NCBI GenBank assembly: GCA_023251775.1
Contig: JAHEYC010000022.1
Span: 1-43,400, forward strand
Length of the DNA: 43,400 nt
Source of the DNA: Sphingobacteriaceae bacterium
Lineage (GTDB): Bacteria > Bacteroidota > Bacteroidia > B-17B0 > Aurantibacillaceae
Reading direction: 5' to 3'
The position numbers were made by a program, and so were the translations under genes. The notes under the pieces were generated by a model. That model was not told where the DNA came from. It saw only the letters and a list, made by a program, of their open reading frames with translations, and made no database searches. Every line of letters starts with the position of its first letter. Position 1 is the stretch's first letter. Below are positions 1 to 43,400 of this stretch, one piece after another.

Positions 1-884
1 AAACAGGAGATATTGATTACAAACAAGATTTTTTTGGCAAAGCCGTTAACTTAACCGTCTCCGGACAATTAGAAGGAGAACTTGCAGCGATGGCCTTTGG
101 AGATATTTATACATTTGGTCCAACCTTTAGAGCAGAGAATTCAAATACAACTCGTCACTTAGCAGAATTTTGGATGATAGAACCTGAGATGGCTTTTTAT
201 GATCTCACTGATAATGCTAATCTGGCCGAAGAACTTTTGAAATATGTTATTGCTTATGCGATCGAAAAATGCGGCGATGATATTGAATTCTTATCGCAAC
301 GCTTATTGGAAGAAGAAAAACAAAAACCTCAACTCGAACGCAGTGAAATGAATTTGGTTGAGAAGTTGAAATTTTGTTTGGATAATACGTTTGAACGTGT
401 AACATATACAGAAGCAATTGCTATTTTACGAGAGTGTAATCACAACAAGAAAAAGAAATTCCAATATTTGATAAATGAGTGGGGCGTTGATCTTCAAAGC
501 GAGCACGAACGTTATTTGGTAGAAAAACATTTTAAGAAACCCGTGATCTTAACCGATTATCCCAAGAACATCAAAGCATTTTACATGCGTCAGAATGATG
601 ATGGAAAAACGGTAAGAGCTATGGACATCTTATTTCCCGGCATTGGCGAAATTGTTGGAGGATCTCAACGTGAAGAACGTTTAGACAAACTCGAAACGCG
701 CATGAAGGAAATGAATATGCCGGTGAAAGAATTAGATTGGTATTTAGATACACGAAGATTCGGTGCTTGTGAACACGCCGGATTTGGATTAGGATTTGAA
801 CGCTTAGTTCTATTTGTAACAGGCATGACGAACATTCGTGATGTTATCCCTTTCCCGCGCACGCCGAAGAATTGTGAGTTTTAA
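1..884 (+). CDS. asnS: Asparaginyl-tRNA synthetase, 5'-truncated by the window edge
   Basis: Charges tRNA-Asn with asparagine in the cytosol. The reading frame is open from base 3, so the gene starts before the window; the ATG at 90 is internal. Visible class II synthetase features are the [10 protein letters not shown] segment, motif 2 around [15 protein letters not shown] (Arg contacting ATP), and motif 3 in [13 protein letters not shown] near the C-terminus, followed by the usual [11 protein letters not shown] ending. The visible 293 residues cover most of the catalytic domain; the N-terminal OB-fold anticodon domain lies outside. AsnS rather than AspS is inferred from the overall match, including the short C-terminus and the [14 protein letters not shown] segment. 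The next gene converges on it. A small hairpin (gcagc/gctgc, 890-902) followed by three T residues lies just after the stop and may be a weak terminator. Confidence 0.95.
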
Positions 885-912
885 TTTACGCAGCTCCGCT
901 GCTTTAAAAAAA

Positions 913-1031
913 TAAGCCACGAATTACACGAATTTCACTAATCTAAATTTGTTAAACACAGTTTAGTGTAATGCACTTGTTTGGCACAAAATACGCTTAG
1001 ATTAGTGCAAATTAGTGTAATTCGTGGCTTA
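913..1031. repeat. Imperfect long inverted repeat between converging genes
   Basis: The left arm at 913-945 begins taagccacgaattacac and the right arm at 998-1031 ends gtgtaattcgtggctta. The arms pair nearly perfectly over about 33 bases around a 52-base centre. The right arm contains the stop codon (1029-1031, minus strand) of the phosphatase gene. Repeated CACGAAtt-type units recur, in different wording, at 38339-38434, again between converging genes. It could fold as a long hairpin that terminates transcription from both sides; it lacks a clean T-tract. Intergenic elements of this CACGAATTACAC wording are, to my knowledge, scattered through many genomes. Confidence 0.75.
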
Positions 1032-3191
1032 AAAACGGATACCGATAAGGCTAACGTCATCTACCTGTTCTAAATGTTTTTTCCATTCGTCGAATGCTGC
1101 ATTCAAAATATTCTTTTGATCTAAAAGCGCATTAGTGTGAATTGACAAAAGCAAATTACTTAGATTTTTCACTTTGAATTTTTTTCCGGCCTCTCCGCCA
1201 AATTGATCGGCGTATCCGTCAGAGAATAAATAGACCATCATTCCAGTTTCAACATCTACCTCATTTAAATTAAATTCTATCTCATCGCTTGCTTGTGATC
1301 CGCCGATAGAACGTTTATCGGGTTTTAGTTCTGTGAGAATTCCTTCCTTCACAATATAAACAGGACGATTTGCCGAAGCGATGAATATTTTCTTTTTATG
1401 TAAAAGAAGAATAGCTGCATCCATTCCATCATGCGATTGCACGCCGCCGGTTTGACGCAACGTACTTCGCACTTCTTTATGTAATTCGCTTAAGATCTTA
1501 TTTGGTTCTTTTGTTCCACGCTCAAGTATTATCTGTTTCAATAAATTACTTCCAACCATACTCATCAAAGCGCCCGGCACACCATGGCCTGTGCAATCTG
1601 CCAATATCGCATATTTAAGATCTCCATTCTTTTTAAATTGATAAAAATCACCGCTCACAATATCGCGTGGCTTGAAAAGAACAAAACTTTCTTTGAAAAT
1701 ATCTTTTATTTCCTGATCAGTTGGGAGTATCGACTTTTGAATTCGTTGTGCATAATTGATACTATCGGTGATATCCTTATTTTTTTCTTCAATTACTTTT
1801 TTCTGTTGGTTTATTTCTTTTGTTCGTTCTTCTACTTGCACCTCTAATACTTCATTTTGCTCGGCGAGCATTTTCTGTTTTTCTTTTTCTTGCTCGATGG
1901 TCTTAACGGACAACTCTTCCACTTCAACTAATTTTTCAGAAAGTGATTTATTTGTTTGCGAAAAATCCCATGCCAGGAATATCGACATTGAAAGTGGGAT
2001 ACTCAAAATAGTTAAGAGGAAAAGAATAACTAAAATTACACCTGCAAACTCATTGCTACCATATACCAATTTTCCATCACGTAAAAATATTTGAGCTAAC
2101 AAGAATGATACAAAGGAAATAAAAGATAGAAAACCTATAGTAATGATCCGAGCACCCTTCATTTTTTTTCGGTTTGCCATTATCATTATGCGCAATACCT
2201 CAAACAGTACAATAACAATTAATAAGGTCAGTAATACGGCTCCAATTGTGTATTCAGAGAATAAACAAATTGACGTTATAAGAGCCATTGCAGTTATAAA
2301 ATAGAATTGCTTTGGGATCTTTTGGTAGAAAAAGGAATAAAAAACACTTATTAACGAAATGAATAAAAATGGAAAAGAAAGATAAAAACTAAAAATGAAT
2401 CCTTTTTGTGTTTCCGGATTCGAGATCACATATTTAGTTATAAAGATACTGATGAAATAGTAACTCAATAAAAAACAAAAGATCGAAAAAACAAGATTAG
2501 ATTTTCTCTCTCTGTAGAACAAGAATAAAAGAAAGTGAATAAGACCGAATGATGCGAAAAGGAAAAAAAATCCGAGGCCTAAAATGGCGGTTTGAATGAA
2601 TGCGTTCTTCTCATTCCAATGGAATTCACCAACTGGTTCTATCTTTGAAGTAAATCCACCCCTTAAATTTCCTTGGTCGGCATACGTATGTTCATAGAGT
2701 GTATTCTCAAATTCAACTGCTATCACGTTCAATCCAAAAACCGGTGAAAAGTACACTGGCTCATTTTTCCCATCCGATCTTTCATCATCACCTCCACCAT
2801 ATTCTCCAATTTCTGAAATGAATTTTCCGTTGACATAAACTCTACACGAGCCGGCCATGTAAAATTGCTGAACGAAACATTTTCCCACTTGATCTGAATC
2901 AGCAAAAAATGTTGTTCTGAACCATCCTCTTCCTTTGAAGTTTGTTTTTTTAATGTCCTCCTCACTCAAAAAAGAATTAATGTGTACCCAATCCTTTTCT
3001 GATAAATTCTTACGAGAATTGGAACTGTCGCTCGTTGTAGTGAAAAGCCATAATTCATCTAATAGCGTATCGGAATGTATTACACTCTTGAGTTTAAATG
3101 AAAGCTTTGAAACAAACGTACTGTCGGCCAATAGATTTAAATTGCCAAAAAGAATTACCGCGATCAAGATCCTATGCAAACCCTTCATCAT
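1029..3191 (-). CDS. 7TM sensor with SpoIIE/PP2C-type serine phosphatase domain
   Basis: Membrane sensor likely dephosphorylating a serine on a partner protein, as SpoIIE/RsbU-type phosphatases do for anti-anti-sigma factors; the partner is not visible here. Order of parts in 720 residues: signal peptide (about 1-23); an extracytoplasmic beta-rich sugar-binding-like domain (about 40-190, with GWFRTTF and YVNGKFI as in 7TMR-DISM extracellular modules); seven or so membrane helices (about 198-408); a coiled coil (about 412-475); and the phosphatase (about 485-720). The metal-binding aspartates appear intact: SGDFY (D515), ADCTGHG (D532), HDGMD (D588, D591), FSDGYAD (D658) and VDDVS (D711/D712). 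It stands alone, converging with asnS. A TACATTTG element (3196-3203, minus) sits only four bases before the ATG, so if it is the promoter the mRNA would be nearly leaderless. Confidence is high for the architecture and low for the target. Confidence 0.9.
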   Translation of the reverse strand: MMKGLHRILIAVILFGNLNLLADSTFVSKLSFKLKSVIHSDTLLDELWLFTTTSDSSNSRKNLSEKDWVHINSFLSEEDIKKTNFKGRGWFRTTFFADSDQVGKCFVQQFYMAGSCRVYVNGKFISEIGEYGGGDDERSDGKNEPVYFSPVFGLNVIAVEFENTLYEHTYADQGNLRGGFTSKIEPVGEFHWNEKNAFIQTAILGLGFFFLFASFGLIHFLLFLFYRERKSNLVFSIFCFLLSYYFISIFITKYVISNPETQKGFIFSFYLSFPFLFISLISVFYSFFYQKIPKQFYFITAMALITSICLFSEYTIGAVLLTLLIVIVLFEVLRIMIMANRKKMKGARIITIGFLSFISFVSFLLAQIFLRDGKLVYGSNEFAGVILVILFLLTILSIPLSMSIFLAWDFSQTNKSLSEKLVEVEELSVKTIEQEKEKQKMLAEQNEVLEVQVEERTKEINQQKKVIEEKNKDITDSINYAQRIQKSILPTDQEIKDIFKESFVLFKPRDIVSGDFYQFKKNGDLKYAILADCTGHGVPGALMSMVGSNLLKQIILERGTKEPNKILSELHKEVRSTLRQTGGVQSHDGMDAAILLLHKKKIFIASANRPVYIVKEGILTELKPDKRSIGGSQASDEIEFNLNEVDVETGMMVYLFSDGYADQFGGEAGKKFKVKNLSNLLLSIHTNALLDQKNILNAAFDEWKKHLEQVDDVSLIGIRF

Positions 3192-3204
3192 CTATCAAAT
3201 GTAA

Positions 3205-3676
3205 TGAAATTTAACGGAGATTATAGGAAGTTTGAACGATACTGATCATGCCAAAAAAATAAAAATTGCTTTATGAAATACACAGTTGATCTTAATTGCT
3301 CAGAAGATCCGAGAATGAATTTTATTTTATGTTATAAAGATCTGCTTATTTTATTTTGATATCACCATTGTGCAAATTCGCTTCAGCGATTAATTCCAAA
3401 ACGCAGAAAATTATTTTATTCATTCGTGATCTCTCACTTATTATGCTGTTCATATCAATGGATTTTTTGTCCAAAAGAGCCTTAAAATGAATCAGATAAA
3501 AGTAAAGAGAGACTTGTTAATATCTTATAGCCAAAAAAGACCATTCTTTCATCTCCATTTTTTTGAAGCAAGGCCGTGGAACACCTATAAACACAGGTAA
3601 AATCGAACTTTCTGAATTCTCATAATACGAAATTTTAGCGATACTAACAATGTTAATAAGGACCATTTTTTCAACA
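3205..3676. other. Gene-free AT-rich intergenic stretch
   Basis: Between the phosphatase start and the mraZ operator I see no supportable coding region, RNA gene or strong hairpin. The short open frames here have no initiation context and no recognisable protein. It may hold distal promoter sequence for the division cluster, but nothing specific can be pointed to. Confidence 0.6.
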
Positions 3677-3713
3677 GAAGTGGGAAAAAGTGTCTCAAAG
3701 TGGTAAAAAGTGG
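3677..3713 (+). promoter_or_regulatory. MraZ operator: four phased AAAGTG[T/G] boxes
   Basis: Four heptamers lie exactly ten bases apart: GAAGTGG (3677-3683), AAAGTGT (3687-3693), AAAGTGG (3697-3703) and AAAGTGG (3707-3713). MraZ is known to bind such direct repeats upstream of its own gene (TGGGN repeats in E. coli, AAAGTG[T/G] in Mollicutes). The one-helical-turn spacing and the position just before the -7 element make autoregulation of the whole cluster likely. The last box covers the place where a -33 element would lie. Confidence 0.85.
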
Positions 3714-3725
3714 TAAAACTATATG

Positions 3726-3733
3726 TATTTTTG
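3726..3733 (+). promoter_or_regulatory. Candidate -7 element TATTTTTG of the dcw promoter
   Basis: Perfect match to the Bacteroidota -7 consensus TAnnTTTG, 13 bases after the last MraZ box and 22 bases before the mraZ ATG. No clear -33 TTG is present; that region is occupied by the MraZ boxes. Transcription would start near 3740, giving a short leader. Confidence 0.6.
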
Positions 3734-3755
3734 TTAAATCATTAGAAATCAAGGG

Positions 3756-4220
3756 ATGGCAAGCCTCATAGGAGAATACGACTGTAAAGTGGACGCAAAA
3801 GGGCGTTTCATGTTCCCTGTGGACCTTCGCAAGCAGATGGAAGGCCTTTTTGACAAGGGTTTTGTGATCAATCGCAACCTCCATCAAAAATGTTTAGTGC
3901 TTTATCCCATCAACGAATGGAATCGTTTGAACAACAAGCTCAGCAAGTTAAACCGGTTAATTAAAGCTAATGACGTTTTTGTTCGTCGCTTTACCGGCGG
4001 AGCAACAAATTCCGACGCCGATTCATCCGGAAGGTTGTTAATTCCGAGATCGCTTACCCAACACGCAGAAATTAAATCCGACATAAAAGTATTAGGCAGC
4101 AATAATGTGATCGAGATCTGGGATAAAACATTGTACGAAGAATTCCTGAATCAAGATGTGAACATTGAACAACTGGCGCAAGATGTTTTAGGTGGATTGA
4201 ATTTTAATGATGATGAGTGA
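3756..4220 (+). CDS. mraZ: Division/cell wall cluster regulator MraZ
   Basis: DNA-binding transcriptional regulator of the AbrB-like/MraZ family, first gene of the division and cell wall cluster. At 154 residues it has the normal family length. The N-terminal half opens with GEYDCKVDAKGRFMFP and the second half repeats the fold with GGATNSDADSSGRLLIP, the two tandem MraZ/SpoVT-AbrB motifs that end in the DxxGR(L/F)xxP signature. MraZ assembles into a ring that contacts several phased boxes, and four such boxes lie upstream at 3677-3713. The start ATG follows the -7 element at a natural distance. Its last 14 bases overlap rsmH, so the two are probably translationally coupled. Confidence 0.95.
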   Translation: MASLIGEYDCKVDAKGRFMFPVDLRKQMEGLFDKGFVINRNLHQKCLVLYPINEWNRLNNKLSKLNRLIKANDVFVRRFTGGATNSDADSSGRLLIPRSLTQHAEIKSDIKVLGSNNVIEIWDKTLYEEFLNQDVNIEQLAQDVLGGLNFNDDE

Positions 4221-5124
4221 TAAGGCTTATCATATACCCGTTCTTTTAAATGAGTGTATTGAGAATTTGAATATTGAACCCGATGGTGTTTACGTGGACC
4301 TTACGTTTGGCGGGGGCGGACATTCAAAAGCAATTCTTAAAAAATTAAGTGCAAAAGGAAAACTGTTCGCGTTTGATCAAGATCCGGATGCACAAAAGAA
4401 TGCTTTAACGGATGAACGCTTTGTTTTGATACCGCAAAATTTTCGCTTCATGAAAAATTATTTGAAGCTGAATGGTGTGAAACAAGTTGACGGAATACTT
4501 GGGGATCTTGGAGTTTCTTCACACCAATTTGATTCGGCCGAGCGCGGTTTCTCTATACGATTTGATGCAGCATTAGATATGCGCATGAATCAAAAGAGTG
4601 ATCTCACGGCAAAAAAAATTGTGAATGAGTATTCGGAAGAAGAACTCACTTCAGTTTTTAAAGAGTATGGCGAGATAAGCAACGCAAAAAAAGTAGCATG
4701 GCTTATTTGCAAACACCGCGAGGAAAAAGAAATTGAAACAACCGAGGATCTGAAAGAAATTACGAAGAGTTGTCATTCAAAGCACGAAGAGAATAAATTC
4801 CTGGCCCCTTTATTTCAAGCCTTACGCATTGAAGTAAATCAGGAGATGGAAGCACTGAAAGAATGTTTGAACGATTGTTACACAGTTCTTAAACCCGGAG
4901 GAAGATTAGTGATCATTTCGTATCACAGTTTGGAAGATAGAATGGTGAAGAACTTAATTAAAAGCGGTAATACCGAAGGAATTATTGAAAGAGATGTGAT
5001 CTACGGATCAACAACAAAAGTATATAAGAACTTAACAACAAAACCAATTTTGCCAAGTGCAAGCGAACTTGAAAAGAATCCGCGAGCACGAAGCGCAAAA
5101 TTAAGAGTAGCAGAAAAAATATAA
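4207..5124 (+). CDS. rsmH: 16S rRNA (cytosine(1402)-N4)-methyltransferase
   Basis: S-adenosylmethionine-dependent enzyme that methylates C1402 of 16S rRNA at N4 in the ribosomal P site. The 305-residue length is typical. The SAM-binding loop is seen as DLTFGGGGHSKAIL (about residues 32-45), followed by FDQDPDA, and LGDLGVSSHQFD; the ending with KNPRARSAKLRVAEK is diagnostic for the family. Three consecutive ATG codons (4207, 4210, 4213) overlap the mraZ end, so the exact start is uncertain by two residues. The stop overlaps the ftsL ATG by one base (TAATG). Confidence 0.96.
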   Translation: MMMSDKAYHIPVLLNECIENLNIEPDGVYVDLTFGGGGHSKAILKKLSAKGKLFAFDQDPDAQKNALTDERFVLIPQNFRFMKNYLKLNGVKQVDGILGDLGVSSHQFDSAERGFSIRFDAALDMRMNQKSDLTAKKIVNEYSEEELTSVFKEYGEISNAKKVAWLICKHREEKEIETTEDLKEITKSCHSKHEENKFLAPLFQALRIEVNQEMEALKECLNDCYTVLKPGGRLVIISYHSLEDRMVKNLIKSGNTEGIIERDVIYGSTTKVYKNLTTKPILPSASELEKNPRARSAKLRVAEKI

Positions 5125-5573
5125 TGGCCAACAAGCTAAGAGAAATAAAAAAACCGGAACCAGTTGAAGAAGTGGTTGAACAAACGCCTACTAAAAAGGC
5201 AAATGTAAAACCCGGACGCAAAGGTGTGCTTGCAAAAGCATTATCGGGTGTTTTTAGTGGCACTTTTTTAGCAAATGAAAAGAACTTTAAACATGTTCCT
5301 TTTATTTTGTTCGCGGCAGTTTTGGCTACGGCGTATATCGCTTATGGTTATTACGCTGATGATACCATTAGAGATGTGAATAAGATCACCAATAATTTAA
5401 AAGAATTAAAATCAGAATTCATTTATACAAAAAGTGAATTGATGTTTGCCAGCAAGCAAAGTGAAGTTGCTAAAGCTGCAGAACCTATAGGTTTAAAAGA
5501 ACCTATTACACCGCCTTTAAAAATTAAAGTAGACAGTACACAATTATATAAGAAACAGCAACAAAAGAATTGA
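5124..5573 (+). CDS. ftsL: Bacteroidota-type FtsL division protein
   Basis: Small bitopic divisome protein expected to join FtsQ and FtsI/FtsW at the septum. It has 149 residues: a basic, charged cytoplasmic N-terminus of about 55 residues, one membrane segment (about 58-76, FILFAAVLATAYIAYGYYA), then a periplasmic coiled-coil-like stretch (TIRDVNKITNNLKELKSE onward). The identification rests mainly on this topology and on its place between rsmH and ftsI, because FtsL sequences diverge strongly. The GYYADDTIRDVNKI region is the recognisable part of the Bacteroidota version. It overlaps rsmH by one base and ftsI by four. Confidence 0.85.
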   Translation: MANKLREIKKPEPVEEVVEQTPTKKANVKPGRKGVLAKALSGVFSGTFLANEKNFKHVPFILFAAVLATAYIAYGYYADDTIRDVNKITNNLKELKSEFIYTKSELMFASKQSEVAKAAEPIGLKEPITPPLKIKVDSTQLYKKQQQKN

Positions 5574-7693
5574 AAGAGAAAAAAGATATACTATCGCGCA
5601 TTTATTTGGTTTACGTCCTGCTCTGTGTCTTCTCACTTTCAATTTTGTATCGGATAATAGTGATACAATTTGTTCAAGGCGATGAATGGAAAGCTAAGGC
5701 CGAAGCTTTTACCACAAAGGTTCACGAAATAGAAGCCGTTCGCGGTAATATTTTTGATGTGAACGGGGCCTTGCTGGCTACCTCCCTCCCCTACTACGAA
5801 ATTGGAATTGACATCAATGCGCCAAGCATCGACGACAAATTATTTCGCGAGAATAGAGATTCATTGGCATTTTGTCTGCATAATTTATTTAAAGATAAAA
5901 CTGAAACACAGTATTTACGCATTTTAAATAGCGCGCGTAAAACAAAAGACCGTTATGTTCTTTTACAACGCGGTGTTTCTTACAAAGACCTACAAACATT
6001 AAAAAGATTTCCGATCCTTCGCAAAGGAAGCAAAGGCGGTTTAGTTACACTTCAAACAAATAAACGCGAACGTCCGTTTAGATTATTAGCTGCTCGTACC
6101 ATTGGTTTAGCACGCGACGGAGTAAAACCTGTTGGCTTAGAAGGTGCGTTTGATACATCACTTACAGGAATAAGCGGTAGACGTTTAATGCAAAAAATTG
6201 CTGGCGATGTGTGGAGACCGATCAATGATGAGAATGAAGTAGAACCAAAAGACGGAAGTGATCTTTACACAACGATTGATATCAATATTCAAGATGTGGC
6301 CGAACATGCACTTTTAAAAGCCTTAGTAAAAAATAATGCATCGCATGGTTGCGCTGTATTAATGGAAGTAAGAACAGGAGCCATAAAAGCCATTGCAAAC
6401 TTAACTAAAGGTGGAAAAGATTCAACGGAATATTATGAATCTCTAAATTATGCCATCGCTTATCCAACTGAGCCAGGTTCAACTTTTAAATTGGCATCTT
6501 TCTTAGCACTCATCGAAGATTATAATATCAATTTAGATGAGATGGTAAATGTTGGAAGGGGAAAATGCAATTATTATGATATTACCGTAACTGACTCGCA
6601 TGAACCGGAAGCGGAAAAGATCTCTGCCCAACGTGTTTTTGAAACATCGTCGAATGTTGGAACAAGTAAACTTATCACAAAATATTATTCCAAAAATCCG
6701 CAACAGTTTGTCGACCGGCTTAACGCATTTGGATTAAACAAACCTTTAGGTCTTACCATTCCCGGCGAAGGAACTCCTTTGATCAAACAAACAAAAGATA
6801 AAGATTGGAGCGGCGTTACACTTCCACAAATGAGTTATGGTTACGAAAGTTTAATAACGCCATTACAAACCTTAACACTTTACAATGCCATTGCTAATAA
6901 TGGTAGAATGGTAAAACCGCATTTCGTGAAAGAAATTAAACGTAACGAGAACACCATCATGAAATTTGGAACTGAAGTGATGAACGAACGCGTTGTCAAA
7001 AAGAGTACGCTCGCTAAAGCAAAAACATTATTAGAAGGCGTTGTATTAAATGGCACAGGAAAAGGATTGAACATTACCGCATTTAAAGTTGGTGGTAAAA
7101 CAGGAACTGCGGCCATTGCAAAGAATGGTGTTTATGGAAAAGGTAATCAACGTTCGTATCAAGCGTCGTTTGTTGGCTATTTCCCTGCAGATAATCCTTT
7201 ATACACTTGCATCGTTATCATTAACTCACCAAGCAACGGTATTTATTACGGCGGTTTAGTGGCCGGTCCGGTATTTAAAGAAATAGCCGAAAAAGTTTAT
7301 TCTGGAAGTTTAGATTTCTTGTCGCCTATCAATGATCAAAACACTATTATTAATAACAGCCCGATGATCGGCATGGTTAAAGGCGATGAATTGAATAAGG
7401 TTGTAAAGCAATTGAATATCCCAAGCAAAAATATTCCGGCGACCTCAACTTATGTGGCGCGAAATTATAGCGACAGCACAAAATTAAATGTGGCCGAAAC
7501 AAAATTAGAGGACACGCTTAAAAAAGGATTCATTCCGAATTTAACAGGACTTTCGGCAAAAGATGCTTTGTTTTTATTAGAAAATAAAGGATTGAATGTG
7601 AAACTGCAAGGTTACGGTCTTGTAAAAAAACAAAGTATTTCGGTTGGACAAAAATACAATAAGGGCGATAAAATTATTTTGACACTGAGTTAA
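5570..7693 (+). CDS. ftsI: Septal transpeptidase FtsI (PBP3) with C-terminal PASTA domain
   Basis: Class B penicillin-binding protein that cross-links septal peptidoglycan in the periplasm. In 707 residues: an N-terminal anchor (about 12-34), a dimerisation domain, then the transpeptidase with STFK (S304 nucleophile, K307), SSN (360-362) and KTGT (510-513), so all three active-site motifs are intact. A single PASTA domain occupies about 650-707 and may bind muropeptide or PBP neighbours. The start is TTG at 5570 in a four-base overlap with the ftsL stop; the membrane anchor begins right after it, and no ATG gives a complete anchor. Its stop overlaps the murE ATG by one base. Confidence 0.96.
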   Translation: MKEKKDILSRIYLVYVLLCVFSLSILYRIIVIQFVQGDEWKAKAEAFTTKVHEIEAVRGNIFDVNGALLATSLPYYEIGIDINAPSIDDKLFRENRDSLAFCLHNLFKDKTETQYLRILNSARKTKDRYVLLQRGVSYKDLQTLKRFPILRKGSKGGLVTLQTNKRERPFRLLAARTIGLARDGVKPVGLEGAFDTSLTGISGRRLMQKIAGDVWRPINDENEVEPKDGSDLYTTIDINIQDVAEHALLKALVKNNASHGCAVLMEVRTGAIKAIANLTKGGKDSTEYYESLNYAIAYPTEPGSTFKLASFLALIEDYNINLDEMVNVGRGKCNYYDITVTDSHEPEAEKISAQRVFETSSNVGTSKLITKYYSKNPQQFVDRLNAFGLNKPLGLTIPGEGTPLIKQTKDKDWSGVTLPQMSYGYESLITPLQTLTLYNAIANNGRMVKPHFVKEIKRNENTIMKFGTEVMNERVVKKSTLAKAKTLLEGVVLNGTGKGLNITAFKVGGKTGTAAIAKNGVYGKGNQRSYQASFVGYFPADNPLYTCIVIINSPSNGIYYGGLVAGPVFKEIAEKVYSGSLDFLSPINDQNTIINNSPMIGMVKGDELNKVVKQLNIPSKNIPATSTYVARNYSDSTKLNVAETKLEDTLKKGFIPNLTGLSAKDALFLLENKGLNVKLQGYGLVKKQSISVGQKYNKGDKIILTLS

Positions 7694-9156
7694 TGAAATT
7701 GCTGAGCGACATATTATATAAAGTACGATTGGAAGAGATCGTTGGCTCCACGCATTCTGCCATTTCATCGGTAACCTTTGATTCGCGTAAAATAAAAAAA
7801 GATTCGGTATTTGTTGCTATTAAAGGAGAAGCAAGTAATGGTCACGACTTTATTGCAAAAGCCATTGAGAATGGTGCAATTGCTATTATTTGCGAAGATC
7901 TTCCAAGCGAACGCAAAGCCGAAGTTACTTATGTGAAAGTAAAAAATTCGCATGAAGCTTTAGGATTTATTGCGTGTAATTATTACGATAATCCATCTAC
8001 AAAATTAAAATTGGTTGGAGTTACAGGTACAAATGGAAAAACAACTACTGTAACATTATTATTTAATTTATTTAAATCACTTGGATATTCTGCAGGACTA
8101 TTATCTACAGTTCAAAACAAAATAAATAATACCATCATTCCTGCAACGCATACAACGCCTGATGCATTAACGTTGAATGAATTATTGCATACCATGACCG
8201 AACAGGGCTGCGAGTATGCTTTTATGGAAGTTAGTTCTCATGCCATTGTTCAGCATCGTGTTACAGGAATTTCATTTGCAGGTGGCGTTTTCAGCAATAT
8301 CACACACGATCATTTAGATTATCACAAAACATTTGATGAATACATCAAAGCAAAAAAAGGCTTGTTCGATCAATTATCATCGGATGCATTTGCATTAACC
8401 AATGTTGATGATAAGAACGGCAAGGTAATGTTGCAAAACACAAAAGCGAGCAAACATTCTTACAGCTTAAAAACTGTTGCTGATTTTAAATGTAAGATCA
8501 TCGAAAATCATTTGAATGGATTATTACTCAATATCGACGGCAAAGAAGTTTGGGTAAAATTGATAGGTTCATTTAATGCTTACAATGTATTGGCTGTTTA
8601 TGCAACTGCAGTTCTTTTAAAACAAGATAAAACAAATGTCCTTACCGCTTTAAGTAATTTAAATTCGGTAGAAGGTCGTTTTCAATATTTTAAATCAAAA
8701 GGCGGCGTTATTGGTATCATTGATTACGCCCACACACCGGATGCATTAAAAAATGTTCTGGAAACCATAAAAGATATTCGCTCCGGCAACGAGCAAGTAA
8801 TAACCTTAGTAGGCTGCGGTGGAGATAGAGACACAACTAAACGTCCGATAATGGCCGGCATTGCTTGCGAATACAGCAACAAGATCATTTTAACTTCCGA
8901 TAATCCGCGCAGTGAAGACCCCGAAGAAATTTTGAACCAAATGCAAAAAGGTGTTTCGCCGGTTGATGCTAAAAAAACATTACGCATCTCTGATAGAAAA
9001 GAAGCCATACGAACTGCATGTACGCTTGCAAAAAGTGGAGATATTATTTTGATCGCGGGAAAAGGACATGAAAAATACCAAGAGATAAAAGGCGTGAAAC
9101 ACGATTTTGATGATTACAAATTATTTAAAGAAACTATAAGCGCCATAGAAGTATAA
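7693..9156 (+). CDS. murE: UDP-MurNAc-tripeptide ligase, meso-DAP-adding
   Basis: Cytosolic ATP-dependent ligase adding the third amino acid to UDP-MurNAc-L-Ala-D-Glu. The three Mur-ligase domains are present in 487 residues: the UDP-binding N-domain, the ATP domain with TGTNGKTT (111-118) and the KAKKGLF segment holding the lysine that is carbamylated, and a C-domain with GRFQYF and DYAHTPDAL. The substrate motif DNPR at 403-406 is the signature for meso-diaminopimelate rather than lysine, so the wall is predicted to be the DAP type. One-base overlaps with ftsI and mraY. murF is not next to it, which is usual for this gene order in Bacteroidota. Confidence 0.96.
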
Positions 9157-10424
9157 TGCTGTACTATTTATTTACATATTTAGATAAGAACTTCGATTTC
9201 CCCGGAGCAGGTGTATTTAATTATATTTCCTTCCGCGCAGCGTTTGCTTTGATCACCTCTTTGCTCATCACCTTGATATTTGGTAAACGTATCATCGAAT
9301 TCATTCGCAAAAAACAAATTGGCGAAACTATTCGCGAATTAGGATTGGAAGGACAAGCTAAAAAAAGTGGAACACCAACCATGGGAGGTTTGATCATCAT
9401 TGCAGGAATTTTGATTCCGACTTTACTATTCGCCAAAGTTTTAAATGTGTATATCATTCTCATGATCATCTCAACCATTTGGTTGGGCGCTCTTGGATTT
9501 TTGGATGATTACATTAAAGTATTTAAAAAGAACAAAGAAGGTTTACAAGGTAAATTTAAAATTATTGGACAAGTTGGAATTGGTTTGATCGTTGGATGTG
9601 TATTATATTTTCATCCGGACGTGGTGATCAAGGAGCGTATCTCAAAAGCTAAAACTGATATGATGAGCATTTCGGGTACCGGCGATAAAGAACAAAAAGT
9701 TATTGCTGCAAAATATGCTGAACAGCCAACAAAAACATTAAAGACCACCATTCCATTTATAAAAGGCAATGAGTTGGATTATTCTAAATTCATTTCATGG
9801 GCTTGCGATGATTGCGCTAAATACGGTTGGTTGATATTTATTCCAATGGTAATATTAGTTGTGACCGCCGTTTCAAATGGTGCAAACATTACAGATGGGA
9901 TCGACGGATTAGCTGCAGGATCAAGCGCCATTATTGGTGTTGTACTTGGGATTTTCGCTTACGTTTCGGGTAATACCGTTTTTGCCGATTACCTCAACAT
10001 TATGTACATCCCTCACTCTGCCGAGTTAGTGGTATTTATCGCGGCATTTATTGGCGCATGCGTTGGTTTCTTGTGGTATAACTCTTTCCCTGCGCAAGTA
10101 TTTATGGGCGATACAGGAAGTTTGGCCATCGGTGGAATTATTGCAGTATTCGCCATTTCCATTCGTAAAGAATTATTGGTGCCAATATTGTGCGGCGTAT
10201 TTGTGGTAGAAAGTTTAACTGTTATTCTTCAAGTATATTATTTCAAATTTCAAAAAAAGAAAAGAGGATTGGAATATGCACAAACACATCGTTTATTTAA
10301 AATGGCACCCTTGCATCATCATTATCAAAAGAAAGGTTTTCATGAAGCAAAAATTGTGATGCGCTTTTTTATTATTGGAATTGTACTGGCTGTATTCACG
10401 TTCGTAACACTCAAATTAAGATAA
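9156..10424 (+). CDS. mraY: Phospho-MurNAc-pentapeptide transferase
   Basis: Integral membrane enzyme transferring phospho-MurNAc-pentapeptide from UDP to undecaprenyl phosphate, forming lipid I. About ten membrane helices are visible in 422 residues. Catalytic motifs are [15 protein letters not shown] (D117, D118), [12 protein letters not shown] (241-252), FMGDTGSL (316-323), and the [10 protein letters not shown] loop near the C-terminus. It is about 60 residues longer than the E. coli enzyme, mostly from an insertion at roughly 155-215 that carries a soluble loop; I recall longer MraY as usual in this phylum. Overlaps murE and murD by one base each. Confidence 0.96.
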
Positions 10425-11770
10425 TGAGCAAACGCATGGTGATACTTGGCGGAGGAGAAAGCGGTGTGGGAAGCGCCATATTGGCAAAACAAAAAGGATA
10501 CGAGGTATTTGTAAGTGATAAAGGAACATTTAAAGAAAAGTACAGAGCACAATTAGTAAAAAATAAAATTGAATTTGAAGAAGGAAAACATACAGAAGAA
10601 AAAATATTAAATGCTACGGAAGTTATTAAAAGTCCGGGCATACCCGATAAAGCAGAATTGATAGTGAAACTAAAAGAAAAACATATACCGGTGATATCCG
10701 AAATTGAATTTGCGGGACGTTATACCTCTGCCAGAACAATTTGCATTACCGGCTCTAATGGTAAAACAACAACTACGATGCTCACCTATCATATCCTTAA
10801 AAAAGCAGGGTATAATGTTGGCTTAGCGGGAAATGTTGGGAAGAGTTTTGCTTTACAAGTGGCGACTGAGAATTTTGATCTCTACGTTTTAGAATTAAGC
10901 AGTTTCCAACTCGATGGCATGTTTGATTTTAGAGCCGATGTATCTGTTCTTTTAAATATCACTCCCGATCATTTAGATCGTTACGATAATAAGTTTGAGA
11001 ATTACGTTGCCTCCAAATTCCGCATCGTTCAAAATCAAACCGCGCAAGATTCATTTGTGTACAACGCCGATGATGAAGTGATGAGAGAATATATGCGAAC
11101 ATGGAAAAGTCCTGTTCACCTTGTGCCCTTCAGCATCAAAAAACCAATTGACGGTGAAGGCGCATTTTTAACCGAAAACCAAATAACCATAAATTATAAA
11201 CCAAACCAAAATCCCTTAATTATGACGATTGAACAACTCGCCCTACAAGGCAAACACAATGTGTACAATTCAATGGCCGCGTCTCTGGCTACACGCATCG
11301 TGGATGTACGAAAAGAGACCATCAAAGAAAGTCTGCAAGATTTTCAAGGCATCGAACATCGCCTCGAATTTGTTGCCTCTATCAATGGTGTTGAATTCAT
11401 CAACGATTCAAAAGCTACCAACATCAACTCAACTTGGTATGCACTTGAAAGCATGCAAAAACCAATTATTTGGGTTTGCGGCGGACAAGACAAAGGCAAC
11501 GACTACAACGAGCTAACCGACCTTGTAAAACAAAAAGTAAAAGCCATCATTTGCTTAGGTAAGAACAACAAAAAGATCATCAGTGCTTTTAAAGACACCA
11601 TTGAACTTATTGTTGATACCGACAATGCACACGATGCTGTTGCGGCTGCATACAAGATCGGCAAAACCGGTGATGTAGTACTTTTATCGCCTGCTTGCGC
11701 AAGCTTCGACCTGTACGAGAATTATGAAGACAGGGGAATGCAGTTCAAAGCGGCTGTTAGGTCACTTTAA
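10424..11770 (+). CDS. murD: UDP-MurNAc-L-alanine:D-glutamate ligase
   Basis: Cytosolic Mur ligase that adds D-glutamate to UDP-MurNAc-L-Ala. The 448 residues hold the N-terminal Rossmann-like UDP domain (VILGGGESGVGSAILA), the P-loop TGSNGKTTTT (109-118), LNITPDHLDRY, the DSKATN segment and a final LSPACASFDLYENYEDRG, which is typical for MurD. It overlaps mraY by one base. After its stop the tight packing of the cluster is interrupted by 130 non-coding bases before ftsW. Confidence 0.96.
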   Translation: MSKRMVILGGGESGVGSAILAKQKGYEVFVSDKGTFKEKYRAQLVKNKIEFEEGKHTEEKILNATEVIKSPGIPDKAELIVKLKEKHIPVISEIEFAGRYTSARTICITGSNGKTTTTMLTYHILKKAGYNVGLAGNVGKSFALQVATENFDLYVLELSSFQLDGMFDFRADVSVLLNITPDHLDRYDNKFENYVASKFRIVQNQTAQDSFVYNADDEVMREYMRTWKSPVHLVPFSIKKPIDGEGAFLTENQITINYKPNQNPLIMTIEQLALQGKHNVYNSMAASLATRIVDVRKETIKESLQDFQGIEHRLEFVASINGVEFINDSKATNINSTWYALESMQKPIIWVCGGQDKGNDYNELTDLVKQKVKAIICLGKNNKKIISAFKDTIELIVDTDNAHDAVAAAYKIGKTGDVVLLSPACASFDLYENYEDRGMQFKAAVRSL

Positions 11771-11900
11771 TTAAGAACGCAGCTTCGGAAAAGCCTTTAG
11801 GTCTCACATCATTTTTCGAAATGGTTTAAAACCGACGGCACATACTTGATCAAAAAAAATTGATCATAATAATTCCGCAAGCGCAATAAAAAAAGGAAAA
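11771..11900. other. 130-base break in the dcw cluster with a small hairpin
   Basis: The only sizeable gap among the first twelve genes of the cluster. It holds one perfect seven-base inverted repeat (TGATCAA at 11847-11853, TTGATCA at 11860-11866, loop of six A). No T-tract follows, so it is not a convincing terminator, and no TAnnTTTG promoter element was seen. Just before ftsW there is a purine-rich aaaaaaaggaaaa stretch that could act as a ribosome binding site. Confidence 0.5.
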
Positions 11901-13049
11901 ATGAAATTATTCAGTTATTTAAAAGGCGATAAGGTTATTTGGGTGATAATGCTTTTATTATCGATCCTCTCTACTTTGGTGGTTTATAGCGCCGTTGTAA
12001 CTCTTGCCCATAAATTCAAGCAAGGTGATACTGAATTTTATCTTATTAAACATTTTGGTTTGATCGTTTCGGGATTTTTATTGGCGTATTTCTTTCACAA
12101 AATAAAATACACAGCCTTTAGCAAGATCTCACAAATTGGTTTTTATTTATGCATTCCTCTCTTGCTCTTTACTTTATTTAAAGGTGTGAGTGCCGGTGAA
12201 GCGGTTCGTTGGTTACCAATTCCGGGTACATCGCTTACATTTCAATCGTCGGATATTGCCAAGATCATGTTATTGCTTTATGTGGCGCGTACAATTACCT
12301 TAAAATTTGATCAGCTGCAAGATTTTAAAGGCTTAGCACTTCACTTATTATTGCCAATAGGTATTATTTGTGGTTTGATATTACCTGCTAACTTCTCTAC
12401 AGCCGCTCTACTATTTCTAAATTGCTTATTCTTAATGTTCGCAGGACGAATAAAATTAAAATTCATCACCTACATTTTATTAATGTGTGCAGGGTTTGGT
12501 TTACTCTTAAGTCTTTTAATTTTCACAGTTCCCGATCTTATCCCAAGAGGAAGAACATGGAAAGCGCGTATCGAGAATTTTGCGAGCAACGATAGCAAAA
12601 GTAATTATCAAGCCGAACAAGCAAAAATTGCTATTGCTACAGGCGGTGTAATAGGTAAAGGTCCGGGTAACTCTACCCAACGCGCATTTTTACCGCAAGC
12701 ATCTTCCGATTTTATTTATGCTATTATTATTGAAGAGTATGGTTTGATCACAGCCGTTGTAATTTTATTCCTTTACCTCATTTTATTTTTTAGAGGCATT
12801 CGCATTTTGCGCGACTCCGATAAAACTTTTGGCGGACTCATTTCCGTCGGGCTTTCTTTCAGCCTGGTATTTCAGGCACTCATTAATATGGCTGTTGCCG
12901 TGAATTTATTTCCGGTTACAGGGCAACCTCTCCCATTAATAAGTATGGGCGGAACATCCATTTGGTTCACAATGATCTCTCTGGGAATTATTTTAAGCGT
13001 AAGTAATAGCACCAACGATAAAACCGAAGAGCAACTTGCAACCGACTAA
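11901..13049 (+). CDS. ftsW: Septal peptidoglycan polymerase FtsW (SEDS family)
   Basis: Polytopic glycosyltransferase that polymerises lipid II at the division site together with FtsI. Around ten membrane helices are seen in 382 residues. SEDS hallmarks are GEAVRWLPIPG, FQSSDIAKIMLLLYVA, the large loop NYQAEQAKIAIATGGVIGKGPGNS and LPQASSDFIYAIIIEEYG, then GQPLPLISMGGTS near the end. FtsW rather than RodA is inferred from its position between murD and murG. It follows the 130-base gap and its last 14 bases overlap the murG TTG start. Confidence 0.95.
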   Translation: MKLFSYLKGDKVIWVIMLLLSILSTLVVYSAVVTLAHKFKQGDTEFYLIKHFGLIVSGFLLAYFFHKIKYTAFSKISQIGFYLCIPLLLFTLFKGVSAGEAVRWLPIPGTSLTFQSSDIAKIMLLLYVARTITLKFDQLQDFKGLALHLLLPIGIICGLILPANFSTAALLFLNCLFLMFAGRIKLKFITYILLMCAGFGLLLSLLIFTVPDLIPRGRTWKARIENFASNDSKSNYQAEQAKIAIATGGVIGKGPGNSTQRAFLPQASSDFIYAIIIEEYGLITAVVILFLYLILFFRGIRILRDSDKTFGGLISVGLSFSLVFQALINMAVAVNLFPVTGQPLPLISMGGTSIWFTMISLGIILSVSNSTNDKTEEQLATD

Positions 13050-14139
13050 AGTCATATTAAGCGGCGGCGGCACAGGCGGACATATATTTCCCGCAGTAGC
13101 TATTGCCAACGAACTCAAAAAACAAATTCCAAATATTCAAATTCTTTTTGTTGGCGCATTAGGAAGAATGGAAATGGAAAAAGTTCCAAAAGCAGGTTAC
13201 GAAATTATTGGATTACCCATCGCAGGATTTCAACGAAGTTTATCGCTTTCTAATCTTACATTTCCTTTTAAAGTGATCAAAAGTTTGTTCAAAGCACGAA
13301 AGATCATTAAAGATTTTAAACCGGACGTAGTTATTGGAACAGGAGGTTACGCCAGCGGACCCATCCTGAAATCCGCTACCAACAAGGGAATTCCGACCTT
13401 GATCCAAGAACAGAATTCTTACGCAGGGATCACAAATAAAATTTTGGGTGCTAATGTAAATACCATTTGTGTGGCGTACGAAGGCATGGATAAATTCTTT
13501 CCGAAAGAAAAAATTGTTTTTAGCGGTAATCCCATTCGCCAAGATATTACCAGAGTTTCCGAAAAAAGAAATGAAGCATTTGAATTCTTTAAGCTTGACA
13601 AAAATAAAAAGGCCATTTTAGTTGTTGGAGGAAGTCTAGGCGCTAAAGGCATCAACGAAGCCATAGGCGAAGGCTTAAAGAAATTAGCAGATGAGAACAT
13701 TCAACTTGTTTGGCAAACCGGTAAAACCTATTTTGAAACAGCCAAACAACAATGTGCGCCTTTTGAAGCTAAAAATATTAAAGCAGTCGATTTTATCACG
13801 CGCATGGATCTTGCATACGCCTTTGCCGATTGTGTGATCTCAAGAGCAGGTGCTGGCGCTATTTCTGAACTGTGCGTGGTAAAAAAGCCAAGTATTTTTG
13901 TCCCTTTACCAACAGCAGCCGAAGATCATCAAACAAAAAATGCGATGGCCTTAGTGATCAAAAATGCTGCACTCTTGGTAAGAGATGCCGATGCTAAAAA
14001 AGATCTAATAAGAAAAGCAATTGACCTGGTAAAAGACGAAACCTTACAAAAAGAACTCTCCGAAAAAATAAGTTTAATGGCCATTCATAATTCGGTTGAG
14101 ATCATTGCCAAAGAAGTGATAAAGCTCCTCAAAAAATGA
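13036..14139 (+). CDS. murG: UDP-GlcNAc:lipid I N-acetylglucosamine transferase
   Basis: Peripheral inner-membrane glycosyltransferase (GT28) converting lipid I to lipid II. The 367 residues show the N-terminal LSGGGTGGHIFPAVAIA loop, IGTGGYASGP, QEQNSYAGITN, and in the C-domain VVGGSLGAKGIN and SRAGAGAISEL with PLPTAAEDHQTKNA, the UDP-GlcNAc binding region. The start is TTG at 13036, giving MQPTKVILSGGG; no ATG is available before the essential glycine loop. It overlaps ftsW by 14 bases and murC by four (ATGA). Confidence 0.96.
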   Translation: MQPTKVILSGGGTGGHIFPAVAIANELKKQIPNIQILFVGALGRMEMEKVPKAGYEIIGLPIAGFQRSLSLSNLTFPFKVIKSLFKARKIIKDFKPDVVIGTGGYASGPILKSATNKGIPTLIQEQNSYAGITNKILGANVNTICVAYEGMDKFFPKEKIVFSGNPIRQDITRVSEKRNEAFEFFKLDKNKKAILVVGGSLGAKGINEAIGEGLKKLADENIQLVWQTGKTYFETAKQQCAPFEAKNIKAVDFITRMDLAYAFADCVISRAGAGAISELCVVKKPSIFVPLPTAAEDHQTKNAMALVIKNAALLVRDADAKKDLIRKAIDLVKDETLQKELSEKISLMAIHNSVEIIAKEVIKLLKK

Positions 14140-15527
14140 ACATCTTAAATTACAAACTATATTACTTTTTGGGTATTGGCGGCATTGGAATGAGCGCACT
14201 GGCAAGATATTTCAATCATTATGGCAAAAAAGTTTCGGGTTATGATAAAACCAAAACAGATCTTACTTCTCTATTAGAAAAAGAAGGTATTGCGTGTCAT
14301 TATGAAGAGAATATAGAATTATTACAAAAAACACTTAGTGGATATAAACCTGAAGACGTTTTGATCGTTTATACACCCGCTGTTCCCTTGGAACATAAGG
14401 AATATGTATTCTTAAAACAAAATGCTTACACAATTTTAAAACGCTCGGCTGTTTTGGGCGAGATCACCAAACAATTTAAAACAATTGCTATTGCGGGCAC
14501 TCACGGAAAAACAACAACAACAACTATGGTGTCGCACGTATTGAAGAGTAATAGCGTTAACTGCTTTGCATTCATGGGTGGAATTTCGAAGAATTACGAT
14601 ACAAATCTGTTGCTTGGTGATCCTTCAAAAACCGAAACTTACGTTGTGGTAGAAGCAGATGAATACGACAGATCTTTCTTAACTCTGCATCCGTATCTAT
14701 CTGTAATTACGAGTTGTGACGCAGATCATTTAGACATATACAAGAACCACCAATTTGTAAAAGAAGGCTACGAATTATTTGCGAATCAGATACAAAAAAA
14801 TGGTGTTTTGGTTGTTAACAAAAATGTTGATAACGAATTGCGTCTTCCCTCTAATAAGCTCATCTACTCTCTAAATTTAAATACAAATTATGTTGCTGAA
14901 AATGTGCGTTTTATAGAGAATGAAGCGCACTTTGATGTGATCAGTCCGACTGAAAATTTAACAGGTGTTTGTCTCGGAATAACAGGGATGCATAACGTTG
15001 AAAATTCACTCGCTGCAATTGCGATCGCGCAGCAACTTGGTTTAACAGGCGAACAGATAAAAAAAGCCTTACGTTCTTTTAGTGGTGTAAAACGCAGATT
15101 TGATTACAGGTTCAAATCGAGCAAAACAATTTACATTGATGATTACGCGCATCATCCCGAAGAGTTGAAAGCGACCATATCGTCAGTAAAGCGAATTTAC
15201 CCAAGCAAAAAGATCACGGGAATTTTTCAACCTCATCTTTTTAGCCGCACAAGGGATTTTGCCGATGGTTTTGCAAAGAGTTTGAGTTTGTTGGATGAAG
15301 TAATTCTGCTTGACATTTACCCCGCACGCGAACTACCGATAGAAGGTGTGACGTCGAAAATGCTTCTGGAAAAAGTAACAACATCAAATAAAAAGTTGTT
15401 GAGCAAACAGGAAGTTTTGGAACACATTCGAAAAAATGATCAGGAAGTGATCATTACTATGGGCGCAGGGGATATTGATGGATTAGTAAAACCCATCGAA
15501 GACATACTAAAAGAAAAGATCAAATAG
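14136..15527 (+). CDS. murC: UDP-N-acetylmuramate:L-alanine ligase
   Basis: First Mur ligase, adding L-alanine to UDP-MurNAc in the cytosol. The 463-residue protein has the dinucleotide-like N-terminus FLGIGGIGMSALARYF, the P-loop GTHGKTTTTT (121-130, with the histidine characteristic of MurC/Mpl), EADEYDRSFL, DADHLDIY and DDYAHHPEEL. The GTHGKT plus HHPEE combination fits both MurC and Mpl, but length and position favour MurC. The ATG overlaps the murG stop by four bases; ftsQ follows four bases after its stop. Confidence 0.95.
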   Translation: MNILNYKLYYFLGIGGIGMSALARYFNHYGKKVSGYDKTKTDLTSLLEKEGIACHYEENIELLQKTLSGYKPEDVLIVYTPAVPLEHKEYVFLKQNAYTILKRSAVLGEITKQFKTIAIAGTHGKTTTTTMVSHVLKSNSVNCFAFMGGISKNYDTNLLLGDPSKTETYVVVEADEYDRSFLTLHPYLSVITSCDADHLDIYKNHQFVKEGYELFANQIQKNGVLVVNKNVDNELRLPSNKLIYSLNLNTNYVAENVRFIENEAHFDVISPTENLTGVCLGITGMHNVENSLAAIAIAQQLGLTGEQIKKALRSFSGVKRRFDYRFKSSKTIYIDDYAHHPEELKATISSVKRIYPSKKITGIFQPHLFSRTRDFADGFAKSLSLLDEVILLDIYPARELPIEGVTSKMLLEKVTTSNKKLLSKQEVLEHIRKNDQEVIITMGAGDIDGLVKPIEDILKEKIK

Positions 15528-15531
15528 CATT

Positions 15532-16344
15532 TTGAAAAAAATAAATTATAAAAAACTCTTTACCGCTCTCACTTGGATACTTGTTCTTTCCGGCCTTGTG
15601 ATCTCATGGTCGTTTGCCAGCGAAAAAAATCTGAACGCTAAAGTGAATCATGTTTCTGTAGAGATCATCAATCCATCCGATAACGAATTCATCAACGAAA
15701 AAGAAGTAAAGAACTTTTTTGAAGAGCGTCATGATGTTTTAGTGAATACCGAATTAAAAAATATCGACATCACCGGTTTAGAAAAAGCGCTCAATTCAAA
15801 TCCTGCCGTTGAAAATGCCGAAATATCTTACGATGTAAATGGCGATCTTAAAATTTCAGTAAAACAACGTCGCCCTTTAGTACGCGTGATCACATCAAGC
15901 GGCGAAAGTTATTATATTGATTCCCTAAGCAAACTCATGCCATTAAGTTTTAGAGCAACCGGAAGAGTTTTGGTTGCAAATGGTGCCATTTACGAATCCT
16001 ATGCTCGTCGTTACCAATATTCTGTTGATCAAATTTCGAAGAATGCATTATTCAAAAAAATAAGTGTGCTCGATGATATTTACGAGATCTCAAAACACAT
16101 TTATGCCGATTCATTATTATGCGATCTTATTCATCAAATTTATGTGACTCCTGAAAAAGAATTTGTGTTAACGCCGGTAGTTGGCGATCAATCCATTTTA
16201 CTTGGGCCAAATGAAGATCTTGAACTAAAACTCAACAAACTAAAATTATTTTACAGCGAAGGTTTGAACAAAACAGATAGCTGGAATAAATATTCAACTA
16301 TTAATTTAAAATTTAAAAACCTGGTTGTTTGCACCAAAAAATAA
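15532..16344 (+). CDS. ftsQ: Division protein FtsQ
   Basis: Bitopic divisome protein linking early and late division proteins. The 270 residues give a short basic cytoplasmic tail, one membrane segment (about 12-28), a POTRA-like domain beginning at VEIINPSDNEFINEKEVKNF (about 43 onward) that includes the IDITGLEKALNSNPAVENAEIS stretch in shortened FtsQ style, and a beta domain with VKQRRPLVRVI. The start is TTG at 15532, four bases after murC; the membrane segment begins a few residues later and no ATG is available upstream of it. Assignment relies on topology, the POTRA pattern and position. Confidence 0.9.
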   Translation: MKKINYKKLFTALTWILVLSGLVISWSFASEKNLNAKVNHVSVEIINPSDNEFINEKEVKNFFEERHDVLVNTELKNIDITGLEKALNSNPAVENAEISYDVNGDLKISVKQRRPLVRVITSSGESYYIDSLSKLMPLSFRATGRVLVANGAIYESYARRYQYSVDQISKNALFKKISVLDDIYEISKHIYADSLLCDLIHQIYVTPEKEFVLTPVVGDQSILLGPNEDLELKLNKLKLFYSEGLNKTDSWNKYSTINLKFKNLVVCTKK

Positions 16345-16348
16345 GTCT

Positions 16349-17698
16349 ATGGAAGAAAACACAACTAATTTAGGTTCTGACCTTGTTGTAGGTCTCGACA
16401 TCGGAACCACAAAAATTGCCGCCATTGTTGGCCGTAAAAATGAACATGGTAAAATTGAGATCATGGGCATTGGCAAAACCGAATCGCTTGGTGTGAACCG
16501 TGGCGTTGTGGTAAATATTGAGCAAACTGTTGCATCAATAAAAACTGCTATTGCTATTGCCGCCGATAAGGCCAATGTGGATATCGGAGAAGTTATTGTG
16601 GGCATCGCCGGACAACATATTAAAAGCATGCAACATCGTGGCATGATCACTCGTCAATCCTTAGACGATGAAGTTAACCAAAAAGATGTGGATCAGTTGA
16701 TCGACAATATGCATCGCTTGGTAATGAATCCGGGTGAAGAAGTAATTCATGTTATTCCACAAGAATATATCATCGATAACGAAAGCGGTATCAAAAATCC
16801 AATTGGTCATGCCGGAATTCGTTTAGAAGGGAATTTCCATATCATCACCGGACAAGTAAGCGCCGTAAAAAATATTTTCAAATGCGTTAACCGTGCAGGA
16901 TTAGAGATTGTTGATCTTCACCTTGAGCCATTAGCAAGTGCTGATGCGGTGTTAAGCGATGAAGAAAAAGAAGCAGGCGTTGTATTAGTGGATATTGGTG
17001 GTGGAACAACCGATGTTGCCGTGTTTTACGATGGCATCATTCGTCATACGGCTGTAATTCCTTTTGGTGGAAATATTGTTACCGAAGATATTAAAGAAGG
17101 ATGCAGCATTATTAGATCTCAAGCAGAACAATTAAAAGTACGTTTTGGTTCGGCATTAGCGCAAGAGAATCAAGAGAACGAAATTATTTCGATTCCGGGT
17201 CTATCAGGTCGTCCGCCAAAAGAAGTGTCTGTGAAATTATTAGCGCAGATCATTCAAGCGCGTATGGAAGAAATTTTAGAATTTGTTCTGTACGAAATAA
17301 AATCATCAGGCTACGAACGCAAATTATCAGCAGGCATTGTAGTAACCGGTGGTGGATCGATGTTAAAACATTTACAACAATTGGTAATGCTTACAAGCGG
17401 AATGGATTGCCGTGTTGGTACGCCAAACAAACATTTAACCTCAGCTGATAACGAATTAAAAAATCCTTTGTACGCTACAGGTGTTGGATTAGTAATGAAA
17501 GGCATTGAGAAATACGAGCGTGAATCAAAACGCGGCTTGAACTTCAACAAACCGGAAGTTGTAGAAACAGATGCTTCAACCAGCTCAGCAACCACAGAAG
17601 CCAAAAAAATTACCAATCACTCACAGAAAAAAATAGGATCTTTTTTTGATACACTTATTACGCGCGCTAAAGATTGGATGAGCGACGACATCGAATAA
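16349..17698 (+). CDS. ftsA: Division actin homologue FtsA
   Basis: Actin-like ATPase that tethers FtsZ filaments to the membrane. I choose the ATG at 16349 (MEENTTNLG, 449 residues), four bases after ftsQ; an upstream in-frame TTG at 16325 would add eight residues inside ftsQ and is less likely. Visible parts are the phosphate 1 loop VVGLDIGTTKIAAIVG, domain 1C with NIEQTVASIK and GIAGQHIKS, phosphate 2 VLVDIGGGTTDVAVF, and the adenosine loop IVVTGGGSMLK. The C-terminal helix SFFDTLITRAKDWM is amphipathic and serves as the membrane-targeting sequence, after a roughly 35-residue flexible linker. Confidence 0.96.
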   Translation: MEENTTNLGSDLVVGLDIGTTKIAAIVGRKNEHGKIEIMGIGKTESLGVNRGVVVNIEQTVASIKTAIAIAADKANVDIGEVIVGIAGQHIKSMQHRGMITRQSLDDEVNQKDVDQLIDNMHRLVMNPGEEVIHVIPQEYIIDNESGIKNPIGHAGIRLEGNFHIITGQVSAVKNIFKCVNRAGLEIVDLHLEPLASADAVLSDEEKEAGVVLVDIGGGTTDVAVFYDGIIRHTAVIPFGGNIVTEDIKEGCSIIRSQAEQLKVRFGSALAQENQENEIISIPGLSGRPPKEVSVKLLAQIIQARMEEILEFVLYEIKSSGYERKLSAGIVVTGGGSMLKHLQQLVMLTSGMDCRVGTPNKHLTSADNELKNPLYATGVGLVMKGIEKYERESKRGLNFNKPEVVETDASTSSATTEAKKITNHSQKKIGSFFDTLITRAKDWMSDDIE

Positions 17699-17747
17699 TT
17701 AAATTATAAACTAACAAATCCCTTAATAACCTAAAACCATAACCACC

Positions 17748-19295
17748 ATGATGCAATTTGAATTACCAAACGCCGAGAGTTCGATCATAAAAGTGATCGG
17801 TGTTGGCGGCGGCGGAAGCAACGCTGTAAACCACATGTTCCTAATGGGAATAAAAGGCGTTGATTTTATCGTAGCAAATACCGATAGACAAGCCCTTGAG
17901 AAAAGTCCTGTTCATCACAAGATCCAATTAGGCAGCAATCTTACAAAAGGATTGGGCGCAGGCTCTATTCCCGATGTTGGTCGCGATGCCGCTATCGAAT
18001 CTATTGACGAGATCAGAGCATATCTCACCGAAAATACCCAAATGGTATTTATCACTACCGGTTTAGGTGGTGGAACAGGTACTGGAGCTGCTCCGGTAAT
18101 TGCAAGTATTGCACGTGAGTTGGGCATACTTACCGTTGGCATTGTTACATTACCTTTTATGTTTGAAGGTAAAAAACGTAAAACACAAGCCGATGCAGGT
18201 TTAGAAGAAATGAAAAAGTATGTTGATACACTTTTAGTGATCAGCAACGATAAATTACGCGAGATCTACGGTAATTTAAAAATGAGCGAAGCATTTGCAC
18301 ATGCCGATGATGTATTAACCGGCGCTGCAAAAAGTATTGCCGAGATCATTAGTTTACATATGCACATTAACGTTGACTTCAACGATGTGAAAACTGTAAT
18401 GAAAGATAGCGGCGTGGCCATTATGGGTAGCGCAGTTGCCAGTGGCGAAAAACGCGCCATTAAAGCAGTAGAAGGTGCATTGAATTCTCCATTATTAAAC
18501 GATAACGATATCAGTGGTGCTCGCCATGTATTATTGAATATCATGAGCGGAAGTGATGATATTGATATGGACGAATTTGGTGAGATAACCGACTTTATTC
18601 AAGAAGCTGCCGGTGGAACAGCTGAATTGATTACAGGTTATGGAACCGATGCATCCTTAGGTGATAGCGTAAGCGTTACCATTATTGCTACAGGATTTAA
18701 ATCACGCCCTTCGGCAAGTTTTGAAGCTTCCTTTTATAAAGAAAGAAAAGTGGTTGACCTTAACGAAACAAAAACAGAGGACGTAGTTGAGCCGATTAAC
18801 GAAACTAAAGAAGAAGAAGCATTTGTTTTTATTAAAGAAGAGATCACCGAAGAAAAAGAGATCAGCTTCGAGATCACTGAAACAAATTTAACGGATGAAG
18901 CAGAAAAAATAGAAGCAACAAATATTGAAGTAACCGAAACCAAAGAATTTACATTTACGGTAATGAATGAGAATACAGAAACTCCGGTAAATGACGTAAC
19001 ACAAGATCCGGTTTCTGAAACTCCGAACATTGTTGCCGAAATTTCGCGCGAAGAGCAGATCAAATTAGCTCAAGAGCGTATTCGTAAACTGAAAGAGATC
19101 ACCTTGAAAATGAAAAGTCCGGAAGGCTTAGCATCTTTAGAAAAAGAAACAGCATTCTCAAGAAAGAATATCAATTTAGAGAATAAGAACTATTCGCAGG
19201 AATCAAATGTATCTCGCTTTACCTTAAGCGAAGGCGATGATAAAAAAGTTGAGATCCGCCCGAATAATTCTTTCTTACATGATAATGTAGATTAA
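17748..19295 (+). CDS. ftsZ: Cell division tubulin homologue FtsZ
   Basis: GTPase that polymerises into the Z-ring. The GTPase domain (about 1-325) shows VGGGGSNAVNHM, ANTDRQAL, the tubulin signature GGGTGTGAAP (107-116) and the T7 loop NVDFNDVKTVM. It is long (515 residues) because of a linker at about 335-460 that is very rich in Glu and Thr and probably disordered, then the conserved C-terminal peptide with NNSFLHDNVD that binds FtsA and is typical of Bacteroidota. Two ATG codons (17748, 17751) leave the start uncertain by one residue. It lies 49 bases after ftsA and ends the cluster at a strong terminator. Confidence 0.97.
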   Translation: MMQFELPNAESSIIKVIGVGGGGSNAVNHMFLMGIKGVDFIVANTDRQALEKSPVHHKIQLGSNLTKGLGAGSIPDVGRDAAIESIDEIRAYLTENTQMVFITTGLGGGTGTGAAPVIASIARELGILTVGIVTLPFMFEGKKRKTQADAGLEEMKKYVDTLLVISNDKLREIYGNLKMSEAFAHADDVLTGAAKSIAEIISLHMHINVDFNDVKTVMKDSGVAIMGSAVASGEKRAIKAVEGALNSPLLNDNDISGARHVLLNIMSGSDDIDMDEFGEITDFIQEAAGGTAELITGYGTDASLGDSVSVTIIATGFKSRPSASFEASFYKERKVVDLNETKTEDVVEPINETKEEEAFVFIKEEITEEKEISFEITETNLTDEAEKIEATNIEVTETKEFTFTVMNENTETPVNDVTQDPVSETPNIVAEISREEQIKLAQERIRKLKEITLKMKSPEGLASLEKETAFSRKNINLENKNYSQESNVSRFTLSEGDDKKVEIRPNNSFLHDNVD

Positions 19296-19323
19296 GAAAC
19301 ACAAGGTTAGTTTTAGGAAAAAG

Positions 19324-19354
19324 ACCCCGGGTTAATTCTCGGGGTTTTTTTGTT
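19324..19354 (+). terminator. Rho-independent terminator of the dcw cluster
   Basis: Stem accccggg (19324-19331) pairs with ctcggggt (19338-19345), including one G-T pair, around a ttaatt loop and is followed by a run of seven T starting with the stem's last base. It lies 28 bases after the ftsZ stop. Confidence 0.9.
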
Positions 19355-19376
19355 GGTCGGGACTTAAGTCCCGACC
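19355..19376. repeat. Upstream REP-like perfect palindrome
   Basis: Eleven-base half-site GGTCGGGACTT followed directly by its complement, centred on TTAA at 19364-19367. As single-stranded DNA it would form a hairpin with no need of a spacer apart from the central bases. It directly abuts the terminator T-tract of the ftsZ transcript. Confidence 0.9.
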
Positions 19377-19424
19377 CTCAAAAACACAAGTCCCGACCCT
19401 CAAAAACACAAGTCTCAACCCTAC
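19366..19424. repeat. 22-base tandem repeats extending from the palindrome
   Basis: Units at 19366-19387 and 19388-19409 are identical (AAGTCCCGACC followed by CTCAAAAACAC); a third, partial and diverged unit starts at 19410 with AAGTCTCAACC. Each unit is the right half of the palindrome plus its A-rich tail. The third carries AAGTCTC, the variant found in the downstream palindrome. Confidence 0.9.
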
Positions 19425-19466
19425 CATTTGCTATATTCTGTAGCAAGGGTTTCTCAATAACTAGTT

Positions 19467-19474
19467 TACATTTG
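19467..19474 (+). promoter_or_regulatory. Candidate -7 element TACATTTG for the RAYT gene
   Basis: Perfect TAnnTTTG match, 17 bases before the RAYT ATG. No TTG element is present at the usual -33 distance, so the promoter would be weak or conditional. Confidence 0.4.
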
Positions 19475-19491
19475 TTGTTCATTTTCACTGA

Positions 19492-20040
19492 ATGGGCTTT
19501 CATTATAAAATATACAATAACGATAAACCCTATTTTATCACAACAACTATTGTTGATTGGATAAACGTTTTTGAAGAGGAAAATCAGAAACTTTTCATTG
19601 TGGAATCATTACAATACTGTCAGAAGAACAAAGGACTAAAGATATACGCTTGGTGTTTAATGCCCAACCATTTACACATGATAGCTAAAGCGACAAATGG
19701 ATATAAACTTTCGGATGTCATACGCGATTTTAAACGACATACTTCTAAGAAAATTATTGATCGGATACTTGAAGAACCAAATGATAAAGGCGAATGGATG
19801 CTTAGAGTTTTCAAGAAAACAACGTCACAAGATCCTAAATGTGTTAAATACAAAGTTTGGAAAGATGGGTATCACCCTATCGAATTATCTTCGGCTCCAT
19901 TTACATTTCAAAAACTAAATTATATTCATAACAATCCGGTTAAAGCAATGATAGTGAAAAATTCATGGGAGTATATGTATAGCTCAGCAAGAAATTATGC
20001 AAACATGGAAGGATTACTAGAAATAACAAAGATTGCTTAG
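19492..20040 (+). CDS. REP-associated tyrosine transposase (Y1/HUH family)
   Basis: Single-strand DNA nuclease of the Y1 transposase (IS200-like) family, RAYT branch. The 182-residue protein holds the metal-binding HUH motif in CLMPNHLHMI (H60, H62) and the nucleophilic tyrosine in LNYIHNNPVK (Y144), together with the WKDGYHPIEL segment that is common in RAYTs. Nothing is truncated. RAYTs are thought to cleave and spread REP palindromes rather than move as ordinary insertion sequences, and matching palindromes are found on both sides. No accessory tnpB is present. It has its own possible -7 element and ends just before the downstream palindrome. Confidence 0.92.
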   Translation: MGFHYKIYNNDKPYFITTTIVDWINVFEEENQKLFIVESLQYCQKNKGLKIYAWCLMPNHLHMIAKATNGYKLSDVIRDFKRHTSKKIIDRILEEPNDKGEWMLRVFKKTTSQDPKCVKYKVWKDGYHPIELSSAPFTFQKLNYIHNNPVKAMIVKNSWEYMYSSARNYANMEGLLEITKIA

Positions 20041-20045
20041 TCGCA

Positions 20046-20067
20046 GGTCGAGACTTAAGTCTCGACC
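20046..20067. repeat. Downstream REP-like perfect palindrome
   Basis: Half-site GGTCGAGACTT followed directly by its complement, five bases after the RAYT stop codon. Relative to the upstream copy, one base pair is exchanged on both arms, which keeps the hairpin perfect. Confidence 0.9.
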
Positions 20068-20072
20068 ATCAA

Positions 20073-20100
20073 AAAAGGCGTTCAGTTATGAGCGCCTTTT
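20073..20100. terminator. Bidirectional terminator between RAYT and the BNR protein gene
   Basis: Stem aaaaggcgttca pairs with tgagcgcctttt, with one G-T pair, around a gtta loop. A-tract on the left and T-tract on the right let it work on both strands, serving the converging RAYT and BNR-protein genes. Confidence 0.85.
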
Positions 20101-20119
20101 AAATTTGTTTTTAATACTC

Positions 20120-23100
20120 TTATTTCGATACGATCAATTTGCTTACACGTTTAATTCCTTTTGAACTTGTTACGTTCACAATATAAACGCCATTACTAAG
20201 TTCGCTTGTATTGAAGGTGTGATCGGTATAACCATAAGTTAAATTCTTTTGAGTTTCCGACCTAACAATGCGTCCGTTAATATCCATTACGTTGATCACG
20301 ATATCTTCGTTATCGGCAGCAAAGAAATTAAGTGTAACATTTCCGTTGGTTGGATTTGGATATAATGATAAACCGGTGTTCTTCGCAATTATTTCGTGCT
20401 CCTCTATTCCAATTATACTTTGAACAAGGTAATTCTTATTCAACCATGCTCCTCTACCATTTGTAGCTACATAAATAATTCCCGAGTTGTATGAATCCCA
20501 GGTGCTTGATTTTTGTTGCTTGATGTCAAACACCTGCACGTTAGGAAGCGCCGCAGTTGGATTTGCAGCATTTTTTGCATCATTCCAAACCGGACTTGCT
20601 GCTGTAATATCATTTGTAACATATACACCTCTATCGGTACCAACTAAAACGCGTTTATTATCGGTCATTTCAAATAGCGCACAATAGATAGAACCACCAG
20701 GCAATCCGGTTCCTGTTTTACCGGTGAAAGTTACAACCGTATTATCTATATTATCAATATCCATGTTAGGAGTACTTACATAAACCTTATTAGTTGCATC
20801 CGCAGTTGTGAGCAATACAGTTTTGTTATCATCGCTTACAGCTAAGTTGGTGATCTTCTCGGCACACGTAAAAGTTAATGTTGTTCTAAATGGTGAGTTC
20901 AAATTGGTAGTAAATGTAAATGCAGTCGGAGCTGTTCTTTTTCCTGTCACACATCCTGTATAATACGCTCCTCTGTAATCATCAATTGAAAAGTCGAACA
21001 TACTTGCTTTCATATTTACTTTGTAAAGACGGTAAGCAGGACTAGGTGTTGTAACCGCTGTTACATAATAAAGGGCTTTTCCATCGGGTGCCCATTCTAA
21101 TAAATAAGGTAAACCTGTAACGGTCATTTGTCCTGCAGTATAACCTCCCGGAAGTGCAGTTGAGTTAGTTGTTAAGGCGCCGGTACAACTTACGATCTGA
21201 AATTTTTGAGGATCGTTGGTGTTCAATGGACGTTTACTAACTAACACACCTTTATCATTCAAAATTGCTAATCTAGAATTGTAATCTATTTTGTATTTAT
21301 TAGGCGCTGATGTTGAAACCGGAGCTAATGAATTTGTTCCTACGTTGGCGAATGACCAAGATGTAGCTGCAATAGTTGTTGTTTTTGCAAATTTCAAGGC
21401 CGAGATATTCTCGCTCTTAACTTCGATCGTACTTCCTGCGTTGTAACGATAAAAAACTGTAACAGCTACACGAACATATTGATGATTGGCCGTACTGGTA
21501 AGTATTGGTGTAAGTGGATTTACAGGTATCTCAAACTGGATAATATCTTTAAGATCCACAGGATCGATGGTTAATTTGTTCAAGGTATTTATTACGCCTG
21601 AAGTTAATCCCGTTAAAGTATAACTTGATGGCAGAGTTGTTGGTGAAGTTGCGCCTCCAAATTCCATTGTTGCTTTTGTATTGGTAGTGTATGATACATT
21701 ACAATTTCCAAAACACGAAGAACTTGTTGTTGTTGCAATAGCTACAGTATAAGTTGCAATTGTAACCTTATCAATAATAGCAGACGCTTGTGGCTTTATT
21801 AAACTAACTGTATAAGATGTAGGAACAGCAACAGTTGAAGGTGGAACAACTGTTATAGGGATCAAAACGCGCACCGAATCATTAAAGAATAATACCGAAT
21901 CAACAGGTGTAAATCTTTTGGGATCAGTCACAGTACCATCTACTTTTGTATTCTCCCATAATTTAAATGGTGTGCCGGTTGTTGTATATGTATTATTCAC
22001 ATAAGCCTGATCTTTTGTAGATCCGTTATTGCTAATTCCACGGAAATCAATTTGAGTGATGCTCGGATCAACTTGACATTCTGATCCAAGATGACTCACT
22101 TGCATTAATGTTGGATCGCCTGTGGTAATATCAGGCGCCACATATAAATTACTGTTTGCAGCAGTAAAGAATGCCGTTTTTGGAGATAATTTAGAATACA
22201 CAGCATTAAAGAAATCACCATTCAAATAATTTAATTCACTCGTAACTGAAGGATAATTTCCGCTAAAGAAACTTACACCATTTCCGGCAGTAGCTGCAAT
22301 GTATCCTGAGTATGGCACCAGTGAATTAGTTTGTTTTGCAGTTTTAGGGAAGCGTGTAATTTCAATACTATTGTATTGCGCTGTTCCTAATCCCGCTGAA
22401 AAGAATTGGAACGTAAGAAGATTATCCGATGATCTGTATACACCGGCATCCGTTACAAAATATGTTGAAACTACATTTCCTCCAGTGGTCGTCATTTTTA
22501 TATCGTGGATATTCTGACGCAAATAAATTGGAGAGTTAAATGCGAATTCGCTTCCATATCTCACCCAAGTTCCAATTCCTTCAGGTCCGCCTGTAGTTTT
22601 TGTCCACGTATAAAATTTATAACTTCCAATATACACTTGATCAGCATTGAATGGATTCACAACCACACAATGGGCGTAATCGCCGGCAGCCGAACTACCA
22701 CCATTTGATAAGGGATCTAATTGCGGAGAGCCTTCTACGATCAATGTCCAATTTGCACCGGCATCTTTACTCACAAAAAATCCATATAGTGTAGCAGTAG
22801 AAATATTATTTGTTGTAGTTGGTTTTGCTACTGAAGCATAAATTGTATTGGCATTTGAATACGCTATTCCCAATTCTATCCTACCATAATTCATATCAGG
22901 CAAGTTGGTTGAACTTGGTGTAATATCCACAAAACCGGTTGGACTTCCCCCTACCGATCGGTAAACCTTTGTATAGGAAAATCCGGATCCTGAATTTAAA
23001 CTACTTGTTGCAACAGCATAAATATTCCCAACATTATCATAGTAAACTGAAAGTGCTGTGGCAGTAGCCGGAATAGCACCGGTTCCATTTGCGTTAATAA

Positions 23101-23614
23101 ATGTAGTTCCTCCATCTGTTGAGATCAATAATCCCATATCACTCGCAATAGCTATTTTCTGTGCACTGTTTGGGTCGCAGGCTATTCTTGTGATCACAGA
23201 ACCTGTAACTGAAGCATCAGCTACTTGATCTAAATTACTTGTTGTTTGATTTAACTTATATAAACCCGAACCCGGAATAGATTTTGACTTGGCAGTTGCC
23301 CTTAAGAAACCTTCGCCGGTAGCTGCATATATTGTTCCATCGGCCGATTGCGCAAGGTATGACACGTTACGAACCACGTCCTGATCATTAACCGGTAACC
23401 AATTTGTACCCCCATTTGTAGACCTGAATATTCCACTGGAAACACTACCTACGTATAGCACGCTACTGTTCAATCTATCTACAACCATGTTCCTAGAGCG
23501 ACCTGCGCTTAATACGGGTCCCGCAGGCGACCAGGTATAGGTTTGAGCTTTTACCTCACTACTTAAAACAGCTGCTAAAGCTATCATTCCGGTTAACTTG
23601 TACATATTCATCAT
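20120..23614 (-). CDS. Exported BNR/sortilin-like repeat protein, T9SS type A
   Basis: Probably a secreted or surface-attached beta-propeller protein of unknown ligand. The ATG at 23614 starts a signal peptide (MMNMYKLTGMIALAAVLSS, ending near VKAQ); a TTG six bases upstream is less likely. In 1164 residues, BNR/sortilin-type blades are seen in the first part (RSTNGGTNWLPV, STDGGTTFINA, SKDAGANWTLI) and propeller-like segments return towards the end (VYVTNDITAASPVWNDA, IIYVATNGRGAWL). The middle is Thr/Ser-rich, beta-type sequence. The last 80 or so residues are a T9SS type A sorting domain with LYPNPTNGNVTL and ending in KGIKRVSKLIVSK. It converges with the RAYT gene and diverges from the wbpD-like operon. 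Confidence 0.88.
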   Translation of the reverse strand: MMNMYKLTGMIALAAVLSSEVKAQTYTWSPAGPVLSAGRSRNMVVDRLNSSVLYVGSVSSGIFRSTNGGTNWLPVNDQDVVRNVSYLAQSADGTIYAATGEGFLRATAKSKSIPGSGLYKLNQTTSNLDQVADASVTGSVITRIACDPNSAQKIAIASDMGLLISTDGGTTFINANGTGAIPATATALSVYYDNVGNIYAVATSSLNSGSGFSYTKVYRSVGGSPTGFVDITPSSTNLPDMNYGRIELGIAYSNANTIYASVAKPTTTNNISTATLYGFFVSKDAGANWTLIVEGSPQLDPLSNGGSSAAGDYAHCVVVNPFNADQVYIGSYKFYTWTKTTGGPEGIGTWVRYGSEFAFNSPIYLRQNIHDIKMTTTGGNVVSTYFVTDAGVYRSSDNLLTFQFFSAGLGTAQYNSIEITRFPKTAKQTNSLVPYSGYIAATAGNGVSFFSGNYPSVTSELNYLNGDFFNAVYSKLSPKTAFFTAANSNLYVAPDITTGDPTLMQVSHLGSECQVDPSITQIDFRGISNNGSTKDQAYVNNTYTTTGTPFKLWENTKVDGTVTDPKRFTPVDSVLFFNDSVRVLIPITVVPPSTVAVPTSYTVSLIKPQASAIIDKVTIATYTVAIATTTSSSCFGNCNVSYTTNTKATMEFGGATSPTTLPSSYTLTGLTSGVINTLNKLTIDPVDLKDIIQFEIPVNPLTPILTSTANHQYVRVAVTVFYRYNAGSTIEVKSENISALKFAKTTTIAATSWSFANVGTNSLAPVSTSAPNKYKIDYNSRLAILNDKGVLVSKRPLNTNDPQKFQIVSCTGALTTNSTALPGGYTAGQMTVTGLPYLLEWAPDGKALYYVTAVTTPSPAYRLYKVNMKASMFDFSIDDYRGAYYTGCVTGKRTAPTAFTFTTNLNSPFRTTLTFTCAEKITNLAVSDDNKTVLLTTADATNKVYVSTPNMDIDNIDNTVVTFTGKTGTGLPGGSIYCALFEMTDNKRVLVGTDRGVYVTNDITAASPVWNDAKNAANPTAALPNVQVFDIKQQKSSTWDSYNSGIIYVATNGRGAWLNKNYLVQSIIGIEEHEIIAKNTGLSLYPNPTNGNVTLNFFAADNEDIVINVMDINGRIVRSETQKNLTYGYTDHTFNTSELSNGVYIVNVTSSKGIKRVSKLIVSK

Positions 23615-23779
23615 AGCCAATATTTATCGATTCGAAATTATATTATTTTAACAAAAATGTTCATTTTTCTTTGAATAAAAAAATAACCTTTTGCCTTTTT
23701 TACGATTTGGTACTTATTTTTTCACAATTGGTTCATTTTAACACATAAGTGATTTTCCAGTTAATTGATTATCAAAATT

Positions 23780-23808
23780 TTGAGATATCTATGGTTTTTC
23801 TAAATTTG
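23780..23808 (+). promoter_or_regulatory. Promoter of the nucleotide-sugar operon
   Basis: TTTTGAGA begins at 23778, with TTG at 23780-23782; an 18-base spacer follows, then a perfect -7 element TAAATTTG (23801-23808). The ATG is 15 bases further. The same two elements at the same distance precede rfbB (37210-37238). Confidence 0.7.
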
Positions 23809-23823
23809 TACTCTTAATTTTTT

Positions 23824-24405
23824 ATGAGCCAAACCAATTTTTATGCACACCCAACAGCCGTTATCGACGAGGGTTGTACTATTGGGGAAGGCACCAAAAT
23901 ATGGCACTTTTCGCACCTCATGCCCAAGTGTAAATTAGGTAAGAATTGTAACATAGGTCAAAATGTTGTTATATCTCCTGAGGTGATCTTAGGCAACAAC
24001 GTAAAGGTTCAAAATAACGTATCTATTTATACAGGAGTTACTTGCGACGATGATGTTTTCCTTGGGCCAAGCATGGTATTTACCAATGTTATCAATCCTC
24101 GCAGCGCTATAATTCGGAAGGATCAATACGCCAAAACTCATGTTGGAAAAGGCGTTTCTATTGGGGCAAATGCTACTATTGTTTGTGGACATGATATTGG
24201 CGAATTTGCATTTATAGGTGCAGGGGCTGTTGTTACAAAAAATGTTCCTGCCTATGCATTACTGGTTGGAAATCCTGCCAAACAAATTGGATGGATGAGC
24301 GAGTTTGGTCACCGTTTGAATTTTGATGCGAACGGAATTGCCCAATGTGAAGAAAGTAAACAAAAATACGAACTCAAAAATAATAGTGTAAAACGCGTAA
24401 GCTAA
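23824..24405 (+). CDS. WbpD-like UDP-sugar N-acetyltransferase
   Basis: Left-handed beta-helix acyltransferase, predicted to acetylate the 3-amino group of UDP-2-acetamido-3-amino-2,3-dideoxy-glucuronic acid in the cytosol. The 193 residues are filled with hexapeptide repeats (HPTAVIDEGCTIGEG, LGKNCNIGQNVVISP, VGKGVSIGANATIVC, IGEFAFIGAGAVV) and end with LLVGNPAKQIGWMSEFG, the family's typical closing segment. Assignment to the WbpD/WlbB group rests on this and on the next two genes, which would supply its pathway. It overlaps the oxidoreductase ATG by one base. The exact sugar epimer cannot be read from the sequence. Confidence 0.85.
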   Translation: MSQTNFYAHPTAVIDEGCTIGEGTKIWHFSHLMPKCKLGKNCNIGQNVVISPEVILGNNVKVQNNVSIYTGVTCDDDVFLGPSMVFTNVINPRSAIIRKDQYAKTHVGKGVSIGANATIVCGHDIGEFAFIGAGAVVTKNVPAYALLVGNPAKQIGWMSEFGHRLNFDANGIAQCEESKQKYELKNNSVKRVS

Positions 24406-25436
24406 TGGGAAAGATAAAATTTGCAGTTGTAGGCCAAGGTCATATTGGCAAACGCCACGCCGAAATGGTGCGACGGAATGAAGATTGCGAATTGGTTGCC
24501 GTTTGTGATGCTTTACCAAAGGAAAAATTAGGCCTTGATGATCTGAAAGAAAAATTTTACAATAATATCGACGATCTTTTAAATGCGCATCCGGAAATTG
24601 AAGTGGTGAATATTTGTACACCCAATGGTTTACATGCCGAACATGCTTTAAAAGCAATTGATGCCAACAAGCATGTGGTGGTTGAAAAACCAATGGCACT
24701 TTCAAAATCGGATTGCGAAAAAGTTATTTATAATGCCTTGCATCATCATCGTAATGTATTTTGTGTGATGCAAAATCGCTATTCTCCTCCAAGCATGTGG
24801 TTAAAAGAAGTGATGGATAAAAAATTAATGGGCGAAATTTACATGGTGCAATTGAACTGCTATTGGAACAGAGATGATCGCTATTATAAACCCGGAGGCT
24901 GGAAAGGAACGCAAGATCTTGATGGCGGAACATTATTCACACAATTCAGCCACTGGTTAGATATTATGTATTGGTTATTCGGAGACATAAAAAATATTCA
25001 AGCAAAATTTGCCGATTTTAATCACCAAAAAAATACGGCATTTGAAGACAGTGGTTTTGTGAGTTTCGATTTTGTGAATGGAGGAATGGGTTGTATAAAT
25101 TATTCTACATCTGTGTGGGAAAAGAATTTAGAATCATCGCTAACCATTGTTGGAAAAAAAGGAAGTGTGAAAGTTGGCGGACAATACATGGATCAAATTG
25201 AAGTGTGCAATATTAAGGATTATAAAATGCCTGAGCTCGCGCAAACCAATGCTGCCAACGATTACGGAGCCTATAAGGGTTCGGCCAATAATCATCATAA
25301 TGTTATTGAGAATGTAGTGGAAACTTTGCAAGGAAAAAATAAAATATCCACAAACGCATTAGAAGGATTAAAAGTAGTGGATATCATTGAACGCATTTAC
25401 GCTTTGCGACCAAAAAGTGTTTTAAAAAATAAATAG
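24405..25436 (+). CDS. WbpB/WlbA-like Gfo/Idh/MocA oxidoreductase
   Basis: NAD-dependent dehydrogenase predicted to oxidise C3 of UDP-N-acetylglucosaminuronic acid. The Rossmann motif VVGQGHIGKRHAE lies at about 8-20, the Gfo/Idh EKP motif at 94-96, and the C-terminal alpha/beta domain includes GGWKGTQDLDGGTLFTQ and HWLDIMYWLFGD. At 343 residues it is of normal length. The partner genes for acetylation and for C6 oxidation lie on either side. Other Gfo/Idh functions are possible from sequence alone, but the neighbourhood makes the sugar role likely. Confidence 0.85.
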   Translation: MGKIKFAVVGQGHIGKRHAEMVRRNEDCELVAVCDALPKEKLGLDDLKEKFYNNIDDLLNAHPEIEVVNICTPNGLHAEHALKAIDANKHVVVEKPMALSKSDCEKVIYNALHHHRNVFCVMQNRYSPPSMWLKEVMDKKLMGEIYMVQLNCYWNRDDRYYKPGGWKGTQDLDGGTLFTQFSHWLDIMYWLFGDIKNIQAKFADFNHQKNTAFEDSGFVSFDFVNGGMGCINYSTSVWEKNLESSLTIVGKKGSVKVGGQYMDQIEVCNIKDYKMPELAQTNAANDYGAYKGSANNHHNVIENVVETLQGKNKISTNALEGLKVVDIIERIYALRPKSVLKNK

Positions 25437-25443
25437 TACTGCT

Positions 25444-26733
25444 ATGATGTACCAGGATGTTATAAAGAAAAGATCGCAAGTTGCCTTGATCGGATTAGGA
25501 TATGTTGGCTTACCCATTGCTTTGGCTTTTGCAAAAAAAGTAAAGGTGATAGGTTTTGATATCAATGCAAAGCGTGTTGACATGATGAAGAAAGGAATTG
25601 ATCCTAGTAACGAATTACCAAAAAGCGAATTCAAAAATTCGGATATTACATTCACACATAAATTAGAGGATCTTAAAAAAGCGAATTTTTTTATTATTGC
25701 CGTTCCAACACCGATTGACGAGCATAATCTACCCGACCTGAAACCATTGATAGCAGCCTCAACCACGGTGGGTAAGGTTTTAAAAAAAGGCGATTATGTA
25801 GTTTACGAATCAACCGTGTATCCTGGTTGTACCGAAGAAGATTGCATTCCCGTACTTGAAAAAGTAAGCGGATTAAAGTATATAAAAGATTTTAAAGTTG
25901 GTTATTCGCCCGAGCGTATCAACCCCGGGGATAAAGAACATACCATCACCAAAATTTTAAAAGTAGTAAGCGGTTGCGATAAAGAAAGTTTAGAGAATAT
26001 TTCTAAGGTATACGAAATTATTGTTGAACCGGGAACTCACAAAGCGTCTAGCATAAAAGTTGCGGAAGCAGCAAAAATTATTGAGAACACACAACGCGAT
26101 GTAAATATTGCTTTGATGAATGAGCTTTCGATCATTTTTAATAAAATGGGAATTAATACCTATGATGTATTGGAAGCGGCGGGTACAAAATGGAACTTTT
26201 TAAAATTCTCTCCGGGACTAGTAGGCGGACATTGCATTGGTGTTGATCCGTATTATTTAACTTACAAAGCCGAAAGTTTAGGATATCATGCACGTGTGAT
26301 CAATAGCGGACGTTATGTGAACGACAGTATGGGATTTTATGTCGCCAAAACGTGTGTGAAAAAAATAATTGCCGGTGGAAAAAATATTTCCAAATCAAAA
26401 GTATTGGTGATGGGTGCAACATTTAAAGAAGATGTAAGCGATATTCGCAATAGCAAAGTGGCAGACATTGTAAAAGAATTAAAATCGTTTGGCGTAAAAG
26501 TTGAGATCGTCGATCCACACGCCGACAGCGATGAACTAAAACACGAATACGGTTTTGGTTTGAATAAATTAGGAAAAGGTTACGATGGTGTTATTGTTGC
26601 TGTTAATCATAAAGAATATAAAGCGCTTGATGAGAAATTCTATAAGTCAATTCTTTCCAGTCATGGCGTTTTAGTGGATATCAAAGGAATGTACAAGGGG
26701 AAAATAAAGGGTTTAACTTATTGGAGCCTGTAA
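25444..26733 (+). CDS. UDP-N-acetylhexosamine 6-dehydrogenase (WbpA/WbpO/TviB group)
   Basis: Oxidises the C6 hydroxyl of a UDP-N-acetylhexosamine twice to the uronic acid, using NAD. Of the 429 residues, the N-terminal Rossmann motif is LIGLGYVGLPIALAF (15-29); VPTPID and YESTVYPGCTEE follow; and the catalytic cysteine lies in GGHCIGVDPYYLT (C264). The last domain has VMGATFKEDVSDIRNSKV and ends at about VVDIKGMYKG-type sequence. The GLVGGHCIGVDPYYLT wording resembles the TviB/WbpO branch more than WbpA itself, so either UDP-GlcNAc or UDP-GalNAc may be the substrate. It lies seven bases after the oxidoreductase gene and is the last gene before a terminator. Confidence 0.88.
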   Translation: MMYQDVIKKRSQVALIGLGYVGLPIALAFAKKVKVIGFDINAKRVDMMKKGIDPSNELPKSEFKNSDITFTHKLEDLKKANFFIIAVPTPIDEHNLPDLKPLIAASTTVGKVLKKGDYVVYESTVYPGCTEEDCIPVLEKVSGLKYIKDFKVGYSPERINPGDKEHTITKILKVVSGCDKESLENISKVYEIIVEPGTHKASSIKVAEAAKIIENTQRDVNIALMNELSIIFNKMGINTYDVLEAAGTKWNFLKFSPGLVGGHCIGVDPYYLTYKAESLGYHARVINSGRYVNDSMGFYVAKTCVKKIIAGGKNISKSKVLVMGATFKEDVSDIRNSKVADIVKELKSFGVKVEIVDPHADSDELKHEYGFGLNKLGKGYDGVIVAVNHKEYKALDEKFYKSILSSHGVLVDIKGMYKGKIKGLTYWSL

Positions 26734-26754
26734 TTAAAAGGTTCTCAAAATAAA

Positions 26755-26780
26755 AAAAGGTGCTTAATTAAGCACCTTTT
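26755..26780. terminator. Bidirectional terminator between sugar operon and giant gene
   Basis: A perfect stem, aaaaggtgctt and aagcacctttt, around an aatt loop, with A- and T-tracts on either side. It stands between the converging dehydrogenase and giant surface-protein genes and can serve both. Confidence 0.9.
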
Positions 26781-26850
26781 CTGTTTATTCTATCACTACT
26801 CTTATTATATAAACCATAAAACAATAGATAGAAAAAAGCTTCTTATGTTA

Positions 26851-29800
26851 TTATTTCAATAGCGTAACGTGTCCCGTTAAATGTTTTACTTTACCCGACA
26901 ATGCAGATTTAATATCGATCTTCCAAATATACACATCATCCTTACTCATTTCGCCTTTATAATAGCCATTCCAACCATTATCATGCAGGTCGTGCGTTTT
27001 GTATAATAACGCTCCCCAACGATCAAAGATCATGAAACTATATCCTTCTTCGCTATAACCTGTGATGAGGGGATGGAAGAGATCATTCAATCCATCATCA
27101 TTAGGCGTGAAGGTATTTGGAATATAGAACAACTCATCCTCGAACGAAACATATTTTGAGATCGTATCAGAGCAATACTTATTTGAAACGATCAACGATA
27201 CTAAGAATTTACCCGGATCATAGAAATTATGTGTTGGATCTTTATCTGTTGAGAATTGATCATTTTCGTTATACCAGCTATAGGTTGTTGCACCGTTACT
27301 TTGATCAAAGAATTTTATTTCCGGTTCAGTAGTACTTGCTCTATCAGGTGTAAATCTAAAATTGGCAATTGGTTTACTATATACGGTAACATAATCCGAA
27401 TAAGAACGTGTAGCGCTGCAATTATACGGCGAGGTAATACTTACACTCACATTATATACACCGGGTGTATTAAAACAAATGGTTGGACTATACAGTGTGG
27501 AAACGGTGCTGGTTATACTATTATAGAACCACCATGTATATGAATATCCCGGAATTTGATTTTGCGCTAAACTAAATGTATTGCAAACCGGATTACAACC
27601 AAAAACAGCCGGCTTATTAAGGCTCGCTATTGGCTGTGGATGAACTGTAACATTTATGGTAGAAGATATCACACAGCCTCTTGAATCGGTTGCTAAAAGC
27701 GTGTATTGCCCTGTTGTAGTTGGTGCAAGACCAATGGTTGATGAATTTACTCCACCCGGGGTCCATAAGTAAGTGTATCCGGGCGAACCACCGCTAACAG
27801 TTGACGATAAAGAGGTTTGTTGTCCTTGACATATATCTGTTATTCCACCGATCGCTAAATTTAATTTGGCAGGATCATTAAGCGCTATCACATGCGTTTT
27901 AGAACAACCATTTGCATCTGTTACTATGATCGTATAGCTTGACGCGCCTAGTCCATTTATTTGAACAGGGAATGCGATCACATTAGTTATTACAGCGCTG
28001 CTATTTACATTGGTGATCGTAAATGGTGCTTGACCACCACCAGCATTTGTTATTTGAATTATGCCATTCGTTCCACCATTACAATTTATTTGTCCAAAAA
28101 CAGAAAGCGCAGTGCTGAACATTGGTATACTGCTCACCGCAATTGTTGTGAAAACTACACAGCCGGTGTTTGGATCTGTAACTGATAATGTATAAATACC
28201 CGGAGCTGTAACATTGTATATTTGCGAAGCTGGTCCGCCAACCCATTGGAAATTCACATTGGTACTTGTTGAACTACCTGTTAATGTAACCTGCGCATTA
28301 TTACAATCCAGATCGTTTGATTTTATGGCCGCAACATTTGGCATCAACGAACTTTGATTAACTGTAATTACAGAATTACTTATACATCCGCTTATAGCAT
28401 CAGTAATTGTTACCGTATAATTTCCTGCTGCATTTACCACTGAAGGATTTAGTGCATTCACTAAACTTCCGCCATTCCACACATAATTATTGCCACCTCC
28501 TTGAGCAGTTAATGTAACAGTTGTTGCCGAACAACTAAGATCACTTGATTTTACTAGAACAGCAGTTGGTGTATTTACGATCTGCGTTACGTTAACCACA
28601 CTATTACTTGTACAACCATTTACCGGATCAAACACACTGAACGTATAACTTCCTGCACTTGCGGCAATGGCAGTAGCGGTATTTACATTTTGCGGGATCC
28701 ACGAATAAGTAACTCCACTTGTAGAAGATGAACCAATTAAAGCCACTGTAGAATTGATACACGTTAAAGTTGCAGGCGTAACAACATTGATATTTGGGAA
28801 GGCTCCGTTTTGTGTTACCGTTACAACTGTACTATTTACACATCCGTTTAAAGGATCGGTAACATTAAGCGTATAATTTCCTGCACTAATAACGATCACA
28901 TTACTTGTATTCACATTGGATGGCAACCAAGTATACGTTGCGCCGGCGTTTGTTGAATTACCATTTATAACAACTGTTGGAATTGTACATGTAATTGTAC
29001 CTCCCACCAAAGCAGAAACATTTGGCACCAAAGTATTTTGAGTAACGCTCACAACAGTATTTGATGTACAACCATTACTTGGATCAGTTACTGTTAATGA
29101 ATAATTACCAACTGAAGAAACCGAAACTGTTGAGGTGTTTAGATTCATTGGTTGCCAAGTATACGTTGCACCGGCTGCTGTGGATGTACCGGTTAAGATC
29201 ACCGAAATATTTCCACACGTTAAGGTTCCATTTACACTTGCAGAAATAGTTGGAGAAACTGTATTTTGATTCACCGTTACAACACTCGTACTAACACATC
29301 CATTAATTGGATTTGTGATCGTTAACGAATAATTTCCTGCGGCAGAAACTGATACAGTTGCATTATTCACATTCATTGGTTGCCAATTATAACTTACACC
29401 ACCCGTTGTTGAGGTACCCGTTAAAACAACCGAAGCATTGATGCAATTTAAAGTAGCCGGTATATTAATGGTGATGTTAGGCGCTACCGTATTTTGCGCG
29501 ACAACAATAACTGTAGTTGTAGAACATCCACTTATTGTATTTGTAGCTGTGGCTGAATATGAACCAATACTATTTACGGTTGCAGGATTAGTAGCGTTCA
29601 CTAACGGTCCGCCATTCCAAACAATTGTATTACCTGTGCTGTTCGCATTTAACGAAACTATACTAATAATACATGTTAAGGTATTACTTGAACTTGCCGT
29701 AATTGTTGGCACACCCGCACTTTGTATCACAGTTAAAACCGTTGTGCTTGTGCAGCCATTCACAGGATTGGTTACCGTTAACGAATAATTTCCGGCAGCT

Positions 29801-32800
29801 GATACAGAAACAGTTGGGGTATTCACATTCATTGGTTGCCAAGTATAGGTTGCGCCAACGTTGGTTGAAGTTCCGGTTAATACAACAACTGTATTCGTAC
29901 ACGTTAACGAACCACTTAAGCTTGCCGAAATATTTGGTGCTGTTGTATTTTGAGTAACTGTAACTACAGTTGTGCTTGTACAGCCATTTGCAGGATTGGT
30001 TACCGTTAACGAATAATTTCCTACAGCAGAAACAGAGACCGTTGATGTATTCACATTCATTGGTTGCCAAGAGTATGTTGCTCCACCTGTTGTTGATGTA
30101 CCGGTTAATACCACAGAAATATTTGCACAGGTTAAAGTACCACCCACACTCGCAGAAATATTTGGTGCTGTTGTGTTTTGAGAAACTGCAACCACAGTTG
30201 TGCTTGTACAACCATTTGCAGGATTAGTTACTGTTAACGAATAATTTCCTGCAGCAGAAACAGAGACCGTTGATGTATTCACATTCATTGGTTGCCATGT
30301 GTATGTTACTCCACCGGTAGTTGATGTACCGGTTAATACAACCGAACTATTTATACAGGTTAAAGTACCACCAACACTAGCTGAAATATTAGGTACCGTT
30401 GTATTTTGACTAACTGAAACTACTGTTGCGTTGGTGCAACCATTAATAGGATTTGTGACCATTAAAGAATAATTACCAACTGTGACTACCGAAACCGATG
30501 AGGTATTCGCATTCATTGGTTGCCAAGTGTAAGTTACACCTCCTGTTGTTGAAGTTCCGGTTAATACAACCGCAATAGTTGTACACGTTAATGAACCACC
30601 AACACTCGCCGAAATAGTTGGAACAATTGTATTTTGAGAAACTGCAACTACGGTTGTGTTTGTGCAACCATTAACAGGATTTGTAACTGTTAAAGAATAA
30701 TTACCAACTGCTGTTACCGAAACAGAAGATGTATTCACATTCATTGGTTGCCATGTATAAGTTACACCACCTGTTGTAGAAGTTCCGGTTAATACCACTA
30801 CGGTATTTGTACAGGTTAATGAACCGCTCACGCTTGCAGAAATATTTGGCTGAACCGTATTTTGACTTACGGCAACAACCGTGGTGCTTGTACATCCATT
30901 AATTGGATCTTTAACTACTAATGTATAATTACCTGCCGAACTAACAGACGTGCTCGCCGTTGTGACATTCTGCGGTAACCACGTATACGTTGCACCTGCA
31001 ACAGTTGATGTTCCCGAAAGCGTAACTCCTAAATTAATGCAAGTTAAAGTTCCACCGACTGAAGCAGAAATAGTTGGTGCAACTGTATTTTGCGATACAG
31101 TTACCACCGTAGAATTGATACAGCCATTTACTGGATTAGTTGTGGTTAATGTATAATTACCGGCTGTAAAAACAGAAAGTGATGACGTAGTAATATTTCC
31201 CGGTTGCCAAGTGTATGTTGCGCCGGCCGTGGTTGAAGTTCCAGTAATAATAACAGAAAGATTTGTACATGTAAGCGAACCCGGAACAGAAGCACTCACA
31301 TTTGGTATCACCGTATTTTGTACCACCGAAACAACTGCTGTATTTGTACAACCATTAACTGGATTTGTAATGTTCACTGTATAATTTCCAACTGCACTTA
31401 CGCTAACCGATGAACTATTTACATTCATTGGTTGCCAAGTAAATGTGATACCGCCAATGGTAGAAGAAGCAGCTAAGGTTGCACTTGTATTTATACAGGT
31501 CAAGGTATTGCTTACACTTGTTGTAAATGTTGGAGCCGTTGTATTTTGAGTAATTGTAAGGACTGTATTAGTAGTACATCCTTTTGAATCGGTAACAGAT
31601 ACCGTATAATTTCCCGCACTTAAATTACTTGCTGTATTACTATTTCCACCGCTTGGCGACCATGTATACGTATATCCCGGTGTTCCACCATAAGCTGTAA
31701 CGGTTGCCGAACCATTTTGCAAGCAATTACCATTCGTAATAGCCGTAACACTTACACTTAATGCTGATGTTGGTTGTGTGATACTTAAGGTGAACGTTCC
31801 CGTACAACTGTTTGCATCTTTTACATTCACTGTAAATACACCTGCAGCTAAACCGGTTTGCGAAGCGCCAATAAGATTTCCGGGCACCCATGTGTAAGTA
31901 TATGGACCAACACCACCCGTTGAAGTTATGGCAGCCGAACCTGTGCTCGCCCCAAAGCAATTTACATTTGTTTGAGAGGTAACAGAAATAGTTAAAGTTG
32001 GACACGTATTTGTACAATTAGGAACTGTTGCCATACTTACAATTGTGTAGGTAGTTCCGTTTGCGTCTTTTACTTTAATTGGAAAAACAGTTGCTGTTGG
32101 TGGACTAACAGGACTTCCTGTGGCGGTCCAAACAGAAACTTGAGTGCCTGGACATAAGAAAGTACATGTTGCAAATGGACAAGCTGAACAGTTAAGTGAT
32201 GTAGTTAAACTTGACCATACGTAAGGACCGGTTCCACCCGATACAGTTAATGAACCATTTGTTTGACAAATGTATAATGAACATGAACTAACTGTAATAA
32301 GTACAGATTCAGATCCGCACGCTAATGTGTAAACAACTGTATGCGTTCCAACCCCTGCTAACGATGGTGAAAAAACACCCGAAGCATTTACACCTGTTCC
32401 ACTCCAACTTCCACCCGGTGTAGAAACAATGAGTGTGAACGAAGGATCGGTGATACATTTTTTAGGTGGGATACAAATAGATGGATCGCAACATGTAAAA
32501 GAAATAGCAGCACAAGCACCTGCAGCAATAGATTGAATATATCCTTGTCGCGCTGCTGTGGCACTGGTACCGGTACTTCCGCAAGCAATGATATCACCCG
32601 CGGAACTAACATGCACATCGTAAACATTAAATGCAGATGAGGTAGGATAAGTTGCCAATACATTTAAATTAGCATCATATTTTATAACTTGATTTTTAGA
32701 ACCAACATACACGTTTCCGCAAGCATCAATATCTAATCCGCTATTTTGTACTGCGCTTCCTGCATATCCTCCACCCGGAATTGCTGCCGAACTAATAATT

Positions 32801-34377
32801 CCCAAGGTAGTAAGCGAACGTTTGTCAATTTGATTACCTCTGTGTGTGTAAAAGAAAGTACCGCTTGAACGAATGGCCATGATACCCGAGTTATTGTAAC
32901 GGTAATTCTCGCACTTGTATGATAAAGCATATGAATTAGATGCTTTTTTCATGGCCGAGGAATTTGGCCCGCAAATAGAAAAATTTTGATTGATGTAACC
33001 TACCGTATCGTGCGATAAAAAATAATACTTTCCATTACCACTGGCACAGATCGATCTTACCTCTTGTGTAGGAAATAAATTTGCTGTGGTCACTTGTAAA
33101 CTACTTACAACGTTCCCGGTATTCACGTCAATTTGATAAATATAAGGCAATGGTGGAATTGCGCCTCCGGTTCCTCCAACAACTAAACGCGTTTGATCGC
33201 AATTAAATGTAATGTTCCAAAATTCGGCTGATAACATTGGGCTTGGACTTGTATTATTCCAAACAAGACCACCTGCAGTATTCACCTTTATCATTTGCGC
33301 TACTGAACCTTGGGTTACATAAGAATTTCCTGCATTATCGGTTGCAAAAGTTCCAAGCCACGCTGTTGTATCATAAGGTGTGTTATAGGTCCATTGTAAA
33401 ACTCCTGCGGGATTGTATTTAAGCAATTGCATTTTATTAACGCCGCCAATAATGTAAACGTTTCCTGCACCATCTTTTTCACACTCCCATACACAATCCC
33501 AATTCGACACAAAGTTAGGAGCTTGGATCCATGGATCGATGATCACTTTTTTTGTAACATCATACGTTCCCAATTCAAAACCAACGGCTTTACCTTTCAC
33601 CACAAATTTTGAATTGATGATCTCAGCATTATTATCATCGTAAAATGTTAGGGGCGCATGATCCTTTAAATTCCCGAATTTTGTTTTTACATGTATATCT
33701 CCATCCAATTCTTTTCCAACTGTTCTATCGTAAACCATTTTTATGTGTGCAGGATCAGCACCCGGATGAAGTATGATGGCATATTTTAATCCGCCTTGCT
33801 TTGCAAAACTAAATTCTACATCAATGTTTGGATAGATCCCCTTGTAAATTATCTTTTCATAAGCCCTAATGTAATTGATGTTCCTTACACTTCCTCCGGC
33901 TAATTGGACATTGTAACTATGATAGTTGTTGGTTGGTGTGATCCCAATTAATTCCACATCATCACTTACGCCTTCCCATGTCATGTTCACAGTTTCTGTT
34001 TCATAGCGAACTCTGTTCTCTTCGGCTTCAAATGCTTTGTATTCTTCAGGACTAGAGATGCGACCTTTCATTTCTCTTTCTTTCTCTTCTTCTCTCTCTT
34101 CTTCTTCCTTATTTTTTTCAGCAGCTTTTAGAAAAGTATAGGTAATCCCTTTCTTTGTAAAATATATTTTTGTGTGGCTCTGATCAACTCCAAAAACAAT
34201 AGGACTGCTTGTACCATTTTGCGAAACGAACTGACCTCTATTCTCAATAAATGAATTACTTCCCTGAAATTTTTTATTCCAAGTGTACTCATTTGAGTTA
34301 GTTTGAGCGGTAAGTTCCCTGGTAATTGACCCAAGCAACATTAGTATCAAAGCCTTGCAAAAAAACCGCATTTTCAT
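26851..34377 (-). CDS. Giant repetitive surface protein, T9SS type B (CHU_C) sorted
   Basis: Predicted large cell-surface or secreted adhesin-like protein of 2508 residues. Order: signal peptide (about 1-25); a domain of the kind that opens with FIENRGQF (about 40-290); a propeller-like region (about 295-620, e.g. DNAGNSYVTQGS, DACGNVYVGSKNQV); Ig-like and SprB-type repeats (about 640-945, NVNCFGASTGSAAI, YTYTWSPSGG); an array of fifteen 76-residue repeats (950-2087); further SprB-like segments; a PKD-like domain (about 2340-2410); and the gliding-motility-type C-terminal domain (2417-2508, FYIPNTFTPNDDGLNDLFHP, FDRWG). The domain type indicates T9SS export; a role in adhesion or gliding is inference. 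It is divergent from the histidine kinase gene, 127 bases away. The composition is strikingly Thr/Ser/Val/Asn-rich. Confidence 0.9.
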   Translation of the reverse strand: MKMRFFCKALILMLLGSITRELTAQTNSNEYTWNKKFQGSNSFIENRGQFVSQNGTSSPIVFGVDQSHTKIYFTKKGITYTFLKAAEKNKEEEEREEEKEREMKGRISSPEEYKAFEAEENRVRYETETVNMTWEGVSDDVELIGITPTNNYHSYNVQLAGGSVRNINYIRAYEKIIYKGIYPNIDVEFSFAKQGGLKYAIILHPGADPAHIKMVYDRTVGKELDGDIHVKTKFGNLKDHAPLTFYDDNNAEIINSKFVVKGKAVGFELGTYDVTKKVIIDPWIQAPNFVSNWDCVWECEKDGAGNVYIIGGVNKMQLLKYNPAGVLQWTYNTPYDTTAWLGTFATDNAGNSYVTQGSVAQMIKVNTAGGLVWNNTSPSPMLSAEFWNITFNCDQTRLVVGGTGGAIPPLPYIYQIDVNTGNVVSSLQVTTANLFPTQEVRSICASGNGKYYFLSHDTVGYINQNFSICGPNSSAMKKASNSYALSYKCENYRYNNSGIMAIRSSGTFFYTHRGNQIDKRSLTTLGIISSAAIPGGGYAGSAVQNSGLDIDACGNVYVGSKNQVIKYDANLNVLATYPTSSAFNVYDVHVSSAGDIIACGSTGTSATAARQGYIQSIAAGACAAISFTCCDPSICIPPKKCITDPSFTLIVSTPGGSWSGTGVNASGVFSPSLAGVGTHTVVYTLACGSESVLITVSSCSLYICQTNGSLTVSGGTGPYVWSSLTTSLNCSACPFATCTFLCPGTQVSVWTATGSPVSPPTATVFPIKVKDANGTTYTIVSMATVPNCTNTCPTLTISVTSQTNVNCFGASTGSAAITSTGGVGPYTYTWVPGNLIGASQTGLAAGVFTVNVKDANSCTGTFTLSITQPTSALSVSVTAITNGNCLQNGSATVTAYGGTPGYTYTWSPSGGNSNTASNLSAGNYTVSVTDSKGCTTNTVLTITQNTTAPTFTTSVSNTLTCINTSATLAASSTIGGITFTWQPMNVNSSSVSVSAVGNYTVNITNPVNGCTNTAVVSVVQNTVIPNVSASVPGSLTCTNLSVIITGTSTTAGATYTWQPGNITTSSLSVFTAGNYTLTTTNPVNGCINSTVVTVSQNTVAPTISASVGGTLTCINLGVTLSGTSTVAGATYTWLPQNVTTASTSVSSAGNYTLVVKDPINGCTSTTVVAVSQNTVQPNISASVSGSLTCTNTVVVLTGTSTTGGVTYTWQPMNVNTSSVSVTAVGNYSLTVTNPVNGCTNTTVVAVSQNTIVPTISASVGGSLTCTTIAVVLTGTSTTGGVTYTWQPMNANTSSVSVVTVGNYSLMVTNPINGCTNATVVSVSQNTTVPNISASVGGTLTCINSSVVLTGTSTTGGVTYTWQPMNVNTSTVSVSAAGNYSLTVTNPANGCTSTTVVAVSQNTTAPNISASVGGTLTCANISVVLTGTSTTGGATYSWQPMNVNTSTVSVSAVGNYSLTVTNPANGCTSTTVVTVTQNTTAPNISASLSGSLTCTNTVVVLTGTSTNVGATYTWQPMNVNTPTVSVSAAGNYSLTVTNPVNGCTSTTVLTVIQSAGVPTITASSSNTLTCIISIVSLNANSTGNTIVWNGGPLVNATNPATVNSIGSYSATATNTISGCSTTTVIVVAQNTVAPNITINIPATLNCINASVVLTGTSTTGGVSYNWQPMNVNNATVSVSAAGNYSLTITNPINGCVSTSVVTVNQNTVSPTISASVNGTLTCGNISVILTGTSTAAGATYTWQPMNLNTSTVSVSSVGNYSLTVTDPSNGCTSNTVVSVTQNTLVPNVSALVGGTITCTIPTVVINGNSTNAGATYTWLPSNVNTSNVIVISAGNYTLNVTDPLNGCVNSTVVTVTQNGAFPNINVVTPATLTCINSTVALIGSSSTSGVTYSWIPQNVNTATAIAASAGSYTFSVFDPVNGCTSNSVVNVTQIVNTPTAVLVKSSDLSCSATTVTLTAQGGGNNYVWNGGSLVNALNPSVVNAAGNYTVTITDAISGCISNSVITVNQSSLMPNVAAIKSNDLDCNNAQVTLTGSSTSTNVNFQWVGGPASQIYNVTAPGIYTLSVTDPNTGCVVFTTIAVSSIPMFSTALSVFGQINCNGGTNGIIQITNAGGGQAPFTITNVNSSAVITNVIAFPVQINGLGASSYTIIVTDANGCSKTHVIALNDPAKLNLAIGGITDICQGQQTSLSSTVSGGSPGYTYLWTPGGVNSSTIGLAPTTTGQYTLLATDSRGCVISSTINVTVHPQPIASLNKPAVFGCNPVCNTFSLAQNQIPGYSYTWWFYNSITSTVSTLYSPTICFNTPGVYNVSVSITSPYNCSATRSYSDYVTVYSKPIANFRFTPDRASTTEPEIKFFDQSNGATTYSWYNENDQFSTDKDPTHNFYDPGKFLVSLIVSNKYCSDTISKYVSFEDELFYIPNTFTPNDDGLNDLFHPLITGYSEEGYSFMIFDRWGALLYKTHDLHDNGWNGYYKGEMSKDDVYIWKIDIKSALSGKVKHLTGHVTLLK
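28117..31530 (-). repeat. Fifteen tandem 228-base coding repeats
   Basis: Encodes residues 950-2087 of the giant protein. The unit reads roughly NISASVGGTLTC, then VVLTGTSTTGGVTYTWQP, then SVSAVGNYSLTVTNPVNGC and TTVVAVSQNT. The DNA motif cattggttgcca recurs at 228-base intervals in units 4-8. Each unit has two cysteines (LTC and NGC), which could form a disulfide within an Ig-like fold. Units 4-8 are nearly identical; units 1-3 and 10-13 are more diverged; units 9 and 14 form a distinct subtype; unit 15 is the most degenerate. Confidence 0.93.
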
Positions 34378-34445
34378 TGTTATTCGTTCGATCTAAAAAT
34401 TTGATGCAAAATATCCAGCTAAAGTATTGATACTCCACATGCTAT

Positions 34446-34467
34446 AAAAGAGGGCCGCCCCCCTTTT
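34446..34467. other. GC-rich hairpin in the divergent kinase/giant-gene region
   Basis: aaaagaggg (34446-34454) pairs with ccccctttt (34459-34467) with one mismatch around a ccgc loop. It stands out in AT-rich DNA. It lies 37 bases before the kinase ATG and 68 bases before the giant gene's start on the other strand. Operator, 5' leader structure or terminator-like element are all possible. Confidence 0.5.
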
Positions 34468-34504
34468 CATATTTTTCAATTATCTTTACTTTTAACTAAT
34501 AATC

Positions 34505-36466
34505 ATGCGATTAGCTTCATTTTTGTGTTTTTTATTACTAGCCTCATTTGGATCATTTGGTTCTGATAACGATAGTCTAAAAGTTCTTTTAAAAAAAGTA
34601 CGCGAAGCATCTTATCTCGATTCTACACGTTTAAGTAATGCTTGTAAAAAAGCGATGGCCTATGCGCACCAAGTTAAAGAAGAGGAAGAGGCCAATGCCG
34701 AAATTTGTATTTACAATGGTAATTATCTTTTTTATAAACGCAATTATGAAAAAGCGGCACAGCAATACAATAATTGTTTAAGGATCTCGCGTCAGATCTT
34801 ATCCTCGCACTTTGAGATATTAGCGAAGATCCGATTGATGTATATTGATCGCGAATACGGTTTAACACAAAATACCATTGAGGAAGCACAGGCTTTACTT
34901 AACCAATGCATCAAATCGGGAGATCACGAAAATGAATTCGAACTTTACAATATCATTGGGATAGTGTATGAAGAAAATGGTGATCTTAAAAAAGCTGCGG
35001 AATTTTACATCAAAGGACTTTCAAAATCCGAATTAGTGAATGATGAATATTTCCAAGGTAATTTTCTTAATAATCTGGGTTTGATAAAATATTACATGGG
35101 TGAATTAGACAGCGCCGATGCGGATTTTAAAAAAGGAATAGATATAGTTAAGAATACAAATTACAGACGATTGCTAACCTATATTAAAATGAATCATTGC
35201 CTTGTTTCGGTGGGCAAAAATAGATTTGATGAAGTGAACACAACCTTTAAAGAAGTACTACGCTATTCGGTTCAAAATGATCTTCCAATAGAACTTGCCA
35301 ATTCTTATGCTCTTTTAGGATCGGTGTACATTGAGAAGAACGACCTAAAAAAAGGCTTAGGTTATATAGATTCTGCTATTTATTTCTTTGATAAATATCA
35401 TTTTAATAACGAACATGCAAGTGCTTTGCTAACCAAGGCAAATGTATTTCTCCAAATGAACGATGCTAAAAGCAGCGAGAAATTGGTTGAAGAAATTGAA
35501 GGACTTGTGTTGCGATCGAACAACGGCAGCGTTCGTTCTAAACTATTCTTTTTAAAATACGAACTCTGCGAAAAAAAACAAGATCATAAATGTGCCCTTT
35601 ACAACTATCGAAAATATGTTGATCTCTTAGATAGCATTCACCGTGAAGTTAATAACCGCACCATTGGCGAATTACACTTAAGATATAACATCCAAAAGAA
35701 AGCCATTGAATTAGAGAAAGAAAAAACAAGATCAGTGTTGCTGCAAAAAAGCTATCAAGAGGAAGTATTCTTACGATGGATCATTATTGGTATTACCTTA
35801 GTACTTATTGCTTCACTTGTGGTTTTCTTTTATTACAGATATTATAGCACCATTAGAAAACAACAAGCGCAATTCAGCAAACAATTGATCATTAACATTG
35901 AGCAAGAGCGAAGTCGGATCGCGCAAGATCTGCACGATGATATAGGACAAAGTTTATCTATCCTTAAATCAAAATTCAATTCAAATCCAAAAGAACAAGA
36001 GGATAAGATCATTAACAAAGAAATTGAACGCGTTATTGAACAAACGCGACAAATATCTAAAAATCTTTTTCCTTCTTACGTTGCTAAAGTTGGTTTAAAA
36101 ACAGCCATCGAAGGACTAACAGAAACCTTGCAAAAAAATTCGCATCTCGAGTGTAGCTACGAATTATCGAATGATACAGATGCTATTCCCGCAAATATTG
36201 CAACACACGTGTACAGGATCATACAAGAATGTTTGAATAATACCATTAAACATAGTCAAGCAACTGCACTAAAGATAGAGATCACAAAAAAGAATGATCA
36301 TTACCATTTAATATACCTGGATAATGGAAATTGGGACACCCATCAGACTAAAAAAAGTTTAGGGATCGGATTACTTTCCATAAAAGAACATGCCAAGATC
36401 ATTTCGGGAATATTATCTTTACATAAAAATGAACCAAAAGGATTTAAACTGATACTTGAATTTTAA
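34505..36466 (+). CDS. TPR-containing membrane histidine kinase, NarL/HisKA_3 type
   Basis: Sensor kinase for the response regulator ten bases downstream. In 653 residues: signal peptide (1-20), about six TPR-like repeats in the periplasmic part (about 60-380, e.g. YNIIGIVYEENGDLKKAAEFYIKG written here in part as GIVYEENGDLKKAAEFY), a coiled coil (about 395-415), one membrane helix (425-446), and the kinase. The phosphoacceptor is H477 in QDLHDDIGQ. The ATPase domain has the N-box QECLNNTIKHS (574-584) and the G2 box LGIGL (619-623). The G1 box reads DNGNWD (606-611) rather than DxGxG, so the second glycine is replaced by tryptophan. TPR regions in such kinases presumably sense a ligand or protein; the signal is unknown. 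Confidence 0.9.
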   Translation: MRLASFLCFLLLASFGSFGSDNDSLKVLLKKVREASYLDSTRLSNACKKAMAYAHQVKEEEEANAEICIYNGNYLFYKRNYEKAAQQYNNCLRISRQILSSHFEILAKIRLMYIDREYGLTQNTIEEAQALLNQCIKSGDHENEFELYNIIGIVYEENGDLKKAAEFYIKGLSKSELVNDEYFQGNFLNNLGLIKYYMGELDSADADFKKGIDIVKNTNYRRLLTYIKMNHCLVSVGKNRFDEVNTTFKEVLRYSVQNDLPIELANSYALLGSVYIEKNDLKKGLGYIDSAIYFFDKYHFNNEHASALLTKANVFLQMNDAKSSEKLVEEIEGLVLRSNNGSVRSKLFFLKYELCEKKQDHKCALYNYRKYVDLLDSIHREVNNRTIGELHLRYNIQKKAIELEKEKTRSVLLQKSYQEEVFLRWIIIGITLVLIASLVVFFYYRYYSTIRKQQAQFSKQLIINIEQERSRIAQDLHDDIGQSLSILKSKFNSNPKEQEDKIINKEIERVIEQTRQISKNLFPSYVAKVGLKTAIEGLTETLQKNSHLECSYELSNDTDAIPANIATHVYRIIQECLNNTIKHSQATALKIEITKKNDHYHLIYLDNGNWDTHQTKKSLGIGLLSIKEHAKIISGILSLHKNEPKGFKLILEF

Positions 36467-36475
36467 ACAACACCA

Positions 36476-37138
36476 ATGAAACTTTTAATTGCCGATGATC
36501 ATCCCATATTTAGAAAAGGTTTAATAGATCTTCTAAATACCACGTACGATAATGTTGAGTTCATTGAATGTTCAAATGGCTTGGATGCTTTAAATGAGAT
36601 CATGTTCAAAAAACCGGATATAGCGATCTTAGATATTAATATGCCGGGCAAGAACGGGCTTGAACTTACTAAACTTGTAATGGATAACGAACTCTCCACA
36701 AAAATAATCATCCTTACAATGTATAAAGAGAAAGAGATGCTTAAAAAAGCCATGGAGTTTGGTGCCAGAGGTTTTATATTAAAAGATTTTGCGGTTGACG
36801 AACTTACTAATTGTATCAACCTTGTTCTTGCCGATCAAAAATATATTGGTCCTACCTTAGAAAATAGTATGGATGGAATTGGTCCCATTGATCAAAAACA
36901 ACAACAGGTTTACGAAAAAATAAAACAATTAAGTCAGGCCGAATTAAAGACCTTGAAGCTTGTTAACCAAAATAAATCGTCGAAAGAAATTGCCGAACTT
37001 TTATTTTTAACCGAAAAGACCATAGAAAATTACCGCTCAAAGATCTGTCAAAAATTGGAACTTCCTCCGCGCAATAATAGTTTGGTATTATGGATCAGCG
37101 AAAACAAAGAACTGTTATCGCTGCTTAATGAGTTTTGA
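36476..37138 (+). CDS. LuxR/NarL-family response regulator
   Basis: DNA-binding partner of the preceding kinase. The receiver domain (1-120) has the acidic pair in IADDHP (D7, D8), the phosphorylated aspartate D53 in ILDINMPG, and the switch lysine in FILKDF (K103). The output domain (about 150-210) is a LuxR-type helix-turn-helix with SKEIAELLFLTEKTIENYRSK. At 220 residues it is complete. The ten-base gap makes co-transcription with the kinase almost certain. Its target is unknown; the divergent giant surface-protein gene is a plausible candidate by position only. Confidence 0.93.
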   Translation: MKLLIADDHPIFRKGLIDLLNTTYDNVEFIECSNGLDALNEIMFKKPDIAILDINMPGKNGLELTKLVMDNELSTKIIILTMYKEKEMLKKAMEFGARGFILKDFAVDELTNCINLVLADQKYIGPTLENSMDGIGPIDQKQQQVYEKIKQLSQAELKTLKLVNQNKSSKEIAELLFLTEKTIENYRSKICQKLELPPRNNSLVLWISENKELLSLLNEF

Positions 37139-37209
37139 TGATATTAAAAGCCATCTGCCCCACACAAACGCTCGACATAAGCCAAACCATAAATAAGCCT
37201 AAATATCTT

Positions 37210-37238
37210 TTGAGAACCCTCATTTTATTTTAAATTTA
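37210..37238 (+). promoter_or_regulatory. Promoter of rfbB, matching the nucleotide-sugar operon promoter
   Basis: TTTTGAGA starts at 37208 (TTG 37210-37212), followed by an 18-base spacer and TAAATTTA (37231-37238; seven of eight matches to TAnnTTTG). The ATG is 17 bases after it. Elements and spacer length equal those before the wbpD-like gene at 23780-23808. Confidence 0.6.
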
Positions 37239-37255
37239 CAAAAAATTAGCTACAA

Positions 37256-38308
37256 ATGAAAATACTGATCACCGGAGGAGCAGGCTTTATTGGCTCGCAT
37301 GTTGTTAGATTGTTTGTGAATACCTATCCAAACTACCAGATCTATAATTTAGATGCCCTTACCTATGCCGGTAATTTGGCAAACCTCAGCGATATTGAAA
37401 AGAAACCGAACTATACATTTGTGAAAGGCGATATTGTGGATGCTCCTTTTATTAATGCACTTTTTGAAAAAGAACAATTTAACGCCGTTATTCATTTAGC
37501 TGCCGAAAGTCATGTTGATAGAAGCATCACCAATCCTTTGGAATTTGTTATGACCAATGTAATTGGCACCGTTAATTTATTGAACGCTGCAAAAGTTCTA
37601 TTTAAAAAACCAAACACTACCTTCAAACGTTTTTACCATGTAAGTACCGATGAAGTTTACGGAGCATTAGGAGATACAGGCATGTTTGTTGAAACTACGT
37701 CGTACGATCCTCACAGCCCCTACTCTGCTTCCAAAGCAAGTAGCGATCATTTTGTACGTGCTTATCATGATACCTATGGTTTGCCTTGTGTAATTTCTAA
37801 TTGCAGTAATAATTACGGACCAAATCATTTCCCCGAAAAATTAATTCCGCTTTGTATCAATAATATCTTAAATAATAAACCACTGCCTATTTACGGCAAA
37901 GGCGAAAATGTTCGCGATTGGTTATATGTGGTTGATCATGCACGCGCCATTGATGTGGCTTTTCATAAGGCAAAAGATGGAAGTACGTATAATATTGGCG
38001 GACATAATGAATGGACCAACATTGATGTGATCCGTTTATTGTGTCGCATTATGGATAAAAAATTGAACCGCGCTGCAGGAACAAATGAGAAGTTGATCAC
38101 ATTCGTTACCGATCGCGCAGGACATGATCTTCGTTATGCCATTGATGCTACCAAATTAAAAAATGATCTTGGTTGGGTGCCAAGCGTTACGTTTGAAGAA
38201 GGCTTAGATAAAACCGTTGATTGGTATTTGACTAATAGCGAATGGTTGAATAATGTTACCTCAGGTAATTATTTAAAATATTATCAAAAGCAATACGCTG
38301 ATAGATAA
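37256..38308 (+). CDS. rfbB: dTDP-glucose 4,6-dehydratase
   Basis: NAD-dependent short-chain dehydrogenase-type enzyme converting dTDP-glucose to dTDP-4-keto-6-deoxyglucose for surface polysaccharide. The 350 residues show the glycine motif GGAGFIGS (7-14), HLAAESHVDRSI, the catalytic TDE triad segment STDEVYG (T131, D132, E133) and YSASK (Y156, K160), followed by SNCSNNYGPNHFPEKLIP, typical for RmlB. rfbA, rfbC and rfbD are not in the window. It is a single-gene unit with its own promoter and terminator, converging with the metalloprotease gene. Confidence 0.95.
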   Translation: MKILITGGAGFIGSHVVRLFVNTYPNYQIYNLDALTYAGNLANLSDIEKKPNYTFVKGDIVDAPFINALFEKEQFNAVIHLAAESHVDRSITNPLEFVMTNVIGTVNLLNAAKVLFKKPNTTFKRFYHVSTDEVYGALGDTGMFVETTSYDPHSPYSASKASSDHFVRAYHDTYGLPCVISNCSNNYGPNHFPEKLIPLCINNILNNKPLPIYGKGENVRDWLYVVDHARAIDVAFHKAKDGSTYNIGGHNEWTNIDVIRLLCRIMDKKLNRAAGTNEKLITFVTDRAGHDLRYAIDATKLKNDLGWVPSVTFEEGLDKTVDWYLTNSEWLNNVTSGNYLKYYQKQYADR

Positions 38309-38338
38309 CCTACAAAAAAACATTGGGGCTTTTTTAAC

Positions 38339-38434
38339 TACGAAAACCACAAAATCCGAATAGATATCGGGACTACACGAAATGCACAAAACTTTTCGTG
38401 GCTTTCGTGTAAAAATTTCGTGACTTTCGTGGTT
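38339..38434. repeat. Second CACGAAA-type imperfect inverted repeat
   Basis: The left end reads taactacgaaaaccacaaaa and the right end, on the opposite strand, taaccacgaaagtcacgaaa, so the arms pair imperfectly. Several CACGAA(A) units occur inside on both strands. In design it resembles 913-1031: a degenerate arm pair of CACGAA words between converging genes. It is separate from the true terminator just after it. Confidence 0.6.
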
Positions 38435-38460
38435 ATTGCCTCTAATACCCTGGAAAACAA

Positions 38461-38488
38461 AAAACCCCTACGAATTCGTAAGGGTTTT
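38461..38488. terminator. Bidirectional terminator between rfbB and the metalloprotease gene
   Basis: aaaacccctacgaa pairs with ttcgtaagggtttt with a single C/A mismatch. A-tract and T-tract flank the stem on both sides, so it can end transcription from both converging genes. It lies 19 bases beyond the metalloprotease stop codon. Confidence 0.85.
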
Positions 38489-38507
38489 CTTTTACTAAAA
38501 TAATTTC

Positions 38508-40799
38508 TTATTGCTTAATAACACGTGTTGCTGTTGTTTTACCATTATTCACAACACTTACAAAATAAACTCCTGCATTATATCCCGAAAGATCAATGCG
38601 CTCATCCAATAAATTTACTTTATTGTAGGTAGTTTGTTTTATCACTTTGCCCAATACATCGGTAATGATCACTTCTGTTTTTGAATCGCTTGATAAAGAA
38701 GCAACTTTTAATTGGAACTCATTTGCGAATGGATTTGGAAGGATCTTCACACCAAAATTATTGCAAGCCGATACATCGCGCAATCCTGCACCAGGTGCAT
38801 TCGAGATCTCAAAATTTGGTTGATTGATATCGAAAAAAATATTTCCAATAGATTCAATTTTGATGCGACATGTTGAAATAACTGTGGTTACTGTTGGAAT
38901 AGTTATTAATTCGCTGCCATCATTTGTTGTATTTGCCACAAGTGTTGTGAATGTATTTCCCGAATTATACGAGATCAAGATATTTATGCTCGCACAACTA
39001 ACCGGAGCCATATTAGTATTATTTACATTCCATGTAATGGTTTGTTGTCCGCCCGAAGGCCAAACAATTCCAACTGCATTTGGATACGTAATATCAAACG
39101 GACCAACACCTGCAACCGTTGTAACAGAACATTGCTGATAACAAACTCCACCGCCTGTCATTTTATTATCGCGCGCGGTTAATCTAAAATTCAACGATTG
39201 AGCATTTGTTGGAATATACTCGCCAATTAATGTTTGATATTGACCGCTTAATGCTTGACTTTGTGGTGGGAACATACGATTTCCGGAAGCAACCGGAACA
39301 TACGAACGGAAAAATGGTTTTATACCCGAATTCCAATTACCCGCTGCAGGACCTGCATCACGCTCTTCCCACGAAAAAGTTAGAGGATCACCATTAGGAT
39401 CGGAACCGCTACCTGTTAACGTAAATGCTGTGTTCACAGGGATATTATAATTAGTTAAAGCATTAACTACCGGAGGTTGATTACCTGTAGTTGTTGTAAC
39501 CGCACACGCATTTCCTCCACCAGTTTGAGTAAAATTCACGATCTCATCATAACTGGTTGCATGAAAATAGGCGATACTATTTCCCGCGATATTTTGTGAA
39601 CCGCAAATTCCTGCATAACCCATAATAGTAATTCCACTTCCAGGTTCAACCGAAGTTCCTGCATTACGATTTCCACTGCAACTTCCTGCACCGGATGATG
39701 CATTGAATGTGTGATTTCCCGAGAATTGATGTCCCATTTCATGCGCCACATAATCCACATCGTATGGATCTCCAACAGGACTTGGACTACCTGTAATTCC
39801 TCTTGCTTTATTTCCGGCACTGCAAACACACCCTAAATTTGCTAATCCGCCACCACCTGTACTGAATGTATGGCCAATATCAAAATTTGCTGTTCCAATT
39901 GTTGCTGTAATAACAGTTTGACTTTCGTTAATTAAAGTATTTGCATTATTGTTTCCCGCAAATGGATCGGTTCCGGCATTTGTAAAAATAACATTGGTCT
40001 CTGTTGCAACTAAAACCATACGTACTGCTACTTCTGTTTGATAAATGCCTGTTACGCGATTGATGGATGTAACAATTTTTGCTAATGTTTGCGCATTTGT
40101 TGGTGTTGCCGAACCTGTTGCTGCCACTGCATATTCGCCTGTACATGCAACTGCTAAACGATACGTGCGTAAGTTAGCCCCCACGCACGCCGCCGGTGGC
40201 ATTAGTGCTGCGCTTTGCAGACTTGTTACGTTTTCTTTTTTTTTCGGTTGTTGATCGCTGCCTTCTAATCCAACTTCCTGAGATCTGTCTTGCTCAGGCT
40301 TAACAAAATCTGCGGTATAATATGTAATATAATCAGCTGTATTTTGCAAACAATACGGATCAATAAAAAAATCACCATTGATGCTGCGGATCATTCCATG
40401 AAAACCAAATTCGTTCACATCAATTTTTCCGTTCGCATACACATCGGTGATGCCTTTTATAGAATACGTTTTAATATCAGGATAAGCCGCAGCTAAAGCA
40501 GGCTCCATGATAGGCGACTCTACAACTTTAAATAATTGCATTTGTCCATTTGGAGCAGGTAAGGTAATGATGCAATTACTATTATTAATAAGCGTAGAAT
40601 TTTCATGAGGCGCAGTTGCCAATTGCGCTTTTAAATTCGTTAAGTTCAAATTATATACAAGGTATTTAGTTGGTACGATCTGACGTTTACCATTGAGTGC
40701 AACATCTTTATCTGTGCTCGCGCTCCAATGATTCTCTCCACTTTGAGCATTTGTTCCCAAACAGAATACTAAAGCAATAGCAGGTAAAATTAATTTCAT
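38508..40799 (-). CDS. Secreted reprolysin-like metzincin protease, T9SS type A
   Basis: Predicted zinc endopeptidase secreted by T9SS. I choose the ATG at 40799, which begins the signal peptide MKLILPAIALVFCLGTNAQ; a frame extending to a TTG at 40850 would run through the promoter. In 763 residues: a propeptide-like N-terminus (about 20-200), the metzincin domain (about 210-440) with zinc site HEMGHQFSGNH (H353, E354, H357, H363) and Met-turn ITIMGYAG, an Ig/cadherin-like segment (NQPPVVNALTNYNIPVN onward), another beta domain, and a T9SS type A tail (ILPNPFANEFQLKV ending TTATRVIKQ). The glycine expected three residues after the second histidine is serine, with glycine next to it. Related Bacteroidota proteins are often annotated as reprolysin-like; the substrate is unknown. 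Confidence 0.9.
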   Translation of the reverse strand: MKLILPAIALVFCLGTNAQSGENHWSASTDKDVALNGKRQIVPTKYLVYNLNLTNLKAQLATAPHENSTLINNSNCIITLPAPNGQMQLFKVVESPIMEPALAAAYPDIKTYSIKGITDVYANGKIDVNEFGFHGMIRSINGDFFIDPYCLQNTADYITYYTADFVKPEQDRSQEVGLEGSDQQPKKKENVTSLQSAALMPPAACVGANLRTYRLAVACTGEYAVAATGSATPTNAQTLAKIVTSINRVTGIYQTEVAVRMVLVATETNVIFTNAGTDPFAGNNNANTLINESQTVITATIGTANFDIGHTFSTGGGGLANLGCVCSAGNKARGITGSPSPVGDPYDVDYVAHEMGHQFSGNHTFNASSGAGSCSGNRNAGTSVEPGSGITIMGYAGICGSQNIAGNSIAYFHATSYDEIVNFTQTGGGNACAVTTTTGNQPPVVNALTNYNIPVNTAFTLTGSGSDPNGDPLTFSWEERDAGPAAGNWNSGIKPFFRSYVPVASGNRMFPPQSQALSGQYQTLIGEYIPTNAQSLNFRLTARDNKMTGGGVCYQQCSVTTVAGVGPFDITYPNAVGIVWPSGGQQTITWNVNNTNMAPVSCASINILISYNSGNTFTTLVANTTNDGSELITIPTVTTVISTCRIKIESIGNIFFDINQPNFEISNAPGAGLRDVSACNNFGVKILPNPFANEFQLKVASLSSDSKTEVIITDVLGKVIKQTTYNKVNLLDERIDLSGYNAGVYFVSVVNNGKTTATRVIKQ

Positions 40800-40819
40800 T
40801 TGATAGGTTTTTAGTATTT

Positions 40820-40851
40820 CAAATATACAAAAACTAAGTTCTTGTAGCAAA
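40820..40851 (-). promoter_or_regulatory. Promoter of the metalloprotease gene
   Basis: On the minus strand, TTTG (40851-40848) is followed by a 20-base spacer and a perfect -7 element TATATTTG (40827-40820). The chosen ATG follows 20 bases later. This is the clearest two-part Bacteroidota promoter in the window. Confidence 0.75.
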
Positions 40852-40877
40852 TAAAAGGGCGCTTAATTGTTTAGAAT

Positions 40878-41702
40878 TTAGTAAAGAAAAGGCTTTAGCT
40901 CAGGGTCATTTACCTGTTCGCCCTGACTTCTTTGGTAAAAATTGTATAGTCTAATATTCGTATTCCCAAAAATGCTACTATAGTACTTATACGCATCCCT
41001 AGTTCTAAATTTAACACTTTGTGCTTTTTCTCCCTCAAGCTCAACTCTTTCGCGCACGAATAATTTTCGAATAAAAAAAAGATTGGTGCCACACTTGTAA
41101 GGGAACGGATTTTTTAATTGATGTCCGTACTTATTTTTAAAAAGAAAAGGTTTTGTTCCATTTGAGTAACCCCTTTCCACAGCGTATTTAGCACTATCTT
41201 CCTTAACAAAACCAATAGAAGATTGATACAAAAAATCTTCCTCAAGAATTACATAGAAATTTTCATTCATAACAATATTCTGTTGAACTTTTAAGGTGGA
41301 ATCGATGAAAATATTATTTCTTTTTCCTCCTAATAAAGAATCGCTGCTTTGCGAATACATAAAATAAACTTTACAAAAATCGATCTGTCCTAAAGCAGAA
41401 TAAATAATGGATCGATTTCGATATTGCGCTTCAGCCATAACTAATTCGGCCGACTTCTTATCACCTACCTTTAAATAACCGTCAATCTTACGCTGATCAT
41501 TTTGCAGTCTAATTACGATGGCCCCAAATTTCAAATTTTGAATTTGCCATGATGCTACTTTTACGGCGCGCCGATGGTATTTTTTGAATTCTTCACGGTT
41601 ATGATAGTCCTTATCACTTGATCTTTGTTCTTGCGCAATTAATGACATGCTAATGAATAGCATCAAAAAACTGCAGCAAATTCTATTTGATAATAGAACC
41701 AT
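40878..41702 (-). CDS. Unrecognised exported protein downstream of metG
   Basis: I do not recognise this family. The ATG at 41702 gives 274 residues beginning with a likely signal peptide ([20 protein letters not shown], cleavage near IAQE). The mature part is polar, rich in Lys, Tyr, Phe and Ser, with no membrane segment, no T9SS tail and no obvious catalytic motif; cysteines are few. An amphipathic, possibly helical stretch runs from about 35 to 95. The gene starts 20 bases inside the end of metG in another frame, so the two are probably co-transcribed and translationally coupled. An alternative in-frame start 33 bases upstream would put charged residues before the signal peptide and is less likely. 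Confidence 0.75.
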
Positions 41703-43400
41703 TATTTGTTTTATCTTTTTTGGTTGGTACCACAAAACTCAATTCACCTTGTGAATTCTCGGCCATCAATATCATTCCTTGACTTTCGATACCTTTTATT
41801 TTTCGAGGTGCTAAATTTGCCAAGATACTTACTTGCACTCCAATGATATCTTCGGGTTTATACCATTCGGCAATTCCGCTCACAACCGTGCGTACATCAA
41901 TACCGGTATCAATTTTAAGTTTCAATAATTTATCGGTTTTAGGAACACGTTCAGCTTCCAAAATAGTTCCTACGCGAATATCCATTTTCGAAAAATCATC
42001 AAAAGAGGTCTCTGCCTTTTGAGAAGGGATATTATTCGCAGGAGTATTTTCTTTTTTGCTATTTTCCAATTTTGCTAACTGAATTTGTATTTGCTCATCC
42101 TCAATTTTCGCGAACAGTAATTCTTCTTTTGCAATAACGTGATTGGTAGGCAAATTATTTGTCTTTTTTGCGAACAACCATGTTAAAGGATTAATATTTA
42201 AGCTCGCAAATAATTTTTTGGATGTAAAAGGTAAAAATGGTTCACTTAAGATCGCCAAATTAGTAGTGATCTGCAAGGCAATATTCATGATCGTTTTTAC
42301 GCGCTCTTCATCCGTTTTAATTAATTTCCAAGGTTCTGTATCTGCTAAATATTTATTTCCCAAACGCGCTAAATTCATTAACTCAGTTAAGGCTTCTCTG
42401 AATTTAAAATGTTCCAAAGGTTCGCTGATCTTATTGGGGAATTTTGATAATTCTTCCAACACGATCATATCTTCCTTGCTGAATTTTTCGGCCTGTGGCA
42501 CTTTGCCATTGTAGAATTTATGCGTGAGAACAACAGTACGATTCACAAAATTTCCGAGGATCGCCACTAATTCGCTATTGTTCTTTGTTTGAAAGTCCTT
42601 CCACGTAAAATCATTGTCTTTTGCTTCAGGCGCATTAGAGCATAAAGTGTAACGCAATACATCTTGCTGCCCTTTGAATTCGTGCAAATATTCGTGCAAC
42701 CACACCGCCCAATTGCGTGAGGTTGAAATTTTATCGCCTTCTAAATTCAAAAATTCATTGGCAGGAACATTATCTGCTAAAACAAATTCACCATGTTCCA
42801 TTAACATGGCAGGAAAAATAATGCAATGAAAAACAATATTATCTTTTCCAATAAAATGGATCAAACGCGATTCTTTATTTTGCCAATAGTCTTTCCAAGT
42901 ATTAGGCAATAATTCTTTTGTAGCACTAATATATCCAATGGGCGCATCAAACCACACATACAATACTTTTCCTTCGGCACCCGCTATTGGAACTTTTACG
43001 CCCCAATCTAAGTCGCGCGTCATAGCCCTTGGCTGTAATCCATCTCCGCTTTCTATCCAACTTTTGCATTGTCCGTACACATTTGGTTTCCAATTACTGT
43101 GCGAATCGATGTATTCTTTTATTTTTGGTTGCAATTTATCTAAGGGCAAGAACCAATTCTTTGTTTGTTTTAAAACAGGTTTACTTCCACTTAAAGTAGA
43201 TTTAGCATCAATAAGATCCGTTGCATTTAAGGATGATCCGCATTTTTCGCACTGATCACCATAGGCATTTGGGTTGGCACACTTAGGACAAGTTCCTGTA
43301 ATATAACGATCGGCCAAAAATTGTTTTGCTTCTTCATCGTAATATTGCTCGGTAATTTGCTCTGTAAATCCACCCTTATCATAAAGCGTTTTAAAAAAAT
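41683..43400 (-). CDS. metG: Methionyl-tRNA synthetase, 5'-truncated by the window edge
   Basis: Charges tRNA-Met with methionine. The frame stays open to the window edge ([20 protein letters not shown] precedes the first ATG-like position), so the TTG at 43317 is internal. Visible parts are the zinc-binding knuckle with CPKC and CEKC, the catalytic segment [15 protein letters not shown] and [18 protein letters not shown], the KMSKS-equivalent KISTS in [13 protein letters not shown], the helical anticodon domain, and a C-terminal tRNA-binding OB fold ([15 protein letters not shown], ending [12 protein letters not shown]). The HIGH motif lies outside the window. KISTS in place of KMSKS is, as far as I recall, common in this phylum. 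The stop overlaps the start of the next gene by 20 bases. Confidence 0.96.

Follow-up and report, generated by a model that had tools for sequence, protein, structure and literature searches.

RAYTs have been cited as the first example of transposase domestication in bacteria, and the way in which REP sequences spread has been called unresolved (PMC8266576, PMC8049555, PMC6006769). Subclass 2.6 of TnpAY1 comprises Bacteroidetes RAYTs with "atypical" flanking hairpins that lack GT[AG]G (Quentin et al. 2018, PMC6006769), and the same paper gives for this subclass the motifs NH[LIV]H, WQ and YIH[QN]NP, lists it in a table as Bertels group 5, and states for class 2 that no evidence of mobility was seen. 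In the E. coli TnpAREP/REP system, the foot is GTAG and stem mismatches form a required bulge (PMC8266576).

Here we analysed a stretch of 43,400 nucleotides from a Sphingobacteriaceae bacterium (GCA_023251775.1, contig JAHEYC010000022.1), the whole of which is called the window below. It contains an HUH/Y1 transposase gene that carries a single-strand hairpin on either side, an arrangement that we are highly confident represents a minimal REPtron-like unit. The window locus is probably a further member of a RAYT subclass already in the literature; the Bacteroidota-specific, non-GTAG REP family that a sequence-only reading of this stretch had suggested is of a type already described as subclass 2.6 (PMC6006769).

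The transposase gene and its two palindromes

The features of the locus, in window coordinates, are as follows.

19345 to 19354, forward strand: outer 5′ foot of the left hairpin, a T-run then GTT (GNT-type; from sequence and motif statistics)
19355 to 19376, no strand: left hairpin, perfect palindrome GGTCGGGACTTAAGTCCCGACC with a 9-bp stem and a TTAA loop, G-C variant
19366 to 19387, forward strand: unit 1 of a 22-nt tandem repeat, the right arm of the left palindrome plus its tail (from sequence)
19388 to 19409, forward strand: unit 2, identical to unit 1 (from sequence)
19410 to 19425, forward strand: unit 3, degenerate, AAGTCTCAACCCTACC (from sequence)
19492 to 20040, forward strand: RAYT / Y1 HUH transposase, 182 amino acids (from profile, alignment and model)
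20046 to 20067, no strand: right hairpin, perfect palindrome GGTCGAGACTTAAGTCTCGACC with a 9-bp stem and a TTAA loop, A-T variant
20068 to 20076, reverse strand: outer foot of the right hairpin, TTTTTTGAT, which reads as GAT directly 5′ of the hairpin (from sequence and motif statistics)
20073 to 20100, forward strand: terminator-like hairpin abutting the unit

The protein matched the RAYT profile NF047646 of NCBIfam with 102.7 bits (cut-off 80) and also Pfam Y1_Tnp. Like IS200/IS605 elements, the unit combines a Y1 HUH transposase with hairpin ends, and in relatives it is duplicated as a whole; unlike them, its ends are most likely inverted copies of one hairpin, and the protein scored only 29.9 bits against the IS200/IS605 profile NF033573 (cut-off 55). 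The HUH pair and the catalytic tyrosine are present, with H60, H62, Y144, N148 and P149 invariant among 55 aligned sequences, and the AlphaFold model based on these sequences had a pLDDT of 92.8. By fold, the best solved-structure match of the model was 4ER8, the E. coli TnpAREP (a group 2 RAYT) bound to a REP hairpin (E 4.7e-8, TM 0.66/0.72), which was also the best match by profile in an alignment search (8.2e-8), while a single-sequence search of the PDB returned no match. In its own genome, an assembly of 144 contigs that is 98.5% complete, the RAYT is single copy, and three weaker Y1 genes are also present.

The locus resembles subclass 2.6 in coming from Bacteroidetes, in a protein length of about 180 residues with NHLH and YIHNNP, in flanking hairpins that lack GT[AG]G, and, through its relatives, in hairpin copies elsewhere in genomes, and it differs in that W123 is followed by K (WK) instead of the Q of the published motif (PMC6006769).

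Both 22-nt palindromes reported to bracket the transposase are perfect and lie exactly at the positions given by the sequence-only reading, and, again as it had described, they differ by one compensated pair, G-C versus A-T, at positions 6 and 17 only. Folded as single-stranded DNA, each forms a 9-bp stem with a TTAA loop. Twenty shuffles of the window yielded seven perfect 18-nt palindromes in total, from which the chance expectation of a perfect 22-mer is ~0.02 per window, and two related perfect 22-mers 690 nt apart essentially never arise by chance. A third perfect 22-nt palindrome, AAGGTGCTTAATTAAGCACCTT at 26757-26778 of the window, is unrelated to these two.

The TTAA, earlier taken for a half-site, is the loop and is not conserved. 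When the loop was left free at up to 12 nt, the core palindrome was found also three times in the genome G027, where two of the three sites bracket a RAYT of 61% identity and have the loop GGAT, indicating that the stem GGTCGGGAC is shared with this relative and the loop is not. Two further relatives in G057 (63-64%) have imperfect hairpins starting GGTCGG.

A TCAAAAA tail had also been described as common to both palindromes; it is present, but in part it is the A-run of the terminator-like hairpin at 20073-20100. A mirror image of this feature flanks the left palindrome on its opposite side (TTTTTTTGTT), so the arrangement is explained no less well if the hairpins are inverted. The tail of the left palindrome may instead be direct, but inversion agrees with the pattern in the family, and the hairpins are most likely in inverted orientation. 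The feet themselves, GTT and GAT, are unlike GTAG, and neither provides a 5′ GT[AG]G. The REPINs of Pseudomonas are of the GTAG type.

Paired hairpins, their feet and strand polarity across the family

RAYT matches were found in 40 of the 87 genomes of the order at E 0.001 and in 66 of 392 genomes of the phylum at E 1e-30. From order and phylum genomes and 11 named-genome loci we assembled a set of 142 RAYT rows that includes the window. Rows had to match by tblastn at E 1e-10 and to span at least about 120 residues; of the 144 collected originally, two were removed as duplicates, and 13 of the 144 had an internal stop. Palindromes were sought within 400 nt on either side of each RAYT. A length filter dropped the window locus from the matched-pair, foot, wobble and Mantel analyses, and it was supplied to the compensation analysis. 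Matching hairpins on both sides were present at 103 of the 142 loci, compared with 13 of 421 in a cross-locus control pairing the upstream side of one locus with the downstream side of another; 70 of these pairs were inverted, 33 matched best as direct, and no matched pair was found at the remaining 39 loci.

Among 54 inverted representatives with less than 80% protein identity, giving 108 ends, G-N-T lay within 0-2 nt of the foot on the outer side at 60 ends and on the inner side at 13 (p 5e-12), and was absent from 48 outer feet. Its commonest forms were GCT and GTT, and a distant branch (about 30-35% identity) had GCC instead. Non-Watson-Crick stem pairs, read along the outer-5′ strand, comprised 47 G.T, 6 A.C, 15 T.T and 6 others, and the excess of G.T over A.C makes the foot strand the better-folded strand, which suggests that processing probably acts on the outer-5′ strand. 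The window stems are perfect and contain no G.T, so this polarity is not readable at the window locus. Hairpin sequences varied widely between clades, tracking the protein, with a Mantel r of 0.549 between hairpin and RAYT protein distances that none of 2000 permutations reached (54 representatives).

The same data bear on the idea that the palindromes serve not as transposase substrates but as operators in double-stranded DNA or as transcription terminators. Such sites would account for the perfect dyads and for the terminator-like stem-loops that adjoin both palindromes, the left one, at -174 to -140 relative to the RAYT start, following an ftsZ-like ORF and having as its tail the T-run of the left foot. 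However, on the inward strand the T-runs lie 5′ of the hairpin, whereas a terminator has them 3′; in relatives, the loop is mostly non-palindromic and the G.T wobbles keep one polarity (47:6), which is unexpected for a double-strand operator; and the hairpin sequence follows the RAYT. Based on the side of the T-run, the wobble polarity and the hairpin-RAYT correlation, we rejected both the terminator and the operator readings as highly improbable.

For the REPtron-like unit, the mechanism is likely to be that of TnpAREP and IS200/IS605 TnpA, which would act on single-stranded DNA. On the inward-running strand, a GNT foot (GTT on the left, GAT on the right) immediately precedes the hairpin, whose 9-bp stem carries a 4-nt loop. 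Where this putative substrate strand is exposed as single-stranded DNA, as may happen on the lagging-strand template, the folded hairpin would be bound by the enzyme, the foot would place the cut, and the tyrosine would cleave just outside the hairpin, with the intervening DNA being moved or joined. By analogy with these enzymes, we infer such cleavage, this choice of strand and activity of the window copy.

Several observations count against the REPtron-like reading, namely the single-copy window unit, a palindrome without genomic repeats, the unpaired loci (39/142) and direct pairs (33/103), the feet without GNT (48/108), and the K after W123 where the published motif has Q. Compared with E. 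coli TnpAREP/REP, the best match both structurally and by profile, the family shares a 5′ foot with a hairpin, inverted pairs and conserved non-Watson-Crick stem pairs, but it has a GNT foot, mostly G.T wobbles where E. coli has its bulge, and few copies.

Compensated stem changes and their origin

For each representative, a counterpart hairpin was located by ungapped similarity alone, with pairing not required, and 71 of 114 representatives gave one. This procedure replaced a first pairing analysis (35 compensated changes, 1 unpaired double change), which required well-paired hairpins and hence selects for pairing, and from which the length filter had also dropped the window locus. From downstream to upstream, 619 stem pairs were unchanged, 25 were compensated, 2 were double-changed and unpaired, 10 had a one-sided G.T and 32 were broken; in the reverse direction, the same classes of change counted 25 compensated, 2 unpaired, 15 G.T and 26 broken. 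Judged from these alignments, the single paired change of the window is one case of a family-wide pattern.

The sequence-only reading had offered two origins for that change, selection for the hairpin or template-directed copying of one arm. Selection is supported by the 25:2 ratio of compensated to unpaired double changes and by the way in which the hairpin tracks RAYT relatedness. Under the other origin, the paired change would reflect template-directed correction of one arm (palindrome correction) instead of two selected substitutions. Copying does occur near the left palindrome, as seen in the tandem half-units at 19366-19425, which the sequence-only reading had overlooked: the left arm is the C variant of the two identical units, whereas in the degenerate third the T variant is retained, as in the distant right palindrome. 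Compensated double changes are also frequent, at 25 of 69 changed pairs. However, templated copying should retain the one-sided spectrum of changes, whereas the compensated changes comprised 20 transitions and 5 transversions against 21:21 among one-sided changes (Fisher p 0.013), as expected for steps via G.T, and one-sided states were themselves seen (32 broken, 10 wobble). Arm copying is thus disfavoured as the source of the paired change, and we consider it unlikely; in this small sample, the spectrum favours steps through G.T as the probable explanation over arm copying. If the enzyme reads the stem largely as a fold and not as a sequence, its pairs could drift by paired changes, mostly transitions via G.T, and drift through a G.T intermediate would explain the G-C/A-T difference between the two window hairpins.

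Copies of the hairpins and of the whole unit

A dispersed REP family in the own genome had been proposed, and this idea fell with the finding that the palindrome has no further copy there, either at up to three mismatches or with a variable loop. With one mismatch allowed, the core palindrome was found in 1 of the 87 genomes of the order, namely its own. Relatives do carry dispersed copies of their own hairpin types. The expectation that the hairpin appears only in genomes with the RAYT was followed for another hairpin type through the pattern CGGATTNNNAATCCG, which characterises one clade of hairpins, in 80 of the 87 genomes. It averaged 2.52 per genome in the 25 genomes with a close RAYT versus 0.58 in the 55 without (p 0.0003), and its reversed-pattern control occurred 6 times in all 87 genomes; it is thus commoner in RAYT-positive genomes, but it was present in 17 of the 55 RAYT-negative genomes too and is not confined to the former. 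Some solo sites are inverted pairs ~50-60 nt apart (L156, L157), and in several genomes of its genus the L024 unit's 28-nt ends are also present by themselves. The REPINs of Pseudomonas resemble the window unit in being inverted hairpin pairs and differ from it in their high copy number and in having no gene inside (PMC3116915).

In relatives, whole units were found in near-identical copies. Two copies on different contigs of G020 (L024 and L084, one of them with an internal stop) were 94.0% identical over 683 columns, with homology spanning from CCGCT-hairpin to hairpin-AGCGGG and then stopping, and two L112 copies in G468 were 95.2% identical over 660 columns, stopping likewise, in sequence ending GGGGG. 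In both pairs, homology ended 5-9 nt outside the hairpin feet, and nothing significant was found in the next 300 nt on either side. Between two genera, the units L044 (Algibacter lectus) and L045 (Cellulophaga baltica) were 93.9% identical over 725 nt in different surroundings, their right flanks having a 24-nt stretch in common (E 9e-4) some 190-270 nt out. An older pair in G300 (L120/L126) was 74.7% identical. L123/L143 and L039/L039_2 are near-identical, but their ends were not both verifiable, and they were not counted as bounded copies. These comparisons suggest that in relatives the gene has travelled jointly with its hairpins, forming a single short mobile unit. The unit in the window is present only once in its genome and shows no sign of recent movement.

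A comparison of the L142 region with G140, G124 and G186 revealed no clean empty site. G140 kept the left end and had other DNA where the gene would be, and the sister species G124 and G186 had only a left-end piece with the hairpin, with a differing left flank; the region was rejected as an empty site, since the remnants look like gene loss leaving a hairpin behind.

The near-identical units have to be weighed against the published view of RAYTs as vertically inherited genes, present in single copy, that "do not copy themselves" (PMC8049555). A family of domesticated RAYTs, vertically inherited or laterally acquired, might copy only its hairpins, and near-identical units might then stem from recombination between repeated hairpins or from larger duplications. 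Consistent with this, a protein identity of at least 85% was seen in 4 of 48 intragenomic pairs and in only 4 of the 28 genomes with several RAYTs. The sharp bounds of the L024/L084 and L112 copies, with no meaningful similarity 300 nt beyond, and the L044/L045 match across two genera argue against it, and we regard both versions of this account as doubtful.

Instead, we lean towards seeing the Bacteroidota RAYTs of the window's family not as domesticated single-copy genes but as transposases that mobilise a minimal single-strand element of roughly 660-720 bp, bounded on either side by inverted copies of a single GNT-foot hairpin. If so, they would form a still-existing link between IS200/IS605 insertion sequences and REPtrons, solo hairpins would be what is left when such elements decay, and a RAYT branch in which gene and hairpins still move together would supply the missing mobile state. 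Such a branch would also offer a small system for foot-guided cleavage with a non-GTAG foot, the rules of its hairpin (GNT foot, ~9-11 bp stem, G.T on the foot strand, free stem sequence) being testable with oligonucleotides. For the subclass, the comparative sequence data add a foot motif, a polarity of the strands, compensation throughout the family and, in relatives, evidence that whole units have moved; this last differs from the account in PMC6006769, where class 2 is said to show no evidence of mobility. In the main text of the open-licence papers searched, neither a GNT foot nor moved subclass 2.6 units were described.

Among plasmid records, 5 of 72,556 carried a RAYT relative, as did 1 of 50,697 phage records. 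RAYTs on plasmids are said not to have been observed; three Bernardetia plasmids (H1, H3, H5) carry relatives of the window RAYT. The flanks of L024, L044, L045 and L112 resemble, by eye, cassettes of polymorphic-toxin, immunity or RHS genes, and such regions may be a hot spot for insertion. At L007 (G027:C146), a 107-nt copy (96%) of the RAYT 3′ end and the following hairpin lies upstream between two hairpins, and it looks like an internally deleted unit beside a full one.

The own genome also contains a second kind of Y1 gene (G000:C131, L185 1252-2072; gene at L185 1462-1923), which matched the IS200/IS605 profile with 65.2 bits and shows, by eye, Y---Q--HH, the published signature of subclass 1.2, which is described as being without REP (PMC6006769). 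This gene has two GGCTCCNNNGGAGCC hairpins on each side, and of the 8 GGCTCCNNNGGAGCC sites in the own genome, two form an inverted pair on C137, separated by 78 nt; the reversed-pattern control had no hit in this genome. A related Y1 gene in G040:C25 has the same GGCTCC hairpin on both sides (L200 557-571 and 1240-1254), within a direct repeat whose copies lie 683 nt apart.
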